Assembly (NCBI GenBank): GCA_027622555.1
Contig: JAQBYJ010000044.1
Location: 1-42,154, forward strand
Source of the DNA: Verrucomicrobiota bacterium
GTDB taxonomy: Bacteria; Verrucomicrobiota; Verrucomicrobiia; Opitutales; UBA2995
Length of the DNA: 42,154 nt
Direction of reading: 5' to 3'
In this document: in pieces, positions 1 to 42,154 of the stretch
Position numbering within the stretch: the stretch's first letter is position 1
Layout of the letters: each line of letters starts with the position of its first letter
Program-made: the position numbers and the translations under genes
Notes under the pieces: model-generated
What the model was told of the DNA's origin: nothing
The model's database searches: none
The model's input: the letters and a program-made list of their open reading frames with translations, nothing else

Positions 1-115
1 TTCGTATCGCAAATACAACTGCAGGAGGTAGCTCGCTGCCGATTTCGAATGCTCAAACTTCCTATCAGTTACCGACCCCGCGGCAGAGACCACGGGGAAT
101 TACAAGTTAAAGAAG
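1..115. repeat. Dispersed palindromic repeat, family A (partial copy)
   Basis: The first ~110 bases are nearly identical to 38938-39045, and the last third also matches 35350-35395. The copy holds a hairpin at 76-97 with arms CCCCGCGG and CCACGGGG around the loop CAGAGA. In the complete copy near 38.9 kb the first part is one arm of a 22-base inverted repeat. Here the matching left arm would lie just outside the window, so this copy is cut by the window edge. No coding capacity is evident. Confidence 0.75.
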
Positions 116-153
116 AGTCCGGCAAGATCGAGTTAATGGTGGGAAACACCTTC

Positions 154-330
154 TTACTTGTTGACCAAGTCGATTAACCCGACGCTTGCCAGACCCGAAA
201 ATACCAACAGGAAGAATCCACTTACTATGTAGGGATCATCGAAAGCACTAATGCCTTCAGGACTTGAAAAGCCCATTCCGAATAAAGAAAAGGAGGTTAC
301 CAGGATGATAGATAATATAATTTTTGTCAT
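154..330 (-). CDS. Small two-segment membrane protein (58 aa)
   Basis: This 58-codon frame begins at an ATG at 330 and ends with TAA at 154-156. The product starts MTKIILSIILVTSF, a short basic N-terminus followed by a hydrophobic segment (residues 3-18). A polar stretch with SSPEG and FDDPY follows, then a second hydrophobic segment (residues 35-54) ending GLIDLVNK. The pattern resembles a small inner-membrane protein with two helices, or a signal peptide plus one helix. An in-frame TAA lies shortly upstream, so the start is well bounded, although no clear Shine-Dalgarno is visible. I do not recognise the family. Coding is inferred from the composition and hydrophobic periodicity; function is unknown. 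Confidence 0.6.
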   Translation of the reverse strand: MTKIILSIILVTSFSLFGMGFSSPEGISAFDDPYIVSGFFLLVFSGLASVGLIDLVNK

Positions 331-469
331 TGTATGTATTGGTTTAAATTATGACTTAAAAACACAGGTCATGTTTTCAAAGTCGCAAAAAGGTAGGTAT
401 TTTTTTTTTAAACTGCCTTGTTCGAAAATGAATTGATCTGCTGTGCGCAGCTTAGGACAATGATCGACC

Positions 470-886
470 ATGGACTCCACAGAACTGCGAGAGGCTCTAT
501 TGAACTTTGCTGGCGTAACCGAAGAAGAACCCTTCGGACCAGACGTCATTGTTTATAAAGTTCTCGGTAAGATGTACGCCCTATGTGCCTACGAAAAGCC
601 GCTCACTGTTAACCTCAAATGCGAACCCGACTATGCACTCGAGTTACGCAACCAATTCGAAGCGGTCAATCCAGGTTTTCACATGAATAAAAAACACTGG
701 AACACCGTCACTATAGATGGGAGTATTTCCAATGAAACCGTCATGGAATTGATCCAACATTCATACAAGCAAGTCGTAAAGGGGATGTCCAAAAAATATC
801 AGGCGAAAGTAAAAGAGATGTCCAAGAAAACGGACAAATCCAATCAGAGTTGGCGTGATGAGTTTTTGCGTGATATCTCGGAATAA
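470..886 (+). CDS. YjbR/MmcQ-like protein
   Basis: The 138-residue product matches the YjbR/MmcQ family, small cytoplasmic proteins with a CyaY-like fold often annotated as DNA-binding. Visible family features are the N-terminal LREALLNFAGVTEEEPFG segment, the VYKVLGKMYAL strand pair, a central LKCEP and the NKKHWNTVTIDG segment near residues 73-85, where a tryptophan follows a lysine pair. The usual length is 110-130 residues; this one has an extra basic tail (KKYQAKVKEMSKKTDK). The start at 470 is the first ATG in frame and matches the family N-terminus. It stands alone, with the next gene 69 bases downstream on the same strand. The biochemical role of the family is not settled. Confidence 0.82.
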   Translation: MDSTELREALLNFAGVTEEEPFGPDVIVYKVLGKMYALCAYEKPLTVNLKCEPDYALELRNQFEAVNPGFHMNKKHWNTVTIDGSISNETVMELIQHSYKQVVKGMSKKYQAKVKEMSKKTDKSNQSWRDEFLRDISE

Positions 887-955
887 TTCATTGACTATTC
901 GAAGCTGAAAGAATCTCCCTATTCACTCTCCATTTCTATCTAAACTCCGCAAAAC

Positions 956-1486
956 ATGATCGAAACCCGAAAGACGCAGGACGGTAAGCTTTCAATTATC
1001 GCCCGCATCGGCGTTAAGTACATTCCATTTGAATTGAACGACATTGGTCAGGAATGGGTGAGACAACAACCTAACGAAGATGCCATTTCTCCCGTTGACC
1101 TGGTTGGCATGGTATTGGGTGGACAAGCACAGGCGGCCAGTACTTCGTCCCATGCACGTTTTCTCAAGCGGATAGATGAAGAAGATCAAATGCCGCTCGA
1201 TTTGGATTTCACCCAATCATTTCTGAGCTGCGAGAATACCGGTCAGAAAAACAATCTGCTTTTGTGTGTGATAAATCATGGGAAGGAGCTCGACTTGAAA
1301 CTCCTTTCCGAAACGGCTGCTTCTCTTTTCCCTGTTGAAAAAAGTATACCCATAGAGGAACTTTCACTTCAGCAGTTAAAACAGATCTTAGATGAAGGGA
1401 ACTTCAGTCAATCCCACCCCACGGTTAAACGACTTAAACACTGGTTCGCCGGAAGAATGGATCTTTGGGGCCTAGCCTATGGTTAA
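956..1486 (+). CDS. Conserved-looking hypothetical protein (176 aa)
   Basis: This 176-residue frame has good coding character but no family I can name. There is no signal peptide or membrane segment, so it is probably cytoplasmic. The N-terminal part (MIETRKTQDGKLSIIARIGV) looks like a beta hairpin, the middle (residues 45-75) is Gln/Ala/Ser rich, and the C-terminal third carries an amphipathic helix followed by KRLKHWFAGRMDLWGLAYG. It follows the YjbR-like gene on the same strand with a 69-base gap and converges on the S4-domain gene (36-base gap). The start ATG at 956 is the only good candidate. No functional call is made. Confidence 0.6.
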   Translation: MIETRKTQDGKLSIIARIGVKYIPFELNDIGQEWVRQQPNEDAISPVDLVGMVLGGQAQAASTSSHARFLKRIDEEDQMPLDLDFTQSFLSCENTGQKNNLLLCVINHGKELDLKLLSETAASLFPVEKSIPIEELSLQQLKQILDEGNFSQSHPTVKRLKHWFAGRMDLWGLAYG

Positions 1487-1522
1487 GAAAGCAGGAGCAA
1501 TTTAACCTGTCATTTCCCTTTC

Positions 1523-1942
1523 CTACTCCTCTTCCTCAACTATCCAGTCCTCTAACCATTTCTCCAATTCACGGCGGTCTTTTTTGGTTGGGCGACCCGC
1601 TCCTCTATCACGTTCGATAATAGACTGGGCCAGAGTACGGTTCTTGAGTTTTTCGTATTCAGATTCTGGAGTTAGATCCGTATAATGTTTGATTGCCAAA
1701 GGAGCACCCACTCGCTTGGAAAGCAAAGCGTCTACTTTTAAAGTGCGTTTTAGATGAGGGTATTCGACCGTCACTTCATCTCCAACCCGAACGGGAGATG
1801 CCGGCTTAATGACTTGGCTATTTATTCTGACATGGGATGCCTTACACGCCGTCGTTGACTTTGACCGGGTCCTAAACGCACGGATACACCAAAGCCATTT
1901 ATCAATACGGATGGATTCATGGATAGAAGTGTTAGTCATCAC
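1523..1942 (-). CDS. hslR: S4-domain RNA-binding protein, Hsp15-like
   Basis: The 139-residue protein opens with an S4 RNA-binding domain (about residues 10-75). It shows the Hsp15-type signature IRIDKWLWCIRAFRTRS, then VRINSQVIKPASPVRVGDEVTV. Hsp15 in proteobacteria binds free 50S subunits carrying a nascent chain and helps recycle stalled ribosomes; equivalence here is inferred from sequence family only. The C-terminal part is charged (RDRGAGRPTKKDRRELEKW) and ends in an acidic tail. The ATG at 1942 lies 8 bases after the lplA stop, so the two genes probably share a transcript, with lplA first. A second ATG one codon later could also serve. Confidence 0.85.
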   Translation of the reverse strand: MMTNTSIHESIRIDKWLWCIRAFRTRSKSTTACKASHVRINSQVIKPASPVRVGDEVTVEYPHLKRTLKVDALLSKRVGAPLAIKHYTDLTPESEYEKLKNRTLAQSIIERDRGAGRPTKKDRRELEKWLEDWIVEEEE

Positions 1943-1950
1943 GATTAATA

Positions 1951-2883
1951 CTAAAGAATTAAACTACCGATATCCGGGCTGATTTTATCGATTCCATTCT
2001 TTTTAAAAGTCTCTTCCACAAAAGGCTCACCAATCAAACCTTCAAAATCAATCGGAGCGAGTTCGGCAACAGCTTCTGTCACACAACTTCGAATGATTCC
2101 TTTATTTATTTTGAGAACAAGATTCCCGCCTGAAATCGGTAAACGAAATTCAAAGGGTGGCGTCCTGGCGATATTCCATTCCCAGCTACTGAATTGCTCT
2201 TTCACCGACTCCTGGACGTGTTTCTCAGCTTCATCCGGTATTCCAGAAACCGCAGAACGCCCAAAAGTGCTAAGGAAGAAATCAACCAACTTTGCTTGAA
2301 ATGCTTCATCCGTATCTGCTCCATCCAAATGTTTCGAAATGGTTGTAACCGGGCTCCGATGAGAGGCTATCCCTCGTCCTTCAACTAATCCAGGAACGGG
2401 ATCTATTGAAGATTCCAGAGCATCCAAATCGCTGGAGTAAAGTAAGGTTGCATGCTGAAGAAAGCGATGCTGCTTCAACGCCTGAGCTGATCCGGAAATT
2501 TTCTGTCCAACCAATTCCAAACCATTTCTACCATCTCGTTCCGCCACCAAACCCAAAGATTTCAGAAATTCAATCACGGGCTCCGTCCAGCGCTCATAAA
2601 GATTATCAGCTATACCCATTCTCTTGCCAAAGAACGCCGTGTTGATGTTCCCCAGATCATGATAAACCGTCCCACCTCCACTAATCCGTCGAAGCACCCG
2701 TAATGACTCACTTTTACAAAACCCGACATTCACCTCACGGTAGGGGTTCTGATTCTTCCCAATTACCACACAAGGCGCATTCCGATAAACCAGGCACCCT
2801 TCCCCCTCATACTTATTGAGAAAAAATGATTCCAATCCCATATTGACCATCGGCTCAGTCACCGAACTAACGAAAACTTCCAT
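1951..2883 (-). CDS. lplA: Lipoate-protein ligase A family protein
   Basis: Lipoate-protein ligase attaches free lipoate, via lipoyl-AMP, to the lysine of E2 subunits and GcvH in the cytoplasm. The diagnostic motif RRISGGGTVYHD lies near residues 65-76, and the lysine expected to contact lipoyl-AMP is in GQKISGSAQ near residue 128. The C-terminal ~90 residues (FEFRLPISGGNLVLKI) correspond to the accessory domain. Length, ~310 residues, is normal for LplA (about 330). I chose the ATG at 2883 (MEVFVSS) over the one at 2892 because it fits the family N-terminus. It leads a two-gene unit with the S4-domain gene and is followed upstream by repeat-rich DNA. Confidence 0.88.
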   Translation of the reverse strand: MEVFVSSVTEPMVNMGLESFFLNKYEGEGCLVYRNAPCVVIGKNQNPYREVNVGFCKSESLRVLRRISGGGTVYHDLGNINTAFFGKRMGIADNLYERWTEPVIEFLKSLGLVAERDGRNGLELVGQKISGSAQALKQHRFLQHATLLYSSDLDALESSIDPVPGLVEGRGIASHRSPVTTISKHLDGADTDEAFQAKLVDFFLSTFGRSAVSGIPDEAEKHVQESVKEQFSSWEWNIARTPPFEFRLPISGGNLVLKINKGIIRSCVTEAVAELAPIDFEGLIGEPFVEETFKKNGIDKISPDIGSLIL

Positions 2884-2947
2884 TCCTCCCAATTCGAGGC
2901 GACCCCCTCTCCAATATCAAGGCCCAATTCTTGGGGTGGCTTCCGAC

Positions 2948-2999
2948 TGTAGGTGGTTTCGCCACTAGGTTTCGCGTTACAACGATCTCGGACCCTACA
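2948..2999. repeat. Short element with TGTAGG/CCTACA ends, family C
   Basis: This ~52-base sequence begins TGTAGG and ends CCTACA, giving 6-base terminal inverted repeats. It contains an internal hairpin of GTGG and CCAC around TTTCG. It sits directly before a family B element whose left end is also a TAGGG-type sequence. Only one copy is in the window, so repeat status is inferred from structure and from its company. Confidence 0.4.
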
Positions 3000-3003
3000 T
3001 CTG

Positions 3004-3138
3004 AATTTTATAACTAAGGTAGGGCTGTTTTGCCAAAACCGCCGATTCCAAAACGGCTAGCTTCTGCTACGCTCATCCGAGCTTCGCCGGACAAGTCGGC
3101 GACGAACCCAGAGAAGTTATAAACGAAGCTGGGTTGAA
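3004..3138. repeat. MITE-like repeat, family B, copy 1
   Basis: About 135 bases match 41750-41897 closely. The best-conserved core, around 3079-3103, differs by one base (AGCTTCGCCGGACA then GTCGGCGAC). The left end (TAACTAAGGTAGGGC) resembles the other copy, and the hairpin next to it corresponds to GGCGGTTT/AAACCGCC there. The right end lacks the clean GCCCTACC terminus seen in copy 2, so this copy is degenerate. No transposase is present in the window; if mobile, it would need one supplied elsewhere. Confidence 0.7.
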
Positions 3139-3301
3139 AGGTTGGGAAATTGATAGAATTTTATTCCATAAATCACTCTTCATGGTTGCGATCCCGGCAA
3201 AGGGAGATAGCATTTATAGTGGTCTTGAAGAGTGGCCCTTAATTGGGCTGGGAGAGGCTTGAATGATTGCTGATTGGAGAGTCGCAACCAACATATTAAG
3301 T

Positions 3302-3333
3302 CCCCCAGTAATCTTAGGAGAGATTGCTGGGGG
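3302..3333 (+). terminator. Strong hairpin, terminator-like
   Basis: The arms CCCCCAGTAATCT and AGATTGCTGGGGG pair over 13 positions with a single T-G mismatch around a 6-base loop. The downstream sequence GCATTTCTTT is only weakly T-rich. It follows a possible gene remnant ending at 3262, so it may be a terminator left from a lost gene, or part of a repeat. Confidence 0.4.
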
Positions 3334-3427
3334 CATTTCTTTGCGAAGGTCTTGAACCCGCATAGAAATAACCAGGCTGCATAAAAGATTGAGGAAGAAT
3401 CTGCTAGAACTTGTATGTGTCGGGACG

Positions 3428-3570
3428 TCCTCCCTCGGTACCCTGTGGTTGTTGTTCGCTTCGCTGTCGCCGCTTCGCGACTCGGTACTGCCACAGGGTT
3501 ATAATTGCACTTTTGATCTTCACGAGCTTTGCGAGTACCGAGGATTTATCCGACAGCGAAGCGAACAACA
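3428..3570. repeat. Nested inverted repeat structure
   Basis: A perfect 20-base inverted repeat pairs 3450-3469 with 3551-3570. Outside and inside it are further pairings: CCCTGTGG at 3441-3448 with CCACAGGG at 3491-3498, and TCCTCCCTCGGTAC (3428-3440) with GTACCGAGGA (3535-3544). The arms are GCTTCG-rich. The combination could form a large cruciform or RNA fold, and resembles a REP/BIME-type unit. No open frame of interest is inside. Confidence 0.65.
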
Positions 3571-3776
3571 GGCCTGACATCGCCTAGCGGTCCTGGCCGA
3601 AGGATAGGACAGGAAGCCTGTTGATACCCCTTGGTCTTGCCACGGGGTAAGGCTTGGTCGATGTCGCCCTGTGGACTTCGGTACTGAGCGTGGCGATTTC
3701 ATTTTCATCTCCGCGTGACACTATTCTGCGCGAAACGGAGCATGTAAGGATAGAAACATCTAATCGCATCCTTATC

Positions 3777-3875
3777 ATGAAATATCATCCTATAGTTAGA
3801 ATCTTTGTCGTCATGTTTTTCACCGCCGCTGCGGTCCTAATGGCAACCGGTGAATGGCTGGACCTTTTTCTCTGA
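3777..3875 (+). CDS. Possible small membrane peptide (32 aa)
   Basis: A short frame starting at the ATG at 3777 encodes a basic N-terminus (MKYHPIVRIF), then a hydrophobic run (VVMFFTAAAVLMATG), then EWLDLFL and TGA. This is the pattern of a single-pass small membrane protein. There is no good ribosome-binding site; the purine-rich AAGGATAG is about 22 bases upstream. The surroundings are decayed, so it could instead be a remnant of a longer gene. Coding status is uncertain and function unknown. Confidence 0.3.
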   Translation: MKYHPIVRIFVVMFFTAAAVLMATGEWLDLFL

Positions 3876-4220
3876 AGAAAACCAGTGCCAGGTGGCATTT
3901 CTGGCAATCCCAATGGAGAAAACAAAATCTCACTCTCGTTCCCATGTCACGCCGTAACTTTTGTGAAGGCCGGATCGTCCCACGTCCCTCGTCCCACGCC
4001 TCTCTCGTCCCTTGCCTCTCGTCCCCTTTGTCACGCCGGATGCCTTGCGGAGGCGGATCGCACCGCCCCAACTTCCCTCTTGATCCCCATCGGTTGCCCC
4101 TGTAGCTTGGGCGTGACTCAATCAACAGGCTTTAATCACTCACTTCTCCTGACACTTTCTCCCGCTAAACGCATGAGAATGTAGTCACATTCGTTTTCCA
4201 ATATTTCCATTCTTCAATAA

Positions 4221-4592
4221 ATGCTCCGCCTCTTCAGCTCCATCCGCAAGACCCTGATCAACGAAGGCAAAACCTCCCGCTATGTGCGGTATGCTGTTGG
4301 AGAATTTCTGCTGATCGTAGCGGGGATACTGGTGGCGCTGCAGATCAGCGACTGGCACGAAGCCGGGAAAACATCCGCTAAGGAAATAAAAATCTTAAAG
4401 TCTTTAAAGGCGGAGCTGGAAAGTGATCTGATTGCCTTGGACGGCATATCCCTTAGACACGAACGAATCGTGGACTCCGCAAACACCGTCATTCAACATA
4501 TAGAAGAGGATTCGCCCTACGACGAATCGTTATCCGGACACTTTTTCATATCATCTGGTGGAACTTATCGCATGTATTCCTTCGACTGCCGC
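4221..4592 (+). pseudogene. DUF6090-like membrane protein, 3' truncated
   Basis: The first ~123 residues match the DUF6090 family, which I know mainly from Bacteroidota and relatives. They begin MLRLFSSIRKTLINEGKTSRY, followed by a single transmembrane helix (GEFLLIVAGILVALQI, residues 27-42) and the conserved SDWHEAGK-type turn. A periplasmic helical region follows (AKEIKILKSLKAELESDLIALD, residues 53-74). Family members are commonly 200-260 residues. Here homology-like sequence stops near TYRMYSFDC, where a G-rich tandem repeat starts. The frame then runs through repeat and through sequence antisense to another gene until a stop at 4757. I read it as truncated by a rearrangement at the repeat. 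The function of DUF6090 is unknown. Confidence 0.65.
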
Positions 4593-4671
4593 CTTGGGGG
4601 CAGGGGAGAAATGGGGTCATGGGGCAGGGGAGAAATGGCAGGGGAGAAATGGCAGGGGTATGACCCCCATC
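4593..4671. repeat. G-rich tandem repeat at a gene-fragment junction
   Basis: Units of GCAGGGGAGAAATG occur three times, with a fourth variant ending in TATGACC. The block is bounded by ATGGGGTCAT (4611-4620) and ATGACCCCCAT near its right end, so the ends form an inverted repeat. Two gene fragments abut it, one from each side on opposite strands, which suggests that the repeat marks a deletion or insertion point. Confidence 0.7.
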
Positions 4672-5100
4672 TCCCACACAAAGAAGGCCAAAGAAAAAGA
4701 TACTTGCAGGCCATGGAATCAGGCCGAAAGCCGTCAAGTAGTTCGCCAATATTGTGAGATAACCAAAAATCATTGCTGTGTTTTGACCTTTGGTCTTCTT
4801 CGCCTTATTAAGTAAGAAGCTTGTAACAGGATATAGATGAAGAGTCCCGTATATCCCATTTGATATTCGCCAGATCACAACTTCATTGTCCGTGAAATCA
4901 ATCAACAGGATCGGAACAAAACAACCCAACAAGACCACCAAGGTCGGCGCAACCATGGAGAGGATGCGAAGATACTCACTCTCGCCCAACTTCAACGACG
5001 ATCGTTCTCCGAATACCAAGACGATGCCGGTAAATCCAACTAAAGTAATAGCGACTTGAGCGATGGTATGAAGTGTCCCGATCTGTTCCAAGGTTTCCAT
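4672..5100 (-). pseudogene. Multi-pass membrane protein, 3' truncated
   Basis: From the ATG at 5100 the frame encodes about 143 residues of clear membrane-protein character. Hydrophobic segments lie near residues 12-30 (AQVAITLVGFTGIVLVF), 47-68 (LSMVAPTLVVLLGCFVPILL), 78-95 and 107-140. Sequence quality then collapses into proline-rich residues (ISPLPFLPCPMTPFLPCP) translated from the tandem repeat, with a stop at 4546. The intact protein was probably around 160-180 residues. I do not recognise the family. The fragment faces the DUF6090-like fragment across the repeat, so both lost their 3' ends at the same junction. Expression of the N-terminal part remains possible. Confidence 0.55.
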
Positions 5101-5515
5101 TCAATATTAGAGTTCTTCGTGTCCTTCGTGGTTAACAATCAATCCTCCAACAAGGCATCAAACCGCGGATTCTCACGCCATGTCTCGCCATCTTGTCTCG
5201 CCGAAACTTACCTGAAGGCGGGTTAGAGGAGCCATTATCTGGACTGGGTGGAGTATCTTGATCCATGGGGTGAATGAGAAGATGGGTGAAGCCCATTTAT
5301 TTACATGCAATAAGCTGCTGGGACTCAAGACTGGATTATTGGGAGCTGGGTGATTGCGGAAGTCCTTTTATCCGAAAAAATCTGACCGCTTTGATTAATA
5401 CCAATACCAACGGCGGTCTAGACAGTCGATCCACACCCCCATCGCTCAATGTGGATAACAATAACCGTACATAAAAAAGCCCCCACTTTTTGGTAGAGAC
5501 CCCGTTGATTATTAA
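5101..5515. other. Gap with no convincing gene
   Basis: About 415 bases. The left part contains TTCTTCGTGTCCTTCGTGG, a type of GTGTCC/CGTGG repeat often seen between genes of environmental bacteria, and two TCTCGCC units near 5184 and 5196. A 66-codon frame at 5274-5474 lacks protein-like composition. The right end holds a weak terminator for tRNA-Arg. Confidence 0.5.
5474..5491 (-). terminator. Possible terminator after tRNA-Arg
   Basis: On the minus strand the sequence reads AAAAAG-TGGGGG-CTTTTTT, a short stem with a T run, 25 bases beyond the tRNA 3' end. The stem is A/T-rich, so stability is low. Confidence 0.3.
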
Positions 5516-5591
5516 TGGTACGGGTGGCAGGAATCGAACCTGCGACCTACGGTTTAGAAAACCGCAGCTCTATCCTCTGAGCTACACCCGC
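5516..5591 (-). tRNA. tRNA-Arg (anticodon TCT)
   Basis: On the minus strand the cloverleaf starts GCGGGTG (acceptor), with D-arm TAGCTCAGAGGATAGAGC. The anticodon stem GCGGT/ACCGT surrounds loop TTTCTAA, giving anticodon TCT for AGA codons. The T-arm reads GCAGGTTCGATTCCTGC and the acceptor closes with CACCCGT. The discriminator is A and CCA is encoded (5516-5518). Partial copies of its 5' half lie just upstream of the gene. Confidence 0.95.
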
Positions 5592-5644
5592 ATAATAGAA
5601 ATCAGGGGAAAATAGAAAGTCGCATCGGTAGGTCAACTTAGTAT

Positions 5645-5793
5645 TTGAGCAACTGTTTTGAAAACCGCAGTGAGGACTGTCGGCTAAAGCCTCGAATCTA
5701 TCCTCTGAGCTACACCCGCATCATAAAAGGATGGAAATGTAGGATTGGACCAAGAGGCGTCAATGTTTGATTGAGCAACTGTTTTGAAAACCG
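5645..5793. repeat. 23-base direct repeats next to the tRNA
   Basis: The same 23 bases, starting TTGAGCAACTG and ending GAAAACCG, occur at 5645-5667 and 5771-5793. The GAAAACCG end is the anticodon-arm sequence of tRNA-Arg, so each repeat carries a piece of the tRNA. This looks like traces of repeated insertion, excision or duplication at the tRNA locus. Confidence 0.65.
5660..5721 (-). pseudogene. Degenerate partial tRNA-Arg copy
   Basis: Bases 5697-5721 repeat the 5' part of tRNA-Arg exactly (25 bases through the D-arm and acceptor strand, ending CACCCGCAT on the plus strand). Bases 5660-5670 repeat its anticodon arm (GAAAACCGCAG). Between them lies an unrelated insert of about 26 bases, and the T-arm and 3' acceptor are missing. 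It cannot fold as a functional tRNA. Confidence 0.7.
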
Positions 5794-5862
5794 AAATGAT
5801 ACATGCAACCTATAGGCCCGCTACTTTCCTCTTAGGTGGGCCTGCATTAACAAGGCCGAGAG

Positions 5863-5918
5863 GAACAGAATAGAACAGAATAGGGTCGATGTTCAGAACA
5901 GAATAGGGTCGATGTTCA
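5863..5918. repeat. Tandem 23-base repeat
   Basis: Two exact copies of a 23-base unit (GAACAGAATAGGGTCGAT plus GTTCA) lie at 5873-5895 and 5896-5918. A 10-base partial copy precedes them at 5863-5872. The unit starts GAAC and ends GTTC, so each copy has a 4-base palindromic border. Confidence 0.75.
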
Positions 5919-6314
5919 TATTTCATATTTACTAGGGATTAACCGGTTGACTCCGATGAATCCACCGCCCCCGGGATAGACTTTGGCATTAACCTGTTAA
6001 CGCGCTCCAGCGCGTTTCAGTCGGCCCGATGAGCCTCTACCAGCAAAAATCTGTCATCCAACAGCTGATGTTCTCGAGCACATGCCTGAAAGCTGCGTCC
6101 ACTCTTGGCTTCGGTCTATTGACCAACATCAAAAAAGCCCGAAAACAAAGGAGAATTCGCGGTGCCCCAGGCATTATCATAAAAATAGGCTTCCCGTTTT
6201 ACTTTTGGAATAAGCTGTAACCTTGACGATGGCAGTAAATTGTGCGGATATGATCCCTGCAGGCCTTGCTTGCACAAAGCGAGCATATCAGTTCCAATAA
6301 CCCGTTGGTTTCTA
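5919..6314. other. Gap before DUF1549 gene
   Basis: About 400 bases with no convincing gene. A palindrome ACGCGCTCCAGCGCGT lies near 6000-6015, and a 63-codon frame at 6029-6220 lacks protein-like composition. The promoter of the DUF1549/DUF1501 operon should be here, but no clear -35/-10 pair stands out. Confidence 0.45.
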
Positions 6315-8456
6315 ATGAGTAGAAGAAAGATTACCCCTATTTATCTCAAACGATTATGGATCGTTGGTTTCCTGCTGCTCTCAGCAAGCTGCTTATTCGG
6401 GACTCCTGCGGAAGATTCTTTCACGGAGGAGCAACGCGCTTACTGGGTTTTCCAACCCATCTCACAACCGAAGGTTCCGACGGTGCGGGCCAAGGATTGG
6501 ATCAGAAATCCTATCGATGCTTTCATTTTGCAAGGCATCGAAAGTCGCAAACTGACTCCGGCAAATGAGGCTGATCGACGCACCTTAATCCGCCGAGCCA
6601 GCCTGGACTTATTGGGGTTGCCTCCGACGCCTGAAGCAGTCGACGCCTTTATCAATGACCCGGCACCCAATGCGTATGAAAAGCTAATCGACCAGCTTCT
6701 TGAATCACCACGCTATGGAGAACGTTATGCCCGCCATTGGCTGGACCTCGTCCGCTATGCGGACACGGACGGATTCAAAGCGGATGTTCTTCGACCCAAT
6801 GCCTGGCGCTACCGGGATTATGTGATTGAATCGCTAAACAGCGACAAGTCCTATGCGCAATTTGTGCAGGAGCAGATCGCCGGCGACGAACTTTATCCGA
6901 ACAATGACGAGGCCAAAAAAGCCACCGGATATTTACGCCTCTGGCCGTATGAGGATAATCAACCGGACATGACCCGTCATTGGGAAGCCACACTGGATGA
7001 CATCGCCGATGTTTCCGGAGATGTGTTTCTTGGGATGAGCATGAAGTGTGCGCGTTGTCACGACCACAAGTTTGATGCGATTACCCAAAAAGATTACTTT
7101 CGATTTCGATCATTCTTTTCCGCAATTTCACCATGGGAGGACATTCACCTCGGTGGCGAGGATGCGGATAAAAGGTACCGTACGGAATTAGCAACGTGGG
7201 AAAGTATGACCCTGGGTATACGCACCGAAATGGAGGCTCTAAAAGTTGGACCCTTGGAAAAGGAGAAGGCTTTAGCCAGAGCAAAACTTCCAACATATAT
7301 GAAGGAAATTTTGGATAAGCCTGAACGCACGCCCTACGAGGAGCAACTCACTCGTTTTGCCTATAAATTAATCGACTCTCGATCGGAAATCAGATTCCAG
7401 GCGGAATTAGACAAAGAAGAGAAGGTGCGTTGGGCAGCATTGGAAAAAGAACTTCGGGCGTTCGACGCTTACAAACCTCAACGTGAACAAGTTGCCGCGG
7501 TCAAGGATATCGGAGCAACAGCCCCCAAGTCCTACCTCGAAGGCAAAAACGGACGTGAACTTATTGAGCCCGGATACCTCTCCATTTTGGATCCGCAAGA
7601 CGCCACCATCGTCTCATTGAATAACGTCTCTGAAACAACCGGGCAACGTGCGACCCTCGCGCTCTGGCTGACAGATGAAGAAAATCCATTGAGCGTGCGA
7701 GTCATGGTAAACCGTTTGTGGCAGTGGCATTTCGGAACCGGAATCGTACCTTCGAGTAATGACTTCGGTGTTCTCGGCGGGGAACCCTCCCACCCCGAGT
7801 TACTGGACTGGTTGTCACGAAAGTTCGTTGAAGAGGGATGGAGCCTAAAATCCATGCACCGTTTGATGATGACTTCTGCAACCTATCGACAAAGCTCGAC
7901 TCCCAGAGATGCCGATATCGCAGAGAAGGCGGATGCAGACAATCGCTACTTGTCCTGGATGCCGGTTCGGCGCATGGATGCGGAACAATTGCGCGACGCT
8001 CTCCTTTCGGTCAGTGGTGAGATCGATACCACCATGGGCGGCCCCGCTGTAGAAGAAGAGAATTCTCCGCGCCGATCCATTTATGTGATCAATAAGCGCA
8101 ACAAAGAAATGACGATGATGAACTCATTCGATACTCCCGACCTTCACAACAGCTGTTCACTTCGTGACGTCACTACAACTCCGATACAAGCTCTGGCATT
8201 GTTAAACGGCGATTGGACCCTATCACGGGCCAAACAATTTGCAGACCAGGTTTTAAGTAAACAAGGAGCCAGCACTGAAGACCGGATTACCACGGCTTAC
8301 CTTACGGCCTTAGGCCGTGGTCCGACCGAAGAGGACATCATCGATGCACGTAACTTTCTTGAATCAGTAGAACCCAAAGGTGATGCGTACAGGACAGCCT
8401 GGGCAGACTTCTGTCATGTATTGATGAACACCAACGAATTTGTTTACAGCAATTAA
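6315..8456 (+). CDS. DUF1549/DUF1553 (PSCyt2-PSD1) exported protein
   Basis: The product (~713 residues) combines PSCyt2/DUF1549 (roughly residues 45-260) with PSD1/DUF1553 (roughly 450-690), an arrangement abundant in Planctomycetes and Verrucomicrobia. DUF1549 hallmarks are RNPIDAFILQGIESRKL, LIRRASLDLLGLPPTPEAV and RYGERYARHWLDLVRYADTDGF. A CxxCH haem-type motif (CARCHDHKFDAI) starts near residue 245. DUF1553 hallmarks are VRVMVNRLWQWHFGTGIV, SNDFGVLGGEPSHPELLDWL and RRMDAEQLRDALL. The N-terminal cytochrome (PSCyt1) found in many longer relatives is absent. I place the start at 6315 (MSRRKITPIYLKRLW); the following hydrophobic run ends LLSASC, a possible lipobox. It lies 9 bases before a DUF1501 gene, the usual partner. 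The pair is thought to act in extracellular catabolism, but its reaction is unknown. Confidence 0.9.
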   Translation: MSRRKITPIYLKRLWIVGFLLLSASCLFGTPAEDSFTEEQRAYWVFQPISQPKVPTVRAKDWIRNPIDAFILQGIESRKLTPANEADRRTLIRRASLDLLGLPPTPEAVDAFINDPAPNAYEKLIDQLLESPRYGERYARHWLDLVRYADTDGFKADVLRPNAWRYRDYVIESLNSDKSYAQFVQEQIAGDELYPNNDEAKKATGYLRLWPYEDNQPDMTRHWEATLDDIADVSGDVFLGMSMKCARCHDHKFDAITQKDYFRFRSFFSAISPWEDIHLGGEDADKRYRTELATWESMTLGIRTEMEALKVGPLEKEKALARAKLPTYMKEILDKPERTPYEEQLTRFAYKLIDSRSEIRFQAELDKEEKVRWAALEKELRAFDAYKPQREQVAAVKDIGATAPKSYLEGKNGRELIEPGYLSILDPQDATIVSLNNVSETTGQRATLALWLTDEENPLSVRVMVNRLWQWHFGTGIVPSSNDFGVLGGEPSHPELLDWLSRKFVEEGWSLKSMHRLMMTSATYRQSSTPRDADIAEKADADNRYLSWMPVRRMDAEQLRDALLSVSGEIDTTMGGPAVEEENSPRRSIYVINKRNKEMTMMNSFDTPDLHNSCSLRDVTTTPIQALALLNGDWTLSRAKQFADQVLSKQGASTEDRITTAYLTALGRGPTEEDIIDARNFLESVEPKGDAYRTAWADFCHVLMNTNEFVYSN

Positions 8457-8465
8457 AGAAATCCC

Positions 8466-9914
8466 ATGGGCAACAGTCAAAACACCTTTATAAAATCGAT
8501 GGCGCATATGGAATATTCTTTTTCGCGCAGGGACTTTCTCATGCGCGCCGGAGGTGGAGCAGCCAGTGTTGCCCTCGCCGGCATGCTCGGATTCGAAACC
8601 CTAAGTGCAGCGGCAAAAAATCCACTGGCGCCAAAGGCCGGACAGCATAAAGCAACGGCGAAACGCGTCATATTTCTGTTTATGGAAGGCGGACCGAGTC
8701 ATATCGATATGTTCGATCCTAAGCCCCTTTTAAATAAACTTCATGGGACCACACTGCCGAAGAGTTTCAAGGAACCGGTCACCGCCATGGGAGAACAAGG
8801 ATCACCACTGATGGGATCCCCCAGAACCTGGAAACAATATGGCGAGAGTGGACTTTCCGTTTCCGACTGGTGCCCAAACATTGCCAAGCATGCGGATGAA
8901 TTGGCAGTGATTCGTTCTTGTCAGGCCGATGGCTTAAATCACGTGGGCTCTGTTTGCCAAATGAACACAGGATCCGTGGTGGGTGGCCGTCCCTCACTCG
9001 GTGCCTGGGCCATTTACGGTCTTGGTTCACTAAACAAAAACCTACCCTCCTTCGTCGTCTTAACGGACGGAAAGAAACTACCGCTCGGTGGCGTTCGTAA
9101 CTGGGGCACCGGATTCATGCCGGCAACCTATCAAGGTACTTTATTTCAACAGGGTACGGTACCAATTCCCAATCTGGATCCACCGAAAGGAGTATCGGAT
9201 ACGCGTCAGAAGTTGAAACTGGATCTGCTCTCCAACCTGAATCGAAGGCATGCACAACAAAACGCATTTGATGACGAGCTCGAAGCTAGAATTGAATCTT
9301 ATGAAATGGCTTACCGTATGCAGGCAGATGCTCCTGAAGCGGTTGATCTTTCACAAGAAAGCGAGGCTACCAAATCGATGTATGGTTTGGACCGAGAAGT
9401 TACAGAACCCTTCGGAAAACAATGCTTGCAAGCACGACGCCTGGTTGAAAGAGGTGTGCGCTTTGTCCAGGTCTATAGCGGATCGGGCAGCGGCTGGGAC
9501 ACGCATGCAAATCACGAAGAACGTGGCCAGAGACTCTGTGAGTCCATGGACCAGCCGGTGGCCGCATTATTGACGGATTTAAAAAGGCGTGGACTGCTCG
9601 AAGATACGTTAGTCGTTTGGGGTGGAGAATTTGGAAGAACCCCGATGAGTGAAAAAGGAAATGGTCGGGATCACAATCCATTTGGCTTCACCATGTGGAT
9701 GGCAGGGGGTGGAATAAAAGGAGGCCAGGTCATCGGCTCGACCGACGAACTGGGTCTGTGGGCCGTTTCTGAAAAAATACATGTGCATGATCTGCACGCG
9801 TCCATCTTGCATGCCTTGGGTTTGGATCATATGAACCTCGAGTTCAAAAAAGGCGGGCGTCTCGAAAGACCCACTATCAACGTCGGCCACGTAGTGGAAA
9901 AGCTATTTGTTTAG
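8466..9914 (+). CDS. DUF1501 Tat-exported sulfatase-like protein
   Basis: DUF1501 proteins belong to the alkaline phosphatase/sulfatase-like fold. The product (up to 482 residues) carries a twin-arginine signal, SRRDFLMRAGGGAASVALAG, so it is probably exported folded. Family features follow: KRVIFLFMEGGPSHIDMFDPKP near the start of the mature part, SCQADGLNH, GSGWDTHANHEERGQRLCESMD, and the C-terminal VVWGGEFGRTPMSEKGNGRDHNPFGFTMWMAGGGIKGG, whose Glu/Arg/Asp/His residues are typical. Possible starts are 8466, 8499 and 8508; the shorter ones bring the Tat motif closer to the N-terminus. It directly follows its usual DUF1549/DUF1553 partner and is probably co-transcribed with it. Confidence 0.92.
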   Translation: MGNSQNTFIKSMAHMEYSFSRRDFLMRAGGGAASVALAGMLGFETLSAAAKNPLAPKAGQHKATAKRVIFLFMEGGPSHIDMFDPKPLLNKLHGTTLPKSFKEPVTAMGEQGSPLMGSPRTWKQYGESGLSVSDWCPNIAKHADELAVIRSCQADGLNHVGSVCQMNTGSVVGGRPSLGAWAIYGLGSLNKNLPSFVVLTDGKKLPLGGVRNWGTGFMPATYQGTLFQQGTVPIPNLDPPKGVSDTRQKLKLDLLSNLNRRHAQQNAFDDELEARIESYEMAYRMQADAPEAVDLSQESEATKSMYGLDREVTEPFGKQCLQARRLVERGVRFVQVYSGSGSGWDTHANHEERGQRLCESMDQPVAALLTDLKRRGLLEDTLVVWGGEFGRTPMSEKGNGRDHNPFGFTMWMAGGGIKGGQVIGSTDELGLWAVSEKIHVHDLHASILHALGLDHMNLEFKKGGRLERPTINVGHVVEKLFV

Positions 9915-9946
9915 TTCGATAGCTCGGGTTTGTTTTCAGGCACCCG

Positions 9947-11563
9947 CTAGGCTCCGAGCGATTCGTTAAATTCTCTGAAAAACATAATTAGAATAATGCC
10001 GCTTCCCAGAAAACTGCCGAAAGCGAGTTGGATAGCCTGGGATACATTGAGCACAATACTTAAATAAACTACCAAGCTGGCCAGGATCAGGGAAATACCG
10101 AAGCTCATACTGGCTGATAAACTAATGATGCTCTTGGATACTTCCCGAAGATGGTGCACTTCCTTGAAATAGTATTTTGCGAAAACTATAAACAGTATCA
10201 GGGCGATGAATCCTCCGTCATCCATCGGAGGATGAGTAAGTAGCGCGTCGTAGAGGCCGTGAGCGATTATTGCGACTCCGAAAATAAACAGAAAGTCGTT
10301 GTAGCTATACCCCCGGGTTTTCCACATCCGGCAAAAAAACAATCCACTCATTCCGGTAAGAGAAATATGGAAAAAATTGGCTGTTAAAAAACGACCCGCG
10401 ACGCCGGTTCCCATTGAACTGATCAGGTAGTTAAAATTTTCTACGTAGGCGAAGCCCAACCCGACAAAACTGGCAACGAGTAGAAACTCGAGTTCGTTCC
10501 GTCGCCTGATCAGGATAGGCGTCAGGGGAATAAACAAAAGCAGTTTGCAAACTTCCTCCCGCAATCCCACCGTAGCAATAAAGTAGACGATACTGTGGAA
10601 AAGATCTTCGCCTTCCGATATCGGGAGATACAGATCCTCCAATACGATCCAGAACCGGCCAGGCGTTATGCTTAACATTCCCAAAAGCAAACCCAGGAAA
10701 CAAAGAACAGGTGTCCATTTGTCGAAACGACTTGCCTGACCAAGCTGCAATAAAAGCGTGCCCCAAACAAGCATGGCAATGGTAGCCAAAATAAAGCTGC
10801 CCGGCTCAAGCCCGACTAATTGACCAATCATAATCCACTTTACAGTCGATAGCCAATCGCGGTTATGAGTTGCCAACTCCCTTCGTATCCAGGGATCGAA
10901 TGCATCCTCATAATCCGGATTATTCGCCAGTTCTTCCAAGGCATTAAAGTCTTTGCGATAGTGACGATTGATTACAGCTTGTTTTCTTGCCCATAAGGCT
11001 TCGGAAAACTCTCCCTCCTTCAGCAAAAATGGATACGCGTTGTCGTATAACTCTTTGTTACTTTCCAAAAGCGCAAGTACTTGATTGGCGTAACGTGGAG
11101 TAGGATTCGTTTCCCCGAGTTCTTTTAGTTGCGCGGCGGCATCGGGCTCTTCGCCCAGCGCATCGACAAATAAAAACACTAAACTAAAATCGACCGCTGA
11201 AAGGTACTTCCGAAATAAAATTTCAAACCGGGCATGACCATCACCTAGAATCCAATAACTTAAAAAAGGAATCTCTGTCAGTAATTCTTCGGTTTCAATT
11301 TCCCCGGATTTCAATGAATCCTCTACCAGCAAAAAAACCACTTCTGTCAATTCACTCTGAAGGTCACCGGCTTGTGAAAACTCTGAAAGATTTGCAGAAA
11401 AATACGTTTCAACCCGCGATTGAAGCGAAAGCTCACTCTTGAAATCAAAACGACTGAGTACGAACCCTGTTACGATTCCCAAAAGAACCGTCCCGATACA
11501 AAGCTTCCAGAGAAAAGAACGGCTATGAGATTTTTCAAAAACCTGAGACTTGAGATGCGTCAT
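9947..11563 (-). CDS. PrsW-type intramembrane metalloprotease
   Basis: The 538-residue protein has an N-terminal transmembrane helix (residues 20-37), a long soluble helical region (about 40-240), then a multi-pass C-terminal half. That half carries the PrsW/CPBP-type motifs in order: GLREEVCK (Glu336-Glu337), FAYVENFNYL (Glu375-Asn376), NFFHISLTG (His399) and IIAHGLYDA (His435-Asp439). In Bacillus, PrsW cleaves the anti-sigma factor RsiW; the substrate here is unknown. The extra N-terminal domain makes it longer than typical PrsW (about 220 residues). It follows the exostosin-like gene on the same strand with a 66-base gap, and converges on the DUF1501 gene. A hairpin lies directly before the start codon, with no visible Shine-Dalgarno. 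Confidence 0.82.
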   Translation of the reverse strand: MTHLKSQVFEKSHSRSFLWKLCIGTVLLGIVTGFVLSRFDFKSELSLQSRVETYFSANLSEFSQAGDLQSELTEVVFLLVEDSLKSGEIETEELLTEIPFLSYWILGDGHARFEILFRKYLSAVDFSLVFLFVDALGEEPDAAAQLKELGETNPTPRYANQVLALLESNKELYDNAYPFLLKEGEFSEALWARKQAVINRHYRKDFNALEELANNPDYEDAFDPWIRRELATHNRDWLSTVKWIMIGQLVGLEPGSFILATIAMLVWGTLLLQLGQASRFDKWTPVLCFLGLLLGMLSITPGRFWIVLEDLYLPISEGEDLFHSIVYFIATVGLREEVCKLLLFIPLTPILIRRRNELEFLLVASFVGLGFAYVENFNYLISSMGTGVAGRFLTANFFHISLTGMSGLFFCRMWKTRGYSYNDFLFIFGVAIIAHGLYDALLTHPPMDDGGFIALILFIVFAKYYFKEVHHLREVSKSIISLSASMSFGISLILASLVVYLSIVLNVSQAIQLAFGSFLGSGIILIMFFREFNESLGA

Positions 11564-11565
11564 TC

Positions 11566-11589
11566 AAAAAGAGGCTTTTTCAAAAGCCT
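11566..11589 (-). terminator. Hairpin with T run before PrsW start
   Basis: On the minus strand AGGCTTTT pairs perfectly with AAAAGCCT across GA and is followed by CTTTTTG, the form of an intrinsic terminator. It sits between the exostosin-like gene and the PrsW-like gene, ending two bases before the assigned PrsW ATG. It may terminate the upstream transcript or act as an attenuator. Confidence 0.5.
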
Positions 11590-11629
11590 GGGAAGGTCAA
11601 GAAAGCTGATAAACCTAACCCTATGAGGG

Positions 11630-12628
11630 TCATCTACCGTTCATAGTTTCTAAAGACCGCTCAACTATGTAGCGCGCAACACTGGATTCACTCACCATAT
11701 TTTCCCACCAGGCAATGGTCTCGTTCTGGCGCTGCAATAGCAAATCTTCGTCCGAAAGAACTCCTTTTATAGTGGACAAAACATTTTTCCAGGAATCAAA
11801 AAACACAAAAGGTGCCGTCTTGTAGAAATAGTGATCAGGCAAGCTCTCAGAAAAGATGACACACCCTGCTCTGGCAGCTTCTATGTGTCGAAAGGATTCC
11901 AATGCACGCCCCCTGGGACAAAGGGCTATCTTGGAATTCATCAACAATTCATTAAAACTCCGCGGATCAAGAACCCCTTCATAAAAATTATCCGCATGAA
12001 AATGAATAAATGAATTCGACAACCTTCGGATTTTTTTCCGTCTAAGGATTTTCAAATAAAGCCGGGATATAACTCGATCCAAACGAGGGTTGATACTTGG
12101 TAAATATTGAAGCGAGGTAAGCGAACGATAAAGCTCATGCCTATGCGGCTCAATTCTACCCGAAAAAAACACGTCATTTCCCCGTTGGTTAACCGGTAAT
12201 TTTGAGGAGTTCATTGAATCTCCTGAATACCCGGCTGGCAGTGGGAAAAGAGGAACACTCTCTGGGCTATCGGGGATAAAGTTTTTGAAAACCGCATCAA
12301 AATCCTTGGTCAAATAAGTAGGAACCGAACCCGTTTCATCCGAGATAAGAATCAGGATGCGACGCCGTTCCTTATTTTGAATAAAAATCGGTTCTGGTAC
12401 AAGATCCAATGGATTATAGTAATGCACATAAATATCTATCTCATCACTAAAGTTGATCGATGCCCGAACGTTACCAACTACTTCTCGAATATACTGTTGG
12501 TCGAAAAGTTTCTCGAATCTGGAAATTACATTACAGTAATAAAAAGAGCTTCCGTTCGAAGTTTTATAAACTTTCGCCGAATCCGTTTCTTGATATTTTA
12601 CTTCTAATCTATTTTCCGATAAATCCAT
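11630..12628 (-). CDS. Exostosin-like glycosyltransferase (GT47-type)
   Basis: The 332-residue protein resembles the exostosin/GT47 fold in its C-terminal half. The segment FNELLMNSKIALCPRG, ESFRHIEAARAGCVIFSESLPDHYFY (about residues 225-275) is the typical nucleotide-sugar binding pattern, with the conserved Glu and the (E/A)AxxAGC run. It has no signal peptide or membrane segment, so cytoplasmic transfer of a sugar to a surface glycan is the likely role. The acceptor and donor cannot be predicted. The N-terminal half (VVGNVRASINFSDEIDIYVHYY) is family-like but divergent. It stands alone apart from the PrsW-type gene downstream, and its 5' side is a ~375-base gap. No other polysaccharide biosynthesis genes are nearby. 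Confidence 0.72.
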   Translation of the reverse strand: MDLSENRLEVKYQETDSAKVYKTSNGSSFYYCNVISRFEKLFDQQYIREVVGNVRASINFSDEIDIYVHYYNPLDLVPEPIFIQNKERRRILILISDETGSVPTYLTKDFDAVFKNFIPDSPESVPLFPLPAGYSGDSMNSSKLPVNQRGNDVFFSGRIEPHRHELYRSLTSLQYLPSINPRLDRVISRLYLKILRRKKIRRLSNSFIHFHADNFYEGVLDPRSFNELLMNSKIALCPRGRALESFRHIEAARAGCVIFSESLPDHYFYKTAPFVFFDSWKNVLSTIKGVLSDEDLLLQRQNETIAWWENMVSESSVARYIVERSLETMNGR

Positions 12629-13003
12629 AGAATTAACACAGGATATTTTATTTCTAGTTCACGAACAGCAAGAGTTTTTCCAATGACAGATTGAAGCTCG
12701 TATTGGAGTTACTTAGGAGACCTCCTAGAAAATATGCAGAATAGTCGACCTTCGGTCCTGATTTTAAAACATTTCATTATTTTTTAAAGAATCGAAAGGG
12801 CGGTCAATTTCGTCGTATGGCAACTACAGGCACCTTCAATCCCCAAATTTTCAGTAGTATACAAGATCGTCTTAAACGATTTTTACTTTATTAAAAGGGT
12901 CAATTAATTTTCCTTGGATCACTCACATTGACTTTCTTCCTGAACTCTCAAGAATATAACACCGCTTAATAAGCGTTTGCGGCGGCGACCCGGAAAATCC
13001 AAA
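12629..13003. other. A/T-rich gap
   Basis: About 375 bases with no convincing gene on either strand. It contains GGAGACCTCC, a short palindrome near 12717-12726, and A/T-rich stretches that could hold the promoter of the exostosin-like gene. No confident site was identified. Confidence 0.4.
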
Positions 13004-13159
13004 ATGAATCGAAAAGAATTTCTAAAACTATCTTCCAGCATCATCGGAGGCCTCGCAATTCCCGGCGTATTCGAGGACTCTATTTACGCGGCAGTACCCG
13101 GTGAACTATATAGCGCTCGGCTTGATAAATCGTACCTGATAAAATGTATTACTGGATAG
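13004..13159 (+). pseudogene. Signal-peptide-like 5' gene remnant
   Basis: A 51-codon frame from the ATG at 13004 begins MNRKEFLKLSSSIIGGLAIPGVF, typical of Tat-like leader sequences of exported verrucomicrobial proteins, though with an Arg-Lys pair rather than Arg-Arg. After about 40 residues it ends at a stop without a mature domain. I read it as the 5' remnant of an exported protein. A complete 51-residue peptide is possible but less likely. Confidence 0.45.
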
Positions 13160-13170
13160 CCAAAGGACAT

Positions 13171-13260
13171 CTATTCAAAGTACTCTACAGTTACCACCGT
13201 CTCGTCCGACGAATCCATGACCTCGAGAAAGTAAAACTTTGCAGTAGAATACTCCTTGAA
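13171..13260 (-). pseudogene. Possible 3' gene remnant
   Basis: Reading leftward from about 13260, roughly 30 codons have protein-like composition (VTFKEYSTAKFYFLEVMDSS then VVTVEYFE) before TAG at 13171-13173. An in-frame stop lies just upstream of this stretch. It looks like the C-terminal end of a lost secreted beta-rich protein. The family is not recognised. Confidence 0.3.
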
Positions 13261-13307
13261 CGTTACCTGAATCCTTCAGTGCAAGGCGGGTGAATGCACC
13301 ACATATT

Positions 13308-13694
13308 ATGAAACCCATATTATTACTTAAACTTGAAGGCCTGGCTATTTTCCTGACTTCAGTCACTGCATACCAAACATTAGAATTCAACTGGTGGTTA
13401 TTCCTTTCATTATTTCTCATTCCCGACCTGTTCATGCTCGGCTATATCATTAATAAGGAAATAGGAGCGATACTGTACAACGTCGCTCATACCTATGTGC
13501 TTCCACTTATTCTTGCGGCCGTATCCCTGGGATATTCGCGGCTTACTTTAATGGCAATTTCACTTATTTGGATCGCGCACATTGGATTCGATCGCCTTCT
13601 CGGTTACGGATTAAAATATAGTACAGGATTCAAGGATACCCACCTCGGCATTCTTAATTCTGGTGATAAAATCCTCACCAAGCATTCGTTGTAG
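13308..13694 (+). CDS. DUF4260 family membrane protein
   Basis: The ~128-residue protein has four hydrophobic segments and the DUF4260 C-terminal signature: IWIAHIGFDRLLGYGLKYSTGFKDTHLG. This family is widespread in bacteria, sits in the inner membrane and has no known function. I prefer the ATG at 13308 (MKPILLLKLEGLAIF) to 13290, because family members begin with this motif. It converges on the kelch gene with 15 bases between stops. Nothing nearby suggests a partner. Confidence 0.85.
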   Translation: MKPILLLKLEGLAIFLTSVTAYQTLEFNWWLFLSLFLIPDLFMLGYIINKEIGAILYNVAHTYVLPLILAAVSLGYSRLTLMAISLIWIAHIGFDRLLGYGLKYSTGFKDTHLGILNSGDKILTKHSL

Positions 13695-13709
13695 TTTCTG
13701 AAAAACTTC

Positions 13710-14560
13710 TTACAGGCATTCAAGCGACACATGGAATACCTGGTGCTGAGTTCCGCCGCTACTGCCACCTTCTGAAACACCTCCACCCGGCAGATAAATA
13801 AGTCCATCAATAAACGCCGCACCGGTTACCCCATGGACCGGGATTGGAAATGGCTCCAACTGAGTCCAGCTGTCGGTTTTCGGATTATAAACTTCCACCT
13901 CCTCAAAGACGCCATGGGTGGCGGAGTCGTCACCCTCTCCGCCAAAAACGTAGAAGCAACCGTTAGCAGTTATTCCATTACATCCACTGCGAATGGTCGG
14001 CATCGGGGCTTTGACGCTCCATTCGTTGGATTCAGGATCGTATGCATAAACAGTGTTAACAAAAGGACCAACGCCATTTGCAGTTACCTGGCCACCTATT
14101 AGATAAATCTTACCTGCAACACTCGCCGCCATTGTATGGTTGAGCGCTTGCGGCAGCGAAGTTCCATAACTCCAAACGTCTGTTTCCGGATCATAAATCT
14201 GGACAGTGGCGACGCTGATCCTCGACGAAGGATATCCGCCCAGCACATATATTTTCCCATTCAGTTCAGCAACCGACATCTCCGAATTGGCATCCAATAA
14301 TTCTGCCCGTGTACTCCAGGTGCTAACGACTCTAAAAAACTGACTGTCCAACTGTTCCTCACGAACCAACCTCAAAGGACTGGGAGTGTTCAGCATCGTT
14401 TCCCATTCTGCCAGGTCAGTGGACGTTTGCAGTTCTCCTCCATCATTCCACCCCAACAGAATATCGCCAGCCTCTCGTTCAATAACCAGATCGACCTGGG
14501 AAATCAAAGCGGCCGGCAGTATCAATCCGACAACAAGAGCACCCGGTACCTACCCATCAT
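13710..14560 (-). CDS. Secreted kelch-repeat protein, disrupted 5' end
   Basis: Four kelch-type blades are visible. They follow the pattern NGKIYVLGG...VQIYDPETDVWS, then GKIYLIGG...YAYDPESNEWS, then GCFYVFGG...EVYNPKTDSWT, then a last partial GLIYLPGGG. Before the blades lies a ~60-residue module (GELQTSTDLAEWETM...FFRVV) also seen in two other proteins here. In the kelch frame the first usable start is a TTG at 14525, giving a leader that is too short. An ATG-ATG at 14560 opens a leader (MMGRYRVLLL) one base out of frame, followed in the kelch frame by VGLILPAALISQ. A one-base frameshift would join them into a normal signal peptide. Kelch propellers of this kind are usually extracellular binding proteins. 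The exact ligand is unknown. Confidence 0.7.
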
Positions 14561-14585
14561 TCGCTGGTTGCCTTTGGTCGGACTC

Positions 14586-15407
14586 ATGCTTGGCAGCTTG
14601 TTCCTTCGAAGAGAACTTCCACCCTGGGTTTTTATGTGGTGTATCGCGTTCGCCTTGTTCTTCGGATTCAAATGGGCGGTTTTTATGGAGTGGGTCACTA
14701 GGAGAAAAAAGATCCGGTCCTACGATGCTTTTCGATTTTTTCTTCTTTGGCCGGGCATGGATATTGGTGAATTTCTCGGAGCCAAAGGAAAGGCTGTGCG
14801 AGCGACATTATTCGAATGGTTGGTGGCCATCCTTAAAACCGTTCTTGGAGCGTTGCTGGTTTGGGGTCTCACACCGCAAATTGAAGATCCCTTTTCCCGC
14901 GCATGGTCCGGTATGGTGGGATTGATCCTTATGCTTCATTTCGGTAGCTTTCAATTGCTTTCCATTGTGTGGCGCATTTTCGATGTGAAAGCGGAACCCA
15001 TCATGAAATCACCGTTACTCAGTCGTACGTTAAGTGAATTCTGGAGTGTACGTTGGAACCGGGCATTCAACAATTTGGCAAACGCGTATTTCTTTAAACC
15101 CATCTATCGAAAGATGGGGCTTCCTTGCGCCGTTGTATTCACGTTTCTGATGTCCGGTCTCATTCATGACCTGGTGATCTCAATTCCCGCAGGAGGTGGC
15201 TATGGGCTTCCTACTTTGTATTTTGCCTTCCAAGGCCTCGGTATTATAGCAGAGAGAAGCAAACCAGGAAAACAGCTAGGTATCTCTGACGGCGTGGGCG
15301 GAATCATCTTTACCTGGCTAATCCTTGTTGCGCCTGTGTTCCTACTATTTCACACTAGCTTTTTATACGAAGTCATGAATCCATTTTTAGACTTCTTACT
15401 ACTATGA
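14586..15407 (+). CDS. MBOAT/wax synthase-like acyltransferase
   Basis: The ~273-residue protein has about seven or eight hydrophobic segments. It carries the region FWSVRWNRAFNNLANAYFFKPIYRKMG, followed by FLMSGLIHDLVISIPAGGGYG, in which the His of GLIHD is the expected catalytic histidine of wax-synthase-like MBOAT enzymes. These transfer acyl groups to alcohols or sugars at the membrane. The start is uncertain: the frame stays open upstream to 14427, but that part is antisense to the kelch gene. I chose the ATG at 14586 (MLGSLFLRRELPPW); TTG codons at 14568 and 14574 are alternatives. Its stop overlaps the next start by four bases (ATGA), so the two are translationally coupled. The acyl acceptor is unknown. 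Confidence 0.72.
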   Translation: MLGSLFLRRELPPWVFMWCIAFALFFGFKWAVFMEWVTRRKKIRSYDAFRFFLLWPGMDIGEFLGAKGKAVRATLFEWLVAILKTVLGALLVWGLTPQIEDPFSRAWSGMVGLILMLHFGSFQLLSIVWRIFDVKAEPIMKSPLLSRTLSEFWSVRWNRAFNNLANAYFFKPIYRKMGLPCAVVFTFLMSGLIHDLVISIPAGGGYGLPTLYFAFQGLGIIAERSKPGKQLGISDGVGGIIFTWLILVAPVFLLFHTSFLYEVMNPFLDFLLL

Positions 15408-15811
15408 ACGCAGAACTTCTTATACGACTCGCTGGTTGCGCGACCCTCTGCATATTGTTGGCTGCTAGCCTAATGCCCGGAGTTATCGATCTGAAAAACA
15501 AAGTCAGACTCATGCCTGATTTCCACCAAAAGCTGTTCTGGGTCTATATGAGCTATACTGCCTTTTCAATATTTAGTATAGGTCTGATCAGCATCATCTT
15601 TGCGGCTGAATTGGCTCAAGGAACTGTTCTAGCAAAAGTCCTCCTCACCTACTTTGCTTTATTTTGGGGTGCTCGCCTGATCATTCAATACGGATTCTTT
15701 GACATGAGTGAATTCCAAAAAGAATGGTGGCACAAATCCGGTTACCACCTACTCACTGTTGTATTCTTCTCCGTAACCGCAACCTATGCCTGGGCGGCCC
15801 TAACTGTCTAA
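15404..15811 (+). CDS. Small multi-pass membrane protein
   Basis: The 135-residue product has four hydrophobic segments: residues 5-25, 48-70, 76-96 and 112-133. It contains a conserved-looking GARLIIQYGFFDMSEFQKEWWHKSGYH loop. It starts inside the stop of the acyltransferase gene (ATGA overlap), which implies co-expression and probably a functional link with that enzyme. I do not recognise the family. A role as accessory subunit of the acyltransferase is an inference from gene order only. Confidence 0.65.
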   Translation: MNAELLIRLAGCATLCILLAASLMPGVIDLKNKVRLMPDFHQKLFWVYMSYTAFSIFSIGLISIIFAAELAQGTVLAKVLLTYFALFWGARLIIQYGFFDMSEFQKEWWHKSGYHLLTVVFFSVTATYAWAALTV

Positions 15812-15898
15812 ATAAATCTTCATCTTCCTCCTTCTCATCCTCTTCGTCTTTTTTCTGCCAACACTTGGGGAAGCATGGCGTCTTTCCATTTTCTAATT

Positions 15899-16873
15899 TC
15901 ATCCTCCTCCCTTCAACAACTCATCCATCCTCGTAAATGTAACCTCCGAAAAGCCCATCGCTCGTTTGAGCTGATAATCCCGCTCAACCACATTGCTTAT
16001 CTTACGACAGCGGCGGTAGTCTTTCCAGGAAAGCACACCGTTCATCCAGGGTCCGGATCCCATGATCGGAACAGGATAATCACTGCCATGAATCAGCCTG
16101 GGCATCGCTTCTTTTGTAATGATCTTCGGTAGTGTTCGTGCCCGATTCAAGCTACACAATGCCGAGTTATCGCCATAGCAATGTGGGAATTCTTTAAAGA
16201 GCTTAAGAAGTGTATCCGTATAATCGGCATCAAAGATTCCTGATCGGCCAGCAGAGTGAGCCGCAATCACTGCAACCCCGCATTCAAGCGGCGATCGCAA
16301 AAGCAAAGGATCTGCGAACTCCGGACGCATTACAGGTAACGTTTTCTCACCTCCCGTATGGGACAATAGAATCATTTCATTCTTTTCCATACATTCCCAG
16401 AACGGGATGTAGCGGGCTTCGGTATAATCAATATTCAGGCAATTCGGCAGCAGCTTCAAAACCCGGGCTCCCTGGTCGATACAACGCTGCAACTCTTCCA
16501 TCGCGTCCTGGCGTCCGGGATGAATCGACACAGCCGGGATAAAAATGTCCGGGTGTTTTTCAATGACATCAAACAGGTACTCATTAGGCACATAAAATCC
16601 GGCCTTTTCCGGGAGAGCATTACCCATATCATCGTAGGGAATGTCTTGGGCCAAAAGCACTACAGCATCCAAAGACGACGTTCGTACAAGACTAGCCAAG
16701 GTCTCAACGTACACGTCATCCAATCCACCTTTAAGGTATTTGAAATCGATCCCAAGTCCCCGCAACATCAGGCGTGCCTGTAATCGATGATAAAGCGTGT
16801 CCAAACGAAACCAGCAACCACTCGCAGAGGAGCCGTCTCCGACAAGGTGCACATGACAATCAATCTTTCGCAT
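15899..16873 (-). CDS. Amidohydrolase 2 family metal-dependent hydrolase
   Basis: The ~324-residue TIM-barrel protein shows the amidohydrolase metal-site motifs in order. These are KIDCHVHLVGDGSSASG at the N-terminus (HxH), ILLSHTGGEK in the middle, VAVIAAHSAGRSG, and LIHGSDYPVP near the C-terminus (metal-binding Asp). This is the pattern of the amidohydrolase_2 (COG2159-like) branch, which includes decarboxylases and lactone hydrolases. I place the start at 16873 because the HxH motif then begins five residues in, as in relatives; the frame remains open to 17008 but that part is not protein-like. There is no signal peptide, so the enzyme is cytoplasmic. Its substrate is not predictable. Confidence 0.82.
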   Translation of the reverse strand: MRKIDCHVHLVGDGSSASGCWFRLDTLYHRLQARLMLRGLGIDFKYLKGGLDDVYVETLASLVRTSSLDAVVLLAQDIPYDDMGNALPEKAGFYVPNEYLFDVIEKHPDIFIPAVSIHPGRQDAMEELQRCIDQGARVLKLLPNCLNIDYTEARYIPFWECMEKNEMILLSHTGGEKTLPVMRPEFADPLLLRSPLECGVAVIAAHSAGRSGIFDADYTDTLLKLFKEFPHCYGDNSALCSLNRARTLPKIITKEAMPRLIHGSDYPVPIMGSGPWMNGVLSWKDYRRCRKISNVVERDYQLKRAMGFSEVTFTRMDELLKGGG

Positions 16874-17146
16874 AAAAAATAATTCCCACTGTAAACGTAC
16901 GCTCATCTTCAGAAATTTTGCGAGCCCAATACCCTTTTCCAAATCCCTTCTCCCAACCTCCCCACAATACCGGGCAACGCGCGATGGAAATCCAACTACC
17001 ATCCCCAACGTCCAACAAAACGAAACCGACCTTTCATAAAGTGCCTATAAGAATTAAAAGGACATAGGGCACCAAGTTCCTTTAGTTATCAAAGGCCAGT
17101 CTCTCAGTTTCCAAGTATTCAAGTCTCTCCATTCCTCAATCTCCCC

Positions 17147-19145
17147 TCACCTTACCACCTTCACTCTATAAAATCCCAGCTCACTGTCCATTCGTTCGAG
17201 ATCTGAATCGATCCAGCTAGTATACCCTTCCAGTCCATTAAGATCACTTCCAATTGACTCCCAGGATTCTACTTCGAGTGATTGAGAATATTCGATTTGG
17301 TAACTTACGCCGGGAATACTTTGCCAGATCAATTCCCGGCTCGAAGGATTCTGTTGGACTAAATGGGTTCGCAGATATTCCGAATTCAGTTTCGGATCAG
17401 TTCGAGCGATATATTCATCCAGATCAGTGGCTCCATCGCCGTCGTTATTTCTGGTGGCATTCACCATTTCGATAGTCCCAAAGTTGAGAAACTCCCAGTG
17501 GTCGGGAAGCTCATCGTTGTCGGAGTCGAGTACCACGTCATTGAGCAAGGCAACATCCTCTGAAGTTAGCACGTTGTTATAAATCTGAATCTCATCGATG
17601 GTTACAGGACCAAACCATTCGCCCTGATCCTGTTGTTCTTCACTACTGAAAATAACCAGGGGACTGTGGGAACTATTGATCAATCCATCGGGCACAAAGC
17701 TGGTCCAGTTCGAATTCAAGATTTCCTCATTGTTTACCCAAGCTCGAATCACCTGATTTGGACGGTCGATTACCATAACTAAGTGATACCAGGTTTCTGC
17801 CTTGATGGGAGCGTTTGATTCTCTATCAAATTTTTCTGTGTTCTGCCAAAGGTCACGTTGCAGATTTCCCGCAAAGCGAAAACCACCAGTCGCGGTGTGT
17901 CCGATAAACCATCCACCGCGCGGATTGTCGAAGCGACTTTTAATCACGGTTCCACCCTTACAGATCAATATCCCTTCTTCTGTCGGTGCCTGTCTATATT
18001 TAACCCAGAGCGAAACGCTCAAACTTCCATCCATAGGATCACCCACACCTTCAAAGTCGGCACTCGCTGCTACTCCATCCTCAACCGTTCTTTCCAACGC
18101 AGAATCGAGCTGACCTGATTCTGAATGGCAGAAACACAATCCGTCTGTCAGTAATCCATGAGCTCTATACGGCCCAGAGTCCCTGGCAATAGAACCACTC
18201 GTTTCATCAAATCGAATACGGGTCGCCAGACCATTATTCCGCACAAATATTTTTGCGTAACCATGCCGATTGGTCAGTCCATCCGAATCCGATACCTGGT
18301 AAGTAAACTCATCCATACCGAGGAATCCTGGGAGTGGCGTATAACGAACCTTGCCACCTTCCACGACTTCAACGCGTCCTCCACGTGAGGTGACCGAATC
18401 TACTTGCTCCAGAAAAATGTCGTCTCCGTTACCGTCGTAATCATTCTCCAATAAATCAATTTCCAGGGGTTGATCCATCTGGGTGTTGCCACCGTCTTCC
18501 ATGGCGAAAGGAGGAAGAGCTGTACCATAAACAACAGCGGGTGCCGCAGCTTCCAGCGCGACATGACTGTGATCTATCATTCGCTCCACTGTACCGGTTC
18601 CCAAACAAGAACCAGCGCTTTGCATGATGTCGTCCCACGAGGACTGATGACCGGCACCCATCTGAATGCGACGCATGATGTGTCTCGGAACAATAAATCC
18701 CCTGGAGGTCGGAGAGATTCGATCCACCTTCAAGGGAACAACTACATTGCCCGTCCCCGGATTCGAGGTACCCTCCGGACCCGTCACCGTAACCGATTGA
18801 GTGGTCAGTCGAATATTAATATTTCGACCATCGCTGAGATTGGCATTGAGTAATCCTCCCAATTCAATGTTGGCATTCACTCGCATATCCGGATCGTCCT
18901 CGACAAATCCGCGATAGGTCCGAACCTCGGGCGCCGCCACATCCTTATAACCGTTTACGGCATCCCAGGTTTTAACCTGATAGTGGTTGGCCGTCCTCAC
19001 CGAGCGCTTCGTAAGCACCAACACCTCAGCCTTGAAATCTCCATCAATATCCCCCCACACTCAGCTGATCCGGCAAAACAGCAAATACTTCCCCCACAAC
19101 CGTCAGACAAAAAAGCATCGTTGAAAAAATAGTTCGTGTAGTCAT
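17147..19145 (-). CDS. Exported LamG/cadherin-like protein, frameshifted near 5' end
   Basis: The main frame encodes 637 residues from 19060. They begin with a WGDIDGDFKAEVLVL integrin-like calcium loop. A cadherin/Ig-like domain follows (about 180-275: LEIDLLENDYDGNGDD...GFLGMDEFTYQVSDSDG), then a LamG/concanavalin domain (about 285-500), TSP3-like calcium loops (DSDNDELPDHWE and NNDGDGATDLDEY), and a C-terminal module (WQSIPGVSYQIEYSQSLEVE...FYRVKVV). The signal peptide is in another frame: an ATG at 19145 opens MTTRTIFSTMLFCLTVVGEVFA and runs to a stop just past a run of six G (19051-19056). One base fewer in that run would join both parts. It may be a frameshift mutation, a sequencing error or a phase-variable tract. 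The intact protein would be extracellular, probably adhesive or glycan-binding. Confidence 0.8.
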
Positions 19146-19505
19146 CGAGACATCAAAGTTAAGGGCCGGAAAGAATCCTGATCCGTTCTTCCAAAGTCCA
19201 GTTTATTACCTCAACGGTGCCATGACGTAGCTGAAAGCGAAGAATGCTGAGAAATTCTAGGATCAGACTAATTGGCTATCACCAAAGCTCAGAGACACGA
19301 AGTTTGTTCATTATAAATGTTTCAACGATGAGTACTCTGTGCGGTCCTGTATTCTTGTACCATCCCAATCCTAATCCGATTCCAAGTCACCCAATCCCTC
19401 AATCGCACACTCAAACAGTCTCCCCTACCCCAGAACCATAATCTTAATCCTAACCTTAATCCTAATTCCAGTAACTCTATCTCCGAGCCACCCTTTCGAC
19501 TCGGC
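19146..19505. other. Gap with telomere-like short tandem repeat
   Basis: About 360 bases with no convincing gene. A CTTAATCCTAAC/CTTAATCCTAAT tandem duplication lies at 19443-19466, next to more CCTAATCC-type sequence near 19370-19385. The left part may carry the promoter of the LamG gene, which reads leftward from 19145. Confidence 0.45.
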
Positions 19506-20240
19506 TCACTTCTTCGGCCATTCCTTTAACTCTATCCCTTCCCAGGTGGGTGTGCCTGGTATCGGCGGCAGTTCCCGAATAGTGATATCTTTAAACTGCA
19601 CCACAAACTTTCCACCCTTGTGAGCTTGCACCCCGATTAGACCGTCGAGGGGAATAGTCGGATCCTCCTCTGTGTAGTCGACCGCGGCCACACCATTTAT
19701 CCAGCTGCGGATGTGCGGACCTTCGGCCAAGATGCGGTAATTGTTCCAGCCATCCCAATCATGGACCACTTCTTTCAAGGCCGCTTCGTCCACGGGATTG
19801 GCGATCACTTCGCGGCGACGTGATTCGTCGTAGATTTTTCCCCACCAGCCAATGCCAGCATCCACCTGGTAACCGATCATCTCGTGATGATTCGGCAGTC
19901 GCTGACTGCGAATCTGGATTCCCGAGTTTTTAAATCCCGCGCCCTCGCCGGAGACGATGCGTATATTCAGCATGAGTTCAAAATTCTGATAGGACTGTGG
20001 AAGCGTGATGAAGGTGTTGAGCGGTACATTTTCATCCAGAGAGCCGCCCTCAATCATGCCCTCATTTACCCGCCACCATTGTTCCTCTCCCGGCTGAATA
20101 TTCCAACCCTCCAGCGATGTCCCGTCAAAAAGCATGATCACCTGGTCGTCAGACGAGGATTCCGGCGAGCAACCCAAATTAGAGATGATAAGACATCCGG
20201 TTAAAAAGACCGGCAGGACAAATGCGAGCAACTTCTTCAT
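19506..20240 (-). CDS. DUF1080 (3-keto-disaccharide hydrolase-type) lipoprotein
   Basis: The 244-residue product carries a lipoprotein signal (MKKLLAFVLPVFLTGCLIISNLGC) and a DUF1080 beta-sandwich (LamG-like fold). The motifs are IMLFDGTSLEGWN, WWRVNEGMIEGGS, NFELMLNIRI, NSGIQIRSQR and WNNYRILAEGPHIRSWINGVAAVDY. Domains of this family include characterised 3-keto-glucoside and 3-keto-disaccharide hydrolases; activity here is inferred. The protein should be tethered to a membrane facing the periplasm or the outside. The first cysteine (after LTG) or the second (after NLG) could be the lipidated one. It lies downstream of the MFS-HEAT gene on the same strand, but a terminator-like hairpin separates them. 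Confidence 0.88.
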   Translation of the reverse strand: MKKLLAFVLPVFLTGCLIISNLGCSPESSSDDQVIMLFDGTSLEGWNIQPGEEQWWRVNEGMIEGGSLDENVPLNTFITLPQSYQNFELMLNIRIVSGEGAGFKNSGIQIRSQRLPNHHEMIGYQVDAGIGWWGKIYDESRRREVIANPVDEAALKEVVHDWDGWNNYRILAEGPHIRSWINGVAAVDYTEEDPTIPLDGLIGVQAHKGGKFVVQFKDITIRELPPIPGTPTWEGIELKEWPKK

Positions 20241-20455
20241 TCCAGCATGTTGTAAAAAGGTACAACTACTGTCGAGACTCCCTTTTCCCCATCTCGCAGT
20301 CCTCCAATCTCAAGCCAATGATGAATCTTAAAACCGCTGTTGAATAATGATAAGGGCATTGATGGATATTGAGAGAGCAATTTTCGCGATAACTCATTTT
20401 CACCCAATAGGTGAAGGGAATCTTTTGCTAAATTTCAGAGCTGTATTTTTAGGCG

Positions 20456-20486
20456 AAAAGATGACAATTCTCCAAGGTCATCTTTT
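20456..20486 (-). terminator. Terminator-like hairpin after MFS-HEAT gene
   Basis: On the minus strand AAAAGATGAC pairs perfectly with GTCATCTTTT, ending in a short T run, 9 bases after the stop of the MFS-HEAT gene. An alternative pairing of GACAATTC with GAATTGTC overlaps it, so two folds compete. Confidence 0.5.
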
Positions 20487-20494
20487 GAATTGTC

Positions 20495-22717
20495 CTATTT
20501 CAGTAGAAGCCAGGCTGCCGCCAGCACCGTCACGGGCGTCCAGGACTCTGTTTTTTCAAGTGCCCTTGAAAGTGATCGTTGAGGTAGCAATTCGTTGATC
20601 GGTGCAAGGTCCAGGAGATCGGTCAAGGCCTGGTGTATAACTTCTTTATTCTGATTCTCCAAGGCTTGGATGATAAATTCACGCTCCTGTTTCCACTTTT
20701 TGGAAAAGGTTTCGATGTAGTCATGAAGGCATTTATGGGCAGAAGTTCTACTATCGGAAATTAGTATCCAGCGATCGGAAATTCCCATCATTCGCGATAG
20801 AATACTCAGGAGCTCATAGCGTTCCTCCCGCTCACGGAGTTTGATGATACTTAGAAATGCCGTTTCCGTGGAAGCGGTGTTTTCAATTTGCAGGAGAGCC
20901 CAACTGCATGCCGATATTATGTGCGGGTACATGGTTTCATTCTCCAACGTATCCAACAGGGGCTGAATGGCTTTTGGATTTTTCAGTTTACCAAGTGCTC
21001 TGGCTGCCATGCCTCTGACACGAGGTGGACTGTTGGGCTCCAAACGCTCAATGAGCAGGTCCACGGCGCATTGATACTTTAATTCGCCCAGTCCCCATGC
21101 CGCATGGTTCCAAAGTCCCCGCCACTCGGGATCTTTCAAAAGCTTCAAAAGTTCCTCCCCGGCAAAGTCTGAACCGGTATAAGCAAGACTGCGGATTGTT
21201 TCGACTTTCACTTCATACGATGGGTCTTTTAACAATACTCCTAGCATGGAAAGATTTAAAGGGTTGTTGGTCTCGCCTAATGATCGAGCAAATTGGATTC
21301 GCTGTGATTCGTTCTCATCGTATATCCGCCTGCCACCCAGCATACTTCGAAACGGATTGTAGCGAAACACGGCGAAGAAATCAGAAACTCCAATCCAGGG
21401 CTTCAGATTTGGCAGCTTCAATACGGCCGGAATGGATAGCAGCATCAGGAGTGGAACCAGTCCTCCACGGAACGCTTTGAACCAGTCAAATGTGAACCCG
21501 GTGTGGTAAGTGGCATCCAGAGATTGGGGAATGACTATCTTTTGTAGAAGAACCCCAATAACCAGCATGATCGCCGCCTGGAAAAGGAGTTGAATCAGTG
21601 CGAAGAGATTGAGTGCTGCCAGGCTGTTTTTGGCATTTACATGGTAGTGGTTAACCGCGGTGGTGGCGATTCCCAATCCTGCAAGAAGAACGCCATTGCC
21701 AAACCCGTAGAGCATCAGGGCGATGATCCCGGGCAGGTATTCCTGAAACATATCCGCTGAAGATTGAAGGTCGTAAGGAAAAACAGGAATAATCCAGATT
21801 AGAAGGGACATACCTAAGGTAAGCCAAAGTAACCCTGCCAACATGGGACGAAAGCCCAGACTGTCGGAGATCTTCCCCCACAACAGAAGCGACAACACTT
21901 GCCCCAGGGTTGCGCAGAATATCTGTGCACCCATCAGGTTGGCCGGCACATGCAAAGCCTCGCGAAAATAAACAATGGCGATCGGAAGTTCCGCCAGGGA
22001 GACCGTCAAGGTAACCAAGAGGGGAATCCGGAAAAGGGGTGAGGTTTTGAATAATTTCCATAACCCTTTCATCGAGTGATCACCAGCCTCGTAACCATCT
22101 TCTCCCCGCTTGGGAGGTTCCGGAATACGTCTTGACCAGAAAATGGAATTGAGGGAACCGAGTATGCACACTGCCAGGATAATCTTGTATTGGGTCGCCT
22201 CCATCTTTTGCCCGATCAGCAGGGCAACTCCCGCGCTGAGGGAGAGGTTAACCATGGTAAAGCTTGCCCGCATCCGGGCGAAAAACGTACCACGATCATC
22301 ATCCGTAGTAATGTGCTGCATGAGGGGACCCCAAACAGTGCTCAGCCCAAGTTCCCTGAATAAAACGAAAATCAATATCAAACCTGCCAGAAGTGGAAAA
22401 CTGAGTAGGTCGGCCGGTATGAGAAGCAATGAAATGATGATCAATATCTGACCAACCCGTGCGATTTGAAGGCTGACCGTTAACCCGATTCGTTCGATCC
22501 AGGGGATCATCGGCAGGCGAAATATGCTGGCAAATGGAGCCAGACTGAAAATCAGCGCTATTTGCTGGGGGGAAAATCCAAGTACGTCATTGGCATACAG
22601 AATCATGTACTGCCCCGACACCACCATGGTAATCATGATGGCAAACAGTTGTGACAACAAGGCTGCGTTTTGCGCGCGCTTCCGTTGGGGTTCAGTTAAT
22701 GGCCGATACTCAGACAA
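20495..22717 (-). CDS. MFS transporter with C-terminal HEAT-repeat domain
   Basis: The 740-residue protein has a major-facilitator N-terminal part (about residues 15-440) with roughly twelve hydrophobic segments and the typical GKISDSLGFRPMLAG loop between helices. After it comes a soluble C-terminal part (about 470-740) of helical HEAT/PBS-lyase-type repeats. Examples are LGVLLKDPSYEVKVETIRSLAYTG, LLKLLKDPEWRGLWNHAAWGLGEL and VRGMAARALGKLKNPKAIQPLLDTL. MFS proteins are usually 400-450 residues, so this is a fusion. The HEAT part should face the cytoplasm and could bind a partner or gate transport. The start is a TTG at 22717, since no ATG is available before the first helix. Its neighbours suggest oligosaccharide uptake, but the substrate is unproven. 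Confidence 0.85.
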   Translation of the reverse strand: MSEYRPLTEPQRKRAQNAALLSQLFAIMITMVVSGQYMILYANDVLGFSPQQIALIFSLAPFASIFRLPMIPWIERIGLTVSLQIARVGQILIIISLLLIPADLLSFPLLAGLILIFVLFRELGLSTVWGPLMQHITTDDDRGTFFARMRASFTMVNLSLSAGVALLIGQKMEATQYKIILAVCILGSLNSIFWSRRIPEPPKRGEDGYEAGDHSMKGLWKLFKTSPLFRIPLLVTLTVSLAELPIAIVYFREALHVPANLMGAQIFCATLGQVLSLLLWGKISDSLGFRPMLAGLLWLTLGMSLLIWIIPVFPYDLQSSADMFQEYLPGIIALMLYGFGNGVLLAGLGIATTAVNHYHVNAKNSLAALNLFALIQLLFQAAIMLVIGVLLQKIVIPQSLDATYHTGFTFDWFKAFRGGLVPLLMLLSIPAVLKLPNLKPWIGVSDFFAVFRYNPFRSMLGGRRIYDENESQRIQFARSLGETNNPLNLSMLGVLLKDPSYEVKVETIRSLAYTGSDFAGEELLKLLKDPEWRGLWNHAAWGLGELKYQCAVDLLIERLEPNSPPRVRGMAARALGKLKNPKAIQPLLDTLENETMYPHIISACSWALLQIENTASTETAFLSIIKLREREERYELLSILSRMMGISDRWILISDSRTSAHKCLHDYIETFSKKWKQEREFIIQALENQNKEVIHQALTDLLDLAPINELLPQRSLSRALEKTESWTPVTVLAAAWLLLK

Positions 22718-22882
22718 AAGTAAATAAGGAGATTAACCGTGCAATATAGAAGATCCTATCGGCGAAAGTATACCCTTTTGTTAATCGATTGAACAATTCT
22801 TCACTTCTGCTCCTTCTCACGATTCCGATGCGAACGAATCCAGGATTATCGAGTTGCTCGCTCCTAACTGGGGGCAACAGGG

Positions 22883-24313
22883 TCAAAGAGCGGTTTGATA
22901 GAGGCGTCCAGAGAAAGACTTTATCGCGTCCTGATAATGCTGGTACGGTTTACCAAAGGCATCCATCAAGCCACCGTGTTGCTTGTACTGTTTTCCAGGC
23001 ATGGTCTTCCAGGTGTCGACCCAGCCACACACTGTCCAGCCAACAAAATCCTCTCGAGCAAACGCGTTGCTGGCAAAAAGAATAGTCTCGTCAGCTCGAT
23101 GTACCTGGTCCATGCTGTGTGGTCCATGGGGATTCGGCATATTTTCGTGCGGGGTGTTGAATCCTCCATCTCCATTGAAGAGGGGCTTCCCGGAAGCTTC
23201 GCTCAATCGAATCAAAAGATTACGCTGTTCCTGCCACCGTCCGTACTGCTGGTAAAAGACAAGGTCCGTGTATTTTGATGTAATGTGGGCGACCGTTTCG
23301 GCCGCGTCCGTATTCGCGTTGAGCTTGTCGCCCAGGATCAAATGGTTGGGGTCGTGCCGCTTTATTGCGGTGGTCATAACTGAGTAGTAGCGATCGACCA
23401 CTTCTTCCAGAAAAGCATTGTTGTCCTCCAGCTCTTTCCCATTGCGGGTATCAAAATCAGGCCGCCAGTTAGTTGTATTCTCCAGGTCCTGCCACTTGGC
23501 AAATTTCGTAGTGTAGGTTTTGTTGAATGCTCCGATATTTTCTTGGTACCGCTGGCGCATGGAAACCACATAGGCTTGTTTGCCTGGAGCTTTGGGTGGC
23601 AGGTTCCGCAAGACCCGCGGCCAGGTGGGAAGTCCTTCGCGCTTGGAACCATAAACGTGACTTGGGCGTGGCGCCGCGTCGAGCTCAGTCAAAATGGGAC
23701 AGTCGGTCATTGCATAGCCAAGCAGAAAAGGATCGTTCTTGAGGGGAGTCGCTTCCTTTTTGGCCAGGGTGTCGCAATGCTTCTCGAAGTCGGGCGAAAA
23801 CACATCCAGAAAGTCCTTTTCAGTGGGCACTTTATAATGGTGCGTATCAACGAATGGGAGACCCTTGATCCAGGGGACGCGCAATTCGGGATGCAACCAA
23901 TCCCAGCTGTTGTGAATTCCGAGAGTGTTAAAACCGAAATCATTCAGATTGCTTTTAACGAATGTCCGTAGCCCTGCCCGGAATGCCTCATCGCCATAGT
24001 TTGAAGCTCCGAACTGTTTGAGCCAGTGATCGGCATTGTAGGCCTGGTTTATCCAGCCAGAATGAACGTGATTCATTCCCAGTGAAAGAAACGCGTTTCC
24101 TTCGGGAGTGACCAGCCACCAGCGTTTTGCTTTTTCCAGTCGAAAGAAACCCGTAGCCTTAAAGCGCAACGAAGTTGTACCGCCGTAGAGATCGAGCCCA
24201 TCAGACGTGGTTGAATCTCCAGAGGCCGCAAGGAGAGCCAGCTGAAGGAGGTCGCTACCCAGGAGGGTGCCACCTGCGTAGCTTGCATGTTTTAAAAATA
24301 GTCTTCGGTTCAT
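22883..24313 (-). CDS. Agarase-like Tat-exported TIM-barrel protein
   Basis: The 476-residue protein starts with a Tat-like leader (MNRRLFLKHASYAGGTLLGS). It continues with the agarase-like pattern WWLVTPEGNAFLSLGMNHVHSGW, then FGFNTLGIHNSWDW, RYYSVMTTAIKRHDPNHLILGDK and a C-terminal GWTVCGWVDTW. In GH50 agarases and GH42-like enzymes the acid/base lies in a DNE motif and the nucleophile in an EF motif after a strand. Here the corresponding stretches read GYAMTDCP (about 199-206) and PLFNGDGGFN (about 377-386), with no glutamate in the expected place. It may act by other residues or be a binding protein. It follows the beta-propeller gene by 10 bases, so the two probably form an operon with the MFS-HEAT gene. 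Confidence 0.75.
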   Translation of the reverse strand: MNRRLFLKHASYAGGTLLGSDLLQLALLAASGDSTTSDGLDLYGGTTSLRFKATGFFRLEKAKRWWLVTPEGNAFLSLGMNHVHSGWINQAYNADHWLKQFGASNYGDEAFRAGLRTFVKSNLNDFGFNTLGIHNSWDWLHPELRVPWIKGLPFVDTHHYKVPTEKDFLDVFSPDFEKHCDTLAKKEATPLKNDPFLLGYAMTDCPILTELDAAPRPSHVYGSKREGLPTWPRVLRNLPPKAPGKQAYVVSMRQRYQENIGAFNKTYTTKFAKWQDLENTTNWRPDFDTRNGKELEDNNAFLEEVVDRYYSVMTTAIKRHDPNHLILGDKLNANTDAAETVAHITSKYTDLVFYQQYGRWQEQRNLLIRLSEASGKPLFNGDGGFNTPHENMPNPHGPHSMDQVHRADETILFASNAFAREDFVGWTVCGWVDTWKTMPGKQYKQHGGLMDAFGKPYQHYQDAIKSFSGRLYQTAL

Positions 24314-24323
24314 CCTGTTGAAT

Positions 24324-25499
24324 TTATGAGTCTCCGGCTCGACCGAGGCCGAACTGATCTCCTACTTTTATGGGTTTGCCGTTCTTGAAATGAATTTCGA
24401 CGACTTTCTCGTTCATGACCAGCCGTCCGAATTCGTCCTCCAGGCCGCCGATAATCTCTCGCGTGGCCACATCGATAATATCGCCCGTGGATGCCCAGGC
24501 GTGCTTGCCGTCGAGACGAAACGTGACCCAGCCCGGTTCGTCCCGAAGAAAGACGTTTGTTACCTGCCTGGGTGGCAAGACAGTGGCGTCGAAAATGTGG
24601 AGCCTTCTATTGAAGCCATCGCACACCCAGATTTCGCTTTCATCAGGGGTCATGCCAATACCATGACTTGGACAGCCGTGCCGTTTTACAGGACCGACCT
24701 TGAAATCCTGGACTTCCACGCGGTGCAACATCTCTCCCGTCCTCAAGTTGCCCACCTCAAAGCCAAGCAATTCATTGACGTTCACAAAGGCCAGGGTCTG
24801 GGAGCGATTTATGGTGAAGGGACGAATCGGTTTGGTGAAGGGACCAATCTCCTTGGAGACGGTGTGGGTCGCCGTATCGGCAACACGGAGCAAATGTGAG
24901 TGCAGCCCTGCCATATAAGCCTCTTTCCCATCCAATCCATAAATTGTGTTGTGAGCACCCGATTGGAAATCGAGGCGTTTGATAATGTCACCATGTTCGG
25001 CATCAATGACGTGCCAGTGGTTTTTTTCCAGCGATGGCAGATAGATCGTTTTCCCGTCTGGAGAGATGGCCATACGGTCGCAGCCACCGTCATAGGTTTT
25101 TTCCCAAAGCAGAGTCTCGGTCACCAGATCCAGACACATCATCGTGCGAAGCGTGGTCATATAAATTCTCCCGGTTTCAGCACTGGCGCAAACTCCCTTA
25201 ATATTTATGGGACGGCCTTTTTCATCGAGACCTCCAATGGGAATGCGTTTCACGAATCGATAGTCGTCATCGATATCGAAGACAAGCAACCCGTGTCCGC
25301 CGTATTCCATATAGTTCCGCAAGCCGGGACAAGCCGCATAGAGGAGCCGGTCGACATCCGATGAAGCAGAAGCGAAGAGCGACCCGCTGAGTAGAAGGAC
25401 AAGAATCACAAGCGATACGCGTCGTCTGAAAAAAAGTGGGCCGCTTTCTAGTGGCGTGAAGTGCCGAGAAGTAAAACTGATTAACGATGGCATAAGCAT
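24324..25499 (-). CDS. Exported beta-propeller protein (YncE/SMP-30-like)
   Basis: The protein (about 391 residues from the ATG at 25499) has an N-terminal hydrophobic leader (SLVILVLLLSGSLFASASS), then repeated four-stranded blades typical of seven-bladed propellers. Visible units are RLLYAACPG...LLVFDIDDD, GRIYMTTLRTMMCLDLVTETLLW, DRMAISPDGKTIYLPSLEKNHWHVIDAEHG, LAFVNVNELLGFEVGNLRTGE and GIGMTPDESEIWVCDGFNRRLHIFD. The frame is open to 25565, but only the part from the second ATG pair (25499 or 25493) looks coding. It should be periplasmic and bind a ligand or substrate. It is the first gene of a likely operon with the agarase-like gene, and diverges from the CvfB-like gene. Confidence 0.75.
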   Translation of the reverse strand: MLMPSLISFTSRHFTPLESGPLFFRRRVSLVILVLLLSGSLFASASSDVDRLLYAACPGLRNYMEYGGHGLLVFDIDDDYRFVKRIPIGGLDEKGRPINIKGVCASAETGRIYMTTLRTMMCLDLVTETLLWEKTYDGGCDRMAISPDGKTIYLPSLEKNHWHVIDAEHGDIIKRLDFQSGAHNTIYGLDGKEAYMAGLHSHLLRVADTATHTVSKEIGPFTKPIRPFTINRSQTLAFVNVNELLGFEVGNLRTGEMLHRVEVQDFKVGPVKRHGCPSHGIGMTPDESEIWVCDGFNRRLHIFDATVLPPRQVTNVFLRDEPGWVTFRLDGKHAWASTGDIIDVATREIIGGLEDEFGRLVMNEKVVEIHFKNGKPIKVGDQFGLGRAGDS

Positions 25500-25697
25500 G
25501 GTGGGTAAGAAGCTAATCCGACCATGGTTACAGCCAGGCAAATATGCAAGAGATTCGTATTCCAAAGGAGAGAAGAAATGGTGCAGGTATTAACTTGGGG
25601 ATCCTTGGTATCGAAGGCAGCTCACCTTCGGTCGCCACTACTACCTCCACAAACGATGCTTGCGACGGATCAGGACAAAGGACAGCTTGGTCAACAA

Positions 25698-26534
25698 ATG
25701 GCTGAGCTTGGCAAACACAATACACTTAAACGCATCCGGGACTCCAATAATGGTGTCTACCTCGATGGGGGCGATCTGGGGGAAATCTTATTACCCCAAC
25801 GATATGTGCCCGTGGGCATGGTAGATGAGGATACGATCTCTGTATTTGTCTTTAAAGATTCGGAGGATCGTATCGTAGCCACCACCGAAACACCCGCAGC
25901 CGTCGTTGGTCAATTCGCAGTGCTGAAGGTTGTTAGCATGAATCCAAAGGTAGGCGCATTCCTCGACTGGGGATTGAGTAAAGACCTGCTCCTTCCCTAT
26001 CGTGAGCAGAAAAGTGATCCACGGGAAGGTGACACTTGTGTCGTGTACATCTTTGTCGATGAGGATAGCGGACGTATCATAGCGAGCGAACACGTGACCC
26101 AATTCACCAACAATGAGGGTGCAAAGTATGCCTATGAAGAAGAAGTCGATCTTCTGGTTATCGACCAAACCCCACTGGGCTACAAGGCGATCATTAACGA
26201 TAAGCATTTGGGGCTGCTCTACCATACGGACCTCTCCGAACCCCTTGGTTACGGGCAATGGATAGTTGGCTATGTTAGCAAGGTAAGAGACGACGGGAAC
26301 ATCGATCTTCGCCGGGATCGTGCCGGCTACGGACGCGTTGAACCGATTGGTGAACAAATCCTTGAAGCCCTTAAAACCAATAAAGGCACCCTGCCCTTCA
26401 ATGATAAATCCTCACCGGAATCCATTCGCGCAGAATTCGATGTGAGCAAACAAGCCTTCAAACGAGCGATCGGTTTGCTGTATAAACAAAAGCTCATAAG
26501 GTTGGAGGACAACGGTATCAGTTTGGTAAAATAG
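25698..26534 (+). CDS. CvfB-like S1 RNA-binding protein
   Basis: The ~278-residue protein matches the CvfB/YitL family of S1-domain RNA-binding proteins. The opening is MAELGKHNTLKRIRDSNNGVYLDGGDLGEILLPQRYVP. An S1-like repeat, VGQFAVLKVVSMNPKVGAFLDWGLSKDLLLPYREQ, follows, then two more S1-like segments and a winged-helix C-terminus (ESIRAEFDVSKQAFKRAIGLLYKQKLIRLEDNGISL). In Staphylococcus CvfB affects virulence-gene expression; a general role in RNA handling is likely. I place the start at 25698, matching proteobacterial homologues; an ATG at 25656 is a second option. The DoxX-like gene follows after a 34-base gap. Confidence 0.85.
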   Translation: MAELGKHNTLKRIRDSNNGVYLDGGDLGEILLPQRYVPVGMVDEDTISVFVFKDSEDRIVATTETPAAVVGQFAVLKVVSMNPKVGAFLDWGLSKDLLLPYREQKSDPREGDTCVVYIFVDEDSGRIIASEHVTQFTNNEGAKYAYEEEVDLLVIDQTPLGYKAIINDKHLGLLYHTDLSEPLGYGQWIVGYVSKVRDDGNIDLRRDRAGYGRVEPIGEQILEALKTNKGTLPFNDKSSPESIRAEFDVSKQAFKRAIGLLYKQKLIRLEDNGISLVK

Positions 26535-26568
26535 TGATGAACACCTATAAAGAAATTTCCTAGCAATC

Positions 26569-26985
26569 ATGAAGATACTAAAACTCATTGCAGCTATTCT
26601 CTTTGGATTATTTTTGTTTTACGGCGGAATTAATCATTTTATGCACCCCGAATTTTATAATCCGTTTATTCCAGATTTCTTACCCAAACTGTGGGTTAAT
26701 TATGCAACAGGATTGGTTGAAATTATTCTGGGAGCAGGATTATGCATTCCAGCCTGCCGTAGAAATTCAGCGCTAGGTGCCATGGTCTTGATGATCGCTT
26801 TTACGCCGATTCATTTGTTAGACTTGTGGAGCGAAACACCTGCCATTGGCAGTCATAAGGCCGCATGGATTCGCATTGGAGTTCAGGGTCTGTTTATAGC
26901 TTGGATGTTCTGGTTGAGTCGGCCACGGAAAATTAGAACAAAAACATCCGCGGAAAGAAGGAGCAGTAAACCTAATCAAGCTTAA
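26569..26985 (+). CDS. DoxX-like small membrane protein
   Basis: The 138-residue protein has four hydrophobic segments and the DoxX-type pattern. It starts LFGLFLFYGGINHFMHPEFY, followed by the conserved N-Y-A-T-G-L-V-E-I-I-L-G-A-G run (residues 45-58) and ALGAMVLMIAFTPIHLLDLW. DoxX family members sit in the inner membrane and have varied links to quinone or sulfur metabolism; no specific role can be assigned. The C-terminal tail is basic (SAERRSSKPNQA). It follows the CvfB-like gene closely on the same strand. A sulfatase gene starts 71 bases downstream. Confidence 0.8.
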   Translation: MKILKLIAAILFGLFLFYGGINHFMHPEFYNPFIPDFLPKLWVNYATGLVEIILGAGLCIPACRRNSALGAMVLMIAFTPIHLLDLWSETPAIGSHKAAWIRIGVQGLFIAWMFWLSRPRKIRTKTSAERRSSKPNQA

Positions 26986-27056
26986 TTTTGTATCGTCTTA
27001 GGTAAGATCACCACATTAGAAAAAATCAGTACGGTAAAAAAATCCCCATAAAAGCA

Positions 27057-28814
27057 ATGAGACATTCTATCACCAGTTTTCTATCTCTAATCGGAATCTA
27101 TCTGGGTGTGACGGCGGCTTTGGCCAGGCAACCGAATGTCGTTGTCATATTGACGGACGACCAGGGTTGGGGAGATCTCAGTGTGCAGGGGAACACCAAT
27201 CTCTCCACGCCTAACATTGATTCATTGGCCGAACAAGGCGTGACGATGGAAAATTTCTATGTCTGCCAGGTGTGTGCTCCTACGCGGGCTGAGTTTTTGA
27301 CCGGCCGTTATTATCCTCGAACAGGAGTGAGTGGAGTGAGTACAGGAGAGGAAAGGCTCAATCCCGATGAAACCACGATCGCCGACGTATTCAAGGCGAA
27401 CGGTTACGCCACAGGAGCATTTGGAAAATGGCACAATGGGACCCAGACGCCGTATCATCCAAATGATCGTGGGTTTGACGAATACTATGGATTTACCTCC
27501 GGACATTGGGGGCACTACTTCAGTCCGCCCCTGAATCACAACGGGAAAAAAGTCCGGGGCAATGGATTTGTGGTGGATGACTTTACCGACCATGCCATGG
27601 CCTTTATAGAGGCAAATCAGGAGAAGCCATTCTTCTGTTATATTCCCTACAATACCCCGCATTCGCCGATGATGATTTCCGACGAATTCTATGCAAAATT
27701 CGAAGGCAAGGATCCGGCCATGCAGCATCGTAATCCTAAGCAGGAAGATGTAATGATGACCCGGGCGGCTCTGGCCATGTGCGAGAATATCGATTGGAAC
27801 GTGGGGCGCATTCTCAAAAAGCTGGATGAGCTTAAGCTGAGCGACGACACCATCGTCATCTATTTCTCAGACAACGGTCCCAACTCTTATCGCTGGAATG
27901 GAGGCATGAAAGGTCGCAAAGGCGCCATCGACGAAGGAGGCATACGTTCTCCGTTCTTCATACGTTGGCCAGAGCACTTGGCAGCTGGTGTTAGTGTCCC
28001 TCAAATAACCGGTGCTATCGACCTGTTGCCTACCTTGGCTGAATTGACCGGCATTCAAACGAAACTCGACAAGTCCATCGACGGTCGAAGTTTTCGACCT
28101 TTGCTATTCGACCAAACAGCGACCTGGGAACCACGTGTCCTCTTTGCCACGAAGTTAAAATCGGTGAGTGTCCGTACGCAGCGCTTTCGTCTGGATGAAG
28201 CCGGGCAGTTGTTCGACCTAGAGAAAGACCGTGGACAATATACCAATGTGGCCGACCGTTATCCGCAAGTGACAGCTGATTTATTGAGTCAGGCCAAGCT
28301 TCATTTAAAGGACATGCAGGCCGACTTCAGGAAGTACGCCGACCGTCCGTTTTCCGTGGGATACGGCCCTTTCACCACCTTGCCAGCCAGGGACGGCGTG
28401 GAACACGGTTCGATTGAGCGCAGTTCCAAGGCACCCAACAACTCTTTCTTTACTCACTGGACGAGCGCGGATGATTCGATCACCTGGGATGTCGATGTAG
28501 GCAAGACCGGCACATACGAAGTGATTGTTTTCTACACCTGCGCTGAAGGCGACCAAGGGGCTACGCTAAGTCTTTCCATGGAGCGTGGTGATTCCATACA
28601 GGCCAAGGTCGTTGATGTCTTTGATCCTCCACTCTACGATAAATCAAAAGAGCGCGTCACAGATTCCCACTACTTTGTTAAAGATTTTAAACCTCTCCGG
28701 CTGGGTACAATGCGCCTTGAAAAAGGAAGAGGAATACTCCGGCTTGGTTCGCTGGATATCCAAGGCAAACGAGTGGTGGATGTTCACTCCCTGGAATTGA
28801 ATCGGGTCGATTGA
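27057..28814 (+). CDS. Secreted sulfatase with C-terminal beta-sandwich domain
   Basis: The 585-residue protein has a signal peptide (MRHSITSFLSLIGIYLGVTAALA) and an S1-family sulfatase domain (residues 25-430). The metal-binding DDQGWGD lies near residue 34, and the formylglycine motif CAPTR with LTGRY near residue 73. Downstream are FGKWHNG and YFSDNGPN. Sulfatases need oxidation of this cysteine to formylglycine, but no anSME or formylglycine-generating enzyme gene is in the window. The last ~130 residues (WTSADDSITWDVDVGKTGTYEVIVFYTC) resemble a carbohydrate-binding beta-sandwich. A role in removing sulfate from polysaccharides is likely. It converges on a second sulfatase, and a terminator-like hairpin lies between them. 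Confidence 0.9.
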   Translation: MRHSITSFLSLIGIYLGVTAALARQPNVVVILTDDQGWGDLSVQGNTNLSTPNIDSLAEQGVTMENFYVCQVCAPTRAEFLTGRYYPRTGVSGVSTGEERLNPDETTIADVFKANGYATGAFGKWHNGTQTPYHPNDRGFDEYYGFTSGHWGHYFSPPLNHNGKKVRGNGFVVDDFTDHAMAFIEANQEKPFFCYIPYNTPHSPMMISDEFYAKFEGKDPAMQHRNPKQEDVMMTRAALAMCENIDWNVGRILKKLDELKLSDDTIVIYFSDNGPNSYRWNGGMKGRKGAIDEGGIRSPFFIRWPEHLAAGVSVPQITGAIDLLPTLAELTGIQTKLDKSIDGRSFRPLLFDQTATWEPRVLFATKLKSVSVRTQRFRLDEAGQLFDLEKDRGQYTNVADRYPQVTADLLSQAKLHLKDMQADFRKYADRPFSVGYGPFTTLPARDGVEHGSIERSSKAPNNSFFTHWTSADDSITWDVDVGKTGTYEVIVFYTCAEGDQGATLSLSMERGDSIQAKVVDVFDPPLYDKSKERVTDSHYFVKDFKPLRLGTMRLEKGRGILRLGSLDIQGKRVVDVHSLELNRVD

Positions 28815-28846
28815 GATAGACTGCCATCGGCCACTCAGAAAAGAGA

Positions 28847-28871
28847 GAGACCTATGTTTATACAAGGTCTC
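28847..28871. terminator. Hairpin between convergent sulfatase genes
   Basis: GAGACCT pairs perfectly with AGGTCTC around an 11-base loop in the 105-base gap between the two convergent genes. Both sides are A/T-rich, and minus-strand reading continues into TCTCTCTTTT, so it may act as a bidirectional terminator. Confidence 0.45.
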
Positions 28872-28919
28872 GGAATTTTGGATTCGTGTCTTTTAACTGA
28901 ACAAGATTTTAAGACTCAT

Positions 28920-30362
28920 TTATTTATTCAGAGCCTTAGCCGCTTCGAGTTGGCGGGCGGAGATACTTCTGAATTCCCAGGGGAGCTTGGTATTCGGGGG
29001 GAGTTTTTCGAGAATGTCCTTTAGTCTGTGGTGTGCCTCGCGCGTTGTTTCGTCCTCGGAAAGACGAAGGCTGTTTTGTAGGTCGTGTTGCTCAAGGGGA
29101 TCTTCAGAGAGGTCGTAGAACGGACCGTTGGAAAACAGTTTGAAACGTTGATCGCGAACAATACGGACCTGATGATACTGGGAGAAACTCCAATTTCGTA
29201 AGGGAGAGGTGTCGGCTTGGTTCAGCAATTGTGGGACGAGAGAATGGCCATCGAGGATGAGGTCGTCAGGAAGCTTGGCATCTGCAAAGTCAACCAGCGT
29301 CGGAAAGATGTCGGACATATCGATCAGGGCGTCGCTCTCGCGGTTTCCAGGAATGTAGTTGGGGCAGTTTACAATAAAGGGCGTGTTGATGTTATATTCA
29401 GACAAGTTGTAGTAACCATCGTCCTTGGGTTTCATGGTCGAGCCCACATCTATCAATCTTCCAGAGACACGCCCCCCCAGGTGTTCATATCCGTGGTAGA
29501 CTCCGTTATCGGTGCCGTTGTCGGTTGCCAGGAGAATAATGGTGTCGTCTCTGATCCCAAGCTCGTCGAGCGATTGGACCATCCTGCCAACGAGTTTGTC
29601 GGCGTAGCGAGCCATGCCGGCAAATTGTTCACGGGCGGTCAATTGTTCGCCTTTGTTATCCGGCGTATTTCCTACGGAGATATGAGTAAGGATAGCTGAA
29701 TAATAAGCAAAGAAGGGCGCGTCATCCTGCTTCGCCATACGGGACATGAAATCAATCAATCGATCGGTAAAAATTTCCGGACCGTATTGTCCGTCCGTGT
29801 TAAGGCGTTGGCCGTTTTCGAGAATGTAGGGATCCCAATAACGTTTCTTATGGGCAGGGTGTTCAGTCTTTCCTTCGGGGAAAATACAATGTTCATCAAA
29901 GCCGTGCACCTTGAGAGCATCCTGTTGAGCAGGGTCGAACAGGTCATTGATTTGCCATTTCCCGGAAATATAAGTTCGATAACCGGCGTTCTTCATGACA
30001 CGGGCGATCGAGGTTTCCCGATTCCAATCAAAATAGCCTCCACCGTAAATGGCGGGATCGTGATGTGTGTGCCAGCCAGAGCGGAACGGGTAACGACCGG
30101 TTAAAAGAGCAACGCGGGTGGTGCTGCAGACCGGAGTGACATAAAAGGATCTGAACTTCACACCGGTTTGTGCCAGCCGATCGATGTTGGGTGTAACGTT
30201 CTCCTGGCTGCCGTAGCATCGAAACCAGTCTTTGCCTATATTGTCCAAGAGAATAAATAAAATGTTCGGCCGTTTCGGCTTCACTTCCGCTTGTGCCCAA
30301 CTGGTGGGTACAGTCCAGAGAATGCAAGCAGCTAGTAGACTTAGGACGATTCGCTGTTTCAT
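28920..30362 (-). CDS. Secreted sulfatase with atypical active-site motif
   Basis: The ~480-residue protein has a signal peptide (MKQRIVLSLLAACILWTVPTSWAQA) and an S1-family sulfatase domain. The active-site stretch is TPVCSTTRVALLTGRYPFRSG near residue 79: a cysteine at the right place, but CSTTR rather than the usual CxPxR or CxAxR. The metal site reads LLDNIGKDW instead of DDxGxGD. Other features are intact: SGKWQINDLF, ATDNGTDNG and a Trp-rich C-terminus. I chose the ATG at 30362 because it places the signal peptide at the N-terminus; the frame is open to 30410. It diverges from the amidohydrolase gene, with a palindromic site between. Its substrate is unknown. Confidence 0.85.
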   Translation of the reverse strand: MKQRIVLSLLAACILWTVPTSWAQAEVKPKRPNILFILLDNIGKDWFRCYGSQENVTPNIDRLAQTGVKFRSFYVTPVCSTTRVALLTGRYPFRSGWHTHHDPAIYGGGYFDWNRETSIARVMKNAGYRTYISGKWQINDLFDPAQQDALKVHGFDEHCIFPEGKTEHPAHKKRYWDPYILENGQRLNTDGQYGPEIFTDRLIDFMSRMAKQDDAPFFAYYSAILTHISVGNTPDNKGEQLTAREQFAGMARYADKLVGRMVQSLDELGIRDDTIILLATDNGTDNGVYHGYEHLGGRVSGRLIDVGSTMKPKDDGYYNLSEYNINTPFIVNCPNYIPGNRESDALIDMSDIFPTLVDFADAKLPDDLILDGHSLVPQLLNQADTSPLRNWSFSQYHQVRIVRDQRFKLFSNGPFYDLSEDPLEQHDLQNSLRLSEDETTREAHHRLKDILEKLPPNTKLPWEFRSISARQLEAAKALNK

Positions 30363-30449
30363 TTTTGCCCATAGTGCAATTCTTGGGTGTAAGATACAAT
30401 ACCGATTCATTTATAAATCAGAGGAAGATTTTTCGTAAGACTGGGCTCT

Positions 30450-30503
30450 CCATTTTTCAGTAAGAACTTTCTCTTGCTGATTTGGATTCGAGCTGAAAAA
30501 TGG
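30450..30503. promoter_or_regulatory. Perfect 11-base inverted repeat in divergent intergenic region
   Basis: CCATTTTTCAG (30450-30460) and CTGAAAAATGG (30493-30503) form an exact inverted repeat separated by 32 bases. They lie between the divergently transcribed sulfatase and amidohydrolase genes. A shared operator or an mRNA hairpin is possible; no binding factor can be named. Confidence 0.4.
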
Positions 30504-30530
30504 ATTTCAACTTTAAATCCCAGATGCCCT

Positions 30531-31808
30531 ATGATTTCGAGAGTAACTAGAATGTTTATTCACGCTGTGCTTCTTGTTTGCGTGATGTCTGCCTCGCTAA
30601 CCGCTCAGGTGAATGAACCGTCGTATGACTTGTTGTTAAAAGGGGGGCGGGTAATTGACCCCAAAAACAATCTTGATGATGTTCGGGACGTTGCTGTCAA
30701 AGGTGACCGGATTGCCGCCATTGCCTCCGCAATTCCAGACGCATTAGCGGCGAAGGTAATCGATGTCAGCGGATTGATTGTAACGCCCGGCCTTGTTGAT
30801 ATTCATGTGCACGTATCCCGGGTTGGAGAACCTGGTACGGTTTCGGATCGTTCGCCTGACCTGTTTCCGGATCATGTCTTTTTTAAATCGGGAGTAACCA
30901 CGGTGGTCGATGTCGGAGGAACGGGCTGGCGTAGTTTTCCAGAATTCCGGAGTCGAGTGATCGATAGATCGAAGACCCGTGTGCTGGCGATGCTCAACAT
31001 TACGGGATTGGGAATGATTAATTATGAAGCCGAGCAAAATCCTGCTGATATGGATCCAGAAAAAACGGCAGCCATGGCACGAGAGCACTCCGATGTGGTG
31101 GTTGGAATTAAATCGGCCCATTGGTGGCAACCGGACTTTACTTCGGTTGAGAGGGCGCTTGAGGCTGGTAGACTGGCGGATATCCCCATTATGGTGGATT
31201 TCGGGTGGTTCATTGAAGGGAAGCCCTACGAAACAATGATCAGTGAGCTGTTTCGTCCCGGAGATATCAGTACGCATTTCTTTCGAATGCCGGCACCTCT
31301 GCTAGACGATAGTGGCAAGGTGCGTTCTTATTTACAGGCAGCCAGAGAACGAGGAGTGAAGTTTGACGTCGGGCACGGCGGTGCCAGTTTCTATTTCAAG
31401 TTGGCCGTACCGGTGGTGGAGCAGGGATTCTGGCCGGATTCCATTTCAACGGATCTTCATTCGGGTTCTATTCATGGAGCCGCTACGGACATGCTGAATG
31501 TGATGTCCAAGTTTCTGGCCTTGGGAGTTCCGCTGCCCGAAGTGATTCGACTTTCGACGACCAACCCGGCCACCATCGTTAAACGACCCGAACTTGGACA
31601 GATCAGCGTTGGGGTGGAAGCGGACCTGGCCGTCCTTAAGTTGACGAATGGAGAGTTTGGTTTTCTCGATGCGGTGAAAGGCAAGCTCGAGGGAACGGAG
31701 CGTTTAAGTAGTGAGCTGACCATTCGTGCCGGAGAAGTCGTGTTCGATTTTAATGGCCGAACCGGCATCAACTGGAGGGATCCGTCTATTAAATATCCGA
31801 CGCATTGA
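30531..31808 (+). CDS. Secreted metal-dependent amidohydrolase/deacetylase
   Basis: The ~425-residue protein has a signal peptide (RMFIHAVLLVCVMSASLTA) and a composite TIM-barrel amidohydrolase domain of the EF_0837/deacetylase-like branch. Markers are YDLLLKGGRVIDPKN, GLIVTPGLVDIHVHVSRVG (HxH metal site), VVVGIKSAHWW (likely carboxylated lysine), GDISTHFFRMP, KFDVGHGGASFYF and SISTDLHSG (catalytic Asp). Members hydrolyse N-acyl amino acid, dihydroorotase-like or related substrates. Export and the sulfatase neighbours suggest an extracytoplasmic amide or acetyl substrate, by inference. Starts at 30531 or 30552 both fit; 30474 would extend the leader. It diverges from sulfatase 2 and is followed by a convergent Na/Pi transporter gene. 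Confidence 0.82.
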   Translation: MISRVTRMFIHAVLLVCVMSASLTAQVNEPSYDLLLKGGRVIDPKNNLDDVRDVAVKGDRIAAIASAIPDALAAKVIDVSGLIVTPGLVDIHVHVSRVGEPGTVSDRSPDLFPDHVFFKSGVTTVVDVGGTGWRSFPEFRSRVIDRSKTRVLAMLNITGLGMINYEAEQNPADMDPEKTAAMAREHSDVVVGIKSAHWWQPDFTSVERALEAGRLADIPIMVDFGWFIEGKPYETMISELFRPGDISTHFFRMPAPLLDDSGKVRSYLQAARERGVKFDVGHGGASFYFKLAVPVVEQGFWPDSISTDLHSGSIHGAATDMLNVMSKFLALGVPLPEVIRLSTTNPATIVKRPELGQISVGVEADLAVLKLTNGEFGFLDAVKGKLEGTERLSSELTIRAGEVVFDFNGRTGINWRDPSIKYPTH

Positions 31809-31834
31809 TGTGAGTTGGTCCTTTGTTTATCGAT

Positions 31835-33433
31835 CTACTTAGAAGAATCTTTTTTCTGAGGTTCCAGCTTCGCAACGTAATGCACAATTCTCCAGGCATG
31901 GTGGGCGAGCCTTCTTAACCATCTGGCCCCGTCCAATGCTCGATCCAATTCGTCGGCGGTAAGTTTGCCCTGAGTGGCGCTCTGGATAGCTTGGGTCCTA
32001 AAGCTTGATTTATCTGTCCTGAGTTGATCTTCAAATTGGGCAAAGTGCTCCAACGAATTCGGCTGACCCCGTTCTTCAATTTCAGCAGCAAGATTCATCA
32101 GGCTTCTTGCCAAGCTTTGAGCGCGCAAGGCCAGGTCGTGGTGTTTTAACAACCCTTCAGATTGCGTTGTATTACGAACTCTTTGCACGAATCGCTCCAA
32201 ATGATCAATGATGTGCAGGAGTGAGAAAAGACGGTCTGTATCAAGCTCGTTTACTCCTGATTTCTCTCCTGCTCTCACTGCGTAGTCTCTCGCATCAGAT
32301 ATGGCTTTTTCAGCTTCTTCCAACTTGCGGAAATGGTTCTCTTTAATATCACCAGTAAGTATACGGGACCCTAGTTTTAGAACGGAGCTGGCGATGCGAC
32401 GGCATGCCGTTTCCAATGCCTCTATTGCGGCTTGATCGCCGAGGAATTTATGGTCGAGCGGCGAGATCAGAAGATTTTCCCGTTCTGGAATCATTCGAAT
32501 AATCAAACGTCCGAACTGCTGGGTAAAGGGAATCGCCACCAAAACACCGAGGGCATTGAAAGCGGAATGAAATGAGATCACAATGAGCTCAGGTGACTGG
32601 ATTACGGTGGTTGGGAAATAGGTTCCGCAAAACCACAAATAGAGCGGAAGAAAGAAAAAGGCCAGAACCCCGGTAAACACATTAAAGATCACATGGGCAA
32701 AGCCGGTACGTCTGGAAGCTGTATTGCCGGTGATAGCTGCCAGAGCGGCAGTGCCAGTCGTGCCTATGTCCGCGCCAATAACAACCGCCGCCGCTTGAGG
32801 AAGATCCAACATTCCAGTAACCAGTGCCGTGATTGAAGCGGCCACGGTAGCACTGGATGATTGTGTTACCAGGGTTATGCCGACCCCAAATAGTAACAGC
32901 AAAATACGACCGCTGAATCCGCTCGAATCAAAGGAACTGAAATCGACCAAATCTTGTAATCCGGCAAGACCGTCCTGCAGGTAACTGATGCCGAGAAAAA
33001 TGAGAGCAAATCCTGCCAGAGCTTTGCCGGTGCTTCTGACTTTTGGATACGCTTTTACCAAGTAGAGTATGGCAGCGATAAAGAGTAAAGGAAGGGCGGC
33101 CGTTCCAAGCTTTAATTTGAAACCAATGACCGCAACCATCCAACCAGTGATGGTGGTTCCGAGGTTAGCCCCGAATAAGATGCCTAGAGATTGAGGAAAG
33201 GTTAGCAGGCCGGCCCCGACGAAACCGACGGTTGCTACGGTAGTCGCACTTGAAGATTGAACCAACGCCGTGGTTACTGCGCCGGATATGGCTCCGGAAA
33301 TAGGGGTGCGAGTTGCCTTGCCCAGCCAATGATGCATTTTATTTCCGGCCAGTCTCCGTAGTCCGGAAGTCATCAAGGCCATTCCAAAAAGAAACAGGCC
33401 TAAACCTCCGAGTGATTGTAGAGTGGAATCCAT
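31835..33433 (-). CDS. Na/Pi cotransporter family protein
   Basis: The 532-residue protein has two inverted membrane repeats, each with the family QSSSAT motif: GAVTTALVQSSSATTVATVG near residue 55 and GVGITLVTQSSSATVAASI near residue 187. Each is followed by a GANLGTT or GADIGTT stretch. This is the NptA/YjbB-type sodium-phosphate transporter. The C-terminal ~190 residues are helical with a PhoU-like character (EALETACRRIASSVLKLG, DRLFSLLHIIDHLERFVQ). It faces the M50-chimera gene across a 196-base divergent gap and converges on the amidohydrolase gene. The nearby PhoD-like phosphatase is consistent with phosphate acquisition, but no Pho box is recognised. Confidence 0.88.
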   Translation of the reverse strand: MDSTLQSLGGLGLFLFGMALMTSGLRRLAGNKMHHWLGKATRTPISGAISGAVTTALVQSSSATTVATVGFVGAGLLTFPQSLGILFGANLGTTITGWMVAVIGFKLKLGTAALPLLFIAAILYLVKAYPKVRSTGKALAGFALIFLGISYLQDGLAGLQDLVDFSSFDSSGFSGRILLLLFGVGITLVTQSSSATVAASITALVTGMLDLPQAAAVVIGADIGTTGTAALAAITGNTASRRTGFAHVIFNVFTGVLAFFFLPLYLWFCGTYFPTTVIQSPELIVISFHSAFNALGVLVAIPFTQQFGRLIIRMIPERENLLISPLDHKFLGDQAAIEALETACRRIASSVLKLGSRILTGDIKENHFRKLEEAEKAISDARDYAVRAGEKSGVNELDTDRLFSLLHIIDHLERFVQRVRNTTQSEGLLKHHDLALRAQSLARSLMNLAAEIEERGQPNSLEHFAQFEDQLRTDKSSFRTQAIQSATQGKLTADELDRALDGARWLRRLAHHAWRIVHYVAKLEPQKKDSSK

Positions 33434-33629
33434 ATCAGTGAAGAGGCCGTGAATTGAACGTTTTCATGGGGTATTTTTTTATGAAATTGGATCCAGAATT
33501 ACAATTAGAGTTTACCCATAAGCTTCAATAGGCATCGGAAGGTATTTGTCCATTCCCTAAAAGCTTCATTGAGCTTGAGAAGAAAGGGATGCTGCTTTAT
33601 GTTTTTAATAAACACAGATCCATAATACT

Positions 33630-35054
33630 ATGAAATGGTCATTTCCAATCGCTCGTATTTTTGGCACTCAGCTGCGCATTCACATAACATTCTTTCTGCT
33701 TCTTATATGGGTTGGATTTGCTTTCGCGGGCGAGGGTGATTGGACAGACGGTTTAACCGGCGTTGTCTTTGTTCTGGCACTTTTCGTTTGCGTGATATTA
33801 CACGAGTTCGGCCATGCGCTTACGGCAAGAGTCTACGGAATTAAAACACCAGATATCACCCTTCTGCCAATCGGCGGTGTGGCCCGACTCGAACGTATGC
33901 CCAAAGAACCCACGCACGAATTGCTGGTGGCCTTGGCTGGTCCGGCTGTCAATCTAGTCATTGCGGCCATTTTGTTTGTTATACTCCAAGCAGGAACTCC
34001 CTTCCGGGAGGCTTACATGAAACTGGATTCCTTAAGTGGGTTTTTCGGCAGTCTTATGCTCATCAACATCTGGCTGGTATTGTTCAACCTGATACCCGCA
34101 TTTCCCATGGATGGCGGTCGGGTACTGCGTGCTTTGCTGGCAACCAGATTGCCTTATGCCAAGGCTACAAACGTGGCAGCTTGGTTCTGGGATCGTGGTC
34201 AGGCCAAGGCAGTTTGGCTTCCTCCTCTTGGAGGAACTACTGTTCCTAATCGAGGGGCTTTTGGAGTGAGTGCAAATGGGAGCCAAGTAGTCGGTTGGGC
34301 CCAGGCTTCGTTGACTCAGCAAGCCGCCGTTATGTGGACCCATGGAGGAGCGCCAGTGGTGCTACACAAAACCGGCGACACGGTTCTTGGTTTGAGTGCA
34401 CTTTCAATTTCTCCCGATGGATCTGTTGTGGCTGGCTTTGCTTACAATGCAGGTACCGGGAAAAACACCGCGTTTAAATGGACGGAGTCAGGAGGCATGG
34501 TCGCTCTTTCTCCTCCCACTACCGGGACGCACGCTTTAACCTACACAACCGCTGTGCGTGTGAGTGCGAATGGCCGGGTAATTGTAGGTTATGGAGAGAA
34601 CGTCTTGGGGAATGAAGAAGCTGTTTTCTGGGTGGATGAACAACCGTTCCGGGTGTCGGATATTGCATTTGCTGCGGGAGCTTTGCCAGCATCCTGGGAG
34701 CCATTTCGCGCGTACGGAGTCGATGCGACGGGCAACTCCATTAGTGGTTACGGGCGTGCGACCAGTGGTAAAATTGAAGCCTACGTTCTGGTGCTTGATG
34801 CCAGCTATATTCCTCCTCAACCTCCACCGCCGCCATTACCGATTATTAAGTCCGCTTTTATTGAGGGTTCACTTTCCATTCGGTTTGTTGGAGTCCCTGG
34901 AATCGACTACAGAATCAGGGGAGGTAAGAACCTGAAAACCTGGAATACCCTGGATGACTGGAAGGAAGGCACAGGACAGGAAGTTTTGTTTGCAACGATT
35001 CCGGACCTTTCGGATTCCGGGTATTTCATTCAAGTGGAGGCACGTGCCGACTGA
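33630..35054 (+). CDS. Chimera: M50 site-2 protease core fused to a HAF-type beta-repeat tail
   Basis: Residues 1-183 are a site-2-protease-like M50 core: N-terminal helices, HEFGH at 58-62, TLLPIGGVARLERMPKEP, ALAGPAVNLV and FPMDGGRVLRALLATRLPYAKAT, with the metal-binding Asp near 161. Relatives then continue with a further helix and CBS domains. Here the sequence switches near residue 183 (nucleotide ~34179) to AWFWDRGQAKAVWLPPLGG. It continues as a soluble, secreted-type repeat region (GAFGVSANGSQVVGWAQ, LSISPDGSVVAGFAYN, VRVSANGRVIVGYGEN) of the HAF kind, ending with a module (VPGIDYRIRGGKNLKTWNTL...GYFIQVEA). No stop or frame break lies at the junction. It is either a genuine new architecture, a product of deletion between two genes, or an assembly join. 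Confidence 0.8.
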   Translation: MKWSFPIARIFGTQLRIHITFFLLLIWVGFAFAGEGDWTDGLTGVVFVLALFVCVILHEFGHALTARVYGIKTPDITLLPIGGVARLERMPKEPTHELLVALAGPAVNLVIAAILFVILQAGTPFREAYMKLDSLSGFFGSLMLINIWLVLFNLIPAFPMDGGRVLRALLATRLPYAKATNVAAWFWDRGQAKAVWLPPLGGTTVPNRGAFGVSANGSQVVGWAQASLTQQAAVMWTHGGAPVVLHKTGDTVLGLSALSISPDGSVVAGFAYNAGTGKNTAFKWTESGGMVALSPPTTGTHALTYTTAVRVSANGRVIVGYGENVLGNEEAVFWVDEQPFRVSDIAFAAGALPASWEPFRAYGVDATGNSISGYGRATSGKIEAYVLVLDASYIPPQPPPPPLPIIKSAFIEGSLSIRFVGVPGIDYRIRGGKNLKTWNTLDDWKEGTGQEVLFATIPDLSDSGYFIQVEARAD

Positions 35055-35421
35055 TTCCTTAATGTAAATGCCCCGGATTATTTTTTCGGTAACAAAGAGA
35101 ACCATCCGAACGCCTTGCCTCCCGCCTGACCTAATGAAACTTCCCGACGTAAGGATCTGGGTATCTGAAATACAAGAACAAGCTCTTTTCTCTTTTGCTC
35201 GCAAGATTCCAGCAGACATCATTGGTATTCGATTCGCGACCAAGGTCACTCCTACAGCTACTTTCGCGTGTCAAAATGTAAGAGCCAGCTTGTATTCCTT
35301 GAGCTTGTCGAAGTGGCTGGCGATCTCCGCGATTTCAACCTTTCCCTTCAGTCACCGACCCCGACACAAGCATCGGGGTATAACAAGTTCAAAGGGCAAA
35401 AAGACTCACGGATGTGAGCTA
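35055..35421. repeat. Family A repeat, divergent copy, and gene gap
   Basis: No gene is supported in this 367-base stretch. From about 35208 the sequence resembles the family A repeat near 38.9 kb, with AGCAGACATC at the left. At 35356-35393 the shared core reads CAGTCACCGACCCCG and then CAAGCATCGGGG, which forms a hairpin (CCCCGA/TCGGGG), followed by ATAACAAGTT. The central part differs from the other copies. A long frame on the plus strand here is antisense to the SRPBCC gene and repeat, and is not protein-like. Confidence 0.55.
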
Positions 35422-35865
35422 CTATTTTCCTTCTATCAGTGCCTTCGCCGCATCAAGGCCAATACGGTAGAAATTGTTGACCGCAACCTGTTCTTCTTCG
35501 CCGTTTTCTTCGGTGCTTTCCCAAGTTGCGTGCCACAGCACTACGGTACTTTTCCCGCCATTTGTCGGAGTGCATCGTATGGTCGACCGATAGCCAATAG
35601 AGCTGAACATGCCGTGCCGGTATTCATAAACATAATGCAGGTCTTCCGGGTCGAGTGAGCTGCGGACGAGGTCTTCCACGTTATCGATAGCCGATCCGAC
35701 AATACGGTTCTTTCGCCGAATGACAGCTCCCTCGTTGGCTATCGGTCCCTCAGGAGGGTCTTCACACAACGGATGCCAATCTGACAAAGTGTAAAATCCA
35801 CCTACTACCTCGAACACCTTTTCGATGGGCACCTCGATGACTACGTGTTGGGATGCGTGCTGCAT
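35422..35865 (-). CDS. SRPBCC (polyketide cyclase/START-like) protein
   Basis: The 147-residue protein matches the SRPBCC ligand-binding fold. It opens HVVIEVPIEKVFEVVGGFYTLSDWHPLCED (strand-helix start with the typical W-H), has a middle EYRHGMFSSIGYRSTIRCTP, and ends with TVVLWHATWEST and a C-terminal helix (NNFYRIGLDAAKALIEGK). Members bind hydrophobic ligands in a deep cavity; no ligand can be predicted. No signal peptide is present. It lies 54 bases upstream in coordinates of the PhoD-like gene's 3' end, on the same strand, so read-through from that gene is plausible. The ATG at 35865 fits the family start. Confidence 0.85.
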   Translation of the reverse strand: MQHASQHVVIEVPIEKVFEVVGGFYTLSDWHPLCEDPPEGPIANEGAVIRRKNRIVGSAIDNVEDLVRSSLDPEDLHYVYEYRHGMFSSIGYRSTIRCTPTNGGKSTVVLWHATWESTEENGEEEQVAVNNFYRIGLDAAKALIEGK

Positions 35866-35918
35866 GGTTGTCTTAAATTTAAGGAATGCTCAGCGATCTT
35901 GGTGTGTTTGTTCGCCAG

Positions 35919-37484
35919 CTACTTTTTGAGTTTAATCCGTTGAGGCCAACCGGGAACATCGATATCGATGGGGTCACGGGTGTCGGGATCCATGGGATGG
36001 AATTGCAGTTCGATTTCACCTGCGTCTTTATCGAAAAGGATCATGCCGTAACCAACGATACCATCGGCTTTGGCTAACACGGTAAGCTTGTTCCCGAAGC
36101 GATCGAAATGATTACCCGAACCTGGCATTCCAGGAATGGCTCCTCCTTGAGGTGCTTCAAGGGGATCCCAAACCCGGCCTTGACCGGAACCAAAGGGAGG
36201 AAGCGAATAACACCAGGGACCATCACCCCAGTCGTCTACCCCTTGTTGTAAAATGGTTCCGTAATGAAGATCTCCGGAGATCATGATCGAATTGGCTGGA
36301 GTCATGGCGCGCAGGGCATTCTTGCGGGCAGTGGGCGGCCAACCGTTGGAATCCATGTCGCCAAAGGTGCGCTGATAGTTGCCTACATTTACCAATGGAG
36401 ACTGGTGTAATACTGCTGCCAAACGATCCGTTTTACTCACTTTGTTTGCCCAAGCCGCAACGAACGCTTCCTGAGCCTCCCCTAATAAATTGAGTCCGGG
36501 AGCGTCGAGGGTACTTGTGTCGAAGGTGGGGTCCATGATCACTTCGAGCGTGGTGTTTGGCTTGTTACTTTTTGGATCATCAATGGCCTTCTTCAGAATA
36601 TCTGTCGGCGGGGATTTGAATTTACGGTCTTCCAGAATAGCGAAACTGACGCCTCCATATTCAAGAGAAGTAAAGTAAGCATAGATCCCGTCACCCCAGG
36701 GACCTGCGTCAGCCGGATCAGGTAGGCACCACATTTGAATGCGTTCAACCGCATTCACCCATTTCGGATGCAAATAGCCACCCATGGTTCGATCGCCTGT
36801 CATGCGCTTACCTCCATTCCCCCACAAATCGCGTGCGTAGACGTCGTGATCGTCGGTAATAATAATAGAAGGCCTATCCTTTAAAAGATCGCGAAAAGTG
36901 AGCCCGAATTTTCGCCACTTTTTCAAGTAACTGGCCATAGCTGGTAACACCTCTTCCTCCGTTTCCGCTTCCAGGGTTTCTCCACCAGAATTGGTTTGGT
37001 AAAGCTGGTCGCCTGCAAAGAAAACCAGATCGGGATCCTGCGAAACCATCTGCTCCACCGTTTTGCTATACGGAAACTTTTTGTCGTTCACGCACGAGAT
37101 GGCCATGAGCTTAAGAACGTCTTGTTTAATTGGGTCCGCCCGGATAATCCCTTCAAACTCGTTTGAGCCGCACAATACGCGATAAGATCTACTTTGAAGT
37201 GTATTCCAATGATCAATACGAAATTCTGCAACGGTGGTTAAGGGATCTACTCTAACGGCCGTAACCGAGTTCCATTTATCACCGCTTTTAAACTGAAGGG
37301 TCGCAGAGGCCTCGGTTGGATTCATTGGATCAGCGTCCGTGTGCGCCGCCAGCTTAAGCGTTCCATTGGCAAGTCCGTATTGTACCCACAATATTTTGTG
37401 GGAGTCCATATCATCGGCCGTGGACATAGGAAGAAATCGAGTCAGCAGTAATGCCAACAGTAAAAGGCGGTTCGTCTGTTTCAT
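35919..37484 (-). CDS. PhoD-like phosphatase, exported
   Basis: The 521-residue protein starts with a signal peptide (MKQTNRLLLLALLLTRFLPMSTA) and has a PhoD-type metallophosphoesterase domain. Metal-binding motifs in order are LKLMAISCVNDKKF, LVFFAGDQLYQ (GDQ), IIITDDHDVYARDLWG (DDH), VLHQSPLVNVGNYQ and IMISGDLHYG (GDLH). PhoD enzymes are calcium-dependent alkaline phosphatases or phosphodiesterases acting outside the cytoplasm. The ~100 N-terminal residues look like the family's beta-sandwich. It is followed on the same strand by the SRPBCC gene and preceded by the CBM9-like lipoprotein gene (34-base gap), so the three may form one transcript. Confidence 0.88.
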   Translation of the reverse strand: MKQTNRLLLLALLLTRFLPMSTADDMDSHKILWVQYGLANGTLKLAAHTDADPMNPTEASATLQFKSGDKWNSVTAVRVDPLTTVAEFRIDHWNTLQSRSYRVLCGSNEFEGIIRADPIKQDVLKLMAISCVNDKKFPYSKTVEQMVSQDPDLVFFAGDQLYQTNSGGETLEAETEEEVLPAMASYLKKWRKFGLTFRDLLKDRPSIIITDDHDVYARDLWGNGGKRMTGDRTMGGYLHPKWVNAVERIQMWCLPDPADAGPWGDGIYAYFTSLEYGGVSFAILEDRKFKSPPTDILKKAIDDPKSNKPNTTLEVIMDPTFDTSTLDAPGLNLLGEAQEAFVAAWANKVSKTDRLAAVLHQSPLVNVGNYQRTFGDMDSNGWPPTARKNALRAMTPANSIMISGDLHYGTILQQGVDDWGDGPWCYSLPPFGSGQGRVWDPLEAPQGGAIPGMPGSGNHFDRFGNKLTVLAKADGIVGYGMILFDKDAGEIELQFHPMDPDTRDPIDIDVPGWPQRIKLKK

Positions 37485-37518
37485 AATAAATGCTTGGTTT
37501 TGAAATTAAGAAAGGTCT

Positions 37519-38262
37519 TCACTTTGCAAAAGTTACTCGACCGAAAAATTGAGGTGCATGGAAGCTGGTATTTTCTGGAATGGAGGGAGACCACTGGCTC
37601 TTTTGAAAATTTGATTTACCGCCGAGGCGATTGAGGTTCAAGCGCCACTCGTCACCCGGCTCCGGTGGCGTGTGTTTCGCTACCTGACTGAACGATGCAA
37701 ATGGGATGGCCACTTCGAGTATCCAGTGGCGGTCGATGTCAGAATCATCGTTTAATGTACCGTCAACGGTGGTTGCAATTTTTACCTCCGGATCCCAGTC
37801 AGCCTTGCTGCCAGGTCCTTCCGGATGGATGTGGTCAAGCGATTGACCGAGCACGTTCATTTCTAGGTTGAAATAAATGTCCAAGGTGTCGGGGTTGGGT
37901 GAAGTGAATACTTCGACACAGTCATCCAAATAAACAGGACTGTCCCGTTCGGTATGATCGCCCCAGATGTGGGCATCCTCGCAAATAAAGCTGACATAAA
38001 GGTATTGGTCGTCCCAAAGCAGTTTGGCCTGGGTCTGCTCCTTCCTTCCGGCTTCCCACCAGGGAAATTCAAAGACGTCCAGAGATGTTGCGGACAACCA
38101 GGCCGTTTCGTTGAGCTGGCCATCTATGCTGATGACTGAATCGGTGTAGGTGATCGCGTGCGTTTTCAAGTTGTGCCCCGGCTGCTCAGCCTTTTCGGAA
38201 GTGCAAGCTACCGTTAGTCCAGTCCAAAAAAACAGAAGAGTGATCCGTACAAAGTGTTTCAT
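37519..38262 (-). CDS. CBM9-like carbohydrate-binding lipoprotein
   Basis: The ~247-residue product has a lipoprotein leader (MKHFVRITLLFFWTGLTVAC, lipobox TVAC). A carbohydrate-binding module 9-like domain follows: ISIDGQLNETAWLSATSLDVF, AKLLWDDQYLYVSFICEDAHIW, DDCVEVFTSPN, IYFNLEMNVLG and HWILEVAIPFASF. CBM9 domains bind sugar ends; in many bacteria such proteins lack an attached enzyme. It should be anchored at the cell envelope. I chose the ATG at 38262 because it places the leader at the N-terminus; the frame is open to 38292. It is divergent from the cupin gene and leads the PhoD-like and SRPBCC genes. Confidence 0.85.
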   Translation of the reverse strand: MKHFVRITLLFFWTGLTVACTSEKAEQPGHNLKTHAITYTDSVISIDGQLNETAWLSATSLDVFEFPWWEAGRKEQTQAKLLWDDQYLYVSFICEDAHIWGDHTERDSPVYLDDCVEVFTSPNPDTLDIYFNLEMNVLGQSLDHIHPEGPGSKADWDPEVKIATTVDGTLNDDSDIDRHWILEVAIPFASFSQVAKHTPPEPGDEWRLNLNRLGGKSNFQKSQWSPSIPENTSFHAPQFFGRVTFAK

Positions 38263-38348
38263 AACTGGAGGGTGTAGCTTATTTATAACCATATAACAAG
38301 CGCGACGGAGGCTTGCAGTATCAAGCTGTCGAATTTAGACCTGACGGC

Positions 38349-38753
38349 ATGAATCATTTTGAAACCATGGAATTACCGGAGGACTGGGATGAAGTAGCAC
38401 CTGACGGATCGAACGTCAGAGTTTTGCTGGGAGTTGACCGGGGAGGAATGGCTCATTTTGAGCTTCCGCCGGGAGAGAGTTCGACGGCTGAGATTCATCC
38501 GGACTTCGATGAGATTTGGTATATCCTTTCAGGCCGGGGTGAGATGTGGCGAAAATCCGAAGAACGTGAAGAGGTAGTCAACCTTGAAACCGGCGTTTGT
38601 CTCACCATACCGGCGAAAACGATATTTCAATTTCGCTCTTTGAAATCGGAGCCACTAAAAATGATTGGCGTGACCATGCCGCCTTGGACAGGCCCGGAGT
38701 CGGTCGAGTCGGTCGAAGGGATATGGAAACCGACAGTGGGCAAAAAGCGGTGA
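38349..38753 (+). CDS. Cupin-domain protein
   Basis: The ~134-residue protein is a single-domain cupin with the two conserved motifs. The first is GMAHFELPPGESSTAEIHPDFDEIWYILSGRGEMWRK, with the metal-site His and Glu. The second is the ETGVCLTIPAKTIFQFRSL strand pair, where the usual His is replaced. Cupins may be enzymes or ligand-binding proteins; no activity is assigned. The start at 38349 (MNHFETMELPEDW) is preferred; a TTG at 38313 would add 12 residues, and the GGAG before it is too close. It diverges from the CBM9-like lipoprotein gene by about 86 bases and is followed by repeat-rich DNA. Confidence 0.82.
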   Translation: MNHFETMELPEDWDEVAPDGSNVRVLLGVDRGGMAHFELPPGESSTAEIHPDFDEIWYILSGRGEMWRKSEEREEVVNLETGVCLTIPAKTIFQFRSLKSEPLKMIGVTMPPWTGPESVESVEGIWKPTVGKKR

Positions 38754-38797
38754 GCATATTCTTTCGGTGTATTAGCGGGGATGGGTGTAAATCAAAA

Positions 38798-38819
38798 CCC
38801 TGTGGCAGAGACCACAGGG
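38798..38819. repeat. Small palindrome CCCTGTGG-CAGAGA-CCACAGGG
   Basis: A perfect 8-base stem with loop CAGAGA. The same stem-loop with one or two changes occurs at 76-97, and the arms recur at 3441 and 3491. This suggests a shared palindromic module used within several repeat families here. Confidence 0.6.
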
Positions 38820-38890
38820 TATGAAAGGCTTAAAACATCCCACCAGATGTTCGCTTTCTACTTATTATTTTCACTTTCTCCAAAAGACTG

Positions 38891-39045
38891 AGCAGACATC
38901 GTTGATGGTATGCTCGGCAGCAAGCTACCTCCTACATTTCGTATCGCAAATACAACTGTAGGAGGTAGCTCGCTGCCGATTTCGAATGCTCAAACTTCCT
39001 ATCAGTCACCGACCCCGAAGCAAGCATCGGGGAATAACAAGTTTA
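38891..39045. repeat. Family A repeat, best-preserved copy
   Basis: The copy begins AGCAGACATC and contains a 22-base inverted repeat: 38914-38935 pairs with 38958-38979 with one mismatch, across a 22-base spacer. It ends with CCCCGA and TCGGGG arms near 39013-39032. Bases 38938 onward repeat the first bases of the window almost exactly. The 310-base gap around it (38754-39063) holds no gene. Confidence 0.75.
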
Positions 39046-39063
39046 AAGCCGGTTTACCTGAGA

Positions 39064-39786
39064 TTATTCCCTGGCAAGATAGTTCCGTGCAACTACCAGC
39101 CCTCGATTGGCCGTTTTCATCAGCCAGGTAAGATAAAGATTATGCCGATCCTCCGGGGGCAATTGCCAAGGCAATTTACTTTTCTCAAGACGATTCCGAA
39201 TCGAGGTAAGGCTTAAGGCAACGCTCACTGAAACATTGAAACTTTGCGTGAAACCAAAAGAAGGGATCTGCACAAACACATCAGCCATTTCGTGGGCCTC
39301 TTCACTCAATCCCTTTTCCTCTGTTCCAAAACACAAGGCAACGGGTTCGCTTAGGTCGAGTTCTTCCAAAGGTACACATCCCGGTCGCATGGAGGTAGCT
39401 GCAATTTTGTACCCCGAGGCCTTAATCCGTTGAAGAATGGATTTCGTTCCTCCAAGGTCTTTTTTATGGTGATGCATGGAAACCCATTTGCAGCCTCCCA
39501 TCGTAACGTTCCGATTTATGACATGTTTGGTTTTTGCTTCTATGATATGGAGATCTTGAAAACCGAAACACTCGCAAGACCGGACAGTCGCAGCCGCATT
39601 ATGGGGCTGGTATATATTCTCCAAAACGACGGCTACGTGCCGCGTCCTATGATCGAGCACCTGATGCATCTGTCCACGCTTGTTGTCTGAAACAAACGTT
39701 TCCAGGTAATGCGTTAACGATTCCTTCTGGATAGGTTGGAGAGTATCAAGAAAAGATAAATACTCAGAGTCTGTGATTACAGGCAT
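39064..39786 (-). CDS. trmH: TrmH-type tRNA/rRNA 2'-O-methyltransferase
   Basis: The 240-residue protein belongs to the SPOUT superfamily. It shows the three conserved TrmH motifs: [27 protein letters not shown] (motif 1), [16 protein letters not shown] (motif 2) and [20 protein letters not shown] (motif 3), which form the knotted SAM-binding site. Members methylate the 2'-hydroxyl of a tRNA or rRNA nucleotide; the closest well-known activity is Gm18 methylation by TrmH. The N- and C-terminal extensions ([15 protein letters not shown] and [20 protein letters not shown]) also match TrmH. Length is normal. It diverges from aroC with 85 bases between the start codons. Confidence 0.88.
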
Positions 39787-39871
39787 TGGGGTATTGAGGG
39801 GAATTTACATCCGCAGGTCAAAGGTTGACGCGAGGAAATGCTCGCATTTTACTCGCCGTTTTAAAAAAGAG

Positions 39872-40972
39872 ATGAGCTCAAATACATTCGGCAAATTATT
39901 TTCAATATCCACCTGGGGAGAAAGTCATGGGGGTGGCATCGGCGTGGTTGTGGACGGCTGTCCTCCCAATCTCGCGATCACGGAGGCCGAGATTCAATTT
40001 GAGCTTGATCGCCGCCGTCCCGGCCAAAGTGACATAACTACTCCGAGGAAAGAAACGGATACGGTCTCCATCATTTCTGGAACGTTTGAGGGCAAAACCC
40101 TCGGCACGCCCATCGCGATGTATGTGCCCAACGGCGACCAGCGTCCATCCGCCTATGCGGAAATGAAGGACAAGTTTCGTCCGTCACACGCAGACTATAC
40201 CTACCAGACGAAATACGGCATCCGCAACCACGAGGGAGGAGGTCGGAGTTCAGCCCGCGAAACGATCGGCCGGGTCGCGGCAGGCGCGATCGCCAAAAAA
40301 ATACTCGCCCAAGCCGGCCAAGTGGAAATTCGATCGTATGTTAAAACCATCCAGAACATTTCCATGCCGGAAACGCTGGACTTCCCTACCCTGGAATCCG
40401 TGGAAGCCAACGCCGTTCGATGCCCGGACGCCGACTCAGCGGAAAAAATGATCAAGTTGATCAAAGCGGTTCGCAGCGAAGGTGACTCGGTGGGTGGCAT
40501 TATCGAAACGCGGGTCCGTAACCTTCCCATTGGTTTGGGTGAACCTGTCTTCGACCGATTGGAAGCCGACCTGGCAAAAGGTATGCTTTCCTTACCGGCA
40601 ACCAAAGGGTTTGAAATCGGAAGCGGATTCTCCGGAACGCAGCTGAAAGGATCTCAGCATAACGACCCCTTTGAAAACCGCGATGGCCAGATCCGGACAC
40701 GCACCAACCATTCAGGTGGAGTTCAAGGCGGTATCAGTAATGGCGAAGAATTGATCTTCCGCGTAGCATTCAAACCAACCGCCACCATACTGCAGCCACA
40801 GGCAACCGTCGACAAGGATGGTAACGAAACGGAGCTGATTGGTCGCGGGCGTCATGACCCCTGCGTCCTACCCCGCGCCGTACCCATCGTTGAAGCCATG
40901 ACCGCTCTAATCCTGGTCGACCATTGGATGCGTGATTCAGCGCAAAACAAAACATTCAGTTTCGAAGACTAA
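39872..40972 (+). CDS. aroC: Chorismate synthase
   Basis: Chorismate synthase converts EPSP to chorismate, the last shared step to aromatic amino acids, using reduced FMN. The 366-residue product has all signatures: [79 protein letters not shown], and [16 protein letters not shown] with RVAFKPT and [18 protein letters not shown]. The His of GESHGG and His of GRHDP are the known catalytic residues. I chose the ATG at 39872 ([14 protein letters not shown]), although the frame is open to 39773, because homologues begin here. It overlaps the next gene by one base (TAATG). Confidence 0.96.
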
Positions 40973-41703
40973 TGGAGCCCAACGTGTATTTAATCCTGGG
41001 GTGCGCAACGTCAGGTCGTCGGCAGGTGCTGTATGACTTGATCTCGGATGTAGCCACAGAGGATAATCCCTTTACCATCCTTCGCGAGTCCGGAGAAACC
41101 TTAAACGAGTGGGACGAAAAAATGGCAGGGCTTCCGCATGTCACCATTGAAACTTATGACGGTGAGGTGGCCTCCATCGCAACGGACCAACTGAATCCTC
41201 ACCAGCAAAACATCATTCTTAGCCCTGGAAGAGAAAACCCTGTGGATCAAGTAGAAGCCCTCATGCCACTACTTGAAGCATCTGGCTGCGAGCTAAGCAG
41301 AATCATAACGGTTATCCATTGTGATTTAATCGAGACACACAAACACATGCAAAACTGGTATGATGCCTGTATTCATTTTTCAGATGCCTGTTTGATCAAT
41401 CGCGGATTGGAGACCAGCAACAAACTTGTTCAAGACCTTACTGACCGTTACCTGGAAAACCATATTCCATGCCTTTTAGTGCCCACTAAAAAAGGTCGCG
41501 TAAGTAACCCGAGCCTGATTCTCGAACCACAAGCACGACGCATCTCCCACTACTTCGATCTAAATGATGATTGGCTCGAAGAGGAAGACGAAGAAGATGA
41601 GGACTGGGAAGGCCCGCAAGAAGATCCCTATATGGTAAAAATGGTAAATGGTAACCGGGAGAAATGGCTCCCGGATATACGCAAGCTGCTCGACGGAGAA
41701 TAG
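40972..41703 (+). CDS. CobW-like protein with degenerate P-loop
   Basis: The 243-residue cytoplasmic protein begins VYLILGCATSGRRQVLYDLI, which looks like a Walker A loop in which GKT/S is replaced by GRR. Later segments (SRIITVIHCDLIETH, HFSDACLINRGLETSNKLV) resemble the CobW/G3E GTPase switch and NKxD regions, with the Asp and Lys positions altered. It may have lost GTP binding. The C-terminus holds an acidic stretch (EEEDEEDEDWEG, ~residues 203-214) and a short helix. Its ATG overlaps the aroC stop (TAATG), so translation is coupled to chorismate synthase. The family assignment is inferred by eye and should be treated as tentative. Confidence 0.6.
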   Translation: MEPNVYLILGCATSGRRQVLYDLISDVATEDNPFTILRESGETLNEWDEKMAGLPHVTIETYDGEVASIATDQLNPHQQNIILSPGRENPVDQVEALMPLLEASGCELSRIITVIHCDLIETHKHMQNWYDACIHFSDACLINRGLETSNKLVQDLTDRYLENHIPCLLVPTKKGRVSNPSLILEPQARRISHYFDLNDDWLEEEDEEDEDWEGPQEDPYMVKMVNGNREKWLPDIRKLLDGE

Positions 41704-41749
41704 TCTGCAACTACCCTCACCAGTTACAATTTCGAGAGATCCCATACGC

Positions 41750-41897
41750 TAATTTATGGTAGGGCGGTTTGGCCCTAAACCGCCGATTCTTAGACGGCTC
41801 GCTCCCGCTACGCTCCTCAGAGCTTCGCCGGACAGGTCGGCGACTGTGTCCAGCGAAGTTTTCAAACGTAGCTGGATCGAGCCCTACCCAAAATTTA
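41750..41897. repeat. MITE-like repeat, family B, copy 2
   Basis: About 148 bases with terminal inverted repeats: TAATTTATGGTAGGGC on the left and, reversed, GCCCTACCC-AAAATTTA on the right. A hairpin GGCGGTTT/AAACCGCC lies at the left end, with the conserved core AGCTTCGCCGGACA plus GTCGGCGAC in the middle. Copy 1 is at 3004-3138. It sits between the gene after aroC and tRNA-Leu; no other gene is in this gap. Confidence 0.75.
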
Positions 41898-42009
41898 TAT
41901 TCCACTCTTTTTGGCACTCTTGAAATTCACACCTAACCTTCAATATCTCGATATTTTTCACTTGGCAAAGAAGACTAACCCACCTTCAATTCCCAACTCT
42001 TTAAGTCAG

Positions 42010-42094
42010 GCCCAGGTGGTGAAATTGGTAGACACGCATGATTCAGGTTCATGTTCCGCGAGGTGTGGGGGTTCGAGTCCCCCCTTGGGCACCA
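42010..42094 (+). tRNA. tRNA-Leu (anticodon CAG)
   Basis: The acceptor stem GCCCAGG pairs with CTTGGGC, and the D-arm is followed by anticodon stem CATGA/TCATG. The loop TTCAGGT gives anticodon CAG for CUG codons. The long variable arm (TTCCGCGAGGTGTGG) is typical of tRNA-Leu, the T-arm reads GGGTTCGAGTCCC, and CCA is encoded at 42092-42094. Confidence 0.95.
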
Positions 42095-42103
42095 TTGCTA
42101 AAA

Positions 42104-42140
42104 CATAAGTCAATTTTCAACAAGGACTTATGGAGTTTTT
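42104..42140 (+). terminator. Terminator after tRNA-Leu
   Basis: CATAAGTC and GACTTATG pair perfectly over 8 bases around a 13-base loop, followed by GAGTTTTT. It lies 10 bases after the tRNA CCA end. Confidence 0.55.
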
Positions 42141-42154
42141 AGGATTCGGTTTTT

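Follow-up and report, generated by a model that had tools for sequence, protein, structure and literature searches.

A site-2 protease core joined in frame to a HAF-repeat tail in a Verrucomicrobiota bacterium: a probable deletion scar

Results

The genome encodes a single open reading frame in which an M50 site-2 protease core is followed by a HAF-repeat tail. We conclude, with a probability of roughly 0.7, that this frame is the in-frame scar of a deletion or recombination that joined genes of two ordinary families, and not a selected fusion. The frame lies at 33630-35054 on the + strand of the window (the whole 42,154-nucleotide stretch analysed; contig JAQBYJ010000044.1). Translation yields 474 codons (474 aa) and zero internal stops, confirming that it is a real open frame.

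Judging from family and structure matches, residues 1 to about 183 (33630-34178, + strand) form an M50 site-2 protease core (MjS2P/SpoIVFB type) that includes TM1-TM4, and residues about 184-474 are a HAF-repeat tail that ends in a proline-rich linker and a beta module at the C-terminus; on the scores obtained, neither domain match is due to chance. Pfam PF02163 (Peptidase_M50) matches residues 47-182 (E 2e-24), MjS2P (PDB 3b4r) aligns with residues 1-185 (E 6e-32) and SpoIVFB (PDB 8vjl) also matches (E 2e-10). The zinc motif of TM2 (HExxH) occurs as HEFGH at residues 58-62, with H58, E59, G61 and H62 invariant in the alignment of relatives, and the xDG motif after TM4 occurs as FPMDGG at residues 158-163, within an invariant stretch from P156 to R164. 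The AlphaFold model of the protease core is mostly above pLDDT 90, and 3b4r is the first Foldseek match to the model of the fused frame. The tail alone scores 34.0 bits against NCBIfam TIGR02913 (HAF_rpt) and the whole frame 30.6 bits (cut-off 22.65). The repeat part, with four VSxDGxxVxG motifs recognised by motif count and by comparison with relatives, spans 34179-34800 (+ strand). It is followed at 34801-35054 (+ strand) by the proline-rich linker and C-terminal beta module, then the stop; residues 395-454 match L044, an exported-type protein of a related genome (BLASTP, 33% identity).

The closest relatives of the protease half are full-length S2P-2xCBS proteins (55-60% over the core). Lacking from the fused frame, as indicated by alignment and hydropathy, are TM5, TM6, the interdomain linker and the two CBS domains of these proteins. 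Four hydrophobic spans are seen versus six in one relative (L062), which then has a CBS-type tail. A six-TM membrane domain is not present, the alignment to relatives stopping before TM5, and Pfam gives no CBS domain match in the fused frame. In sampled S2P relatives (n=138), FPMDGG is followed by 84-233 aa, or by 38 in one exception, and the sequence there is HAF-like in none. The exception is from Sinorhizobium psoraleae (4989-5603), where the S2P frame stops 38 residues past FPMDGG, before TM6 and CBS; its sequence suggests a frameshift or a truncated gene. In the organism's own genus, an S2P core was detected only in G002 at the threshold used, and the gene there is full-length.

The HAF half is also incomplete. 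HAF relatives typically have seven VSxDGxVVG motifs: seven were counted by pattern in L035 and L037 and by eye in L036, L038 and L041, three proteins for which the pattern gives too low a number, and L033/L034 have about 8 by eye. By the motif pattern, the fused tail has four motifs, at residues 213, 260, 311 and 364, the last of which corresponds to the last motif of the relatives. The tail starts inside a repeat, behind protease TM4, and about three leading motifs are absent. Also absent is the hydrophobic, signal-like N-terminus found in most of the HAF relatives fetched. The pattern of motifs and the strand content suggest that the HAF family forms a propeller, in which case the tail would be about three blades short and unable to close a normal ring. 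As the tail is modelled poorly (pLDDT about 35-60), this argument draws on motif counts, made partly by eye. We do not rely on the Foldseek hits that link the tail to propellers (TolB and others), since they fall in this low-confidence region. No second HAF gene was found in the genome as a source or mate, in a family search that is weak for single repeats and missed even the window's own HAF. Another frame, L039 of G014 (237 aa, open), in which no signal start is evident and the HAF motifs number only about three, is perhaps another 5'-truncated HAF gene.

Alignment places the switch from protease to HAF sequence at about residues 180-185 (34167-34185, + strand). Relatives read ATRIAA-x-x-GQ here (LPY..AT.IAA..GQ) and continue into TM5; the fused frame reads ATNVAA followed by WFWDRGQAKAVWLPPLGG, and the latter part aligns as a HAF-like unit. 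TM5/CBS-like sequence was not found in the other two frames 3' of the join, nor did a search of the genome with a CBS tail as query detect any, and a frameshifted continuation of the protease past the join was rejected on these results.

The preliminary description of this frame agrees with these results in most structural respects. PF02163, 3b4r and the near-complete invariance of the motif columns bear out its intact catalytic core (HEFGH, FPMDGG). Its account of a beta-repeat tail standing where the downstream helix and CBS region should be is upheld by alignment, hydropathy and TIGR02913. The 474 open codons agree with its in-frame join lacking a stop, and the position it gave for the join, 34179, is good to a few codons.

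The join at 34.18 kb falls inside a variable part of the genome. The ends of the contig (506-2883 and 39064-41700) are neighbours in G001 and G005, two genomes of the same genus, in identical order and orientation, and the distance between them is 36 kb here versus about 4 kb in both of those genomes. Read from sequence and not from a family search, the first of these segments appears to end in a lipoate-ligase-like gene and the second to hold a chorismate-synthase-like gene. The variable interval (2900-39063, delimited by comparing loci L184 and L185 with the window) is flanked on one side by the lipoate-ligase-like gene and on the other by the gene preceding the chorismate-synthase-like gene. 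Several genes of this interval have counterparts dispersed in G001, at 1.10, 1.92 and 4.30 Mb. The Na/Pi cotransporter-like gene beside the fusion (31835-33433) has best matches in the genus of only 34-39% identity, unlike genes further out, and its neighbourhood may therefore have been acquired. Genes to either side of the join have close matches in the organism's own genus at 81% and 87% on the left and 78%, 74% and 87% on the right. A cross-species chimera was rejected, as genes on either side of the join match one and the same genus.

This setting bears on whether the fusion exists in the cell at all, or is a product of assembly, in which two genes were joined or the stretch between them was left out. 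We regard such an artefact as unlikely. A single wrong join of distant loci at 34.18 kb is improbable because the contig ends are collinear neighbours in G001 and G005, and the close same-genus matches for genes on both flanks also argue against it; simple misassembly is disfavoured on these comparisons. At the junction itself, none of the 12-mers from 34120-34260 recurs in the window, no DNA repeat is recognisable, and elsewhere in the genome the junction DNA has only short chance matches (nearest 15-42 nt, E at least 0.8). Nor was the detached protease half (TM5/6/CBS) found elsewhere in the genome, other contigs included (best E 0.26). What keeps the artefact in consideration is that the fusion is known from one genome of 238 contigs that resembles a metagenome assembly, that it was found nowhere else, and that each half is independently known as a gene; a skip confined to this region, or strain mixing, is possible.

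Our survey covered 88 relatives, 373 genomes from the order, 388 from the phylum and 80 named loci, the majority of these loci belonging to other phyla; it turned up many S2P cores and no S2P-HAF fusion in another genome. A first scan of genome contigs with the full fused protein as query returned no relative, and none of the ORFs or loci fetched matches both halves (the two-family overlap set is empty). In nine relative genomes both families are present, each in a gene of its own at a different place. An intact S2P gene adjoining an intact HAF gene was seen in no relative locus examined, and an ancestral arrangement was not found. Conserved local synteny was also considered and rejected, as the Na/Pi cotransporter and SRPBCC protein neighbours are not kept around the S2P genes of relatives.

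The preliminary description had proposed that related genomes be examined for the same fusion, and none was found in those of the order and phylum. It had also raised the case that the halves are separate neighbouring genes with intact ends in relatives: separate and intact they are, but they are neighbours in no locus examined. Of the two origins it had offered, a deletion joining two genes is the one we favour, as both halves are incomplete and no relative has the fusion; a new fused architecture gains nothing from relatives, none of which shares it, or from a tail that is an incomplete repeat set.

Discussion

We suggest that a deletion or illegitimate recombination occurred inside the variable 36-kb region. 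On this account, an M50B site-2 protease gene would have lost its 3' half (TM5, TM6, linker and CBS pair) and a HAF gene on the same strand its 5' half (about three repeats out of seven, together with the signal region), and all intervening DNA would have gone with them. The two remnants would have been left in one frame by chance, as expected one time in three. The product, if translated, would retain TM1-TM4 and the zinc ligands, and its propeller-like tail, incomplete and probably misfolded, would face the cytosol. Because the lost spans, TM5 and TM6, are even in number, whatever follows TM4 should lie where the CBS domain does, in the cytosol, and a normally exported domain would therefore be left inside. 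The CBS domain of SpoIVFB sits beneath the cytosolic regions of TM4-6 (PMC11486902). With this and the even span count, the oddity of an exported-type tail on the cytoplasmic side, pointed out earlier, holds.

Pro-sigmaK is not processed by SpoIVFB that lacks the linker and CBS domain (PMC11486902). Since SpoIVFB needs these parts, and TM5 and TM6 are gone here too, loss of protease function is likely, and the fused product is most likely an inactive protease heading for decay. In favour of a scar are the incompleteness of both halves at the join, the absence of the fusion from relatives and the variability of the region. Against it are the 291 tail codons that lack a stop or frameshift, the two intact zinc-site motifs, and the fact that an intact S2P beside an intact HAF is found in no relative. 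Given the stop-free tail, the event, if the gene is decaying, would be recent or the frame kept.

The open 474-codon frame, the intact catalytic motifs and the well-modelled core would also be expected of a working, minimal 4-TM site-2 protease whose TM5-6 and CBS sensor have given way to a HAF domain, beta-propeller-like and cytosolic, for binding a ligand or substrate; moreover, MjS2P cleaves in vitro when its CBS domains are absent (PMC11486902), so these domains are dispensable there. However, TM5 and TM6, present in relatives, are lost along with the CBS pair, the repeats fall about three motifs short of a full set and are modelled poorly, and the arrangement is seen in 0 other sampled genomes. 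We consider it very improbable. Were it functional, a site-2 protease would work in the absence of TM5 and TM6, its CBS part replaced by a domain of the propeller type; none of the present results favours this. An open, in-frame, two-domain frame can mimic a new architecture, and counting the units on each side of the join reveals that the halves are incomplete.

The deletion-scar reading resembles known in-frame chimeric gene remnants that arise by deletion between two genes of the same strand: the join is precisely where each half of the fused frame is cut, what was lost is absent and the region is variable. It differs in that an ancestral neighbouring intact pair was not found. Like MjS2P and SpoIVFB, M50B proteases with a CBS tail, the frame has the HExxH and (F)PMDGG motifs and TM1-TM4 with strands between TM2 and TM3; unlike them, it lacks TM5, TM6, linker and CBS and has an unrelated beta tail instead. 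Compared with HAF-repeat proteins (TIGR02913), the tail lacks the signal-like start and about three leading repeats and sits behind a membrane protease core, but it retains four repeats, including the characteristic last one, and a C-terminal module like that of the exported-type protein L044.
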